From Gemmatimonas sp. (lineage in GTDB: Bacteria; Gemmatimonadota; Gemmatimonadetes; Gemmatimonadales; Gemmatimonadaceae): a stretch of DNA of 38,472 bases. The stretch is taken from assembly GCA_021154285.1 (NCBI GenBank), contig JAJKIV010000163.1, positions 1-38,472 on the forward strand, read 5' to 3'. Positions 1-38,472 of the stretch are shown here, in pieces (the stretch's first letter is position 1; each line of letters begins with the position of its first letter). Below the pieces are notes generated by a model. It was not told the DNA's origin, searched no databases, and saw only the letters and a list, made by a program, of their open reading frames with translations. The position numbers and the translations under genes were made by a program.

Positions 1-329
1 CCGACAATGATTCCGAGAATTGCACCGGGGGTCATGATTTGCCAGTAATACGCCGGTTGGCCCGCCGCCGCCTGGAGAAGCGACACGCAGAACGCCAACG
101 CGAGTCCCACCGCCATGCCGAACACGATCGCGAGCGGGAGTGAGCTCGTCTTTCGCGCGAACCAGCCGATCAAGAGACCCGTGATCAGGCCCTTCACCGT
201 CGAGCCGATCACGATCCCAACGATGCCGGCGCGCACGTTAGGGTCGTCACCCGCCGACACGAGGGCGGAAAGGCCATCCGGGATTCCGAGAAGGCCGCCG
301 AGGAGCATACCGAATACGGGCTTTTTCAT
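1..329 (-). CDS. small glycine-rich membrane protein, C-terminus cut by window edge
   Basis: An open minus-strand frame runs from ATG at 329-327 to the window edge without a stop (109 codons visible). The product begins MKKPVFGMLLGGLLGIPDGL and has about four hydrophobic, glycine-rich segments (residues about 5-25, 33-58, 64-86, 95-109) separated by short polar turns such as FARKTSS, so it should be an integral inner-membrane protein. I do not recognise the family. It lies 80 bases downstream of the kinase stop on the same strand, with a heptamer repeat between, so co-transcription is uncertain. The real end is outside the window. Confidence 0.6.
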   Translation of the reverse strand, partial: MKKPVFGMLLGGLLGIPDGLSALVSAGDDPNVRAGIVGIVIGSTVKGLITGLLIGWFARKTSSLPLAIVFGMAVGLALAFCVSLLQAAAGQPAYYWQIMTPGAILGIIV

Positions 330-350
330 AGTTCGCGTGGCGTGGTGAAA

Positions 351-372
351 GGGAATTGGGAATCGGGAATCC
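351..372. repeat. short tandem heptamer repeat (GGGAATT/GGGAATC)
   Basis: Three consecutive 7-bp units GGGAATT, GGGAATC, GGGAATC occupy this stretch, followed by ATTCC-containing sequence that can pair back with it. It lies 38 bases past the kinase stop codon (410). The 7-bp period matches the larger elements at 4319-4478, 20172-20352 and 23974-24098, so I treat it as a minor member of that class. Confidence 0.5.
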
Positions 373-409
373 AGGCTCCCCATTCCATTCAACGCGGACG
401 TACAGTCCT

Positions 410-1399
410 TTAACGGCCGAACACGGCGAGAAACGTCAGGCGCATGAGCAGGTACGCGAGCACCAACAGAATCGGCGTGCTGTGGCGCAGCGCGAGGCGC
501 CGGGCGCGCTCGAAGAGGTTCTCGTTGTACGCCGTCACCCGGTCTCCGGCGCGGAACGCGGCGACGTCGTGGGCAAGCGCAGTCACATCGGAATAGCGAT
601 CGCGTGGGTCCGGCGACATGGCTCGACGAATGATCGCGCGGAGCGGGCGCGGAACGTCTCCCGCTCCATCCGAATGCGTGCTCTCCGGGTTACCGGTACA
701 GAGATCGCGCAGCAGCGCGCCGATCGCGTACACGTCCGCGCGCGCGTCCACCAGCGACGGATCGCCCGCAGCCTGCTCGGGCGCCATGTAGCCCGGCGTC
801 CCCAGCACGACGCCATGTCCCGTCGTCGGCTCCGCGTGTTCATCAGTGCCGGCCACGGAACCGACACCTAACGACACCGTGGTGTCACCCACGATCTTCG
901 CGACGCCCCAGTCCATCACGAGGACCTCGCCGAACGCCCCTACCATCACGTTCTGGGGCTTGAGGTCCCGGTGAACGACGCCGTGCGCGTGCGCGAACGC
1001 CACGGCCTCGCACACGCGCTCCACAATCGTCAGCCGCTCGGGCAGACTGACGCCGGGCAGTTCGTGGAGTGGAGCGCCGCGTACGAGCTTCATCGCGTAG
1101 AACACGCGGCCGTCCGCCAGCGTGCCAACGTCGTGGATCGGTACGATCCCCGGATGCTCGAGCAGGGCCAGCGTGCGGGCTTCCCGCATCATACGGGCGG
1201 CAATATCCGGCGCACCCTCGGGAAGCCGAACGACCTTGAGCGCGATTTCCCGACCCAGCTCGCGATCACGCGCGCGGTAAACCGTCCCCATGCCGCCCTG
1301 GCCGATGCGACCCACGATCTCGTACTTCGTGCCCGTGAGATCGGGCGCCTCGGCGGCATCGCGCAGCCGACGCAGCGCAGCGTCCGACAACGCGCTCAT
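410..1399 (-). CDS. PknB-type serine/threonine protein kinase with C-terminal membrane anchor
   Basis: A 329-residue bacterial Ser/Thr kinase of the Hanks type, expected to phosphorylate proteins on Ser/Thr at the cytoplasmic face of the membrane. Visible motifs are the glycine-rich loop GQGGMG (33-38), ATP-anchoring Lys55 in IALKVV, helix-C Glu73, catalytic loop HRDLKPQN (143-150), DWG in place of DFG (163-165) and GTPGYMAPEQ in the activation segment. A hydrophobic helix near residues 307-327 (TPILLVLAYLLMRLTFLAVF) ends the protein. There is no extracellular sensor domain after it, unlike classic PknB. The ATG overlaps the sigma-factor stop by 4 bases (ATGA), so the two are translationally coupled and probably act together. 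The kinase call is firm; the substrate is unknown. Confidence 0.95.
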   Translation of the reverse strand: MSALSDAALRRLRDAAEAPDLTGTKYEIVGRIGQGGMGTVYRARDRELGREIALKVVRLPEGAPDIAARMMREARTLALLEHPGIVPIHDVGTLADGRVFYAMKLVRGAPLHELPGVSLPERLTIVERVCEAVAFAHAHGVVHRDLKPQNVMVGAFGEVLVMDWGVAKIVGDTTVSLGVGSVAGTDEHAEPTTGHGVVLGTPGYMAPEQAAGDPSLVDARADVYAIGALLRDLCTGNPESTHSDGAGDVPRPLRAIIRRAMSPDPRDRYSDVTALAHDVAAFRAGDRVTAYNENLFERARRLALRHSTPILLVLAYLLMRLTFLAVFGR

Positions 1400-2154
1400 G
1401 CGGGCCGTGACGTTGGATCCGCGCCAAGGAGCTCGCGTGCCTCGAGGCGGAACTCCTCGTCGGTCGCGCAGAGCGACCGAAGACGCTCGAGCAGGAGACG
1501 GCGCAGCTCGCGACGCGCGAACGCCAGGTAGTTCGTCACCTGCGTGACCGGAATCGCGAGCTCGGAGGCGAGTTGCGCGTACGTCGGCCGAACGTCGGCG
1601 TTGTCGTCCAGATCATACCGCTGAAACACGGCGAACTGCTTCGTCTTGCCGGCGGCTTCGCACGATGCGCGCAGTGCGCCGACGGCGTCGGAGAAGAGAC
1701 CGCGGACCCACTCCTGACGAAAAAGATCGTCCTCGTCATGGTCCGCGTGACTTGCCGCACCGGCGCCGTGCGCCGCAGGGTGAGTGGAGAGCTCGTGCTC
1801 CGCGGCGGCGAAGTCCAAAGGGACGAACGACACATCGCCCCCCCGCTTGAGGCGCCCGCGAGCCTTGATCTCGTTCGCCACGAAGCCGTCGAGGCACAGG
1901 CGAAGGAAAGTACGAAAGCGCGCCCGCGCCGGCTCGAAGCGCCCGAGTGACCCCTTCTCGAACGCGCGGGCGAAGAACTCCTGCGTCAGGTCAGCGGCGT
2001 CGTCACGGTCACGACGCCATTTGATCCGGACGTACTTGTACACCGGTCGCCAGTACGCCGACACGAGCGCGTCGAAGGCGACGCGACGCGCGTGAATGTC
2101 GGGACTCGCAATGCCGGCGACGACGGAGTGACGCGTGGCGGGGAACGATCCCAC
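1396..2154 (-). CDS. ECF-type RNA polymerase sigma factor
   Basis: A sigma-70 family factor of about 252 residues. Region 2 is recognisable from FDALVSAYWRPVYKYV through the DLTQEFFARAF segment, which binds core polymerase and the -10 element. A region-4 helix-turn-helix follows in TYAQLASELAIPVTQVTNYL, and the protein ends in an RRELRRLLLERLRSL helix. The inter-domain linker is long and carries acidic HDEDD sequence. I place the start at GTG 2154-2152, because further upstream the frame runs into the AraC gene and looks non-coding. No good Shine-Dalgarno decides it, so the start is uncertain. The gene overlaps the kinase by 4 bases. Sigma/kinase pairs of this kind are known from several phyla, and the kinase may control this sigma factor (inference). 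Confidence 0.85.
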   Translation of the reverse strand: MGSFPATRHSVVAGIASPDIHARRVAFDALVSAYWRPVYKYVRIKWRRDRDDAADLTQEFFARAFEKGSLGRFEPARARFRTFLRLCLDGFVANEIKARGRLKRGGDVSFVPLDFAAAEHELSTHPAAHGAGAASHADHDEDDLFRQEWVRGLFSDAVGALRASCEAAGKTKQFAVFQRYDLDDNADVRPTYAQLASELAIPVTQVTNYLAFARRELRRLLLERLRSLCATDEEFRLEARELLGADPTSRPA

Positions 2155-2227
2155 GGGCGAGGGACGGCGAGAGAAGCGAGGAGACGGAGAGGCGGAGCGA
2201 CATCGTAGGGACCGAGACCGCGACGCG

Positions 2228-3064
2228 TCAATACGACGAGCACGCAACTGGTACAACCGGTTCGCGCCGCACGAGCCGCTGGCCAATCGTCGCGACAAAA
2301 GCGTCCCTCGAAACGCGTGTGGCCTCCGCCATCGGGCGCCCCGAGATCGCACTGAGGTCCCGTGTCAGCGACCGGGATGATGTGTAGCCAACCAGCCGCG
2401 CCGCCTCCGCCACACGGATGGTGCCTCCCGCGAGCAGGTGGAACGCGGCGTTCACGCGCGCGCACGCGAGCACGGTCCGCGCGGGGCAGAACCCTACGCG
2501 CGCGAGCCAACGGTCCAGCGACCGACGAGTCATTCGCGCGGCAACCGCCAGATCAGCAACCGATCGCACCTGCTCCGGGTGCGTGAATGCCGCCTGAATC
2601 GCCAAGGCGACGGGGAGGGGGAGCGCCTGAAGTGGCGCTTCGATCGCGCTCGCGACGCTGCCCCATCCGCCGGCGGCGACGGCACGATGAACCGCCAACG
2701 CGATCGCATCGAGGGAGTCGTCGACTCCACGAATGACGATCTCCGGCGCACCCGAACGAATGAGCGTCTGCACGACCCGGATGGCCGACGCTGTGACGGA
2801 GACGTACCCGATGACCGGGATATTGGGCGCGAGAGTCATCGCGTGGGTGAGTGCGTTCAGCCGACCAGGCGCACAGTGATCGCCGCCGGCGCACGGGTCG
2901 ACGATCGCGACGTCACACCGCCGATGGTGCAGGTCCGACACGAGCGCACCCCACGTGCTGGCGTTGTGGACACAGTGCGGCGGTGGGAACGCGTGGTGGA
3001 CGTGCGCGAGCGATTGCGGCGAGAGGTAGCAGCAGATGAACACGCGTGCACTCGGATTGGGCAC
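2228..3064 (-). CDS. AraC-type DNA-binding protein with receiver-like N-terminus
   Basis: A protein of about 278 residues with an AraC/XylS-type double helix-turn-helix near residues 160-250: SVADLAVAARMTRRSLDRWL is the first HTH and IRVAEAARLVGYTSSRSLTR the second. The N-terminal 130 residues look like a degenerate response-regulator receiver (VFICCYL strand, CDVAIVDP with the acidic residue, IPVIGYVSV strand), but the full phosphorylation pocket is not evident. The start is GTG at 3064; a later start is possible. It lies directly upstream of the sigma/kinase pair on the same strand with a 73-base gap, so all three may form one regulatory operon. Confidence 0.8.
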   Translation of the reverse strand: MPNPSARVFICCYLSPQSLAHVHHAFPPPHCVHNASTWGALVSDLHHRRCDVAIVDPCAGGDHCAPGRLNALTHAMTLAPNIPVIGYVSVTASAIRVVQTLIRSGAPEIVIRGVDDSLDAIALAVHRAVAAGGWGSVASAIEAPLQALPLPVALAIQAAFTHPEQVRSVADLAVAARMTRRSLDRWLARVGFCPARTVLACARVNAAFHLLAGGTIRVAEAARLVGYTSSRSLTRDLSAISGRPMAEATRVSRDAFVATIGQRLVRREPVVPVACSSY

Positions 3065-3161
3065 GCAATGATACGCGGGTGTGTTCAGCTCACCGACATC
3101 GATTCATTGCACGGGCCGTCGAACGAGCGCACGCGAGCTGCCGCGCGGCCCCGGAGCGGAT

Positions 3162-3509
3162 TCACCAGCGCGACTCCGGCTCGCGTCCGTCGTCTTCCTC
3201 GTCGTCCTCGAGGTCGTGGTCCGGCGTCCAGTTCACCGCGAAGTCATGCGGTTCGTCGATGGTTTCGCCGCCGCCATCCTCGGACTCCAGCGGTGCTTCC
3301 GCGTCGAGAATCCGTCGAGCTTCGTCGGCGTCCTCGCGGCGCACGGCGAGGCGCACTGGATACAGCAGCGCCATCGAGGGGATCATTCCGCCGGCGGTAT
3401 CGCGCATGATGGCGGATGGAATGTTGTGTGCCTCGAGCACGAGGTGAGCCATCGTTGCCTCCACTTCGCTCGAGTATTTCCGAAGGACGATCACTGCGTC
3501 GTCGCTCAC
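3162..3509 (-). CDS. DUF2007 family protein (putative signal-transducing protein)
   Basis: About 115 residues. The core VIVLRKYSSEVEATMAHLVL followed by EAHNIPSAIMRD and VRREDADEARRILD matches the DUF2007 fold (small ferredoxin-like domain, 'putative prokaryotic signal transducing protein'). The C-terminus is a long acidic tail. I chose GTG at 3509-3507 because a strong Shine-Dalgarno, GGGAGG, lies 6 bases before it. A GTG at 3533 would add eight residues but would place that GGGAGG inside the gene. Molecular function is unknown for the family. It is separated from the AraC gene by 97 bases. Confidence 0.75.
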   Translation of the reverse strand: MSDDAVIVLRKYSSEVEATMAHLVLEAHNIPSAIMRDTAGGMIPSMALLYPVRLAVRREDADEARRILDAEAPLESEDGGGETIDEPHDFAVNWTPDHDLEDDEEDDGREPESRW

Positions 3510-3615
3510 GCGAGGCCTCCCTGTCGTGGTCACGAACGGTCGTCCATGGGACGTCTCGAATGACGATAATCACCGTGCGCGCCGGTCGCGATGCAGGCGT
3601 GTGACGAAACACGAA

Positions 3616-3641
3616 GGGCCCGCTGCTAGCAGGCCGGGCCC
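3616..3641 (-). terminator. GC-rich hairpin, probable terminator of the 3671-4177 gene
   Basis: GGGCCCG (3616-3622) and CGGGCCC (3635-3641) form a perfect 7-bp stem. The 12-base loop itself contains the palindrome CTGCTAGCAG. It lies 30 bases past the stop of the minus-strand gene at 3671 and is followed on that strand by moderately T-rich CTTCGTGTTTCG. The weak U-tract makes the termination role likely but not certain. Confidence 0.5.
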
Positions 3642-3670
3642 CTGGCGCCGATCACGAGATCAGCGAGCCG

Positions 3671-4177
3671 TCAGTTGCGGGGCGCTGACGCGGTGAGGTC
3701 CGCTTCGGGACGAAGCTTCCGGTAGGCTTCGACGGCGTGCTGCATCGCGAGCAGGGCCGAGGCTTCGAGCTCGTATTCGACACCAAGCGATGTGAGCTTC
3801 GTCACGTCGTGTGCTCTGAACTCACCGGAGGCGCGGTCGCTCAGCGAGTGGCGACGATTGTATTCCCGGCACGCGAGCCAGAGGTTGTTGGCCTTGTGCC
3901 ACCAGTCGTCGCGCCGTTCGCCGTTGACGCCCATGCACGACGACTCGTACGAGGCGGCGGCACTGGTGAGCTGTTCGTCGCTCGCGGCGACGAGCCGCAG
4001 CGCGGCGATCTGCTCGGTCTCGTCCGTGTTCATCTCGATCAGCCGTGCATAACGACGGTGCTGTCGGCAGCACTCGGCGGCGGACCGGAAGAGGACGTCG
4101 GCCCTGTCGCAAACCGTAGGATGGGAGCCGCTGGTGGCCGCGGGACTCGTGGAACGGCTCTGCTTCGTCTTCGGCAT
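3671..4177 (-). CDS. conserved-looking hypothetical protein, soluble, helical
   Basis: 168 residues from ATG 4177. The first 20 residues are polar and low complexity (KTKQSRSTSPAATSGSHP). The rest is predicted helical with several cysteines (CDRADVLF, AECCRQHRRYARLIEMN) and the motif RRDDWWHKANNLWLACREY. There is no signal peptide or membrane segment. I do not recognise the family; it could be a small regulatory or scaffold protein. It is followed by a hairpin and preceded by a possible promoter and a repeat-filled spacer, so it is probably transcribed alone. Confidence 0.6.
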   Translation of the reverse strand: MPKTKQSRSTSPAATSGSHPTVCDRADVLFRSAAECCRQHRRYARLIEMNTDETEQIAALRLVAASDEQLTSAAASYESSCMGVNGERRDDWWHKANNLWLACREYNRRHSLSDRASGEFRAHDVTKLTSLGVEYELEASALLAMQHAVEAYRKLRPEADLTASAPRN

Positions 4178-4260
4178 CGGGGGCGGTCGCGAAAGGGACT
4201 CGGTTGTGTAGACCGGGACGTTTGTGAGGGCGGCTGTCGAGATCGCGCCGCACCCACATG

Positions 4261-4293
4261 ATAATCAGACGACACGTGCCCGCGCCGGGTCAA
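4261..4293 (-). promoter_or_regulatory. weak candidate promoter for the 3671-4177 gene
   Basis: On the minus strand TTGACC (4293-4288) is followed 18-21 bases later by AT-richer TCTGATTAT (4269-4261), in an otherwise GC-rich spacer, 84 bases before the ATG at 4177. The -10 resemblance is poor, so this is tentative. The rest of 4178-4318 shows nothing else beyond an AT-rich palindromic patch (CAATATATATTG, 4291-4302). Confidence 0.25.
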
Positions 4294-4318
4294 TATATAT
4301 TGTGGCGGACTCTACATT

Positions 4319-4478
4319 ACTGGCGACTGGCGACCGCTGGGAACTGGGAACCGAGGCCCACTACCGGCAGGACGGCGATTCCTCGCCTCCGCGCCTTCGG
4401 CGCTGCGCTCGGAATGACACGCGCCGTTTTCCGTCGCCCGTCGCCCGTCGCCCGTCCCCGCCAGTCGCCAGTCGCCTA
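4319..4478. repeat. dispersed heptamer-based repeat, copy 1 (MITE-like)
   Basis: This about 160-bp element starts with two ACTGGCG units and ends with GCCAGTC units, giving 13-bp perfect terminal inverted repeats (4322-4334 and 4464-4476). Inside are two CTGGGAA units, a GCGATTCCTCG to GGAATGACACGCGCC core (4376-4424) and three CCCGTCG units. A closely related arrangement occurs at 20172-20352, and the core also occurs inside the gene at 36896-36968. The right end coincides with the stop codon of the next gene. It encodes no protein, so if mobile it would depend on an enzyme elsewhere. Confidence 0.75.
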
Positions 4479-5633
4479 CTTCAACTGCTCGTTGTGCTTG
4501 TAAACGAGGTCGTTGTAGGTCGCGTAGCCGCCGCGCGCGGCTTCCTCGGCGAACGAATCCACCGTCTGGAGCAGCTGGGTGCTGAAGTAGCCGGGGACAC
4601 TCTGAGGGTGCGACCCGTAGAACCCGCCGCCGAAGTAGCTCCGGATGATGACGCTGTGCGCGTTGTAGGGGAGCGTCCGGACGCTCGCGGCGAAGGCGTC
4701 GAACGTGCCTTCCCGCATGAGATAGAACTCCACGTTCGACACATAGAGGACCGAGAGCTTCTCCCCGCGCTCGCTCATCACGCGGCCGATTTCCTGCAGC
4801 GCGTGAGGGCCCGCGAGGTTCCCGACGACGGGAATCACGAGGTTCCTTGCCTCCAGCGACTTGAGGTACTGGAAGTCCTCTTCGCTCGCGAGATAGTTCG
4901 CCTGCTTTCCGGTGAGATCCTTTTCCAGCAGCAGCTTCCGCAAGTTCGGGTAATACTCCCGAGGCGCCCGCCCGAGGCTCGTGAACTTGAGGTCGAGGCC
5001 CGCGTCGAAGAACGCCTGCTGGATGTGGCTGACGGTCTCGAGCTCCGCCGGCGTCACAGGGACGCCATAGCGTCGGAGCTTCGCGCGAACTGCGCCCCGC
5101 GTCGTCTCGAACTGGTCCGGGTCCGGCGCGCTCTTGTCGATGAAGTCGACGATCTCCGTGATGGGGCGGCGGTTCCACTTCGATACGTCGTTAGGCACCG
5201 CGCGTCCCGTCAGCAGCGCCAGGTACTCCACCCGGTTCCGCGACATCTCGAACAGTGCCTTGAAGAGCAAATGCTGGAGGAGGTTGTCGCGGCGGATGTC
5301 GACAATGAACGCGACGCGCGGCCGGACCTGTGCCATGTACGAGAAGTTCTGATCAGGCCCGACGCCTACGTACGCGCCGCCGGTGACGCCGATCCGGCGC
5401 ATGGCGCCGAGCACATGCAGGTACGACGACTCGTTGGAGATGAGGTTGTCGGAATCGAAGTACCCGCCCGGCTCCGAGATGCGCGCCACGAGTGCGGCGA
5501 ACGCCGAGTCGCTGAGGGCGGGCGCCGCGTCCTGCGCCGCGACGTACGTGATCGCACCCTCGGCGCGCTGTCGGGGTTCCGAGAGCGGTAGGAGCGCAAG
5601 CAGCGCGGCGGCAAGGAACGACTTCGTCAGCAT
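4476..5633 (-). CDS. secreted or periplasmic protein resembling the LIC_10091 family
   Basis: 385 residues from ATG 5633. This start gives a clean signal peptide (MLTKSFLAAALLALLPLSEP), whereas the longer frame adds 31 charged residues. The mature part has FAALVARISEPGGYFDSDNL, YVGVGPDQNF, a strand then DIRRDNLLQHLLFKALFE, and later LSVLYVSNVEFYL and RTLPYNAHSVIIRSYF. These resemble proteins annotated as LIC_10091 family, which have a methyltransferase-like fold of unclear activity. I name the family with moderate confidence only and claim no reaction. The stop codon lies within the right end of the repeat at 4319-4478. Confidence 0.7.
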   Translation of the reverse strand: MLTKSFLAAALLALLPLSEPRQRAEGAITYVAAQDAAPALSDSAFAALVARISEPGGYFDSDNLISNESSYLHVLGAMRRIGVTGGAYVGVGPDQNFSYMAQVRPRVAFIVDIRRDNLLQHLLFKALFEMSRNRVEYLALLTGRAVPNDVSKWNRRPITEIVDFIDKSAPDPDQFETTRGAVRAKLRRYGVPVTPAELETVSHIQQAFFDAGLDLKFTSLGRAPREYYPNLRKLLLEKDLTGKQANYLASEEDFQYLKSLEARNLVIPVVGNLAGPHALQEIGRVMSERGEKLSVLYVSNVEFYLMREGTFDAFAASVRTLPYNAHSVIIRSYFGGGFYGSHPQSVPGYFSTQLLQTVDSFAEEAARGGYATYNDLVYKHNEQLK

Positions 5634-5691
5634 GGAGCGGGCAATCGAGGGGGCGGCGTGAACGTGACCCAAGCGATTCCGAGTGCGAGCG

Positions 5692-6204
5692 TCATGCCGG
5701 CTGCGCTGCCGCACGCAGGTAGGCATCGAGAACGGTCCGGCCGAAGCAGGTGAGGATCACGCGCTGCAGGGTCGGATCGGATTGCAGGAACGATCGAACC
5801 TCGCCAACCGCGATCGAGGCGGCTTGCGCAACCGGGTATCCATAAACTCCGCAGCTGATCGCCGGGAATGCGATCGTCCGCACGTCATGCTGTGCCGCGA
5901 GGCGCAGCGATTCGCGGTACGCGGATGCGAGCAGCTCGGGCTCCCCGTGCGAGCCCCCTCGCCATACCGGTCCGACCGCGTGGATGACCCACCGAGCCGG
6001 CAGCCGATAGCCGTGAGTGATCTTCGCATGGCCCGTCTCGCAGCCGCCGAGCGTACGGCATTCCGCGAGCAGCTCCGGACCGGCCGCGCGATGAATGGCG
6101 CCATCGACGCCACCACCGCCGAGCAGCGAGTTATTCGCCGCGTTGACGATCGCGTCCACGGCAAGCGTCGTGATGTCGGCCTCGACGACTTCGATGCGGT
6201 TCAT
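5692..6204 (-). CDS. macro-domain protein, probable O-acetyl-ADP-ribose deacetylase / ADP-ribosylhydrolase
   Basis: 170 residues, essentially one macro domain. It begins with the strand [20 protein letters not shown] and the ADP-ribose loop [18 protein letters not shown] (21-38), then GETGHAKIT-like [15 protein letters not shown], and the second loop [17 protein letters not shown]. The Asn/Asp and GVDGAIH arrangement matches the YmdB/MacroD type, which removes acetyl from O-acetyl-ADP-ribose and ADP-ribose from acidic residues. It is cytosolic. A 58-base gap separates it from the secreted protein downstream, and lspA lies 18 bases upstream on the same strand, suggesting shared transcription from lspA. 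Confidence 0.92.
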
Positions 6205-6222
6205 GCGGCCAGGATCATGTCG

Positions 6223-6729
6223 TTAGGCCTCGGCAGGCGACCGATCGCCGCGCCGCAGCAACAGGAGCGCGAGCAGGATCGCGCCGCACGTGACTCCGAC
6301 GTCTGCGAGATTGAAAGTCCAGAAACGCCAGCCGCCGACGCCGATGTCGATGAAGTCCACGACGCCGCGGTACGTGCCGCCGGGCGTCCGGAACCGATCC
6401 ATCACGTTCCCGATCGCACCGCCAGCCACGAGCGCGAGCGCTGCCGCCTGCAGCCGGTCCTGCGCCGGCGTCGATCGATACACGCTACCCAGCGCGACGA
6501 GCACACCGAGGGCGAGCACGGTGAAGCCCACCCGCGAGTGTTGGCCCAGCGAGAACGAGAACGCCGCGTCCGGGTTGTAGGCGAGCGTCAGGCGCACCAC
6601 ATCACCGACGACGGGATGCGGCATGTGCTCCGGCACGAGATGCTCCTCGGCCAGCCGCTTGGTCGTGCAGTCGGCGAAAACCAGCAGGAACAGAAGCGGC
6701 CAGAACGCCTTCGCCTTTCGTGTCAGCAT
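6223..6729 (-). CDS. lspA: lipoprotein signal peptidase (signal peptidase II)
   Basis: 168 residues from ATG 6729; an upstream ATG at 6771 would add a charged tail in front of the first membrane helix. The enzyme cleaves signal peptides of diacylglyceryl-prolipoproteins in the inner membrane. Four hydrophobic segments are visible (about 9-19, 67-83, 93-108, 145-158). The catalytic aspartates are Asp111 in GNVMDR and Asp143 in FNLADV. The conserved NxGxAFS motif reads NPDAAFS here, a mild deviation. Several lipoproteins encoded in this window (DUF4403, cyclophilin, DUF3574, peptide-binding protein) would be its clients. The stop codon TAA lies inside a CGTTAGG motif. Confidence 0.95.
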   Translation of the reverse strand: MLTRKAKAFWPLLFLLVFADCTTKRLAEEHLVPEHMPHPVVGDVVRLTLAYNPDAAFSFSLGQHSRVGFTVLALGVLVALGSVYRSTPAQDRLQAAALALVAGGAIGNVMDRFRTPGGTYRGVVDFIDIGVGGWRFWTFNLADVGVTCGAILLALLLLRRGDRSPAEA

Positions 6730-6819
6730 GTGCGCACTCCGAATGCGGCGCTGTCCACCGCGATGCCGCACGTAAGACCCATGGCACCGTCTCGGAAAGG
6801 TAACGATGGAACGCGCCGC

Positions 6820-8304
6820 TCATCGACCGGAAAGTGCGGGGATTCGGTTGACTTCCAAGCGGGCCGACCCGTTCGCGCTCGCACGGACGAGGATGCCGGT
6901 GGATGTGGCCCGAACTGCGAGAACGTCTCCGGTCGCGATGCGCGCCACGAGGCGGGCGGTCTGGCCGAGCGAGCGATTCATCCCACGTTCCAGCCGCTGA
7001 CGCGCCTGCTCGACGAGGTCCGCAACGGGGAACCGTGCCCGGGTTCGAAGCAAATCCTGAACGTCGCTGCGGCGCATCCATTCCAGGCCGCGCACAAGGA
7101 GGTCCGCGCTGCTGACGTCGTAGGCGAGATCCGGCACGTACAGCTGTCGGGTTTCGGGGTCGAAGCGTGGCGTTCCCACGAGATACACGATGCCGCTCGC
7201 GGCCCCGTCGAAGCGGAGGGCGAGCGCGACACGACCGCCGCCGATGCCCGAGAGCCGCGCGTCCCGGATTGTGATCCACCGGACGCCTCGACGGACTCGC
7301 TTGCCAACGACGTTCTTCGTGAGAACGGCGTTGGCGAGATCGTAGCTGAGCTCTCCGTCGAGAAGGACGTGAAGCGCCTGCTCATGCTTCGCCCGCTCCC
7401 GCTGGAGGGGAGGAAGTGAGTCCGTACCATCGGGCGGCCGCGGTCCCGTGACGACATGCGGCTCGCCCGAGAGGCCGACGTCGAGCGACAGCACGCGCGC
7501 CGACCCGACAATAGGTCCCAGGTGAACCGCGCGCGGTTCGAGAAGCAGCCAGACGCTGTCGGACAATCGGATCGGCCGCTCGAGGAGTCGCCACCAGTTG
7601 TCGATGCGCGATCGCACGTCCACCGCCGCGATCTTCTCGTCGAGCTGCACGAGCCGCTTCTCGAGCTCCGACCTCGCGGCCGCGACGACGCGATCGGTGA
7701 CGTCGACGTTGAAGATCGTCACCTTGCACTGGTCACGCCGTTCGCTGCTGAATGGAGCGACGGAGGTGACCTCGCTCTTGCCGCGAACCCCCCAGCCGGG
7801 CGTTATGCGGAGGGTCGTCGCGATCGCAACGGCAACGCGAGGCCGAGGCCCACTCATCCCGCACGACCCGGAGACCTCGGCACCGAGTGGCGTTTTGTAC
7901 CAGCCCTTCCCCTGGTACTCGAGGACGGTGGCAACACGCACTGTGGTGCCCTGGCGCGTGATCTCGAACGGCGTTCGTTCGGCGGCGAACGCGGTCGACA
8001 TGCGCCGGTTCGTGGCGCTTCGCCTTCGGGTTGCAATGTCGCCGAACGTCCGGGGCACGGACGCCTCGAGCGTGGCGAACGCCGGGGCAAGGTCGTAGGT
8101 GATCGGCGCGTCGACGCTCGACGGCGGCAGCACCGGGAGCGAGTCGCCGGCCGCATCGGAAACGGTGGCAGGGGGAGGGGCATCCACCTTCCCGCCGATG
8201 CAGCCTAACGCGGTGGCGAGGAGCGCAACGGACAGTACCTGCCGTCGAATCGAGATCAGATCGACGGACCTGACGCTCCCGTCCGACCATCGAGCAGGCG
8301 GCAT
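6820..8304 (-). CDS. DUF4403 family lipoprotein
   Basis: 494 residues from ATG 8304, chosen because it gives a lipoprotein signal with RRQVLSVALLATALGC and Cys at the cleavage site. The body has the DUF4403 pattern: an N-terminal ITYDLAPAFATLEASVPRTF segment, a repeated beta-rich unit, a central pairing segment (SRIDNWWRLLERPI), and a C-terminal YDVSSADLLVRGLEW block. Some members are thought to be lipid-binding tubular (TULIP-like) outer-membrane-associated proteins; that is family-level inference. It begins 2 bases after the stop of the zinc-ribbon membrane protein gene, so the two form an operon. Confidence 0.85.
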   Translation of the reverse strand: MPPARWSDGSVRSVDLISIRRQVLSVALLATALGCIGGKVDAPPPATVSDAAGDSLPVLPPSSVDAPITYDLAPAFATLEASVPRTFGDIATRRRSATNRRMSTAFAAERTPFEITRQGTTVRVATVLEYQGKGWYKTPLGAEVSGSCGMSGPRPRVAVAIATTLRITPGWGVRGKSEVTSVAPFSSERRDQCKVTIFNVDVTDRVVAAARSELEKRLVQLDEKIAAVDVRSRIDNWWRLLERPIRLSDSVWLLLEPRAVHLGPIVGSARVLSLDVGLSGEPHVVTGPRPPDGTDSLPPLQRERAKHEQALHVLLDGELSYDLANAVLTKNVVGKRVRRGVRWITIRDARLSGIGGGRVALALRFDGAASGIVYLVGTPRFDPETRQLYVPDLAYDVSSADLLVRGLEWMRRSDVQDLLRTRARFPVADLVEQARQRLERGMNRSLGQTARLVARIATGDVLAVRATSTGILVRASANGSARLEVNRIPALSGR

Positions 8305-8306
8305 CC

Positions 8307-9296
8307 CTAGCCTTTCCGGTGCTTGCGGATCCAGTCCTCGATGGACGCGGGCAGGAACATGTTGTCGGCGATCGCCGCGACCTCTTCCGCCTCCTTCCAC
8401 GCCTGCTCGAGCAGCGCGAGCTCGCCCTCCAGTGCGCGTCGTTCGCTGTCCTCGTGCGCTGCCATCTCCAGCGCGAGGCGCGTCGCTTCCGGTAGTGCGG
8501 AGATCTTCGGCGTGTTGCGGTTCATCCCCTGACGCGCGGCGACGTCGAACAGCCGCACCGGGTCGTTCGCGCGCTCGATGAGCGAGACGGCTTCGGCAAC
8601 GCGTTCACGCGAGCCCCCGAACCTGTTCATCTGCGGCAGCAACTTCCCCAGCGCCCGGATCGCGCTCTCGCCCTCCAGCGTCACGATGGTTTTCCGATGG
8701 GGCACGCCGAGCTGCCAGCCTGCCCGGTCGAGGCCAACGAGCCGGAGATGTTTGAGATGCTTTGCGCGAACGGCTATCTCGCCGGCGTCGGGGGAAGGGA
8801 GGCGTGCGACGATGCGCTCGGGTGATCCCTTGACAATGCGCTCACCCAGTTGGCCAATGATCCACCCGAAACTGCCGATGCCCACCCCGACCGCGGCGCC
8901 GCCAGCCACCACCGCGCCTAACGCGCCGAGGCCGATGCCGACCTTGACGAACGCGGCTCGGCGCCGGCGGCCGAGCTGGTCACCATATCGCCAGGCGGCG
9001 AATTCGGGACGCTGGGGACGGCCGATCCGGACGAGCTCGAGCCCCGACGGCAGCCGGGCCAGGCCGATCTGGTCCGTCGAGATACGAAGCCGCGTGTCAC
9101 GGTACAGGCGCTCGCAGTCTTCGATGGCTTCCCACCGTTCTTCGGTGGGGGTGAGGTTCCACTGGCGGCAGCGTCGACAGACGACCCAAAGCCGCCCGCG
9201 CTCGGAATCGAACGCGAGTCGCCGGCCTACGGGAAAGTGCTCGATCGTGTCATTGGCCTCGAGCGCGGCGTGGCAGAAGATGCACGTCGAATACAT
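8307..9296 (-). CDS. zinc-ribbon membrane protein of unknown function
   Basis: 329 residues. The N-terminus carries two CxxC pairs (CIFC at 5-8, CRRC near 40-43), forming a probable zinc ribbon. The RRRRAAFVKVGIGLGALGAV stretch leads into one long glycine/alanine-rich hydrophobic segment (about 117-150). The C-terminal half is soluble and helical, with a charged coiled-coil-like region (HEDSERRALEGELALLEQAW). I do not recognise the family. Tight coupling to the DUF4403 lipoprotein (2-base gap) suggests both act in the envelope. Confidence 0.7.
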   Translation of the reverse strand: MYSTCIFCHAALEANDTIEHFPVGRRLAFDSERGRLWVVCRRCRQWNLTPTEERWEAIEDCERLYRDTRLRISTDQIGLARLPSGLELVRIGRPQRPEFAAWRYGDQLGRRRRAAFVKVGIGLGALGAVVAGGAAVGVGIGSFGWIIGQLGERIVKGSPERIVARLPSPDAGEIAVRAKHLKHLRLVGLDRAGWQLGVPHRKTIVTLEGESAIRALGKLLPQMNRFGGSRERVAEAVSLIERANDPVRLFDVAARQGMNRNTPKISALPEATRLALEMAAHEDSERRALEGELALLEQAWKEAEEVAAIADNMFLPASIEDWIRKHRKG

Positions 9297-9344
9297 CTCA
9301 TCCGAATATGTCCGGCGGTACGGGCGTCGGCGAGGCTGCTTGTC

Positions 9345-9380
9345 GCAGGCAGCCGACGACCGGCGGACGACGCTGCCTGC
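9345..9380 (-). terminator. inverted repeat downstream of the cax gene
   Basis: GCAGGCAGC (9345-9353) and GCTGCCTGC (9372-9380) can form a 9-bp stem with an 18-base loop, 7 bases past the end of the antiporter gene. There is no U-tract after it, so it may be an intrinsic 3' end stabiliser rather than a true terminator. Confidence 0.35.
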
Positions 9381-9386
9381 TGCCTG

Positions 9387-10460
9387 CTAGCGAACAAGGA
9401 AGAACGCCATTCCAAGGATCGCGTACAAAGCCAGCAGCAGGAGGCCCTCGAACCAGGTCGTCTCACCGTCATGGGCGATCGCGTTCACGCCGAACGCCAC
9501 CGCCGCGATCGCGATCAGCTCGATCGGGTTCTGGAACACCAGGTTCATCGGGTGCCCCATGAAGTACGAGACGATCACCAGCACCGGGGCCGTCAGCAGC
9601 GCGACCTGCACGGTGGCGCCGACTGTGATCGTAAAGACCAACCCCATGCGATCGCGCCGCGCGAAGTAGATGGCCGACACATACTCGGCCGCATTGCCGA
9701 CCACCGCGAGCACCGTCACGCCAAGGAAGAAAGGTGACAGGCCGAGCGACTTGGACGTCGCCTCCAGCGCCCCGGACACGAGCTCGGCCTCGAGCGCGAT
9801 GGCTGCGGTCGCGGCCAGCAGGACGCCGATCGACTTCCAGAGCGGCCACGCTTGGCCGTGCATCTCGTCCGCGTCTTCCTCACGTGAAAAAACGTTGCGG
9901 TGGGTGATCAGCGTGTAGGCGATCATCGCGAAGTACATGATGATCAGCACCACGGACACGCCAAGGCTCAAGTTCTCGTCCAGGCGCGAGCGCTCGACGG
10001 CCGTCTGATTGAGCCCCCGTTCCGTGTAGTCGAACAGCGCCGGAACGAGCAGCGCGATGACCGACAGGATGAGAAGGCTCGACTGGAGGCCGGCACGCTC
10101 TCGCGGAAAGGTCTGCGTGTGGCGCTTCCATCCGCCGACGACGATCGCCAGCCCGAGCCCGAGGAGCGCGTTCCCGATGATCGACCCCGTGATCTGCGCC
10201 TTCACGACGTCCGTCGCGCCCGCGGCGAGGATGAAGAGCGCGATGATCAGCTCGGCCATGTTGCCGAACGTCACGTTCACGAGACCGCCGATCTCGGAGC
10301 CGGCGCGCACCGCGAGATGCTCCGTCGCGCGGCGGATCCACTCCGCCAGGGGAATGATCGCCAGGATCCCGACGACGAACACCCACACCGGCGACGCGTG
10401 GAAGACGTACTCGAGCAGCGCCGAGATCGGGACCAGCAGCAGCAGGAGATTGACGATCAT
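9387..10460 (-). CDS. cax: calcium/proton (cation) antiporter, CaxA type
   Basis: 357 residues, almost entirely membrane-spanning, with about 10-11 hydrophobic helices. The two inverted alpha-repeat signatures that form the ion site are clear: [16 protein letters not shown] (about 66-81) and [13 protein letters not shown] (about 256-268). An acidic loop with [11 protein letters not shown] separates the halves. The family exports Ca2+ (or other divalent cations) in exchange for protons across the inner membrane. The ATG lies 9 bases after the acetate kinase stop, making it the last gene of the operon that begins at 14197. The C-terminus is complete (FFLVR). Confidence 0.93.
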
Positions 10461-10469
10461 GCGTGTGGG

Positions 10470-11714
10470 CTAGTAGCGGCCTTCGACTCCGGTGACGACA
10501 CGGAACGTGTCGCGGGCGATCAGGAGCTCCTCGTCGGTCGGAATAACCCAGGCCGCGAGCCGAGACGAATGTGTCGTTATGCGGCCCTCGGCGCCACCCA
10601 CCATGCGATTGTTTGCTTCCTCGTCGACCTCGATGCCGGCCCATTCCAGGCCGTGCAGGATCTGCGCACGAACCTCCGCTGCGTTCTCGCCGATCCCGCC
10701 AGCGAAGAGGATCGCGTCGGCGCCACCTAACGCGGCGAGATACGCGCCAACGTACTTGCGGGCGCGATAGCAGAAGATGTCGATCGCCAGACGCGCGCGG
10801 CGATCGTTGTTCTCGTGCGCTTCCGCGAGCAGCTCTCGCATGTCGTTCGTGAGACCCGAGAGGCCGAGGAGCCCGGAGCTCTTGTTCAGCAGACTGTCCA
10901 CTTCGGTCGGCGACAGCCCCTCCTTCACGCCGAGAAACTCCAGGACAGCCGGATCGAGGTCCCCGGAGCGCGTTCCCATGACGAGCCCCTCCAGCGGCGT
11001 GAAGCCCATCGACGTGTCCACGGAGTTCCCCCCGTCAATGGCGCACGCGGAGCAGCCGTTGCCGAGGTGAAGGGTGATGATGCGGGTAGCCTCGCGAGCC
11101 ACGAGCGTGAGCTTGCGCCATCGATAGGCGACGTAGCGGTGCGAGGTGCCGTGGAATCCGTAGCGTCGAACCTTGTGGCGGCGGTAGAGCTGATACGGGA
11201 TCGCGTAGAGATACGCTTTCTCCGGAAGCGTATGGTGAAAAGCGGTGTCGAACACGGCTACGTTCGGAAGCTCGGCGCCTAACACGGCGCGCGCTGCTGC
11301 CACGCCTTTGAGGTTGTGCGGATTGTGGAGCGGGGCGAGCTCGATCATGTCTTCCATGCCGCGCAGCACCGCGTCATCGATGCGGACCGAGCGTTGAAAA
11401 CGCTCTCCGCCGTGCACAACCCGGTGCCCGACCGCCTGGATCTCGCCGACGCTGCCGATGACGGGGCCTGATTCCGCGGACGCCAGCCACGTGACGATGT
11501 ACTCGATGGCCGCTCGCACGTCACGCATCGGCGCCGAGCCGCGCGATACGGCGTCGCCGCGACCACGCAGCGTGAAGACCGCCTCGCCTCCAATGCGCTC
11601 GATCGTTCCGCGCGCGAGCTTCTCGTCCAGATGGTTGGCGATGCAGAGCAGGTCCGTGCGAACCAGCTGGAACTTGAGCGAGGAAGAGCCGGCGTTGAGC
11701 ACGAGCACGATCAT
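10470..11714 (-). CDS. ackA: acetate kinase
   Basis: 414 residues from ATG 11714. It interconverts acetate + ATP and acetyl phosphate + ADP in the cytosol. Visible signatures are the N-terminal phosphate loop NAGSSSLK (7-14), [30 protein letters not shown] (the catalytic/transition-state stabilising region), [31 protein letters not shown] and the C-terminal [14 protein letters not shown]. Length fits the family. The ATG overlaps the dehydratase stop by 4 bases (ATGA). No phosphotransacetylase gene is nearby, so its place beside amino-acid enzymes may reflect acyl-phosphate metabolism from amino-acid breakdown (inference). Confidence 0.95.
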
Positions 11715-12673
11715 ACGGGTACCTCGCCATTCAAGATCGTCGCGAGCTTTGCACCGTCGATGTTCCCGCCCGAGACGACGCAGACGACCTTGCCCGGAGG
11801 GCGATGGCCTAACGCCGCGGCCAGTGACGCCGCGCCCGCACCCTCCGCCACGACACGCGCGCGCTCGAGCAACAGGCGAACCGCGGCGGCAACCTGTTCG
11901 ACGCTCGACACCAGGGCGCCCGCGAGCACGGTGCTCACGAGCGGCCACATCTCCGCGAGCACGCCATTACCGCCGATGCCGTCGATGAAGCTCGGGCTCC
12001 GCACCACGCGCACAGGGGCGCCGGCGGCGAGCGCCGAGGTGAGTGGCGTCGACGTTGCGACCTCACATCCGAACACCTGCACGTCGGGTCGCAGTGCGCG
12101 AATCGCGGTGGCGATCCCCGAGCTCAGCCCGCCGCCGCCGAACGGCACCAGCACGGTATCGACGTCGGGTAGGTCCTCGACGATTTCCAGGCCGATGGTC
12201 CCGTTCCCCGCGATGACAGGCGGGTCAGACACGGGGTGGACGAACAGGCCGTCGATCCCGGGATAGGAATGTTCGACCAGCGTCTGCCACCATCGATCGA
12301 ACGGCACCTTGATGATACGCCCGCCGAGTCGCTCGACCGCATCGACCTTGGTCTGTGGTGCATGGTCCGGCACCACAACAGTACAGGGGACGCCAAGGTG
12401 CCGGGCGCTCCACGCGACCCCCTGTGCCATGTTGCCGGCGCTCGCCGTGTAGGCGCCGCGGGCGAGGCGGTCAGGGTTGGCGCTCAACATGGCGTTCGCC
12501 GCGCCACGAAGCTTGAAGGAACCAATCGGCTGGAGGTTCTCGAGCTTGAGCCAGATCTCGCCGGCCGCGTCGGGGACCTCGAGCCTAACGAGCGGCGTGC
12601 GGGTCACGATCCCGGCGAGCCGGTCTCGTGCCGCGCGAATGTCCTCGAGCCGGATTTCGTCAGGCGTGGGCAT
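11711..12673 (-). CDS. PLP-dependent threonine/serine dehydratase (EutB/TdcB-like)
   Basis: 320 residues from ATG 12673; the longer frame overlaps the upstream gene deeply and is rejected. It is a fold-type II PLP enzyme: the Schiff-base lysine is in GSFKLRGA, the substrate loop is [11 protein letters not shown], the phosphate-binding loop is GGGGLSSG, and the late motif is [12 protein letters not shown]. There is no C-terminal ACT domain, so it is of the catabolic, non-feedback-regulated length. The likely reaction is Thr or Ser to 2-oxoacid + NH3, but hydroxyaspartate dehydratases look alike. Pairing with an ornithine cyclodeaminase-like gene recalls the eutB-eutC pair of ectoine catabolism. 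Its start overlaps that gene by 14 bases and its stop overlaps ackA by 4. Confidence 0.88.
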
Positions 12674-13685
12674 CGCGCAGCCCACCGAGCTCGAGCCATT
12701 TGCCCGCGCCGGTGGCGATCGCGCGGTCGTAGATTCGGCGAGCCGCCGCGACGTCCTCGATGGCGAGTCCCAGAGATTTGAACAGCGTGATCTCCTGCGG
12801 CGAACGACGGCCCTGAGCTCGGGGCGGGTCCACCAGCAACTCACCGATCTCGCCTACGATGTGGTCGTCGCCGATCAAACCCTCCCGCTTCGGCACGAGG
12901 AAATCCCCGCCTTCGTTGAGCGTCGATTCTCGGCGATCGACGTACAGGCGCGACTTCGCGACCGCGGCGCTGTCGAGCTCACGAGACGTCGCGAGGCTGG
13001 CGCCCACGGCGTTGACGTGCGTGCCCGGGGCGATCCAGTCGCCGAGCAGGACGGGCTCACGCGACGACGTGATGGTGCAGACGACGTCTGCGCCATCCAC
13101 CGCTTCACGAGCGGACGGACACGCCACGATGCGCCGACCGGTCGCACCGAACTTCTCCGCGAATCGACGCGCGCGGTCGCCGGAGCGACTCCACACGCGG
13201 ACTTCGTCGATCGGGCGCACCAGGCTGATCGACTCGAGATGCGTCTCGGCCTGTACGCCGGCTCCGAGCAGCGCGAGCGTGCGCGCCTCGGGGCGCGCGA
13301 GCAGGCGCGTGGCCACTGCCGTTACCGCGGCGGTGCGCAGTGCCGTGATCGTGCTCGCGTCGAGAATCGCGATGAGGCGCCCGAACTCCATGTCGAACAG
13401 CAGCACGGCGCCCTGATGCGAGTCGTACGGCGTTGCGTCGTTACCGGGGAAGACGGTGATGACCTTCGCGCCGAGCGCCGATGGCTCGCGCAGGGCGGCC
13501 GGCATGAGCGCGAACGCGTTAGGTCCATCGGGCAGCCGGACGACCGTTCGCAGCGGAAGCAGGGCGCCACCGAGTGCCAGCGTTCGAAGCGCCTCGGTCA
13601 TGGCATCGACGCACTCGGACATCGGCAGCAGGGCCAGGACGTCGCCGTGATCGACGAACAGGGTACCGGCACGCGGCTGTGTCAT
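12660..13685 (-). CDS. ornithine cyclodeaminase / mu-crystallin family protein
   Basis: 341 residues from ATG 13685. The N-terminal substrate part is VDAMTEALRTLALGGALLPL, with LGAKVITVFPGN. The central Rossmann fold has LALLGAGVQAETHLESI as the NAD(P)-binding loop and VWSRSGDRARRFAEKFG. Later motifs are DADVVCTITSS-like GADVVCTITSSREPVL and HVNAVGA. Members include ornithine cyclodeaminase, alanine dehydrogenase and ketimine reductases, so the substrate cannot be fixed from sequence. The start overlaps the upstream SLOG gene by 4 bases (ATGA), and the end overlaps the dehydratase start by 14 bases. A joint role in amino-acid or compatible-solute degradation is inference. Confidence 0.9.
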   Translation of the reverse strand: MTQPRAGTLFVDHGDVLALLPMSECVDAMTEALRTLALGGALLPLRTVVRLPDGPNAFALMPAALREPSALGAKVITVFPGNDATPYDSHQGAVLLFDMEFGRLIAILDASTITALRTAAVTAVATRLLARPEARTLALLGAGVQAETHLESISLVRPIDEVRVWSRSGDRARRFAEKFGATGRRIVACPSAREAVDGADVVCTITSSREPVLLGDWIAPGTHVNAVGASLATSRELDSAAVAKSRLYVDRRESTLNEGGDFLVPKREGLIGDDHIVGEIGELLVDPPRAQGRRSPQEITLFKSLGLAIEDVAAARRIYDRAIATGAGKWLELGGLRDAHA

Positions 13686-14197
13686 ACCGCCTTGCGGGGG
13701 CCGGAGTGTGAGAGCAGCAGGCCGCGAAGCATCTCGATCGCTTCGCCGGCGCTCATGGCGACGCGGACGAAGTCGGCGTCGAGCCCTCGAAAAAATTTCG
13801 CCGTGATCTCGTCGCATCGCAGCAGGATCACCGGCTTCTTCGCACGCAGAGCGAGCGCGACCTCGGACGCCGTGCCTGCGTTCATGCCGCACACCACGAA
13901 GGCGTTGGCGGACAGCGCGATCACGGCATTGCGCGCCTCGCCAAGTCCGGTCGCGAGCACGACGTCCACGGCGGGCGAGGCGCCGAGCGTGTCGTGGCTT
14001 GGCAGGATGCCGATGGTGAGACCACCGGCGGCGCGCGCGCCTTTCGCCGCGGCACCCATGACGCCAGCGACCCGTCCGCCGGTCAACACCGCCCACCCGG
14101 CGTTTGCGACGAGCTCACCGATGAGCGTTGCGTCGTCCATCTCTCGTTGGCCGGCGCCTTCGCCTGGCCCGAGTACACCGATCAGAATCCGTCGCAT
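13682..14197 (-). CDS. TIGR00725/SLOG-type Rossmann protein (LOG-like nucleotide-binding)
   Basis: 171 residues. Motifs are IGVLGPGEGA at the N-terminus, LTGGRVAGVMGAAAKGARAA (the SLOG glycine-rich loop) and FVVCGMNAGTASEVALAL, where the typical GGxGTxxE becomes GMNAGTASE. The protein is related to LOG/YvdD phosphoribohydrolases and TIGR00725 proteins, which bind nucleotide derivatives; the exact ligand is unknown. It is the first gene of the operon that continues through the cyclodeaminase, dehydratase, ackA and cax genes, joined to the next by a 4-base ATGA overlap. Confidence 0.82.
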   Translation of the reverse strand: MRRILIGVLGPGEGAGQREMDDATLIGELVANAGWAVLTGGRVAGVMGAAAKGARAAGGLTIGILPSHDTLGASPAVDVVLATGLGEARNAVIALSANAFVVCGMNAGTASEVALALRAKKPVILLRCDEITAKFFRGLDADFVRVAMSAGEAIEMLRGLLLSHSGPRKAV

Positions 14198-14251
14198 GGT
14201 GAGGGGATGCTAACGAAGCCGGCTCTGTTTCGCGACGGTTAGTCGTCCGCG

Positions 14252-14944
14252 TTAGGGGACGATCCGCGCCGTCTTGATGAAGTCGAGCTTCGGGAAGTTC
14301 TTCGTCAAGTACGCGTTGCCGTCGCGGGCGATGCGCTCCTGGTCCGGGCCGGAACCACCCGGCGCGCCCTCGCCGTACCCCGAGTACAGGCTGTCCACGA
14401 CCGACATTCCGTCCACCACCTGACCAATGGGCGCGAAGCGCATTCCGTCGAGGTTCCTGTTGTCGGCGTAGTTGACGAAAAGTTGCGTGCTCCGAGTGTC
14501 CGGGGCACTGCCGGCGGCAAACGTCACCATCCCGCGCACGTTGCTCTGCTTCACGGAGTCGTCCGGGATGGTGAGCGGATCCCACGCCGCGGTGACGCGC
14601 GGCGTGCCGTTCATGCCGAACTGCGCCATGAAGCCACTCAGCACGCGGAAGAACCGCGCGTCGTCGAAATAGCCGACTTGCACCAGGTGATAGAAGCGAT
14701 CGACGCCATGAGGCGCCCAGTTCCGATGCGCCATGACGGTGAAATTGCCCTTGCTCGTCTCGAAGGAGACCTTGAACGAGTCCGGCGCGGGCGTCGCGAG
14801 CGCGCTCTTGTCCGGCTTCGTCAGTGCACTACTCGCCGACCCGCCGCTGCCGCCCGAGTCGGACTGACAGGACGCGCCAAGCACCGAAAACGTGATGGCG
14901 ACGAGCGCGCACATACGGCGGCGCGAAACGAACGACAACGACAT
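14252..14944 (-). CDS. cyclophilin-type peptidyl-prolyl isomerase lipoprotein
   Basis: 230 residues. The signal peptide ends in the lipobox LGASC, then a Gly/Ser linker (SDSGGSGGSASSAL), then a bacterial cyclophilin domain: FETSKGNFTVMAHRNWAPHG, VDRFYHLVQVGYFDDARFFRV, FMAQFGMNG, and QLFVNYADNRNLDGMRFAPIGQVVDGMSVVD. FFRV..FMAQFGMNG corresponds to the FHRVIPGFMIQGGD active-site stretch, with the catalytic Arg retained. It should assist folding of exported proteins from a membrane-anchored periplasmic position. AAGGAG lies a good distance before the ATG. It stands alone, 54 bases upstream of the operon at 14197. Confidence 0.93.
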   Translation of the reverse strand: MSLSFVSRRRMCALVAITFSVLGASCQSDSGGSGGSASSALTKPDKSALATPAPDSFKVSFETSKGNFTVMAHRNWAPHGVDRFYHLVQVGYFDDARFFRVLSGFMAQFGMNGTPRVTAAWDPLTIPDDSVKQSNVRGMVTFAAGSAPDTRSTQLFVNYADNRNLDGMRFAPIGQVVDGMSVVDSLYSGYGEGAPGGSGPDQERIARDGNAYLTKNFPKLDFIKTARIVP

Positions 14945-15010
14945 GGCGTGAGCTCCTTCGTGGGCAGAAAGTCCGCGAAGAAGTTAGTCGCCGCCCGATG
15001 ACGTTGCGAG

Positions 15011-17509
15011 CTACTCGGCCGCCATGGAGATGCGCGGGTCGACTCGCGTCGCACGACGCGCCGGAATGAACGTCGCCACCAGGGCAACGATGCCGAGCAG
15101 CGCGACGACGAACACGAATACGCGCGGGTCGTGCGGACTCACGCCATACACGAGCCCGCGCAGCGCCTGTGCCGCCGGCATCGCGAGGACCATCCCCATG
15201 ACGAGCCCCAGTATCGGCAACCGCATTCCCTGCGCGATGACGAGCCGGCCGATCGCGCCGGGCGTGGCGCCGAGCGCGATGCGAATGCCGATCTCTCTCG
15301 TGCGCTCGCTCACGAGACTCGCGACGACGCCAAACACGCCGGTCGCGGCGAGCACGAGTGCCAACGCCGCGAACGCCGACAGCACCCCGGTCGTGAACCG
15401 CTGCTTGGCCCACGCGCCGCCAAGCTGCTCGGTGAGCAGGCCGAGATCGTAGACCGCGAGGTCGGGGTCGACACGCTTCAGCGCATCCCGGATGCCGCGC
15501 ATCGTCGCAGCGGGATCGCCGGCAGCTCGCACCATCACGGTGCGATACGCGTACGTGAACTGCAGGTACGACGTGTAGACGGCCGGGATGCGGCGGCGAT
15601 CGTCGCCTTCCTGGTACGGCACGTCGCCGACGACGCCGACCACCTCCACGCCCGGGTCAGGCGAGTTCCAGTCGGCTCGACTGCCGCCGCCGAACCAGAT
15701 GCGCGCGCCGATTGGATTCTCATTCGGCCAGAACCGCTTGGCCGCCGTCTCGTTGATGATCGCGACCGCGGGTTTTCCCTCGCGGTCCGAGTTCTGGAAC
15801 ACGCGACCGCGCAGCACCGGGATGCCCAGCACGCGGAAGTGATCGGCGCCCACGTAATGACGGCGGATGAATGGGGCGTTGCCCGGCTGAGGAATGGGAC
15901 GCCCAACAATGTACAGTGAGCTGTTCGCGCACGACGTCGTGAGTGGCGCGCACCCGTCGACGGTCGCGCCGCTAACGCCCGGTACCTCGCGAAGCTCGGC
16001 GAGGAGACGCTCGATGAATGCCGGCGCCGAGGCGGTGCCGTACTTCGCTTCCGCCGGCCGCACTGAAAACGTGATGACGTTGCGTGGGTCGATGCCCAGC
16101 GGCTCGCCGCGAAGACGTGCGAGCGTTGCCAACATGAGACTTCCGCCGGTAAGCAGCACGAGCGCGAGCGCGACCTCGATGGCGACCGTCGCGCCGCGCA
16201 AGGAAAGCCCCGATGCCCCGCCAACGCGCGTGACCGCGCCGCTCTGACGCAATGTGGCGCCAATGCTCGAACGCCCCGCCGTGAGCGCGGGAGCGAGGCC
16301 GCACAAGAGCGCGGTGACCATGGTGACGCCGGCGGCGAATGCCAGGAGGACCGGGTCGAGCTTCGGGCGGGTGAGCTCGCCGATGCTGCCCCAGAAATTC
16401 GCCGGGCTGATCGCCCCCGCGGGCGGCGCGATGACGCGCGTCGCCCACCACGCCAGCGCCAGACCGATTCCGCCACCTAACGCCGCCAACACGGCGGATT
16501 CCGTCAGGAGCTGCCTGACGAGTCGTCCACTCGATGCGCCGAGCGCGCGCCGGATGGCCATCTCGCGCTGTCGCGATGCCGCGTGGGTGAGCAGCAGGCT
16601 GCTGACGTTCGCGCACGCGAGCAGCAGTACGACGCCAACGGCGCCGAGCAGCACGAACATGCCGCGTCGGGTCGCGGCGGCCACGCGCACGTCGCTGATG
16701 GGCACTGCTGTCGCCCCGAAGCTGTCCCCGGGCACTTCGGACTCGCTCGGAAGCTCGCGTTGGATCGCCGCGCCGACGGAGCTCAGCTCGGCCCGAAGGG
16801 CCTCGATGGAGACGCCCGGGCGGAGCCGTGCGACGACGCTGGTAAAATCCTGGTTGGTGGTCAGGTATTCCGGATACGTTAGGCGTGACGCCTGAGTGGC
16901 CGGCACCCACATCTCGGCTCGGCCAGTCAGGCCACGGAACCCCGGCGGCATGATCCCGATGACCGTGAGCTGGCGTGAATTGACGCGAACGGTCTGGCCG
17001 ATGATGCCGGGATCGCCGCCGTATCGCCGCTGCCAGAGGGCGTGACTGAGGATGACGACCATGGAGGCGGACGGAGCGTGGTCCTCGTCGGCCGAGAAGA
17101 GGCGGCCGCGCATGGGACGCGCGCCTAACGTTGCGAAGTACCCGCCGGCAACGATCTCCGCGCTGATTGGCTCGGCGTCGGTTTGGCCGGCGAGGTTGAC
17201 GCTGGCGAGCCCGTAGTCGCCGATGCTCGACGTGGTGGTGAGTGATTTCTCGAGGAGCCGAAAGCGCGGGTACGACCAGCGATAGCGTTCCGTGCCGCGA
17301 GCGGGCTCGGTGTGCGTGATGAAGAGCATCGCGAGCCGGTCGGGCTCGGGAAATGGCGGCGGTGTGATGAGGGCCGCCTCGGCGATCGCGAATGTGGCGA
17401 CGCCGGCGCCGATCGCGAGGGCGAGCGTGGTGATGACCGAGAGCGCGAGCGTACGGTTACGGCGAAGCAGGCGGAACGCGAGGCGGAGATCGGCAGTCGG
17501 CTCGGTCAT
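15011..17509 (-). CDS. ADOP-type ABC permease (MacB_PCD/FtsX duplicated)
   Basis: 832 residues. The first helix is LALSVITTLALAIGAGVATF (about 20-40), followed by a large periplasmic MacB_PCD domain with MVVILSHALWQRRYGGDPGI and MPPGFRGLTGRAEMW, then the first FtsX unit (GAVGVVLLLACANVSSLLL, SRQREMAIRRALGASSGRLV). A second periplasmic domain and second FtsX unit follow, ending with SERTREIGIRIALGATPGAI and a final helix. This duplicated layout without an ATPase domain is typical of the Acidobacterial Duplicated Orphan Permease class, abundant in Acidobacteria and Gemmatimonadota. No ATPase or PadR regulator is adjacent. The cargo is unknown. The ribosome site TCAGGAA precedes the ATG. Confidence 0.93.
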   Translation of the reverse strand: MTEPTADLRLAFRLLRRNRTLALSVITTLALAIGAGVATFAIAEAALITPPPFPEPDRLAMLFITHTEPARGTERYRWSYPRFRLLEKSLTTTSSIGDYGLASVNLAGQTDAEPISAEIVAGGYFATLGARPMRGRLFSADEDHAPSASMVVILSHALWQRRYGGDPGIIGQTVRVNSRQLTVIGIMPPGFRGLTGRAEMWVPATQASRLTYPEYLTTNQDFTSVVARLRPGVSIEALRAELSSVGAAIQRELPSESEVPGDSFGATAVPISDVRVAAATRRGMFVLLGAVGVVLLLACANVSSLLLTHAASRQREMAIRRALGASSGRLVRQLLTESAVLAALGGGIGLALAWWATRVIAPPAGAISPANFWGSIGELTRPKLDPVLLAFAAGVTMVTALLCGLAPALTAGRSSIGATLRQSGAVTRVGGASGLSLRGATVAIEVALALVLLTGGSLMLATLARLRGEPLGIDPRNVITFSVRPAEAKYGTASAPAFIERLLAELREVPGVSGATVDGCAPLTTSCANSSLYIVGRPIPQPGNAPFIRRHYVGADHFRVLGIPVLRGRVFQNSDREGKPAVAIINETAAKRFWPNENPIGARIWFGGGSRADWNSPDPGVEVVGVVGDVPYQEGDDRRRIPAVYTSYLQFTYAYRTVMVRAAGDPAATMRGIRDALKRVDPDLAVYDLGLLTEQLGGAWAKQRFTTGVLSAFAALALVLAATGVFGVVASLVSERTREIGIRIALGATPGAIGRLVIAQGMRLPILGLVMGMVLAMPAAQALRGLVYGVSPHDPRVFVFVVALLGIVALVATFIPARRATRVDPRISMAAE

Positions 17510-17521
17510 CGAATTTCCTGA

Positions 17522-17541
17522 ATGAGTCTCGGTTGACTCAT
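17522..17541. promoter_or_regulatory. 7-bp inverted repeat upstream of the ADOP permease
   Basis: ATGAGTC (17522-17528) and GACTCAT (17535-17541) form a perfect dyad with a 6-base spacer, 12 bases upstream of the permease ATG. It could be an operator or leader hairpin. No other copy was noticed in this window. Confidence 0.35.
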
Positions 17542-17594
17542 AGATGCCAGCCGGCTGGGGTGCGTTTGAATATTGCGGTGGGCGTAAGAAGGCG

Positions 17595-17673
17595 CCGTAT
17601 GGGGTCAGACTCCTTTTGCATCACTCCATTGCTGAGCAATGGAGTGATGCAAAAGGAGTCTGACCCCATACGG
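17595..17673. repeat. 79-nt perfect palindrome of the GGGGTCAGAC repeat family
   Basis: Two 39-bp arms (17595-17633 and 17635-17673) are perfect reverse complements around a single G at 17634. Each arm contains GGGGTCAGACTCCTTTTGCA. It ends 7 bases from the tag stop codon and lies 85 bases upstream of the ADOP permease start. The same 20-mer recurs singly at 29909-29928. The arrangement fits a REPIN/BIME-type pair of inverted REP sequences; it could also act as a bidirectional terminator. Confidence 0.85.
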
Positions 17674-17680
17674 ACCGAAG

Positions 17681-18253
17681 TTACGCTTGCCCGACCTCGC
17701 GATAACGAAAGCACGTCACGGCGTGGTCGTTCACCATCCCCGTGGCCTGCATGAACGCATAGCAGATCGTCGTGCCGACGAACCGGAAGCCGCGCCGCTT
17801 GAGGTCCTTCGACATCGCGTCCGACTCCGGCGTGCTGACCGGCACGTCGCCTAACGCACGAACCTTGTTCACGCGCGGCGTGCCCTCCACGAACCGCCAG
17901 ATGTACGCGTCGAACGACCCGAATTCTCGTTGGACGTCGACAAACGCTGCCGCGTTCGTCACGGAAGAGTCGATCTTCAAGCGATTACGCACGATCCCGG
18001 CGTCGGCCATCAGCCGCTCGCGCCTCTTCGCCGTATAGCGTGCGACCCGCGCGGGATCGAAATCGTCGAACGCCTTGCGATAGGCGTCCCGTTTCCGGAG
18101 AATCGTCTCCCAACTCAATCCTGCCTGCGCGCCCTCGAGGATCAGAAACTCGAACAGTCTCTGGTCGTCGTGCAGCGGCACGCCCCATTCCGTGTCGTGA
18201 TACGGGATGCTCAGCTCCGACCGTGCCCAGGTGCAGCGTGAGACGTTAGGCAT
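17681..18253 (-). CDS. tag: DNA-3-methyladenine glycosylase I
   Basis: 190 residues from ATG 18253. It excises 3-methyladenine from alkylated DNA. The zinc site is complete: Cys7 in RCTW, His19 in YHDTEWG, and the late His/Cys pair in NDHAVTCF. The helix-hairpin-helix part AGLSWETILRKRDAYRKAF and the base-binding YHDTEWGVP motif are intact. The start codon overlaps the creatininase stop, as ATGCCTAACG holds both ATG and TAA, so translation is coupled. Co-transcription with the creatininase, DinB and hypothetical genes upstream is likely. A long palindrome follows the stop. Confidence 0.95.
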   Translation of the reverse strand: MPNVSRCTWARSELSIPYHDTEWGVPLHDDQRLFEFLILEGAQAGLSWETILRKRDAYRKAFDDFDPARVARYTAKRRERLMADAGIVRNRLKIDSSVTNAAAFVDVQREFGSFDAYIWRFVEGTPRVNKVRALGDVPVSTPESDAMSKDLKRRGFRFVGTTICYAFMQATGMVNDHAVTCFRYREVGQA

Positions 18254-19010
18254 AGAGGTGTTCCGGGTCCGCGGCCGCGAGCTCCACGTAGAAACCGGCG
18301 AGGCGGTCCGCCACGGCGTCGAAGTAGCGGGCGCCCTTCTCGGGCGTCGCCGCGTGCGGATTCCCGGTGCCCGTGTCGTCCGTGACCTTCGTCCACCGGC
18401 GCGGTGCCCAGGCCCAGCCATCGCGCAGGCCGGCGACGACAAAACGGCGCGCGCGTCCGTCGCCCGCATCGGAGAGCGGCAGCACGAGCTCCGGATTCAG
18501 GTGCTGCACGAGGCTCGTCTCCATCTCACCAGCATGATCGCCCGGTTCGTTGAAGAACTGCCGCGCATCGATGCAGGTGTACCAGTTCACGGTGCAGACG
18601 AACATCCGGACGTTCGGCTGCAACTCGCGGATCATCAGGCGGAAGTCGTTCCCGCCATGGCCGTTCAGGATCACGAGCTTGCGCACGCGGTGCGCGTCGA
18701 GCACCGACGCCACGTCCCCGAGCACCGCCGCCTGCGTGGACGGGTTCATGTTCATGCAGAACGGGATGTCGAGCTGTCCGGTGTTCACGCCGAACGGGAT
18801 GCAGGGCAACGCCAGCACACGGGCGCCACGCTCCCACGCACGTCTCGCGGATTCCGCCGCGATCGCCTCCGTCTCGATGACGTCGGTGCCGTAGGGGAGG
18901 TGGTAGTTGTGGGCTTCGGTAGCGCCCCAGGGGAGGATCGCGACCTCGTACTGCGTGTCGCGAACCGCCTTCCAGTTCGTCTCAGCGAGGATGTATGGGC
19001 GTCCGGCCAT
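18246..19010 (-). CDS. creatininase family protein
   Basis: 254 residues. It matches the creatininase/mycofactocin-MftE fold of metal-dependent amidohydrolases: the metal-site motif GATEAHNYHLPYGTD gives Glu32, His34 and Asp43; NGHGGN supplies the next His; and DHAGEMETS contains the late Glu. The N-terminus is ILAETNWKAVRDTQYEVAILPWG. Relatives hydrolyse cyclic amides or formamides (creatinine, FAPy, MftC peptide), so the substrate cannot be named. The ATG overlaps the DinB gene end by 29 bases and the stop overlaps tag. Confidence 0.92.
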   Translation of the reverse strand: MAGRPYILAETNWKAVRDTQYEVAILPWGATEAHNYHLPYGTDVIETEAIAAESARRAWERGARVLALPCIPFGVNTGQLDIPFCMNMNPSTQAAVLGDVASVLDAHRVRKLVILNGHGGNDFRLMIRELQPNVRMFVCTVNWYTCIDARQFFNEPGDHAGEMETSLVQHLNPELVLPLSDAGDGRARRFVVAGLRDGWAWAPRRWTKVTDDTGTGNPHAATPEKGARYFDAVADRLAGFYVELAAADPEHLYA

Positions 19011-19566
19011 GGAAGTCCGCGGTGAGTCGCGGATGCCCGTCGACCATCTCGTAGAACCGTACGCGATCGGGCTGGTCCGCTTTTGCCAGCAAGATGATCT
19101 GCCCGGTGTGCATCGAGAAGTGCTCGACGACGTGATAGATCGCCTCGAGCACGCTCACGTCGTTCGCCTGGATGGCTCGACGCGTCTGGAGATCGGCCGC
19201 CGTCAGCGATGCGAGCACGCGGTCGACATCCGAGATCGTCTGCTCCAACCGGTCGATCAGCATCGTGATCGATACGGGCGTGCGCTGGTCGAACTCCGAC
19301 TGACGGTCTCGCACATCGCGCGCGCCGCCGACCCCGCTCACGATCCACTGCCGAGCGTTGCCGGCGAGATGGAGCATCAGGTTCCCGATGCTGTTCGATG
19401 CTTCGTTAGGCCGCGCCCAGACGACCCGCTCGTCGAGTACGGAGACCGCCAGGCGGATCTTCGTGAGGTACTCCCGCAGGTAGCGACGCGAGAGTGCGAT
19501 CATCGCCGTGCCTGCGTCGCGATCGGCCCCCAGCGTGGTGACGGAAGGAACGGAAGGATTCGTCAT
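18982..19566 (-). CDS. DinB-fold protein (DUF1572-like)
   Basis: 194 residues from ATG 19566. DinB four-helix bundle: the first metal ligand is in NSIGNLMLHLAGNARQWI, and the second pair is in EAIYHVVEHFSMHTGQIILL, giving the typical His...HxxxH-type triad, with TTAADLQTRRAI-like linker sequence between. DinB-fold enzymes include thiol-dependent transferases and isomerases; many are uncharacterised. The ATG overlaps the upstream gene stop (ATGA), and the 3' end overlaps the creatininase start by 29 bases. It is one of five DinB-fold genes in this window. Confidence 0.88.
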   Translation of the reverse strand: MTNPSVPSVTTLGADRDAGTAMIALSRRYLREYLTKIRLAVSVLDERVVWARPNEASNSIGNLMLHLAGNARQWIVSGVGGARDVRDRQSEFDQRTPVSITMLIDRLEQTISDVDRVLASLTAADLQTRRAIQANDVSVLEAIYHVVEHFSMHTGQIILLAKADQPDRVRFYEMVDGHPRLTADFHGRTPIHPR

Positions 19567-20132
19567 GGCGCCGCGATGTCGGCCGGTTCGTCCACGAGAC
19601 GAAGGAAGCGCGCTACGAAGCTGCCGAGCGCCGCCCAGCCGTCGGGGGCGTCGCCGAACCACCGGTAGCGCGTCTCGTTCAACTCCTCGCCGAACGTCAG
19701 CTCGTAGACGGTCGCATCGAGTGGCGCTTCGGGCTGGTGCGGACAGCACGTCAGCGTCGCCGACGAGACGCGCTCCAGCATTGCGCCGACCGTGACCGGA
19801 TCCACGTCTACCCTAATCGATTGCAGCGAGGGCGCCTGGAAGCCCGTGAGCTCCACTCCGACTGCCGTCGCGCGGGCGCCGGTGCCGATCGTGATCTCGC
19901 GACTCAGGCTCGCGGTGGCGAGGTCCAGTGCGCGATTCCAGATCGTCCGGATGACGTAGAGCTCGCCCGTCGCGGTGCAGCGAATATCGCGGGCGACCGG
20001 ATCGTCGAACGTGGGGATGGTGAGGAGGAGGGCGAGACGCCGGCCGTAGCCGTTTTCGCCTGGGCGCCCGTCGCGGAGTTGCTGGATCGCGACGTCGAAG
20101 GCCGAGCGCCGGAGGTGAGCAGGGAAACGCAT
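19563..20132 (-). CDS. hypothetical protein, first gene of the creatininase/tag operon
   Basis: 189 residues from ATG 20132 (a TTG at 20162 would add ten). It has no signal peptide or membrane helix. It begins MRFPAHLRRSAFDVAIQQLR and is beta-rich (GYGRRLALLLTIPTFDD, EITIGTGARATAVGVELTGF). It has a CC pair in ATLTCCPHQPEAPLD and ends with TRYRWFGDAPDGWAALGSFV. I do not recognise the family. The stop overlaps the DinB start by 4 bases, so the four genes from 20132 down to 17681 are coupled. Confidence 0.6.
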   Translation of the reverse strand: MRFPAHLRRSAFDVAIQQLRDGRPGENGYGRRLALLLTIPTFDDPVARDIRCTATGELYVIRTIWNRALDLATASLSREITIGTGARATAVGVELTGFQAPSLQSIRVDVDPVTVGAMLERVSSATLTCCPHQPEAPLDATVYELTFGEELNETRYRWFGDAPDGWAALGSFVARFLRLVDEPADIAAP

Positions 20133-20171
20133 TCGACACTGCACACGAAAGGGTGCCGCCAAATCTGGCGC

Positions 20172-20352
20172 GGGAACCGGGAATATGAAATGGGCGACGG
20201 GCGACTGCTGGGAACTGGGAACCGAGGCCCTCTACCGCCGGCGATTCCTCGAGTCGCTGCCGCTCGCTCGAATCACGCGCCTTTTCGTCGCCTACCGCCT
20301 GCCGCCTGCCGCCAGTCGCCAGTCGCCAGTCGCCAGTCGCCAGTGACCAGTT
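20172..20352. repeat. dispersed heptamer-based repeat, copy 2
   Basis: It contains GGGCGAC units, two CTGGGAA units followed by CCGAGGCCCTCTACCG (nearly identical to 4337-4366), a shortened GCGATTCCTCG...CGCTCGAATCACGCGCC core (20241-20282) and five GCCAGTC-type units in tandem (20311-20345). The right end abuts the exbD stop (20351-20353), just as copy 1 abuts the stop at 4476. Confidence 0.75.
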
Positions 20353-20743
20353 ACTTCAATCCCACGCCCACCACGCCCGCGCCCTTCGCGATGTCGATCG
20401 CGGTCACGACCTCTTGGTACCGCACACCAGGGGCGGCGCGGACGATCAGCGTCTTCTCCGGACGCCCGTCATAGATCGCTCGCAATTGACCCGCGAGCTG
20501 GGCGCCTGCGACGACGCGGGAGTTGATCGCGTACATGGCACCAGGCCGCACCTCGAGCACGATCGACGGCGTGTTCGGACCCAGCAGCGGCGTCGGGTCG
20601 GGAAGCTGCGCCGTGATGACCTTCTGCTGCGTCAGCGACAGGTACATGAAGATGATCAACAGCACCAGCAGCACATCAAGAAACGGCGTGACGTTCGGCT
20701 CGGCCTGCATTCCACCGTGCACCGCAGTTCGCGATAGACGCAT
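20351..20743 (-). CDS. ExbD/TolR-type biopolymer transport protein
   Basis: 130 residues. A short cytosolic N-terminus is followed by a single membrane helix with the essential Asp23 in NVTPFLDVLLVLLIIFM (17-33), and a periplasmic domain ending VVTAIDIAKGAGVVGVGLK. ExbD/TolR proteins work with an ExbB/TolQ proton channel to energise outer-membrane import or envelope constriction. No exbB, tolQ or tonB is in this window, so it is an orphan here. GGGAG lies before the ATG. The stop is directly abutted by the repeat at 20172-20352. Confidence 0.93.
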   Translation of the reverse strand: MRLSRTAVHGGMQAEPNVTPFLDVLLVLLIIFMYLSLTQQKVITAQLPDPTPLLGPNTPSIVLEVRPGAMYAINSRVVAGAQLAGQLRAIYDGRPEKTLIVRAAPGVRYQEVVTAIDIAKGAGVVGVGLK

Positions 20744-20780
20744 CGCTCACGCTCCCGATGAATTTGCTCCACGGTAGCGG

Positions 20781-20865
20781 TCCCGCATGACGTCCCCGTT
20801 GCGGGAGCATTGCAGGAGAATGAACGACGCGTTAGGTGACCGTTGAGCGCGTTGCCAGGCTCAAC
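20781..20865. promoter_or_regulatory. two small inverted repeats between exbD and the 20947 gene
   Basis: TCCCGCA/TGCGGGA (20781-20787, 20800-20806) and GTTGAGC/GCTCAAC (20842-20848, 20859-20865) lie in the divergent spacer 20744-20946. Either could be a leader hairpin or operator. No convincing -35/-10 pair was seen. Confidence 0.3.
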
Positions 20866-20946
20866 CGGAACGCTCGGCGCGACAGTTGCGAACGTGTACA
20901 GTGCCCACCCCCACCCCACTGCCACACTTGCCCAGCGGAGGCACTG

Positions 20947-21309
20947 ATGGCCGACGATCGGCAGACGACCGCCGAAATACCCGCACAGAACACACCGACG
21001 TCTGTCGCGACACTCGGCCCCGACTGGGAGACCGAGGACGCGTACTGGCAGAGCGCCTACCCCGAGCGCTCGTACGCACGCGCCGACAGAAGCTACGAGT
21101 ACTACCGAGCCGCGTACCGCTACGGCACCGAGCGCGCGACGCAGTGGCAAGGTCGCGAATGGGACGATGCGGAGCGAGAACTCAGCGACTCCTGGCCCGC
21201 GATCAGCGATGTCGCCTCACCCATGTGGGACGAGATCAAGGAAGCCGTACGCGACGCATGGGATCGCATCCGCGGCAAATCTGAAGACGACCGAACTCAC
21301 ATTCGATAA
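20947..21309 (+). CDS. small acidic hypothetical protein, rich in Tyr and Trp
   Basis: 120 residues from ATG 20947, preceded by GGAGG at a good distance. The longer frame reaching back to 20836 is less likely. The sequence is polar and aromatic (AYWQSAYPERSYARADRSYE, YYRAAYRYGTERATQW) with a C-terminal amphipathic helix (MWDEIKEAVRDAWDRIRG). It has no signal peptide, membrane segment or catalytic motif. Similar short proteins are often annotated as hypothetical and associated with stress, but I cannot assign a role. It is transcribed divergently from exbD. Confidence 0.65.
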   Translation: MADDRQTTAEIPAQNTPTSVATLGPDWETEDAYWQSAYPERSYARADRSYEYYRAAYRYGTERATQWQGREWDDAERELSDSWPAISDVASPMWDEIKEAVRDAWDRIRGKSEDDRTHIR

Positions 21310-21324
21310 AGCGAGGCGAGACGC

Positions 21325-21642
21325 TCAGCGCTCGCGAATGAAGATCGCCTGTGCGCCCGCGAAGTCGAGAATCAGCATGTCACCGGCGCCGAGGGTGAAG
21401 CGCGTGGACATCATGTGCGAGGCCGCCGGATTGTCGGTCTCGAGCAGATCACCAGTCGTGCGATAGACGAGCGGCACCACGAGCTCGCGGCCGTCCACCG
21501 ACAGGATGTAGCGCAGATGACCGCCACGCTGGAACTCCATGCGCACCCCTGGACCGAAGTCGAGCGACGGATCGCTCCTCAGGAGTCGCCAATGGCCGAG
21601 TAGCCAGAGCGGGGCAGGGTCGTCGAACGCGGGCTGAGTCAC
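21325..21642 (-). CDS. small hypothetical protein, beta-rich
   Basis: 105 residues from a probable GTG at 21642. The frame is open further upstream to 21873, but that extension is arginine/proline-rich, overlaps the next plus-strand gene and looks non-coding. The product has WLLGHWRLLRSDPSLDFGPG, then beta-rich HLRYILSVDGRELVVPLVYR and ends DMLILDFAGAQAIFIRER. The WLLGHW start and alternating strands resemble small lipocalin-like or calycin proteins, but this is weak. Convergent with the gene at 20947. Confidence 0.55.
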   Translation of the reverse strand: MTQPAFDDPAPLWLLGHWRLLRSDPSLDFGPGVRMEFQRGGHLRYILSVDGRELVVPLVYRTTGDLLETDNPAASHMMSTRFTLGAGDMLILDFAGAQAIFIRER

Positions 21643-21688
21643 GCCGGGTCGAGGAGGAGAGTGGCGGACAGAAAGCGAGCAGAGTGGG

Positions 21689-21704
21689 TGCCACTCGAGT
21701 GGCA
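21689..21704. promoter_or_regulatory. 16-bp perfect palindrome in a divergent spacer
   Basis: TGCCACTCGAGTGGCA is a perfect 16-bp palindrome midway between the GTG at 21642 and the ATG at 21820, a position expected for an operator shared by two divergent genes. If the minus-strand gene really starts further upstream, the palindrome would be coding. Confidence 0.4.
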
Positions 21705-21819
21705 AGCGCGTCGGCGCCAAGATGTTTTCGAGAGACTGGCTCGTCCAGCGCTCGTCGCGGCTGCGCGGGTGGCAGACAAGTTGCCCGAGGTTCCGTAAAC
21801 TCGGTAGCGGGAGCGTGCA

Positions 21820-22404
21820 ATGGCTGAGGTTCTGGTGGAATTCGATGCGGTGTTTCGAGGTCCCGACGGGCATCGTTACGCCCCGAAGGCATGCGCTCGC
21901 GTCGCAGAAGACGGGCTATGGGAAGGGTGGCTCGAGTTCAGCGATCTCGACACTGGAGACGTATTTCGGAGCGGACGGGAAACGACGCAGCCCTCTCGCG
22001 CCGACACGATGTATTGGGCGACCGGGCTCACACGGGTCTACCTGGAAGGCGCGCTCGCACGTGCGCTGGTGCCGGTGCGACGCGCCGAACCCGCACACGT
22101 CGACGTAGAGCCGGCCTTCGATCGGCCAGCACCGCCGTTCGCTCCGATCGAGGTCGCCGGGCCCCGTGCCGTGCTGGACCCGTTCGAGGTGTACGCGCAG
22201 GGAGAGCGAGTCCTTCGACAAGAGCTCTCGGCTCTCGATCTCGATCACCTGCACGCTATCGTGCGGGCCTACGGGCTTCGTGGTGGCGTTGGTGGCGACT
22301 CAGTCGTCCCCGCCGTCGTCGCCGAGTATATCGTCGCCGAGATCCGCTCGCGCCAGGCCGAGGTCAATGTCGACTCGTTAGGCATCACCGAAGACGTGCA
22401 ATAA
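21820..22404 (+). CDS. hypothetical protein with C-terminal helical domain
   Basis: 194 residues. The N-terminal half is beta-rich (MAEVLVEFDAVFRGPDGHRY, LWEGWLEFSDLDTGDVFRSG), followed by a proline-rich linker and a helical C-terminus (ERVLRQELSALDLDHLHAIV...YIVAEIRSR), where the LDLDHLHAIVRAYGL piece looks like a small SAP/Rho_N-type helical fold. GGGAG precedes the ATG. I do not recognise the family. The end overlaps the convergent marR gene by 20 bases. Confidence 0.65.
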   Translation: MAEVLVEFDAVFRGPDGHRYAPKACARVAEDGLWEGWLEFSDLDTGDVFRSGRETTQPSRADTMYWATGLTRVYLEGALARALVPVRRAEPAHVDVEPAFDRPAPPFAPIEVAGPRAVLDPFEVYAQGERVLRQELSALDLDHLHAIVRAYGLRGGVGGDSVVPAVVAEYIVAEIRSRQAEVNVDSLGITEDVQ

Positions 22405-22843
22405 CCTCGTCGAGGATCGCGAGCGCGCGGGCCAAATCCGCGCGCTCGTCTGACGCGAGTGCGCGGACCTCCTCGGTCAGCGCCGCCACGCGACGCGCTC
22501 GCCCTCGAGACAGCAGGGCGCGTCCCTTCGACGTCGCGCGGATGCGGGTGAGCCGCTTGTCCTCCGGGTCGGCTTCACGCGTGACGAGGCCCGCGTCCTC
22601 CAGCGCAGAGACGAGACGCGTCATTGTCGGCGGCCGCACCTGCTCCGCGTTCGCCAGCTCGCCCAGCGTGAGCGGCCCGCCGAACACGATGACCGAGAGC
22701 GCGGAAAGCCGTGGCGCGCTCAGGCCGGACGTCGCGTCCTCGCGCCGCAACCGACGCAGCAGATGAATTGCCGCCGAATGCAGGCGATCCGCGATCACCT
22801 CGGCGTCATCTTGGCTCTTGCGCGCGGATTCGGAATCTCGCAT
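22385..22843 (-). CDS. MarR-family transcriptional regulator
   Basis: 152 residues from ATG 22843. Winged-helix MarR core: LSAPRLSALSVIVFGGPLTL, then GELANAEQVRPPTMTRLVSA as the recognition HTH, and ALEDAGLVTREADPEDKRLT as the wing with the DxRxxxx motif (here DPEDKRLTRIRATSKG). Such dimers usually repress their own and neighbouring genes and release DNA on binding phenolic or oxidant ligands. The frame remains open to 23248, but that extension would cross the palindrome and the divergent VOC gene, so it is rejected. It is divergent from the VOC gene at 22928. Confidence 0.92.
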   Translation of the reverse strand: MRDSESARKSQDDAEVIADRLHSAAIHLLRRLRREDATSGLSAPRLSALSVIVFGGPLTLGELANAEQVRPPTMTRLVSALEDAGLVTREADPEDKRLTRIRATSKGRALLSRGRARRVAALTEEVRALASDERADLARALAILDEVIARLR

Positions 22844-22844
22844 A

Positions 22845-22865
22845 ATCGTTAGCACAGCTAACGAT
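22845..22865. promoter_or_regulatory. probable MarR operator
   Basis: ATCGTTAGC (22845-22853), spacer ACA, GCTAACGAT (22857-22865) form a perfect 9-bp dyad beginning one base before the marR start codon, in the spacer to the VOC gene. Length, symmetry and location are typical for autoregulation by a MarR dimer that would control both divergent genes. Confidence 0.75.
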
Positions 22866-22927
22866 ATTGCCGCGCCGGCGATGCCGCCAGGCCTTCGCCT
22901 CCCTGCCTTCTTTCTCCGGAGTCGATC

Positions 22928-23320
22928 ATGACCGCGAGTGTGACGGACCAGGTAGCGCTCGATCGCATCGGGCAGATTGCCATCAATGTCAAGGATCTGG
23001 CGCGCGCGGTGCGCTTCTACCGCGACACGCTGGGCATGCGGTTTCTCTTCGAGGTTCCGAACCTCGCGTTCTTCGACTGCGGCGGTGTGCGCCTCATGCT
23101 CAGCCCACCCGAGACGCCGGAGTTCGACCACCCGGGCTCGATCCTGTACTACAAGGTAGCGGACATTAACGCGACGTTCGCCGCGCTCAAGGGTCGCGAC
23201 GTCGCCTTCATTGACGAGCCGCACCTCATCGCGCGGATGCCCGACCACGACCTGTGGATGGTGTTCCTCCGCGATTCCGAGGGGAACACCCTCGGCCTCA
23301 TGAGCGAAGTGCGGCGTTAG
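22928..23320 (+). CDS. VOC (glyoxalase/bleomycin-resistance) family protein
   Basis: 130 residues with one vicinal-oxygen-chelate domain of two beta-alpha-beta-beta-beta units: IGQIAINVKDLARAVRFYRD, TLGMRFLFEVPNLAFFDCGG, then ILYYKVADINATFAALKGRD, DLWMVFLRDSEGNTLGLMSE. The final Glu (DSEGN) is a usual metal ligand. The typical first His is replaced (GQIAINV), so metal binding may differ. The substrate is unknown; divergence from marR suggests detoxification or antibiotic/electrophile response. CCGGAG precedes the ATG. The stop codon TAG lies in a CGTTAGG motif. Confidence 0.9.
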   Translation: MTASVTDQVALDRIGQIAINVKDLARAVRFYRDTLGMRFLFEVPNLAFFDCGGVRLMLSPPETPEFDHPGSILYYKVADINATFAALKGRDVAFIDEPHLIARMPDHDLWMVFLRDSEGNTLGLMSEVRR

Positions 23321-23333
23321 GCTAAGAGGGTCG

Positions 23334-23969
23334 CTAGGTCCGGTACGCGACGAGCACGCCGTCGCGTACCGGAACGATGGACGCGATCCAGTCGCTGGAT
23401 TCCATGATGCGGCGTGTGACCGCGCGCACGCCCTGGGTGTCGGGCGACTGGTCCGCGTCGTCGAGAATGCGGCCGCTCCAGAGCAGATTGTCGATGATCA
23501 GGACGCCGCCACGGCGCAGCTTCGGCAGAATCACATCGATCGAAGCCGGATAGTCGCGCTTGTTGATGTCGTTGAAGATGAGATCGAACGGGCCGTCGGT
23601 CGCCCGGAGGGTTTCGACCGCCTCGGCGACGTGGTACCTAACGAGGGCCGAGTAGCCGAGCTGCTCGAGGTGTTTCCGAGCGCGATTGGACAGGTCGGTG
23701 TCCCACACAACGTGATGGACTTCGCCGCCGCCGTTCTCGCGCACCGCGCGCGCGAACCACGCGGTGGAATACCCGTAACCGGATCCGAGCTCGAAGACCC
23801 TTCGCGCGCCGATCATCCGCGCGACGAGATAGCACAGCTGTCCCGACGCAGGCCCGATGATCGGGAAGTTGGTCGATTCGGCGACTCGCTCCATGTCCCG
23901 CAACTCAGCGGGGCGTTCAGGAACGAGATTGTCGAGATAGGTGGCGATTGCTGGGTCTAAGAGGTTCAT
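23334..23969 (-). CDS. O-methyltransferase (class I SAM-dependent, family 3)
   Basis: 211 residues. It has the caffeoyl-CoA OMT-like layout: N-terminal LDNLVPERPAELRDMERVAE, SAM motif I FELGSGYGYSTAWFARAV, HHVVWDTDLSNRARKHLEQL (the acidic residue after motif I), motif with FDLIFNDINKRDYPASIDVI, and LRRGGVLIIDNLLWSGRILD. The metal ligands usually supplied by two Asp and an Asn are plausible in FNDINKRD and IDNLLW. The acceptor is unknown. It is followed upstream (on its 5' side) by the repeat at 23974-24098, so it probably has its own promoter. Confidence 0.92.
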   Translation of the reverse strand: MNLLDPAIATYLDNLVPERPAELRDMERVAESTNFPIIGPASGQLCYLVARMIGARRVFELGSGYGYSTAWFARAVRENGGGEVHHVVWDTDLSNRARKHLEQLGYSALVRYHVAEAVETLRATDGPFDLIFNDINKRDYPASIDVILPKLRRGGVLIIDNLLWSGRILDDADQSPDTQGVRAVTRRIMESSDWIASIVPVRDGVLVAYRT

Positions 23970-23973
23970 CGGA

Positions 23974-24098
23974 CACTGGTAATTGGTTGCTGGTATTGGT
24001 AATTGGTTATTCGAACCCGCGGGATGCTCATCGTTGCGCGAGGAGCTTTCCGGGGGTTCTGATTACCTGTAACCCATCCCAGTAACCAATTACCAGTG
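23974..24098. repeat. heptamer-type element with 15-bp terminal inverted repeats
   Basis: CACTGGTAATTGGTT (23974-23988) and its exact complement (24084-24098) bracket a 125-bp stretch. The left side holds successive near-7-bp units (TGGTAAT, TGGTTGC, TGGTAT, TGGTAAT, TGGTTAT). It lies just past the stop of the 24108-24515 gene. The ends resemble, at the ACTGG...TGG level, those of 4319-4478, although the sequence is otherwise different. Confidence 0.75.
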
Positions 24099-24107
24099 CG
24101 TTGCGCC

Positions 24108-24515
24108 TTACCAAAGCTCTACCCCCGGTTGTCCCGCGTAAGCCATCCCTTCGAGAATGCCGCCACCCTGGACATCCCACGCCTGGCGGCGCGGGTCGGG
24201 TGACACAGCGATCGAGGAGCCGTCGCTGAACGCGAGCGTCAGTGTGCCGGTGCGCGTAACCGTCACGCTCCGAACGCCGAGCCCTACGAGCGCGAGACAT
24301 GGTGCGAGGCGCTCGGTGTCCGCCGGGTCGATGCGGCGGACCGCGCCGCTGGCGAGATGCGCGAGGAACGGCGCGGCAAGACGAACGTCGGCCGAGCCGT
24401 CGAGCGACCACGTCTGAATCCGTATCGAAGACCGGTCGATCACGAGCTGCGTGACGCGATGATCGAGCAGCACCCAATGGTGCTCGTCGTCGGACTCGAT
24501 CAGCTGGGCATTCAC
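24108..24515 (-). CDS. DUF6188-like small protein
   Basis: 135 residues from GTG 24515. Pattern: WVLLDHRVTQLVIDRSSIRI then TWSLDGSADVRLAAPFL, followed by a second beta-rich half TGTLTLAFSDGSSIAVSPD ending AWDVQGGGILEGMAYAGQPG. This 'IxxL.ID..' plus 'L.F.dG..i.v.pd..yEaW.v.G' pattern resembles DUF6188 immunity-like or regulatory proteins. Function is unknown. It lies 25 bases downstream of the L,D-transpeptidase gene (same strand) and may be co-transcribed. Confidence 0.65.
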   Translation of the reverse strand: MNAQLIESDDEHHWVLLDHRVTQLVIDRSSIRIQTWSLDGSADVRLAAPFLAHLASGAVRRIDPADTERLAPCLALVGLGVRSVTVTRTGTLTLAFSDGSSIAVSPDPRRQAWDVQGGGILEGMAYAGQPGVELW

Positions 24516-24540
24516 GCGTGCTGCGCCTCGGGCCGCTGGG

Positions 24541-25071
24541 CTATGGCTTGATCAGAATCGGAGTGCCGACGGGGACGACGCTCCAGATCTCTTCGATTTC
24601 CTCGTTGGTGACGGCGATGCATCCCTCGGTCCAGTCGAAGTCACGGTGAGCGGCGCCGACCCACGCCTGTCGAGCCGGCAGACCATGAATCATGATGTCT
24701 CCGCCGGGCGAAACGCCAAGCGAGTGCGCTCGCGCTCGATGCGCCGCGTCAGGATATGAGATCTTGAGCGACCGGTGGTAAAGGCTCGCAGGATTCCGCG
24801 CCTCGATTCGAAAGAGCCCTTCAGGTGTCCGGTTGTCGCCCACGCTCACCTTGTCGCCGACTGGCCGCTGCCCGAGCGCGACCAGATAGCTGCGCAAGAG
24901 CGTGCCCTGACGATACAGCGAGAGTCGATGCTGTGATTTCTCGACGACGATGCTGTCGGCAACGACACCACCGAACGGGGGGACGATGGGCGGCTTGGGC
25001 ACGGCGTGCAGGCTATCGGCGTGGCCGACGAGCGACAGCGCAACCGTGCCGACGAGGAGACTCAGCGGCAT
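24541..25071 (-). CDS. L,D-transpeptidase (YkuD domain), exported
   Basis: 176 residues. The N-terminal hydrophobic stretch MPLSLLVGTVALSLVGHA is a signal peptide or membrane anchor, followed by a proline-rich linker. YkuD domain: SIVVEKSQHRLSLYRQGTLL, NRTPEGLFRIEARNP, HSLGVSPGGDIMIHGLP (catalytic His) and WTEGCIAVTNEEIEEIW (catalytic Cys in the TxGCI motif). Such enzymes form or cleave peptidoglycan 3-3 cross-links or attach lipoproteins to the wall. A 123-base spacer upstream contains one CCTAACG motif and nothing else evident. Confidence 0.93.
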   Translation of the reverse strand: MPLSLLVGTVALSLVGHADSLHAVPKPPIVPPFGGVVADSIVVEKSQHRLSLYRQGTLLRSYLVALGQRPVGDKVSVGDNRTPEGLFRIEARNPASLYHRSLKISYPDAAHRARAHSLGVSPGGDIMIHGLPARQAWVGAAHRDFDWTEGCIAVTNEEIEEIWSVVPVGTPILIKP

Positions 25072-25194
25072 TGCCGGCCAATCTAGAGCAGCGTACCGGC
25101 TCGCTTCCAGTCCGCACTCGGTCGCACGTGAAGCTCGAGCTTGCCAGGCGGTCAGATTTCCGCCTAACGACTGCCATCACGCCGGTTGTCTCGC

Positions 25195-25554
25195 TCAGAT
25201 CCTGGCCGGCTCCGCCACCGTCCGCTCGCTCTCGACGTTCCCCGTATTCAACGTCCCGGCCGGCTCGAACAGCACGACCTCAACTTCTTCGTCAGCAACC
25301 GGGCGGTGTTCGACGCCGCGCGGAACGATCAGGAAATCGCCCGCCTCGAGCTCGATCGCGCGATCGCGAAGCTCCATCCGGAACCGCCCGCGGTGCACGA
25401 GGAACATTTCGTCTTCGTTATCGTGATGATGCCACACGAACTCGCCCACGAATTTCACGACTTTCACGTGCTGGCCATTCAACTCGCCCACGATCTTCGG
25501 TGACCAGTGCTCGGAGAACGAGCCGAACTTCGATACGAGCCTGACTTTTTCCAT
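25195..25554 (-). CDS. cupin-domain protein
   Basis: 119 residues from ATG 25554; the longer frame overlaps the hom gene and is rejected. A single cupin barrel: motif 1 is FVWHHHDNEDEMFLVHRGRF, whose three His and Glu form the metal site, and motif 2 is GDFLIVPRGVEHRPVADEEV with the fourth His. It starts KVRLVSKFGSFSEHWSPKIV, typical of short 'mannose-6-phosphate isomerase-like' cupins, whose substrates are mostly unknown. It follows hom by 19 bases. Confidence 0.92.
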   Translation of the reverse strand: MEKVRLVSKFGSFSEHWSPKIVGELNGQHVKVVKFVGEFVWHHHDNEDEMFLVHRGRFRMELRDRAIELEAGDFLIVPRGVEHRPVADEEVEVVLFEPAGTLNTGNVESERTVAEPARI

Positions 25555-25573
25555 CGACGCTAGCACTCGTGAA

Positions 25574-26566
25574 TCAGGTGGCGCCGATGCACTCGAGGAA
25601 ATCGGCGAACATGCCATAGGCTGTCGTCGTAAGATCGGGGGCGAACGACGTCATCGTCAGTCCCCCGGGAAAGACCGCCGCGTCATAGTGCGTGACGAGC
25701 GTGGCCCCTGATACCGCGAGCGCACTCCCCGCGGGTACCTGCTCGGGCTGGACGCGCGCGTCGACCGCATCGTGGTCCACGGAGACACGACCGACGAGAC
25801 GATACGGATGCCCGTCGCGGTGAGCGGCGCGGATGATCGTGGGGTCGAGGTCCCGTATTCCCGTTCGTTGCACGTCCGCGGGCCGCAGCGCGCGCTCCAG
25901 AATCACGTTCGATACGGCACACAGCTTCACGACCGCGTCCCATCCATCCACATCATACGTGGGATCCGATTCAGCGATGCCGAGCGCCTGGGCTTCGCGG
26001 ATGCCGTCGTCGATCGAGCCGCCGCGCTCGACGGTCTCGAGCACCACGGTCGCCGTCGACGTGAAGACGCCGCTCACGCCGCGTATCCCCGCCAGCGGAA
26101 GGCACCGGCGCACGAGTGAGAACACGGGCGCGCCGTCCATCACGGCGGCCTCGAATCGATACAGCTTCGCGTGCGAATCGGCCAGCGCGTTCAGCCGCTG
26201 GTAGCCGTACACGACCGGGCCCTTGTTCGCGGACACGGCGTGGACCCCCAAGCGAAGCGTCTCGGCGAGATAGTCCAGTGCGGGTTGCCCGGTGTGCGCG
26301 TCGAGCGCGATCGACTCGAACACCACGTCGGGCCGCGCGGTGAGGAGCCAATCACCGATGTCGTAGCATCGCGTGGCCGACTGAGGGCTCGTCGGCGTTA
26401 GGCCGGCCGCGTCCGCCCACCATCCGAGCGATCGGCTCGCGACGCCGGTGGCCTGGCACGAGACGCCATAGCGAACGGCGAGCTCGCTCCGCCGCGACTC
26501 GAGGAGTCGCGCCAGCGCCTTGGCGACGTTGCCGAATCCCAGGAACGCGACCGCGTATCGGCGCAC
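25574..26566 (-). CDS. hom: homoserine dehydrogenase (short form without ACT domain)
   Basis: 330 residues from GTG 26566. It reduces aspartate semialdehyde to homoserine in Thr/Met biosynthesis. Rossmann loop FLGFGNVAKALARLL (9-23), then VFESIALDAHTGQPA, catalytic-region SANKGPVV, the substrate segment GGSIDDGIREAQALGIAESD followed by PTYDVDGWDAVVKL (Lys as proton donor), and VQPEQVPAGSALAVSGATLV. No C-terminal ACT domain, so it would lack the usual Thr feedback sensor. The next gene upstream ends 18 bases away on the same strand. Confidence 0.92.
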   Translation of the reverse strand: MRRYAVAFLGFGNVAKALARLLESRRSELAVRYGVSCQATGVASRSLGWWADAAGLTPTSPQSATRCYDIGDWLLTARPDVVFESIALDAHTGQPALDYLAETLRLGVHAVSANKGPVVYGYQRLNALADSHAKLYRFEAAVMDGAPVFSLVRRCLPLAGIRGVSGVFTSTATVVLETVERGGSIDDGIREAQALGIAESDPTYDVDGWDAVVKLCAVSNVILERALRPADVQRTGIRDLDPTIIRAAHRDGHPYRLVGRVSVDHDAVDARVQPEQVPAGSALAVSGATLVTHYDAAVFPGGLTMTSFAPDLTTTAYGMFADFLECIGAT

Positions 26567-26584
26567 TATCGCACGGTCGCCAGG

Positions 26585-26998
26585 TCAGCGACGGCGGATC
26601 GAGGGCGGCGACGCCATCGTCCGAAGCTCGCGGGCCTCATAGAGGCACGTCGCCACGACGATCTGCGTCACCAGGAGCAGCCCGCCAACGGCGAGCGCGA
26701 GCAGGCCGGGCCTGCCTAACGTTGAAGCGTCCGGTCCGACGAGACGCGCGATCGCGACGACGGCGTTGAAGAGCACGTAGGCGCTCAGCAACGCCGCGAC
26801 GTACCAGACCTGACGGTTCGGTCGTCCGAGCCGCAGGCAGATCGCTCCGGCGAGGAGCGCCGTGCCGATCCAGTGCGCGAACAGCACGATCGCCGGTCCG
26901 CGCAGCGGAAACTGGATCCCGAATGCCAGGACGATCGCGATGACCGCGTAGACCCCCTCGGCGTACCGGGCGGTGCGGAGTGCCGTACTCGTCGTCAA
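26585..26998 (-). CDS. four-helix hypothetical membrane protein
   Basis: 137 residues with four hydrophobic segments: GVYAVIAIVLAFGIQF, PAIVLFAHWIGTALLAGAIC, VWYVAALLSAYVLFNAVVAI and LLALAVGGLLLVTQIVVAT. The best start is TTG at 26998, as no ATG or GTG occurs early in the frame. It has no recognised family and no catalytic motif. The start lies 10 bases after the TAA that would end the OsmC gene if its UGA is read through, which is operon-like spacing. Confidence 0.65.
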   Translation of the reverse strand: MTTSTALRTARYAEGVYAVIAIVLAFGIQFPLRGPAIVLFAHWIGTALLAGAICLRLGRPNRQVWYVAALLSAYVLFNAVVAIARLVGPDASTLGRPGLLALAVGGLLLVTQIVVATCLYEARELRTMASPPSIRRR

Positions 26999-27008
26999 GC
27001 GAAGCTCG

Positions 27009-27458
27009 TTAGGCCTCGACCGTGTAGTCCACCTTCACGTCGGCGACCGCGACCGCGATCGTTCCGAAGAGCGGTCACCGGCGCTTGAATCCTTCCACCA
27101 GGGCCGCGGCGCGCGCGGCGTCCGTGCCGGACAGCACGAACCGCAACTGAACGGAGTTGAATATCGTGAAGTCGGTGCGCGGCTGGTTGCCGCGGTCGAC
27201 GGTGGCGGTCAGCGTGGCAGCAACGTGACGGAGGGGAACGCCGTCCGCCTTGGCGATCACCTGGAGCAGCTCGACGCCGCAGGACGCGACGCCGGCCAGA
27301 TATGCCTCGGGTGGCGTCACCTCTTCGCCGGGACACCCGTTCTGGACGGGGCCATCGATGATGAAGTGATGATCGCGCGCGTTGCAGAGCACTCGCCCAA
27401 AGACGTCGGTCGAGCGGGCACGAACCTCGTATTCACGAATGGGCTGAGGGGCGGTCAT
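27009..27458 (-). CDS. OsmC-family peroxidase-like protein with in-frame UGA (candidate selenoprotein)
   Basis: OsmC/Ohr-type thiol peroxidases reduce organic hydroperoxides with two cysteines. The first is Cys60 in LAGVASCGVELLQVIAKADG. With a standard code the protein stops at UGA 27077-27075 after GFKRR (127 residues). The same frame continues as PLFGTIAVAVADVKVDYTVE plus Ala to TAA at 27009, which is the normal family C-terminus. UGA (codon 128) sits where family members have the second catalytic Cys (KRRCPL; Cys125 in E. coli OsmC). Options are selenocysteine, a nonsense mutation (UGC to UGA is one change) or a sequencing error. A stem of GACCGC (27076-27071) with GCGGTC (27056-27051) can form at the UGA. 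ATG 27458 is clear. Confidence 0.75.
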
Positions 27459-27482
27459 TGCACGAGTGCTGGAGTCATAGCC

Positions 27483-27636
27483 GGATCAAAAGGGGCAGAG
27501 CGGATCAAGGGGTCAGAGCCCTTGAAATCTCGGACCTCGATTTTCATTGAGATCACAAATTTTCAAGGGCTCTGACCCCTTGATCCCCCCTTGATCCAAG
27601 AGATCTCGAATCAAACGACTCTGACCCCTTTGATCC
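27483..27636. repeat. nested GGGGTCAGAG inverted repeats
   Basis: Inner arms 27502-27527 and 27561-27586 are 26-bp perfect reverse complements containing CAAGGGGTCAGAGCCCTTG. Outer imperfect arms lie at 27483-27500 and 27619-27636 (GGATCAAAGGGGTCAGAG-type). It fills the spacer between the DinB gene stop (27636) and the OsmC start (27458), with the stop codon at its edge. Same family as 35270-35326. Confidence 0.8.
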
Positions 27637-28136
27637 TAGTCGAACTCAAATCTCGGTGCGGCCTGCTCGGCCGTCACTCGCCCGGGCACGATCTCGGCGA
27701 TCGCGTAATTCTCCGAGCGAACCGGCGCGCTCGCGAGCCGACGCAGCATCATGATCTGGCCTACGTGCGTCAGCCCGTCAGCGACCGGGCCCTGCAGCAG
27801 CTTCTCGGTCTTGCAGCCAAGCGGCCGGTCGGTCGCGAGGTACTCATCCAGGCGAGTGAGCGCGGAGAAAAAGCGAGCCGACTCCGCGTCCCAAGTTCCC
27901 GGCGTAGCGACGTTCCACTTCTGATTACCCTCCGCCAGCGAAACTCCCCACTCGAGCAGATCGCCGAGGTGCGCGAGGATCTGCAGTGGGCTCCGCGTCG
28001 CGTCACCCACTCGAAAATCAGCGAGCTCGGGAGGGGCGTTGCGGATTGCCTTGGCGCCGCGATACGCCAGCGTGGCCACCGCGTGCCGAAGCAGCTCGCG
28101 TTTGCCGAGTGCGATGTCGTTCGAGGGTTCAGTCAT
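27636..28136 (-). CDS. DinB-fold protein
   Basis: 166 residues. DinB bundle with RSPLQILAHLGDLLEWGVSL (first His) and GPVADGLTHVGQIMMLRRLA (HxxQ-type second site) and an LLRHAVATLAYRGAKAI first helix. The sequence around Asn-Tyr-Ala-Ile near the C-terminus (SENYAIAEIVPGRV) is typical of a short-chain DinB subgroup found in soil bacteria. Reaction unknown. Its ATG overlaps the stop of the EF-Tu-like gene by one base (TAATG). It is followed by the nested repeat at 27483-27636. Confidence 0.85.
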   Translation of the reverse strand: MTEPSNDIALGKRELLRHAVATLAYRGAKAIRNAPPELADFRVGDATRSPLQILAHLGDLLEWGVSLAEGNQKWNVATPGTWDAESARFFSALTRLDEYLATDRPLGCKTEKLLQGPVADGLTHVGQIMMLRRLASAPVRSENYAIAEIVPGRVTAEQAAPRFEFD

Positions 28137-28465
28137 TATTTGCTCGTGACGTGACCGAACCCGATCAGGCGTGGACCCTCGAGGACATCGAATTCCACGC
28201 CGGCAACGAGCTCGGATTGCAATCGGCCGGGGTTGGAGAGGCGGATGGTGGCGTGGGCTCCGGCCCCCGGTGTCACCGGCTCGGACGGCCCGGCGACGAA
28301 CTCCACATCAATGAGCCGCCCATTCCCGCCGCGAACGCGGAACTGCGGTCGATACGCCACCGGCCACTCGGAGCTCAGATCGAGAGGAGTACGGCGACCT
28401 CCTTCGTCGAACGGAAGGAGTTCTATCCACACCTTGATGTAGCGAGCGGCGCCGTTAGTCCCCAT
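28136..28465 (-). CDS. stand-alone protein resembling EF-Tu C-terminal domain (domain III)
   Basis: 109 residues. The sequence starts YIKVWIELLPFDEGGRRTPL, continues AYRPQFRVRG and ends with VTPGAGAHATIRLSNPGRLQ and LIGFGHVTSK. This matches the order in EF-Tu domain III (xxYLxxEEGGRKTPIxxGYRPQFYFR ... GDNVxxxVELIxPI ... GRTVGAGVV). No GTPase domain is present in or beside it. It is coupled to the DinB gene by a TAATG overlap. Role unknown; it could bind tRNA or protein partners as domain III does, but that is speculation. Confidence 0.75.
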   Translation of the reverse strand: MGTNGAARYIKVWIELLPFDEGGRRTPLDLSSEWPVAYRPQFRVRGGNGRLIDVEFVAGPSEPVTPGAGAHATIRLSNPGRLQSELVAGVEFDVLEGPRLIGFGHVTSK

Positions 28466-28535
28466 GCGCCGTTACCCTGCCTATCGCGGGCTCTGCGGTC
28501 AAGACCCGATTCGCATAAGGCGTGGCAGGACGCGG

Positions 28536-28688
28536 CTAGCCTCCGCGCTTGAAGTACTGCACGGCGCGCTCGTGCTTCTCGGCCGCGCCGCGCGATGCGA
28601 AGGTGCCAAGGTTACGGCGATGCCCTGTCTTCGGGTCCTTCTTCTTCGAATACAGTCGGTAGCGACCGTCCTTCAGCTTGCGAATCAT
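28536..28688 (-). CDS. small conserved basic protein of 50 residues
   Basis: 50 residues from ATG 28688: MIRKLKDGRYRLYSKKKDPK, then a GHRRNLGTF strand, then a helix with AAEKHERAVQYFKR. This compact pattern (RKL..G.YRLYS.K.dp.TGkRRNLGTF...e.AekHErevq.FK) is a widespread small protein in soil and aquatic bacteria, unannotated as to function. It starts 4 bases past the DinB stop, so it is co-transcribed. A longer frame to 28784 is non-conserved and overlaps DinB. Confidence 0.8.
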   Translation of the reverse strand: MIRKLKDGRYRLYSKKKDPKTGHRRNLGTFASRGAAEKHERAVQYFKRGG

Positions 28689-28692
28689 CGAG

Positions 28693-29184
28693 TCAGGCGA
28701 TCGGGGTTGGCGGAACCGTGCGCGCGGCCGGTGCACCGCGGGCGAACGCGATGTAGTCCGTCGATGCAGGTTCCCCGCCACCACCTCTGATCAGGAGCGC
28801 GATCTGACCGCGATGATACGAGCCGTGGAGCGCGACGTGAAGGAGAATGTCTTCGGTCGTGCTGCGGAACGCTCGGCCGTCGCTGGTTCGATAGTCGATC
28901 TCACGATCCAGATCATCGGGGCCGAGCGACGACACCAACGCGTTCAACTCCGCGGCGTTCCGCGCGGCGAGCGACGCGGCCTGTTCGAGCGTCAGGACCG
29001 GCCAGACGGCGACGTCGGATGGTCGGCCAGCGAGACGCGCGAGCCACACGGCTTCGGCGCCAAGCACGTGCGAGTAGATCGTCAGCGCTCGCGTATCGGG
29101 TGTAGCCGATGCCCGCAACGCCCCGAGCGCCGCGGTGTCTGCCCACTCGAGATGCTCGATGAGCCTCCGCAGGTGGTCCGACAT
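28693..29184 (-). CDS. DinB-fold protein
   Basis: 163 residues. DinB motifs: MSDHLRRLIEHLEWADTAAL (first helix), SHVLGAEAVWLARLAG (first His) and TTEDILLHVALHGSYHRGQI (HxxxH pair), typical of metal-dependent DinB proteins including bacillithiol-type transferases. No Shine-Dalgarno is visible; the ATG abuts an 11-bp tandem repeat at the end of the DUF2199 gene, which suggests re-initiation after its stop. The small 50-residue protein follows. Confidence 0.88.
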   Translation of the reverse strand: MSDHLRRLIEHLEWADTAALGALRASATPDTRALTIYSHVLGAEAVWLARLAGRPSDVAVWPVLTLEQAASLAARNAAELNALVSSLGPDDLDREIDYRTSDGRAFRSTTEDILLHVALHGSYHRGQIALLIRGGGGEPASTDYIAFARGAPAARTVPPTPIA

Positions 29185-29227
29185 TCAGTGCAGGTTCAGT
29201 GCAGGTTCAGTGCAGGTTCAGTGCAGG
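29184..29227. repeat. four perfect 11-bp tandem repeats
   Basis: TTCAGTGCAGG repeats four times without change between the end of the DUF2199 gene and the start of the DinB gene. The DUF2199 stop (29218-29220) is in the copy at 29217-29227, and the A of the DinB ATG is the first base of the copy at 29184-29194. A single copy would put the two codons directly adjacent, so slippage would change the stop-start distance in 11-base steps. Confidence 0.9.
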
Positions 29228-29733
29228 TGCGCGAACAGCCACTCCACGACGCGTTCGGGATGGACACCGTCGCGCTGTTCACGCGCCAGCGGGTGGTCCA
29301 GCTCGTTGGCGAGAGTGAACGTGGGAATCGTGGCCGGACCGGACAGCGTTACCTCGCCCGGCAATCCGAGCGTGGACGAGTAACAGGTGAGCGCGTTCGC
29401 GAGCGTCGCCTCGAAGGGAGGCTCGTCGTACTGTGCGGGATTGTCCCATAGCTCGCGGGTGCGCACGAACGCCGCTTCGCTCACCTCGGCCCAGACGCCC
29501 CAGGCACATGTGTCGGCCTCGCCGCGAACGGGCATTGGGAGAAGCACCCGGAGGAAAAACCGCGGGTCGGACGTCGCGCCATCATCGAGCCGGCACTCGT
29601 CGTTTCCTACGGTGGTGCGGGTGCTTCGCTCCTCAGGGGGTACAGCCAGATACGCGTCCGGGTAGGTGTAGCTCGGTTCCATCTCGCTCAGGTCGTGCTC
29701 GCCCCCGCACGTCCCGCACCGGACTTTGTCCAT
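29218..29733 (-). CDS. DUF2199 family protein with N-terminal zinc ribbon
   Basis: 171 residues from ATG 29733. It starts MDKVRCGTCGGEHDL with a CxxC, followed by MEPSYTYPDAYLAVPPEERS, DDGATSDPRFFLRVLLPMPV, the DUF2199 signature AWGVWAEVSEAAFVRTREL and PFEATLANALTCYSSTLGLP, and a C-terminal REQRDGVHPERVVEWLFAHL. DUF2199 proteins are small cytosolic proteins of unknown function. A perfect 10-bp hairpin lies in its leader, and its end is inside the tandem repeat. Confidence 0.88.
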   Translation of the reverse strand: MDKVRCGTCGGEHDLSEMEPSYTYPDAYLAVPPEERSTRTTVGNDECRLDDGATSDPRFFLRVLLPMPVRGEADTCAWGVWAEVSEAAFVRTRELWDNPAQYDEPPFEATLANALTCYSSTLGLPGEVTLSGPATIPTFTLANELDHPLAREQRDGVHPERVVEWLFAHLH

Positions 29734-29761
29734 GGCATTTGTCCCTCTTAGTCGCCCGCAC

Positions 29762-29784
29762 AATCGGCGACGGCGTCGCCGATT
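29762..29784 (-). promoter_or_regulatory. 10-bp perfect hairpin in the leader of the DUF2199 gene
   Basis: AATCGGCGAC, loop GGC, GTCGCCGATT: a perfect stem 29-51 bases before the start codon. It could terminate upstream transcription, protect the mRNA or be an operator. It is not followed by a U-tract on either strand. Confidence 0.4.
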
Positions 29785-29858
29785 CTCTGATCGCCGGAGA
29801 ATGCGACGTGTACCGCTCCATGTCCAGACTTTTTTCCTGCAAGGGTACGTTAGGCGTA

Positions 29859-29876
29859 CGGGTCGGGCCCGACCCG
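29859..29876. other. 18-bp perfect palindrome in a 295-base spacer
   Basis: CGGGTCGGGCCCGACCCG is fully palindromic and sits next to GTACGTTAGGCGTAC, itself a GTACG/CGTAC dyad around a CGTTAGG motif. This spacer (29734-30028) holds no gene that I can support; it contains the hairpin, this palindrome, a GGGGTCAGAC copy and two CGTTAGG motifs. Confidence 0.5.
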
Positions 29877-29908
29877 GTACAGATGTTTTGCGCTGTTTTG
29901 CTTGGTTT

Positions 29909-29929
29909 GGGGTCAGACTCCTTTTGCAT
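29909..29929 (+). repeat. single GGGGTCAGACTCC repeat unit
   Basis: The 20-mer GGGGTCAGACTCCTTTTGCA is identical to the arm of the 17595-17673 palindrome. Here there is only one copy, with a weak TGCAT/ATGCA pair beyond it. It lies about 100 bases past the DUF4279 gene stop. Confidence 0.75.
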
Positions 29930-30028
29930 CGTTACAATGCAGCGGTCGGTCGGAGGTCATCCAGAGCCACGCGTTAGGCCCCCGCGGCGATCCATCGACG
30001 GGCCCAGCACCCGGTAGTGGCGGCCTGT

Positions 30029-30460
30029 TCAACTTCCGATGGGGCCGCCCCGAATCCGCAGGCTCAGCGCGAGCCGACGCTCGGCGAGCCGGGCCAGCGT
30101 GTCCGGCGCGAGATCCGCGGCACGATCCGCGTCGTGGATGAAGAGGCCGCAGATCACCGCCACGCGCGCCCAGGTCGCAAGCGATTCCCACAGCGCGGGA
30201 TCATGAGGCAGCCGATCCAACAGGGTGTCGATCGCGTCGCCCAGCTCCCACTCAGGCGACGCTGGGAGCGCGTATGCCCACACGCCTGTGCGCTGAACAA
30301 TTGGGACTCCTCCGATGTCGATCGCTTCGCCTCTGCGTGCCGCCACCGTTGGCGGGACGCCGAGCATACGGGTGATGCGCTCGGGGTCGAGGTCGTCGCC
30401 GGTGACGCGTAGCTCGATGTCCAGCCTTTCAATGTCTCGTCCGTCCGCGGGATCACTCAC
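30029..30460 (-). CDS. DUF4279 family protein
   Basis: 143 residues from GTG 30460, which overlaps the DinB stop (GTGA). The signature is RLDIELRVTGDDLDPERITR then MLGVPPTVAARRGEAI, followed by TGVWAYALPASPEWELGDAI and a helical end (LARLAERRLALSLRIRGGPI). DUF4279 proteins are small beta/alpha proteins often seen beside toxin immunity or unknown loci. No role can be assigned here. The longer frame to 30592 overlaps DinB and is rejected. Confidence 0.85.
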   Translation of the reverse strand: MSDPADGRDIERLDIELRVTGDDLDPERITRMLGVPPTVAARRGEAIDIGGVPIVQRTGVWAYALPASPEWELGDAIDTLLDRLPHDPALWESLATWARVAVICGLFIHDADRAADLAPDTLARLAERRLALSLRIRGGPIGS

Positions 30461-30981
30461 GCGGAGGCGCCCGGCGTTTGTGCGTCGCGCACACGGTCGC
30501 GGATCTGGGTGAGGTGATGCTTGAGATGGAGCACGTAATCGCGCATCAGGTCGTCCAGCGTCGCGGGCTCGTCCGCCGAGTAGGGCTGCCATCCCAGCTG
30601 ATCGAGGTTGTGTCGGTCATGCTTTCGATAGCGGACGTCCAACGGGACGGCGGCCATCACGCGCGCGATGTGGCGGTTATAGGCATGCCAGAGCGTGACG
30701 ACCTCATTCCATGGTGCCATCGCGTACTCCTGCAGGCGCACCCACTCGTTCTGCGCATATCCGGGGAAGACGAGGTCATCCTGGCCGGGCGCGCGGACGA
30801 AACGCGTATGGTTATTGGCCGCCGAGTCGATGAGATGGCCGATGATCTCGATCGCGGACCATGCGCCCGGTTTCGGACGCCATCGGGCGACCGCGTCGGG
30901 GACGGTGTTGAGCCACGCGGCCGTCTCGTCGGCGGTGGTCGCGAGGTCGCGGATGTAGTCGGTGTCGGCTGTCGTCGTCAT
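30457..30981 (-). CDS. DinB-fold protein (DinB_2 type)
   Basis: 174 residues. DinB_2 pattern: RWRPKPGAWSAIEIIGHLID (first His in GHLID), then YNRHIARVMAAVPLDVRYRK, and LDDLMRDYVLHLKHHLTQIR with the HxxHHxxQI site. The WRP.PG.WS..E..gHL motif is the hallmark of the YfiT/DinB_2 subgroup, which binds a divalent metal through three His. Substrate unknown. It is coupled to the DUF4279 gene by a 4-base GTGA overlap and lies 15 bases after the stop of the gene upstream. Confidence 0.92.
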   Translation of the reverse strand: MTTTADTDYIRDLATTADETAAWLNTVPDAVARWRPKPGAWSAIEIIGHLIDSAANNHTRFVRAPGQDDLVFPGYAQNEWVRLQEYAMAPWNEVVTLWHAYNRHIARVMAAVPLDVRYRKHDRHNLDQLGWQPYSADEPATLDDLMRDYVLHLKHHLTQIRDRVRDAQTPGASA

Positions 30982-30996
30982 GCGGCTATGGCGTGC

Positions 30997-31497
30997 CTAA
31001 CGTGTAGGAAACCGGAGCTCGATGGCGCTGCCGGGCGACACCGACTCCCACTCGGTGAACAGCTCCGCCCGTCGCTGGCGGATGCGAGCGAGGTCGTCGT
31101 CGGTGAGCGTCGGTGGAGTCGTCCGGATCTCGTGCTCGCGGTAATAGATGGCTGTCTTGTCGTTGAAGTCCTCGGCGGACCACCGCGCCTGCGATGCTCG
31201 CTCGGCATCGAGGAAGCCGACGATCAACTCGGCCACGCCGGCCTCCTCGGGCATTTGCCCGCGCGGCCACGGCGGGCCGAAGTCCGAGATGTTCCAGCCG
31301 GTAGCGATGAGGCCGTAGAAGGCAGAGCGATACTCGAGCACGGTCTCCACCGCGTAGTGCGTGAGGTCGTGGCGCGGAAAGAACAGTCCCTGCGCGCCCT
31401 GTTGGCGCTGCCAGGTCACTGTCCCATCGGCGCGAGTGCAGCTCAACGCGGCGGTGCCGTCGGTGTTCTTCTTGATGCGAATCGTTAGGCCCGCCAT
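30997..31497 (-). CDS. hypothetical protein, small soluble
   Basis: 166 residues from ATG 31497. N-terminal beta-rich TIRIKKNTDGTAALSCTRADGT, then the strongly patterned GLFFPRHDLTHYAVETVLEY, RSAFYGLIATGWNISDFGPP, WPRGQMPEEAGVAELIVGFL, and a charged C-terminal helix (LARIRQRRAELFTEWESV). The motif HDLTHYAVE looks like a conserved active-site-like patch, but I do not recognise the family. The start overlaps the DUF3574 stop by one base (TGATG); the stop is in a CGTTAGG motif. Confidence 0.7.
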   Translation of the reverse strand: MAGLTIRIKKNTDGTAALSCTRADGTVTWQRQQGAQGLFFPRHDLTHYAVETVLEYRSAFYGLIATGWNISDFGPPWPRGQMPEEAGVAELIVGFLDAERASQARWSAEDFNDKTAIYYREHEIRTTPPTLTDDDLARIRQRRAELFTEWESVSPGSAIELRFPTR

Positions 31498-31907
31498 CAG
31501 AACCCTGCCCACGCGTTCGTGACCAGACGCAGCACCGATTGCTGCGCGAATCGGGTCTTGTAGTCTGCCATGACGTGCTGGACACGGGCCTCGACATCCG
31601 GCGTCACGAGGTGAACGAGCTCGACGACGAAACTCCGTTCCCGAACGAGTTGGCCGTTAGGCGCGCGCCACTGGCCGGCGGCATCCCAGACCGTCGCGCC
31701 TTCTGGAAACGCCGGGGTGAGCACAGCCCGCACGAACCCATTCCAGGCCGAGTCGCTCACGATCGCGGTGTCGCCGATGTTCCGGCCGAAGTAGAGACGT
31801 TCCACGTGCGCCGCCTTGAGGCCGGCCGGTCGATTGGCCTGAACGCAGGCTGCGGCGCTGGCCGCCGTCAGCGCGATGGTGCAGGCACGTAACCAGGGAC
31901 GTGGCAT
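31497..31907 (-). CDS. DUF3574 lipoprotein
   Basis: 136 residues. Signal peptide RACTIALTAASAAAC with lipobox at SAAAC. The mature part is DUF3574: VERLYFGRNIGDTAIVSDSA, then FVRAVLTPAFPEGATVWDAA and GQWRAPNGQLVRERSFVVEL. Members are small outer-envelope proteins of unknown function. It is the first gene of the run to 30029, all joined by overlaps. A 176-base spacer separates it from the divergent AraC gene and shows no obvious promoter. Confidence 0.9.
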   Translation of the reverse strand: MPRPWLRACTIALTAASAAACVQANRPAGLKAAHVERLYFGRNIGDTAIVSDSAWNGFVRAVLTPAFPEGATVWDAAGQWRAPNGQLVRERSFVVELVHLVTPDVEARVQHVMADYKTRFAQQSVLRLVTNAWAGF

Positions 31908-32083
31908 ACGCTTCCACGCTCCACGAAAAGGTCGGCAACGATTGAGTCAGGCGTCGACCCGGCAAGCATACGGGGCGGCATCGTCGGTTACCAGTGCCAA
32001 AAGCTCGGCCGCCAACGCGTCTCGCGAGGGGTTTCGATTTCTTGCTCGTTGATCCATCGGTCGCGTGCGTTTAGCGTCCGTGC

Positions 32084-32935
32084 ATGAATCGGCACGCCGT
32101 TCTGCTCAGGACGCCCGCGGTGGCGCTGGCGGAGTTCGATCATCCCGCCGGGGCGGAGCATTCCGATCCGGATCACGAGGTGTCGGCGCAGGAGTCGATC
32201 AGCTTCGTGGAGGACGGCACGTTCGACGCCCATGTCGACGATGCGCATTGGACGCTCGGTCCCGACACGCTGTTCGTCACGCGTCCAGGGTTTGCATTCC
32301 GCTGTCGCCACATCGACGACGTGCCCACGGATCGATGTCTCACGGTGTCGTACTCGGAGCACGCGGTCGAAGACCTCATGCGCGTCGACCTGCCGCCGCT
32401 TCGGCCACCGCTCGTTCGCATGTCCGCGCGGCGGCAGTTCCTGCGTCATCGCCTACGCTCGTGTGTGGCCGGAGATGAGGTGCGGCTCGAGCTGCTCGCG
32501 GGCGCGCTGTTCGAGTCGGTCACCGCAAACAGGCCGTCGGCGCCGGCGCGGATGGAGACTCAGCTCACGCCTCTCATGCGGCGCATCGAGCGCGCGGTGC
32601 AGCTGATCGAGACCGACTACGCCCGTGCGCTCACGCTCGGCGACCTCGCGTCGGCTGCGGGACTCAGCACGTTCTACTTCGCGCGCGCGTTCCAGCGATT
32701 CGTCGGCGTGCCGCCACATCGGTATCTCACCGGTGTTCGGCTCCGTCACGCCGCGAAGATGCTCGACCAGGGCGCGGCCGTGACGTTCACGTGCTACGAG
32801 GTGGGGTTCGGATCGCTGAGCCACTTCGTCACCGCGTTCCGCAAGCGCTTCGGTGTCGTCCCATCGGCCGTACGACAAGGCCGCCACGTACACGCGCTCC
32901 GCGCGGGGTTGTCGTCGCCGTCCTGGACGGGCTGA
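32084..32935 (+). CDS. AraC-family transcriptional regulator
   Basis: 283 residues. N-terminal cupin-like ligand domain (ISFVEDGTFDAHVDDAHWTL, DTLFVTRPGFAFRCRH) and C-terminal AraC double HTH: RALTLGDLASAAGLSTFYFA, RAFQRFVGVPPHRYLTGVRL, and VTFTCYEVGFGSLSHFVTAF (consensus SxFSRxFKxxxGxxPxxY is visible as FVTAFRKRFGVVPSAV). It is likely to sense a small molecule and control a nearby gene; the divergent DUF3574 operon and the DinB gene downstream are candidates. A repeat follows the stop by 5 bases. Confidence 0.93.
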   Translation: MNRHAVLLRTPAVALAEFDHPAGAEHSDPDHEVSAQESISFVEDGTFDAHVDDAHWTLGPDTLFVTRPGFAFRCRHIDDVPTDRCLTVSYSEHAVEDLMRVDLPPLRPPLVRMSARRQFLRHRLRSCVAGDEVRLELLAGALFESVTANRPSAPARMETQLTPLMRRIERAVQLIETDYARALTLGDLASAAGLSTFYFARAFQRFVGVPPHRYLTGVRLRHAAKMLDQGAAVTFTCYEVGFGSLSHFVTAFRKRFGVVPSAVRQGRHVHALRAGLSSPSWTG

Positions 32936-32940
32936 GAATC

Positions 32941-32961
32941 GGGGTCAGAGTCAAGTTTCAT
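32941..32961 (+). repeat. GGGGTCAGAGTC repeat unit
   Basis: GGGGTCAGAGTCAAGTTTCA followed by TCATTCCA aligns with the GGGGTCAGACTCC arm at 17601-17628 (GCATCACTCCA). It begins 5 bases past the araC stop and has no inverted partner here. Confidence 0.6.
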
Positions 32962-33087
32962 CATTCCAACGCAGGCAAGAACCCGAAAGCATTTCGATCG
33001 CGCGCCGGATAGGTTGGCCGTGCCTGACGCGAGGGCGTTAGGTGCAAGGCCTTCGGGCCACGACCTTATCCGAGTGGAGATCCCGTG

Positions 33088-33510
33088 ATGCGCGACGTGC
33101 TGGTGACCCGGTGGTCAGAGATCGGCGATAAGATGATCAGGCTCGCCGAGGAGTTTCCGGAAGATCGATACGATGCTCACCCCGTGGCGGACGTTCGTTC
33201 GTTCGCGGATCAGCTGCGTCACGTGGCGTTCTGGAATCGCTATGTGCAGAAGACGCTGCGTCGAGAGGAAGCCGACGGGCAAGCGAACGAGCTGTCGCGG
33301 ACGAGCTACCCGACGAAGGCGAAGATCCTGAAGGCTCTGCGCACGACGTTCGACGACGTGGCGAAGGAGCTGGCCGGGATGAACGGCAGCGCGACGACCG
33401 CGGACGCCGACACCATGGTGTCGTTCATCGAGCATGGCGGGGAACACTATGGCCAGCTCGTGGTGTACGCGCGCCTCGCTGGGGTGGTCCCGCCGGCCTC
33501 GCGAGCCTAG
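33088..33510 (+). CDS. DinB-fold protein
   Basis: 140 residues from ATG 33088; a GTG at 33085 is also possible, with GGAG at 33076-33079. Helices start RDVLVTRWSEIGDKMIRLAE, with the first His in RSFADQLRHVAFWNRYVQ and the second site in TMVSFIEHGGEHYGQLVVYA (HxxxHxxQ). The length is typical of the small DinB class. Its stop TAG and the stop of the convergent permease gene share the sequence CTAG (33507-33510). Confidence 0.88.
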   Translation: MRDVLVTRWSEIGDKMIRLAEEFPEDRYDAHPVADVRSFADQLRHVAFWNRYVQKTLRREEADGQANELSRTSYPTKAKILKALRTTFDDVAKELAGMNGSATTADADTMVSFIEHGGEHYGQLVVYARLAGVVPPASRA

Positions 33511-34307
33511 CGCTCAGTGAGCGCGGTGCCGAGCGTGTTGCAGCACAACACCGTCAGGAAAATGAGCGCGCCGGGGAAGATGCCTAACCACGGCTCCGAC
33601 GTCATCGTCGTCTGCGCCTGATACAGCATGTTCCCCCAGCTCGCGGCGGGCGGCTGCACGCCCACGCCGAAGAAGCTGAGCGCGCTCTCCAGCAGGATCC
33701 CGCGGCCGACCGCGAGCGTGGTGGCCACGGCGGCCGTGGGCAGCACGCCAGGCAGCACGTGGCGCACGACCACGCGTGACGATGCTGCTCCCACCGCGCG
33801 CGCGGCGGTCACGAAGTCGTTTGCCTTGATCGACTGCACTTCGGCGCGGACGACGCGGGCCGTCTCCATCCACCCGGCAGCGCCGACCAGTAGAACCAGG
33901 ACGGCAACGTTAGGTGCGAGAATCGCCGCGGCAATCATGAGGAGCGGCAGGCGCGGTATTGCCAGCATGGCATCCGTGATCCGCATGAGAACAGCGTCGA
34001 TCCATCGACCGGTCCAACCCGCGGTCGCGCCGATCGCGACGCCGAGGAGGACGCTCACGGCGGCCGACACGAATCCGACGGCGAGCGAGACACGCGCGCC
34101 AAACAGTACGCGGGTCAGTAGATCGCGCCCGAGCTCGTCGGTGCCGAACCAGTGTGAGACAGAGGGTCCGGCGCGACGATGCGCCAGGTCGAGCGCGTCG
34201 AACGCGAACGGGGAGATCACAGGAGCCAACGCGGCGAGGACCACGAGCGCGATGAGAGTCGCGCCGGCGATCACCGCCTGACGAGGAAGCCGGGTGGTCG
34301 CTCGCAT
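33507..34307 (-). CDS. dipeptide/oligopeptide ABC transporter permease, DppC-type
   Basis: 266 residues from ATG 34307, just at the stop of the upstream permease (TGATG). It has about six helices, starting RQAVIAGATLIALVVLAALA, then the DppC hallmark HWFGTDELGRDLLTRVLFGA, and the cytosolic EAA loop ANDFVTAARAVGAASSRVVV-RHVLPG, which contacts the ATPase. The end LTVLCCNTLGTALTER is near the usual length, although family members often run to 280-300. No DppD/F ATPase genes are in the window, so they must be elsewhere. Confidence 0.92.
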   Translation of the reverse strand: MRATTRLPRQAVIAGATLIALVVLAALAPVISPFAFDALDLAHRRAGPSVSHWFGTDELGRDLLTRVLFGARVSLAVGFVSAAVSVLLGVAIGATAGWTGRWIDAVLMRITDAMLAIPRLPLLMIAAAILAPNVAVLVLLVGAAGWMETARVVRAEVQSIKANDFVTAARAVGAASSRVVVRHVLPGVLPTAAVATTLAVGRGILLESALSFFGVGVQPPAASWGNMLYQAQTTMTSEPWLGIFPGALIFLTVLCCNTLGTALTER

Positions 34308-35251
34308 CACGACGCGTTTCTCGTGCGGGGATCGAGCGCGTGCACCGCGACGTCCGCGAGAAAGCTCAGCATCACCACGGCCACCGACGCGCACATGAGA
34401 AACGCCATGAGGACGGTGTAGTCGCGCTTGGCGAGCGCCTCGGTGAACAGGCTCCCGATACCGGGCCACGCGAACACGCTCTCGGTGACGACAGCGCCCG
34501 ATGCCATGATCGACGCGTCGAGCAGCACGACGGTGGCGAACGGCAGCAGCGCATGCCGCAGCGCGTGTCGCAGGACGATCCGGGTCTCGGTCACTCCGCG
34601 GGCACGCGCGGCGTTGGCGAATGGCTGCGCGAGCGCGAGTCGAACCGACCCGCGCAGGTAGCGCGACCAGCCCGCCGCGTGCGCGACCGCGAGCACCGTG
34701 ACCGGCAGCACGAGGTGAGCGAGCCGGTCCGCGAGTCCGCCGCCGATGAACGACGCACGCCCTGACGACGGCAGCCAGCCTAACGTGTTACTGAACAGCA
34801 GCTGGAGTACGAGGCCGAGCCAGAACACGGGAACCGACAGGCCGGCAACGGCGCCGATGCTGGCGGCGTGATCCACGCCGCGTCGCATCGCTGCCCCGAC
34901 ACCGACGCCGATGGAGACGATGACGGCAACGACGGTGGAAATACCGACGAGCTGCAGCGTGGCCGGAACGCGCTCGAGCATGCGTTCGGTCACAGGACGG
35001 CCGTCGGCGTAGCTGTAGCCCCAGTCGCCTCGGACGAACGACGCCAGCCACGACAGGTACTGGGCGCCTAACGGCTTGTCGAGGCCCATCGCGCGTTTCA
35101 ATCGCTCGATGTCTTCGGGGCGGACGTTCGGGTTGTCGAGGTAGAGGCTGAGCGGCCCGCCCGGTGCGGCGTGGATCAGGCCGAAGACGAGCAGGGAGAT
35201 GATGAGGAGCAGCGGAACGGCCTGCGCGAGGCGTCTAGCGGCGAAGGACAA
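34307..35251 (-). CDS. dipeptide/oligopeptide ABC transporter permease, DppB-type
   Basis: 314 residues starting at TTG 35251, as no ATG or GTG fits the expected FAARRLAQAVPLLLIISLLV start. It has the DppB pattern: APGGPLSLYLDNPNVRPEDI, GLDKPLGAQYLSWLASFVRG, then DWGYSYADGRPVTERML; later the EAA loop FANAARARGVTETRIVLRHA, and the C-terminal WPGIGSLFTEALAKRDYTVL. Together with the DppC-type gene it forms the membrane channel for peptides. A perfect palindrome separates it from the binding-protein gene upstream. Confidence 0.93.
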   Translation of the reverse strand: MSFAARRLAQAVPLLLIISLLVFGLIHAAPGGPLSLYLDNPNVRPEDIERLKRAMGLDKPLGAQYLSWLASFVRGDWGYSYADGRPVTERMLERVPATLQLVGISTVVAVIVSIGVGVGAAMRRGVDHAASIGAVAGLSVPVFWLGLVLQLLFSNTLGWLPSSGRASFIGGGLADRLAHLVLPVTVLAVAHAAGWSRYLRGSVRLALAQPFANAARARGVTETRIVLRHALRHALLPFATVVLLDASIMASGAVVTESVFAWPGIGSLFTEALAKRDYTVLMAFLMCASVAVVMLSFLADVAVHALDPRTRNAS

Positions 35252-35269
35252 GCGGGTGACTGGGTGTTG

Positions 35270-35326
35270 GTTTCAAGGGGTCAGAGCCCTTGATCCGGCG
35301 GATCAAGGGCTCTGACCCCTTGAAAC
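35270..35326. repeat. 57-nt perfect palindrome of the GGGGTCAGAG family
   Basis: 28-bp arms (35270-35297, 35299-35326) around a single G. Each contains CAAGGGGTCAGAGCCCTTG, the same core as the arms at 27502-27527. The stop of the binding-protein gene (TGA, 35303-35305) is within the right arm, so the element encodes the last seven codons. It separates the binding-protein and DppB genes. Confidence 0.85.
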
Positions 35327-36976
35327 GCCGGTTGGGCCGAATTCCCACTCGTGTACGTTCCAGAACGGCCCCGCATTCGTCGGGTTGCCCTTGAAGTTGC
35401 GCAGCGACGCCGGCACGGCATCGATCTTCGCGGTGTTATACAGCACGAGCTCCGGGACGAGCGCCGCGACGCGTCGCTGCGCCGCACGCAGCAGCTCCGC
35501 GCGTTTCGTTTGGTCGACCGTGCGATCGGACGCGTACAGCACGCGCGTCAGGGAGTCGTCGGCGAAGTAGTTGATGTTTCGCCCGGCCGGTGGCGTCCGG
35601 TCGCTGGCGAAGACCAGCGTGATCTCCGGGTCCGCGCCGGACTGCCACCAGTGCAACATCGCGTCAAAGTCTCCGCTGAACCACACCGAGCTGATCGTCG
35701 TGCCGTCGATGAGCTTGACCGACGCGTTCACGCCCACGTCGCGGAACTGCCGCTGGAGTGCCTGCGCGACGTTCTCGCGGATGGCGAAGCCTGCCTGTGT
35801 AATGAGCGTGAACGCGAGCGGGTGGCCGTCCTTCGCTCGCATCCCGTCGGGCCCGCGCTTCCAGCCCGCTTCGTCCAGCAGGCGATTCGCCGCCGCCGTG
35901 TCGAACGGGTACCGCTTGACGTTAGGCTCGTACGCCCACGACAGCGGCTGGATCGGGCCGTCCACCGTCGTCACCAGGCTATCGAGGATGGTTCGGACGA
36001 GCAGCTCGCGGTCGATCGCGTGCGCGAGCGCCTGACGGACGCGCAGGTCCTTGAATGGCGGGAAGTGTTTCTCGTTCAGCGTCACGTGCTCATAGCCATT
36101 GCCGAGCACCTGGTTGAGCCGCACCGACGGGAGCGCGCGGAGCTCGCGCACTTTATCCCACGGTACGAGTGCCACGAGGTGCACCTCGCCTGACTTGAGC
36201 TGGTTGATGCGCGTGGTCGTGTTCGGGAGGAAGCGAAAGAGAATGCGGTTGATCTTCGGGTAGTCTGGGCCTCGCCAGTAATCGTTGACCTTTTCGAGCA
36301 GCACGTACTCGCCGGTCTTCCACTCGACGATGCGGTACGGGCCTGTGCCCATCGGGTTGCGATTGTAGTCGTTCGCCTTGTCGATGTTGCGGCCCTCGAG
36401 CAGGTGCTTCGGCAGCGTGCCGCGGAAGAACTGCATCTGATAGGGTGCGTACGCTTCCTTGTAGTGCACGACTGCGGTGAGCGAATCCGGCGTGTCGACG
36501 GACGCGATTCGGTCGAAGCCGTCAGTGCTCTCGGGTTTCCAGTCGCCCTTGTTGATCGCATCGACGGTGAACTTCACGTCCGCGGAGGTGTGCGGCTTGC
36601 CGTCGTGCCACTTCACGCCGGGCCGGAGCTTCCAGGTGACGTCCATGCCGCCATCGGGGCGCATCACGACGTCGCCGTTCTGAATCGTGGGAATCTCGGC
36701 GGCGAGCACGGGGACGGCGTTCATCTTCTCGTCGTTCGTGACGAGCCCCTCGACGACGCAGGACTGGATGTCTTCCAGGATGTGCGTCGCGTAGCGGTTC
36801 ATGGTGTCGGGCTCGCGGTCGTAGCCGACGATGAGCAGGTCGTTGGATGGCGCGGCTCTGCCAGCGTCCTTTGCGCAGGCGGCGACGGCGAGCATTGTCA
36901 TTCCGAGCGTAGCGCCGAAGGCGCGGAGGCGCCTGCCCTGAGGAGCGCCAGCGACGAAGGGAGGAATCACCATCAT
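35303..36976 (-). CDS. peptide-binding lipoprotein (SBP_bac_5, DppA/OppA type)
   Basis: 557 residues from ATG 36976. Lipoprotein signal RRLRAFGATLGMTMLAVAAC with lipobox AVAAC. The SBP_bac_5 body: GYDREPDTMNRYATHILEDI, GMDVTWKLRPGVKWHDGKPH, TSADVKFTVDAINKGD, MGTGPYRIVEWKTGEYVLLE, RVRQALAHAIDRELLV, and a C-terminal lobe with FDAMLHWWQSGADP. It captures peptides (or similar) for the two permeases. The start overlaps the DUF885 stop by 4 bases (ATGA). The signal-peptide codons consist of the dispersed repeat at 36896-36968, and the last seven codons lie in the palindrome at 35270-35326. Confidence 0.92.
   Translation of the reverse strand: MMVIPPFVAGAPQGRRLRAFGATLGMTMLAVAACAKDAGRAAPSNDLLIVGYDREPDTMNRYATHILEDIQSCVVEGLVTNDEKMNAVPVLAAEIPTIQNGDVVMRPDGGMDVTWKLRPGVKWHDGKPHTSADVKFTVDAINKGDWKPESTDGFDRIASVDTPDSLTAVVHYKEAYAPYQMQFFRGTLPKHLLEGRNIDKANDYNRNPMGTGPYRIVEWKTGEYVLLEKVNDYWRGPDYPKINRILFRFLPNTTTRINQLKSGEVHLVALVPWDKVRELRALPSVRLNQVLGNGYEHVTLNEKHFPPFKDLRVRQALAHAIDRELLVRTILDSLVTTVDGPIQPLSWAYEPNVKRYPFDTAAANRLLDEAGWKRGPDGMRAKDGHPLAFTLITQAGFAIRENVAQALQRQFRDVGVNASVKLIDGTTISSVWFSGDFDAMLHWWQSGADPEITLVFASDRTPPAGRNINYFADDSLTRVLYASDRTVDQTKRAELLRAAQRRVAALVPELVLYNTAKIDAVPASLRNFKGNPTNAGPFWNVHEWEFGPTGVSRGQSP
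36896..36968 (-). repeat. dispersed GATTCCTC...GGAATGACA repeat inside a coding region
   Basis: On the minus strand this runs from GATTCCTC (36968) to GGAATGACA (36896). Its right part (CGCCTCCGCGCCTTCGGCGC followed by TACGCTCGGAATGACA) matches 4385-4419 in all but one position. It makes codons 3 to about 27 of the binding-protein gene. GATTCC/GGAATGACA-type repeats are common in bacterial spacers, so finding one as a signal peptide is unusual. Confidence 0.8.
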
Positions 36977-38472
36977 CCCGGTAGAGGGCCCGTTCCCTCG
37001 GTCAGCATGCGAGCAATGAGAGGCACTGGAACCGACCCATAGCCAAGCAGCTCCCCGTGAAATCGCCGAAGAGAGAACCTCGGCCCCTCACGTCGCTGCA
37101 TCTCGGTGCGCAAATTGTGAATCCCTTGCGTGCCTAACCAGTACATGATTGCCGTACACGGAAACATCGAATTCTTGACAGTCTCTGCTCGTGCGGCGTC
37201 CGCGCTCATGCCCACGCGTTCGCTGTAGAACGCCATGGCTTCGGTGAACGACATGGTGCCCTGATGAAACTCGATATCCACAATCGCGCGCGCGAGCATG
37301 CGCACGCGCGTGTGCTGCTCCGACACGCGCTCGAGCGGGGTGGAGAACCCGAGCTCCTCCATGAGGTCGGTGGCATAGCACGCCCAGCCCTCCGCCATGG
37401 TTCCACCGCAGAACAAGCCGATCCGGTTCGCGCAGTCGACCGCTGCCACCTTGCCCACGCGTGATCGCTGCTGATTGTAGGCGAACCAGTTCTGCACGTG
37501 ATGGCCGATCGCGCCGTGATGAACGACATGATTCAACTTGATCGTGCTGTTGTTCCAGGTGCGGAGATGCTGCTCGGCCGCCGCCGGTTCGCTTGGTAAG
37601 GGCGGGATGACGTAGTCGACCGTCGTGTATGGGTCGAACGGGGCGGGGGAGCGGTAATACAAATAGTAGAGGTATGGCGCGGCGTCGGCGGTCCATTCGG
37701 GGAAGGGCACATAGCGAATCGGCCAGTCAGGCCAGCTCACGACGTTCGCTTTCTCCGCATGCTCCCGGCATGCACGCCACGTGTCGTCGAATGCCTTGAA
37801 GTACTCGGTAGCCGATGGACGGTCGGCGGCGAGCTGCGCCTGCGAGTCCTGCCAGGATCCGGCCGTGGAGCGAGCCATGACGTCGAGCTCCGACCGGGCG
37901 GCGTCGAATCGTTCGCGCAACTCGGCAAGAAGGTCGGCGCGGGAGCGCAGGCAGAAGTGACCGCGAGACAGCAGCAGATCGAAGAGATCCGGCCCGCATG
38001 ACATTGCCGATTCAGGCGCCTCCGGCTGCGAACGCAGCCACTCGGCAAACTCATGAAGGTGCCGGCTTGCTGCCGTGGCGGCGTTGAGTAGTTCTGTCGT
38101 GCGTGGCGTCGAAAGGTCCAGCGCGGCAGTCCACCGCTTAACGCCTTTCCCGAGAAGCACGGTCGCGCCCTCGCAATCGCGGGCGGCGCGGTCGACCCAC
38201 CGCCGGGGCAGCGGCGTCCCGACACGATGACCGAGGAAGCGAGCAGTGCCAGCTGCTCGAGACGCCGCGGCGTCGGACCGCGCTTCCGGCGACGCGAAGT
38301 CTCGAATCATCAGCGCGACGATCGAGAACACCGCCTCGCCGGTCCACAGCGCCGGATTCCCCCTCGGCCCGTGGAGGCTCGCATTCTCCGCACGCTGGAT
38401 CTCGAGGAATCCGCGCGCGAGTTCGGCGTCGAGCAGGTCCGGACTGGTTCGAAACGCCGCGGCGGATGCCGG
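36973..38472 (-). CDS. DUF885 family protein (putative peptidase), N-terminus cut by window edge
   Basis: An open frame runs through the window edge (500 codons seen). Visible DUF885 features are LARGFLEIQRAENASLHGPR, the central PDWPIRYVPFPEW, and the metal-type motif KLNHVVHHGAIGHHVQNWFA followed by GTMAEGWACYATDLMEELGF. Canonical DUF885 members have HExxPGHHxQ; here the Glu of HE is His (HHGAIGHHVQ). The EGWA motif remains. It is distantly related to M32-like/gluzincin peptidases; substrate unknown. The stop overlaps the start of the peptide-binding lipoprotein by 4 bases, suggesting peptide hydrolysis linked to uptake. Confidence 0.88.
   Translation of the reverse strand, partial: PASAAAFRTSPDLLDAELARGFLEIQRAENASLHGPRGNPALWTGEAVFSIVALMIRDFASPEARSDAAASRAAGTARFLGHRVGTPLPRRWVDRAARDCEGATVLLGKGVKRWTAALDLSTPRTTELLNAATAASRHLHEFAEWLRSQPEAPESAMSCGPDLFDLLLSRGHFCLRSRADLLAELRERFDAARSELDVMARSTAGSWQDSQAQLAADRPSATEYFKAFDDTWRACREHAEKANVVSWPDWPIRYVPFPEWTADAAPYLYYLYYRSPAPFDPYTTVDYVIPPLPSEPAAAEQHLRTWNNSTIKLNHVVHHGAIGHHVQNWFAYNQQRSRVGKVAAVDCANRIGLFCGGTMAEGWACYATDLMEELGFSTPLERVSEQHTRVRMLARAIVDIEFHQGTMSFTEAMAFYSERVGMSADAARAETVKNSMFPCTAIMYWLGTQGIHNLRTEMQRREGPRFSLRRFHGELLGYGSVPVPLIARMLTEGTGPLPG

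Follow-up and report, generated by a model that had tools for sequence, protein, structure and literature searches.

A putative selenoprotein of the OsmC/Ohr superfamily from Gemmatimonadaceae with UGA at the second catalytic cysteine position

OsmC-like selenoproteins came to light in 2005 in the Sargasso Sea; their motif is UxxT (PMC1088965; also PMC2398784, PMC9312934), under which reviews published in 2022 and 2026 still list them. In Ohr, the peroxidatic Cys is oxidized to a sulfenic acid, which then condenses with the resolving Cys125; the disulfide so formed is reduced by lipoylated proteins (PMC5962072). Here, we examine a gene on contig 163 of a Gemmatimonas sp. metagenome-assembled genome (MAG; 5.69 Mb in 488 contigs, 77.9% complete), using "the window" for the whole stretch of DNA that was analysed (38,472 nucleotides). 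The gene resembles both systems, and its UGA stands at the second of the two catalytic Cys positions. Taking together the frame, the conserved UGA, a hairpin with compensatory changes, the selenocysteine (Sec) machinery, the family assignment and the existence of Cys homologues, we put the probability that this is an OsmC/Ohr-superfamily selenoprotein, encoded through its UGA, at about 0.95.

An OsmC-family frame with UGA at codon 128

The candidate gene lies on the minus strand at 27009–27458 and runs from an ATG start to a TAA stop (27011–27009). Read from 27458 to 27009, it gives MTAPQPIREYEVRARSTDVFGRVLC...GFKRR-UGA-PLFGTIAVAVADVKVDYTVEA-TAA, in which a single UGA, at codon 128 (27075–27077), interrupts a frame of 149 amino acids. 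The frame and its coordinates, the codon of the UGA, the TAA and Cys60 are all as the original prediction gave them, and so are the distances to the next open reading frame, whose TTG start at 26998 is 10 bases away with read-through and 76 without it. That next frame (26585–26998) encodes a membrane-protein-like product of 137 amino acids with no Pfam match. In both genomes of genus g34 (L022, L024), osmC is followed, some 10 bases beyond its stop, by the start of an msrA-like gene (GGCFWC); genera other than g34 have different neighbours downstream of osmC. On the other side of the gene, a palindromic interspersed repeat of the AAGGGGTCAGAGCCCTT type (27478–27640; 122 matches genome-wide) contains a tRNA-Leu call by ARAGORN (27514–27606), which is unconfirmed by Rfam and probably false.

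Membership of the OsmC family, proposed from the frame itself, is borne out by Pfam PF02566, which scores 42.1 bits against a gathering cut-off of 27.5 over residues 44–135, a match that spans the UGA. The AlphaFold model is confident and OsmC-like (pLDDT 84.8, pTM 0.80), its best matches among solved structures are OsmC and Ohr proteins (best E 1e-6), and the segment beyond the UGA contributes helix 129–137 and the final strand. In sequence alignments to Ohr chains from the PDB, Cys60 (27279–27281, minus strand) aligns with the peroxidatic Cys and residue 128 with its resolving partner in the CP motif, placing the UGA in the column of the second catalytic Cys, as had been predicted; two homologues have TGC at this codon. 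Glu51 (27306–27308, minus strand) occupies the place of Ohr Glu51, with a role that we infer from PMC5962072, and is invariant in all 14 homologues, as are Cys60 and Arg22 (27393–27395, minus strand). Within the Ohr catalytic set, Cys60, Glu51 and residue 128 align, and Arg22 is a possible counterpart of the catalytic Arg, as a candidate only.

By analogy with Ohr, Cys60 would act as the peroxidatic thiol, reducing an organic hydroperoxide, and Sec128 would be the resolving residue, attacking the Cys60 sulfenic acid to form a Cys60–Sec128 selenenylsulfide that a thiol reductant (a lipoylated protein or another) would then open. Because of the Ohr cycle and the Cys alignments, this passage from sulfenic acid through selenenylsulfide to reduction appears to be the most likely cycle, and we hold it with moderate confidence.

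A rival reading competes with this mechanism and not with the selenoprotein call, namely that the roles are reversed, with Sec128 attacking and Cys60 resolving, or that the protein has a function other than hydroperoxide reduction. Sec in selenoenzymes usually does the attacking, the protein scores far below the Ohr cut-off (28.4 vs 88.85 bits), and its catalytic Arg is not firmly placed, all of which lend weight to such a reading. However, Cys60 and Glu51 are invariant and are placed like the peroxidatic Cys and the Glu of Ohr, and the msrA-like gene directly downstream in two genomes provides an oxidative-repair context. On these grounds, we consider reversed roles or a different function unlikely, although still a serious contender, and retain the cycle with a peroxidatic Cys60 and a resolving Sec128.

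Conservation of the UGA and of a downstream hairpin

Twelve genomes have UGA at this codon of the gene, namely that of the window, ten others of the same family and Anaeromyxobacter soli. In a set of 99 relatives, full-length homologues containing a single TGA come from eight genomes of the same family; a phylum sample contributed L032 and L033, which have TGA, and L034, which has Cys, and a scan of named genomes yielded one relative only, that of A. soli (L017), with TGA. Protein identity to the window is 56–68% for the 11 further UGA genomes and 52–68% for the homologues as a whole. All 12 UGA sequences share the motif KR[RL]-U-PL[FY]G, and in each the C-terminus continues in frame after the UGA. 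Homologues either keep the in-frame UGA or have Cys in its place, a pattern that serves as a criterion for selenoproteins, and we read the conservation of UGA at one codon across 12 genomes as more than chance. The tree places the Anaeromyxobacter gene among genes of the window's family, and 145 genomes of the Anaeromyxobacter order held no second close relative besides A. soli; together, these two observations suggest transfer of the gene.

Were the UGA an ordinary stop, the functional product would be a truncated protein of 127 amino acids and the similarity downstream a relic, and UGA does serve as a stop at other places in these genomes (L019–L021 end in TGA). However, the downstream codons are in frame and conserved in the 12 genomes, where synonymous exceeds nonsynonymous change (pN/pS 0.57). 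The Cys homologues retain the residue, truncation would remove helix 129–137 and the last strand, and a relic would not have its UGA preserved in different genera together with a hairpin that pairs. The original prediction had also considered that homologues might end naturally at this point; their proteins run on past codon 128 in all UGA genomes. We therefore regard an ordinary stop as very improbable and continue with the selenoprotein reading.

Bacterial SECIS elements are described as having a loop of 3–9 nt with G in the first two loop positions, a stem of 4–16 bp, a spacing of 16–37 nt and an energy of at most −7.5 kcal/mol (PMC13188914). Counting from the UGA, the homologues align gap-free over 48 nt, and this stretch contains a consensus hairpin of 6 bp, GGUCGC-GGUC-GCGACC, which begins 15 nt past the UGA and sets the apical loop at a spacing of 20 nt. 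In the window, the apical hairpin lies on the minus strand at 27045–27060 (arms GAUCGC at 27060–27055 and GCGGUC at 27050–27045, loop GGUC at 27054–27051) and is lengthened by an extra pair, C27061–G27044. With a 4-nt loop starting GG, a 6-bp stem, a 20-nt spacing and energies of −8.1 to −13.1 kcal/mol for the 22-nt hairpin (−10.5 kcal/mol for the window copy), the search for a SECIS after the UGA recovers an element within the published bacterial constraints. The original prediction had pointed to other stems, whose letters are indeed present and which are not the conserved element; a stem GACCGC/GCGGTC at the UGA and a hairpin at 27061–27049 were both set aside, the conserved, covarying hairpin being that at 27060–27045. 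The latter may have been overlooked because the window copy includes one U-G pair.

Pairing in this hairpin is standard in 72 of 72 base-pair cells across the 12 UGA sequences, with two compensatory double changes: the window has A-U for G-C, and L026 has U-A for C-G. Slid controls, in which the partner was moved by 1–3 columns, were 28–65% paired, and the observed covariation was reached in 14 of 500 shuffles of the 12 UGA sequences. Synonymous codon choice hardly varies precisely where the hairpin lies: codon identity averages 0.94 for codons 133–138 vs 0.50 for the other scored codons, which puts them first among the 94 six-codon runs (P about 3e-6 by permutation); relatedness does not explain this freeze because all codons are compared on one and the same tree. 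The fold energy of the hairpin region in the window is unremarkable for a GC-rich sequence (z = −0.61), with 10% of synonymous reshuffles folding as well, and an Rfam search of the window returned nothing at gathering scores. Since single-sequence fold energy is uninformative here, the case for a SECIS rests on conservation. In the proposed decoding, SelB and Sec-tRNA-Sec would bind the hairpin 20 nt past the UGA, Sec128 would be inserted in place of termination, and read-through would yield the full-length protein of 149 amino acids.

Selenocysteine machinery and cysteine homologues

The assembly that carries the window also carries tRNA-Sec (73.2 bits; anticodon TCA according to ARAGORN) in two places (C142 and C432), SelB (C106; 342 bits in frame, cut-off 242), SelA (C301; 552.7 bits) and SelD (C142; 376.6 bits), the last with an in-frame UGA of its own. 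The presence of selA, selB, selC and selD in the genome, which the original prediction had left to be checked, is thus established, and because selA, selB, selD and tRNA-Sec are all in the assembly, UGA is most likely read as Sec in the host organism. The selD gene (L047; G000, C142, 10086–11006) has its UGA in CAG-U-ASKMG, together with a GGGUC..GACCU hairpin, and is directly followed by tRNA-Sec; osmC is not the sole selenoprotein candidate of this genome. Among the eight UGA-bearing genomes in the set of 99 relatives, seven have SelA above the cut-off and the eighth (72% complete) has a fragment only. As SelA occurs in 67 of the 99 genomes anyway, its co-occurrence with the UGA is consistent with Sec decoding rather than strong evidence for it. 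SelA and SelB above the cut-off were not recovered from two UGA-bearing MAGs (G037 and G274), both of which are fragmented assemblies.

The inserted residue cannot be read from sequence alone, and it is conceivable that a near-cognate tRNA (e.g., that for Trp) reads the UGA, or that readthrough gives two products, neither of them with Sec. Homologues, however, show Cys at codon 128 and not Trp or others, residue 128 aligns with a catalytic Cys of Ohr, and the gene has a SECIS-like hairpin in a genome with the complete Sec machinery, which makes decoding as anything but Sec highly implausible. A sequencing or assembly error, with TGC or TGT misread as TGA in a fragmented MAG (488 contigs, 78% complete), is excluded, because eleven independent genomes have TGA at codon 128 and the homologues sit at 52–68% protein identity. 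The original prediction of a selenoprotein is thereby supported, and of the refuting conditions that it listed, none held among those accessible in silico.

The two homologues with the Cys codon TGC at the UGA position are L027 (genome G028) and L034 (genome G244). The hairpin is abolished at L027, where the same pairs come to +2.8 kcal/mol. The surroundings of L027 show synteny with those of L026 and L033, two UGA-bearing loci from its own genus, and the tree unites the three (support 93/87). At L034, the GGUC loop and five pairs are kept and the outer pair is broken; this remnant is possibly a SECIS fossil. By profile score, the L034 genome has no SelB above the cut-off. Both loci look like Sec-to-Cys replacements, L034 with a fading SECIS, in a direction that we infer. 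Such substitutions are called rare in a 2026 review, and the subfamily appears to show a change from Sec to Cys accompanied by SECIS loss.

Position of selenocysteine among OsmC and Ohr proteins

The window protein resembles the UxxT selenoproteins of the Sargasso Sea and GOS data and those of NCBIfam NF041052 ("OsmC-related (seleno)protein") in belonging to the OsmC family, in having UGA for a catalytic Cys and in having a bacterial SECIS behind it. It differs from the UxxT proteins in its motif, U-P-L-F/Y-G-T (UPLFGT; UPLYGT in relatives), located at the second Cys, and its NF041052 score of 27.8 bits is below the cut-off of 95. The only NF041052 protein above that cut-off in 395 genomes (L059, 95.6 bits) has CYMT, a CxxT motif, at the first Cys and no CxxT at the second; therefore, the Sec of UxxT in the known OsmC selenoproteins is probably at the first Cys. 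With Ohr (organic hydroperoxide resistance protein, e.g., that of X. fastidiosa; PDB 6uhw, 1zb9, 9jx6), the window protein shares the fold, the positions of the peroxidatic Cys and Glu, and the CP motif of the second Cys, but whereas Cys125 is the resolving residue of Ohr, the window protein would have Sec instead. Its score with the Ohr family TIGR03561 (28.4 bits) is under the curated cut-off of 88.85, and its identity to solved OsmC/Ohr structures is roughly 11–23%. Because it is below both cut-offs and has its Sec motif at the second Cys, we place it, on sequence grounds, as an OsmC-superfamily selenoprotein outside NF041052 and TIGR03561.

A separate OsmC selenoprotein candidate occurs in 13 genomes (L089–L101) of a sister family in the same order (f2). 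Like the window protein, it combines OsmC-family membership, the same phylum, a UGA and a hairpin, here conserved as UCGCGC-UGUAU/C-GCGCGA. It differs in belonging to another subfamily, which would carry its Sec in place of the first Cys (LGA-U-[TM]SMTIALYARR) and which keeps Cys in KCPVHRTL.

A literature search, with most subscription journals outside its reach, returned no OsmC selenoprotein described from the window's lineage. While OsmC selenoproteins themselves are already known, the subfamily and the placement of Sec at the second (resolving) position are apparently new. An annotation that stops at the UGA would omit an active-site residue. We somewhat favour an undescribed OsmC subfamily in which Sec resolves and Cys is peroxidatic, opposite to the usual arrangement, and which would cycle via a selenenylsulfide formed from the resolving selenol. 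If this is true, then, with the f2 group, one phylum has used each of the two catalytic positions of a single fold for Sec, and two lineages have later reverted to Cys, with the SECIS lost or eroded. The subfamily offers a natural comparison, between Sec at the first and at the second position and with Cys homologues at hand, of the benefit that Sec brings when it acts as the resolving residue.
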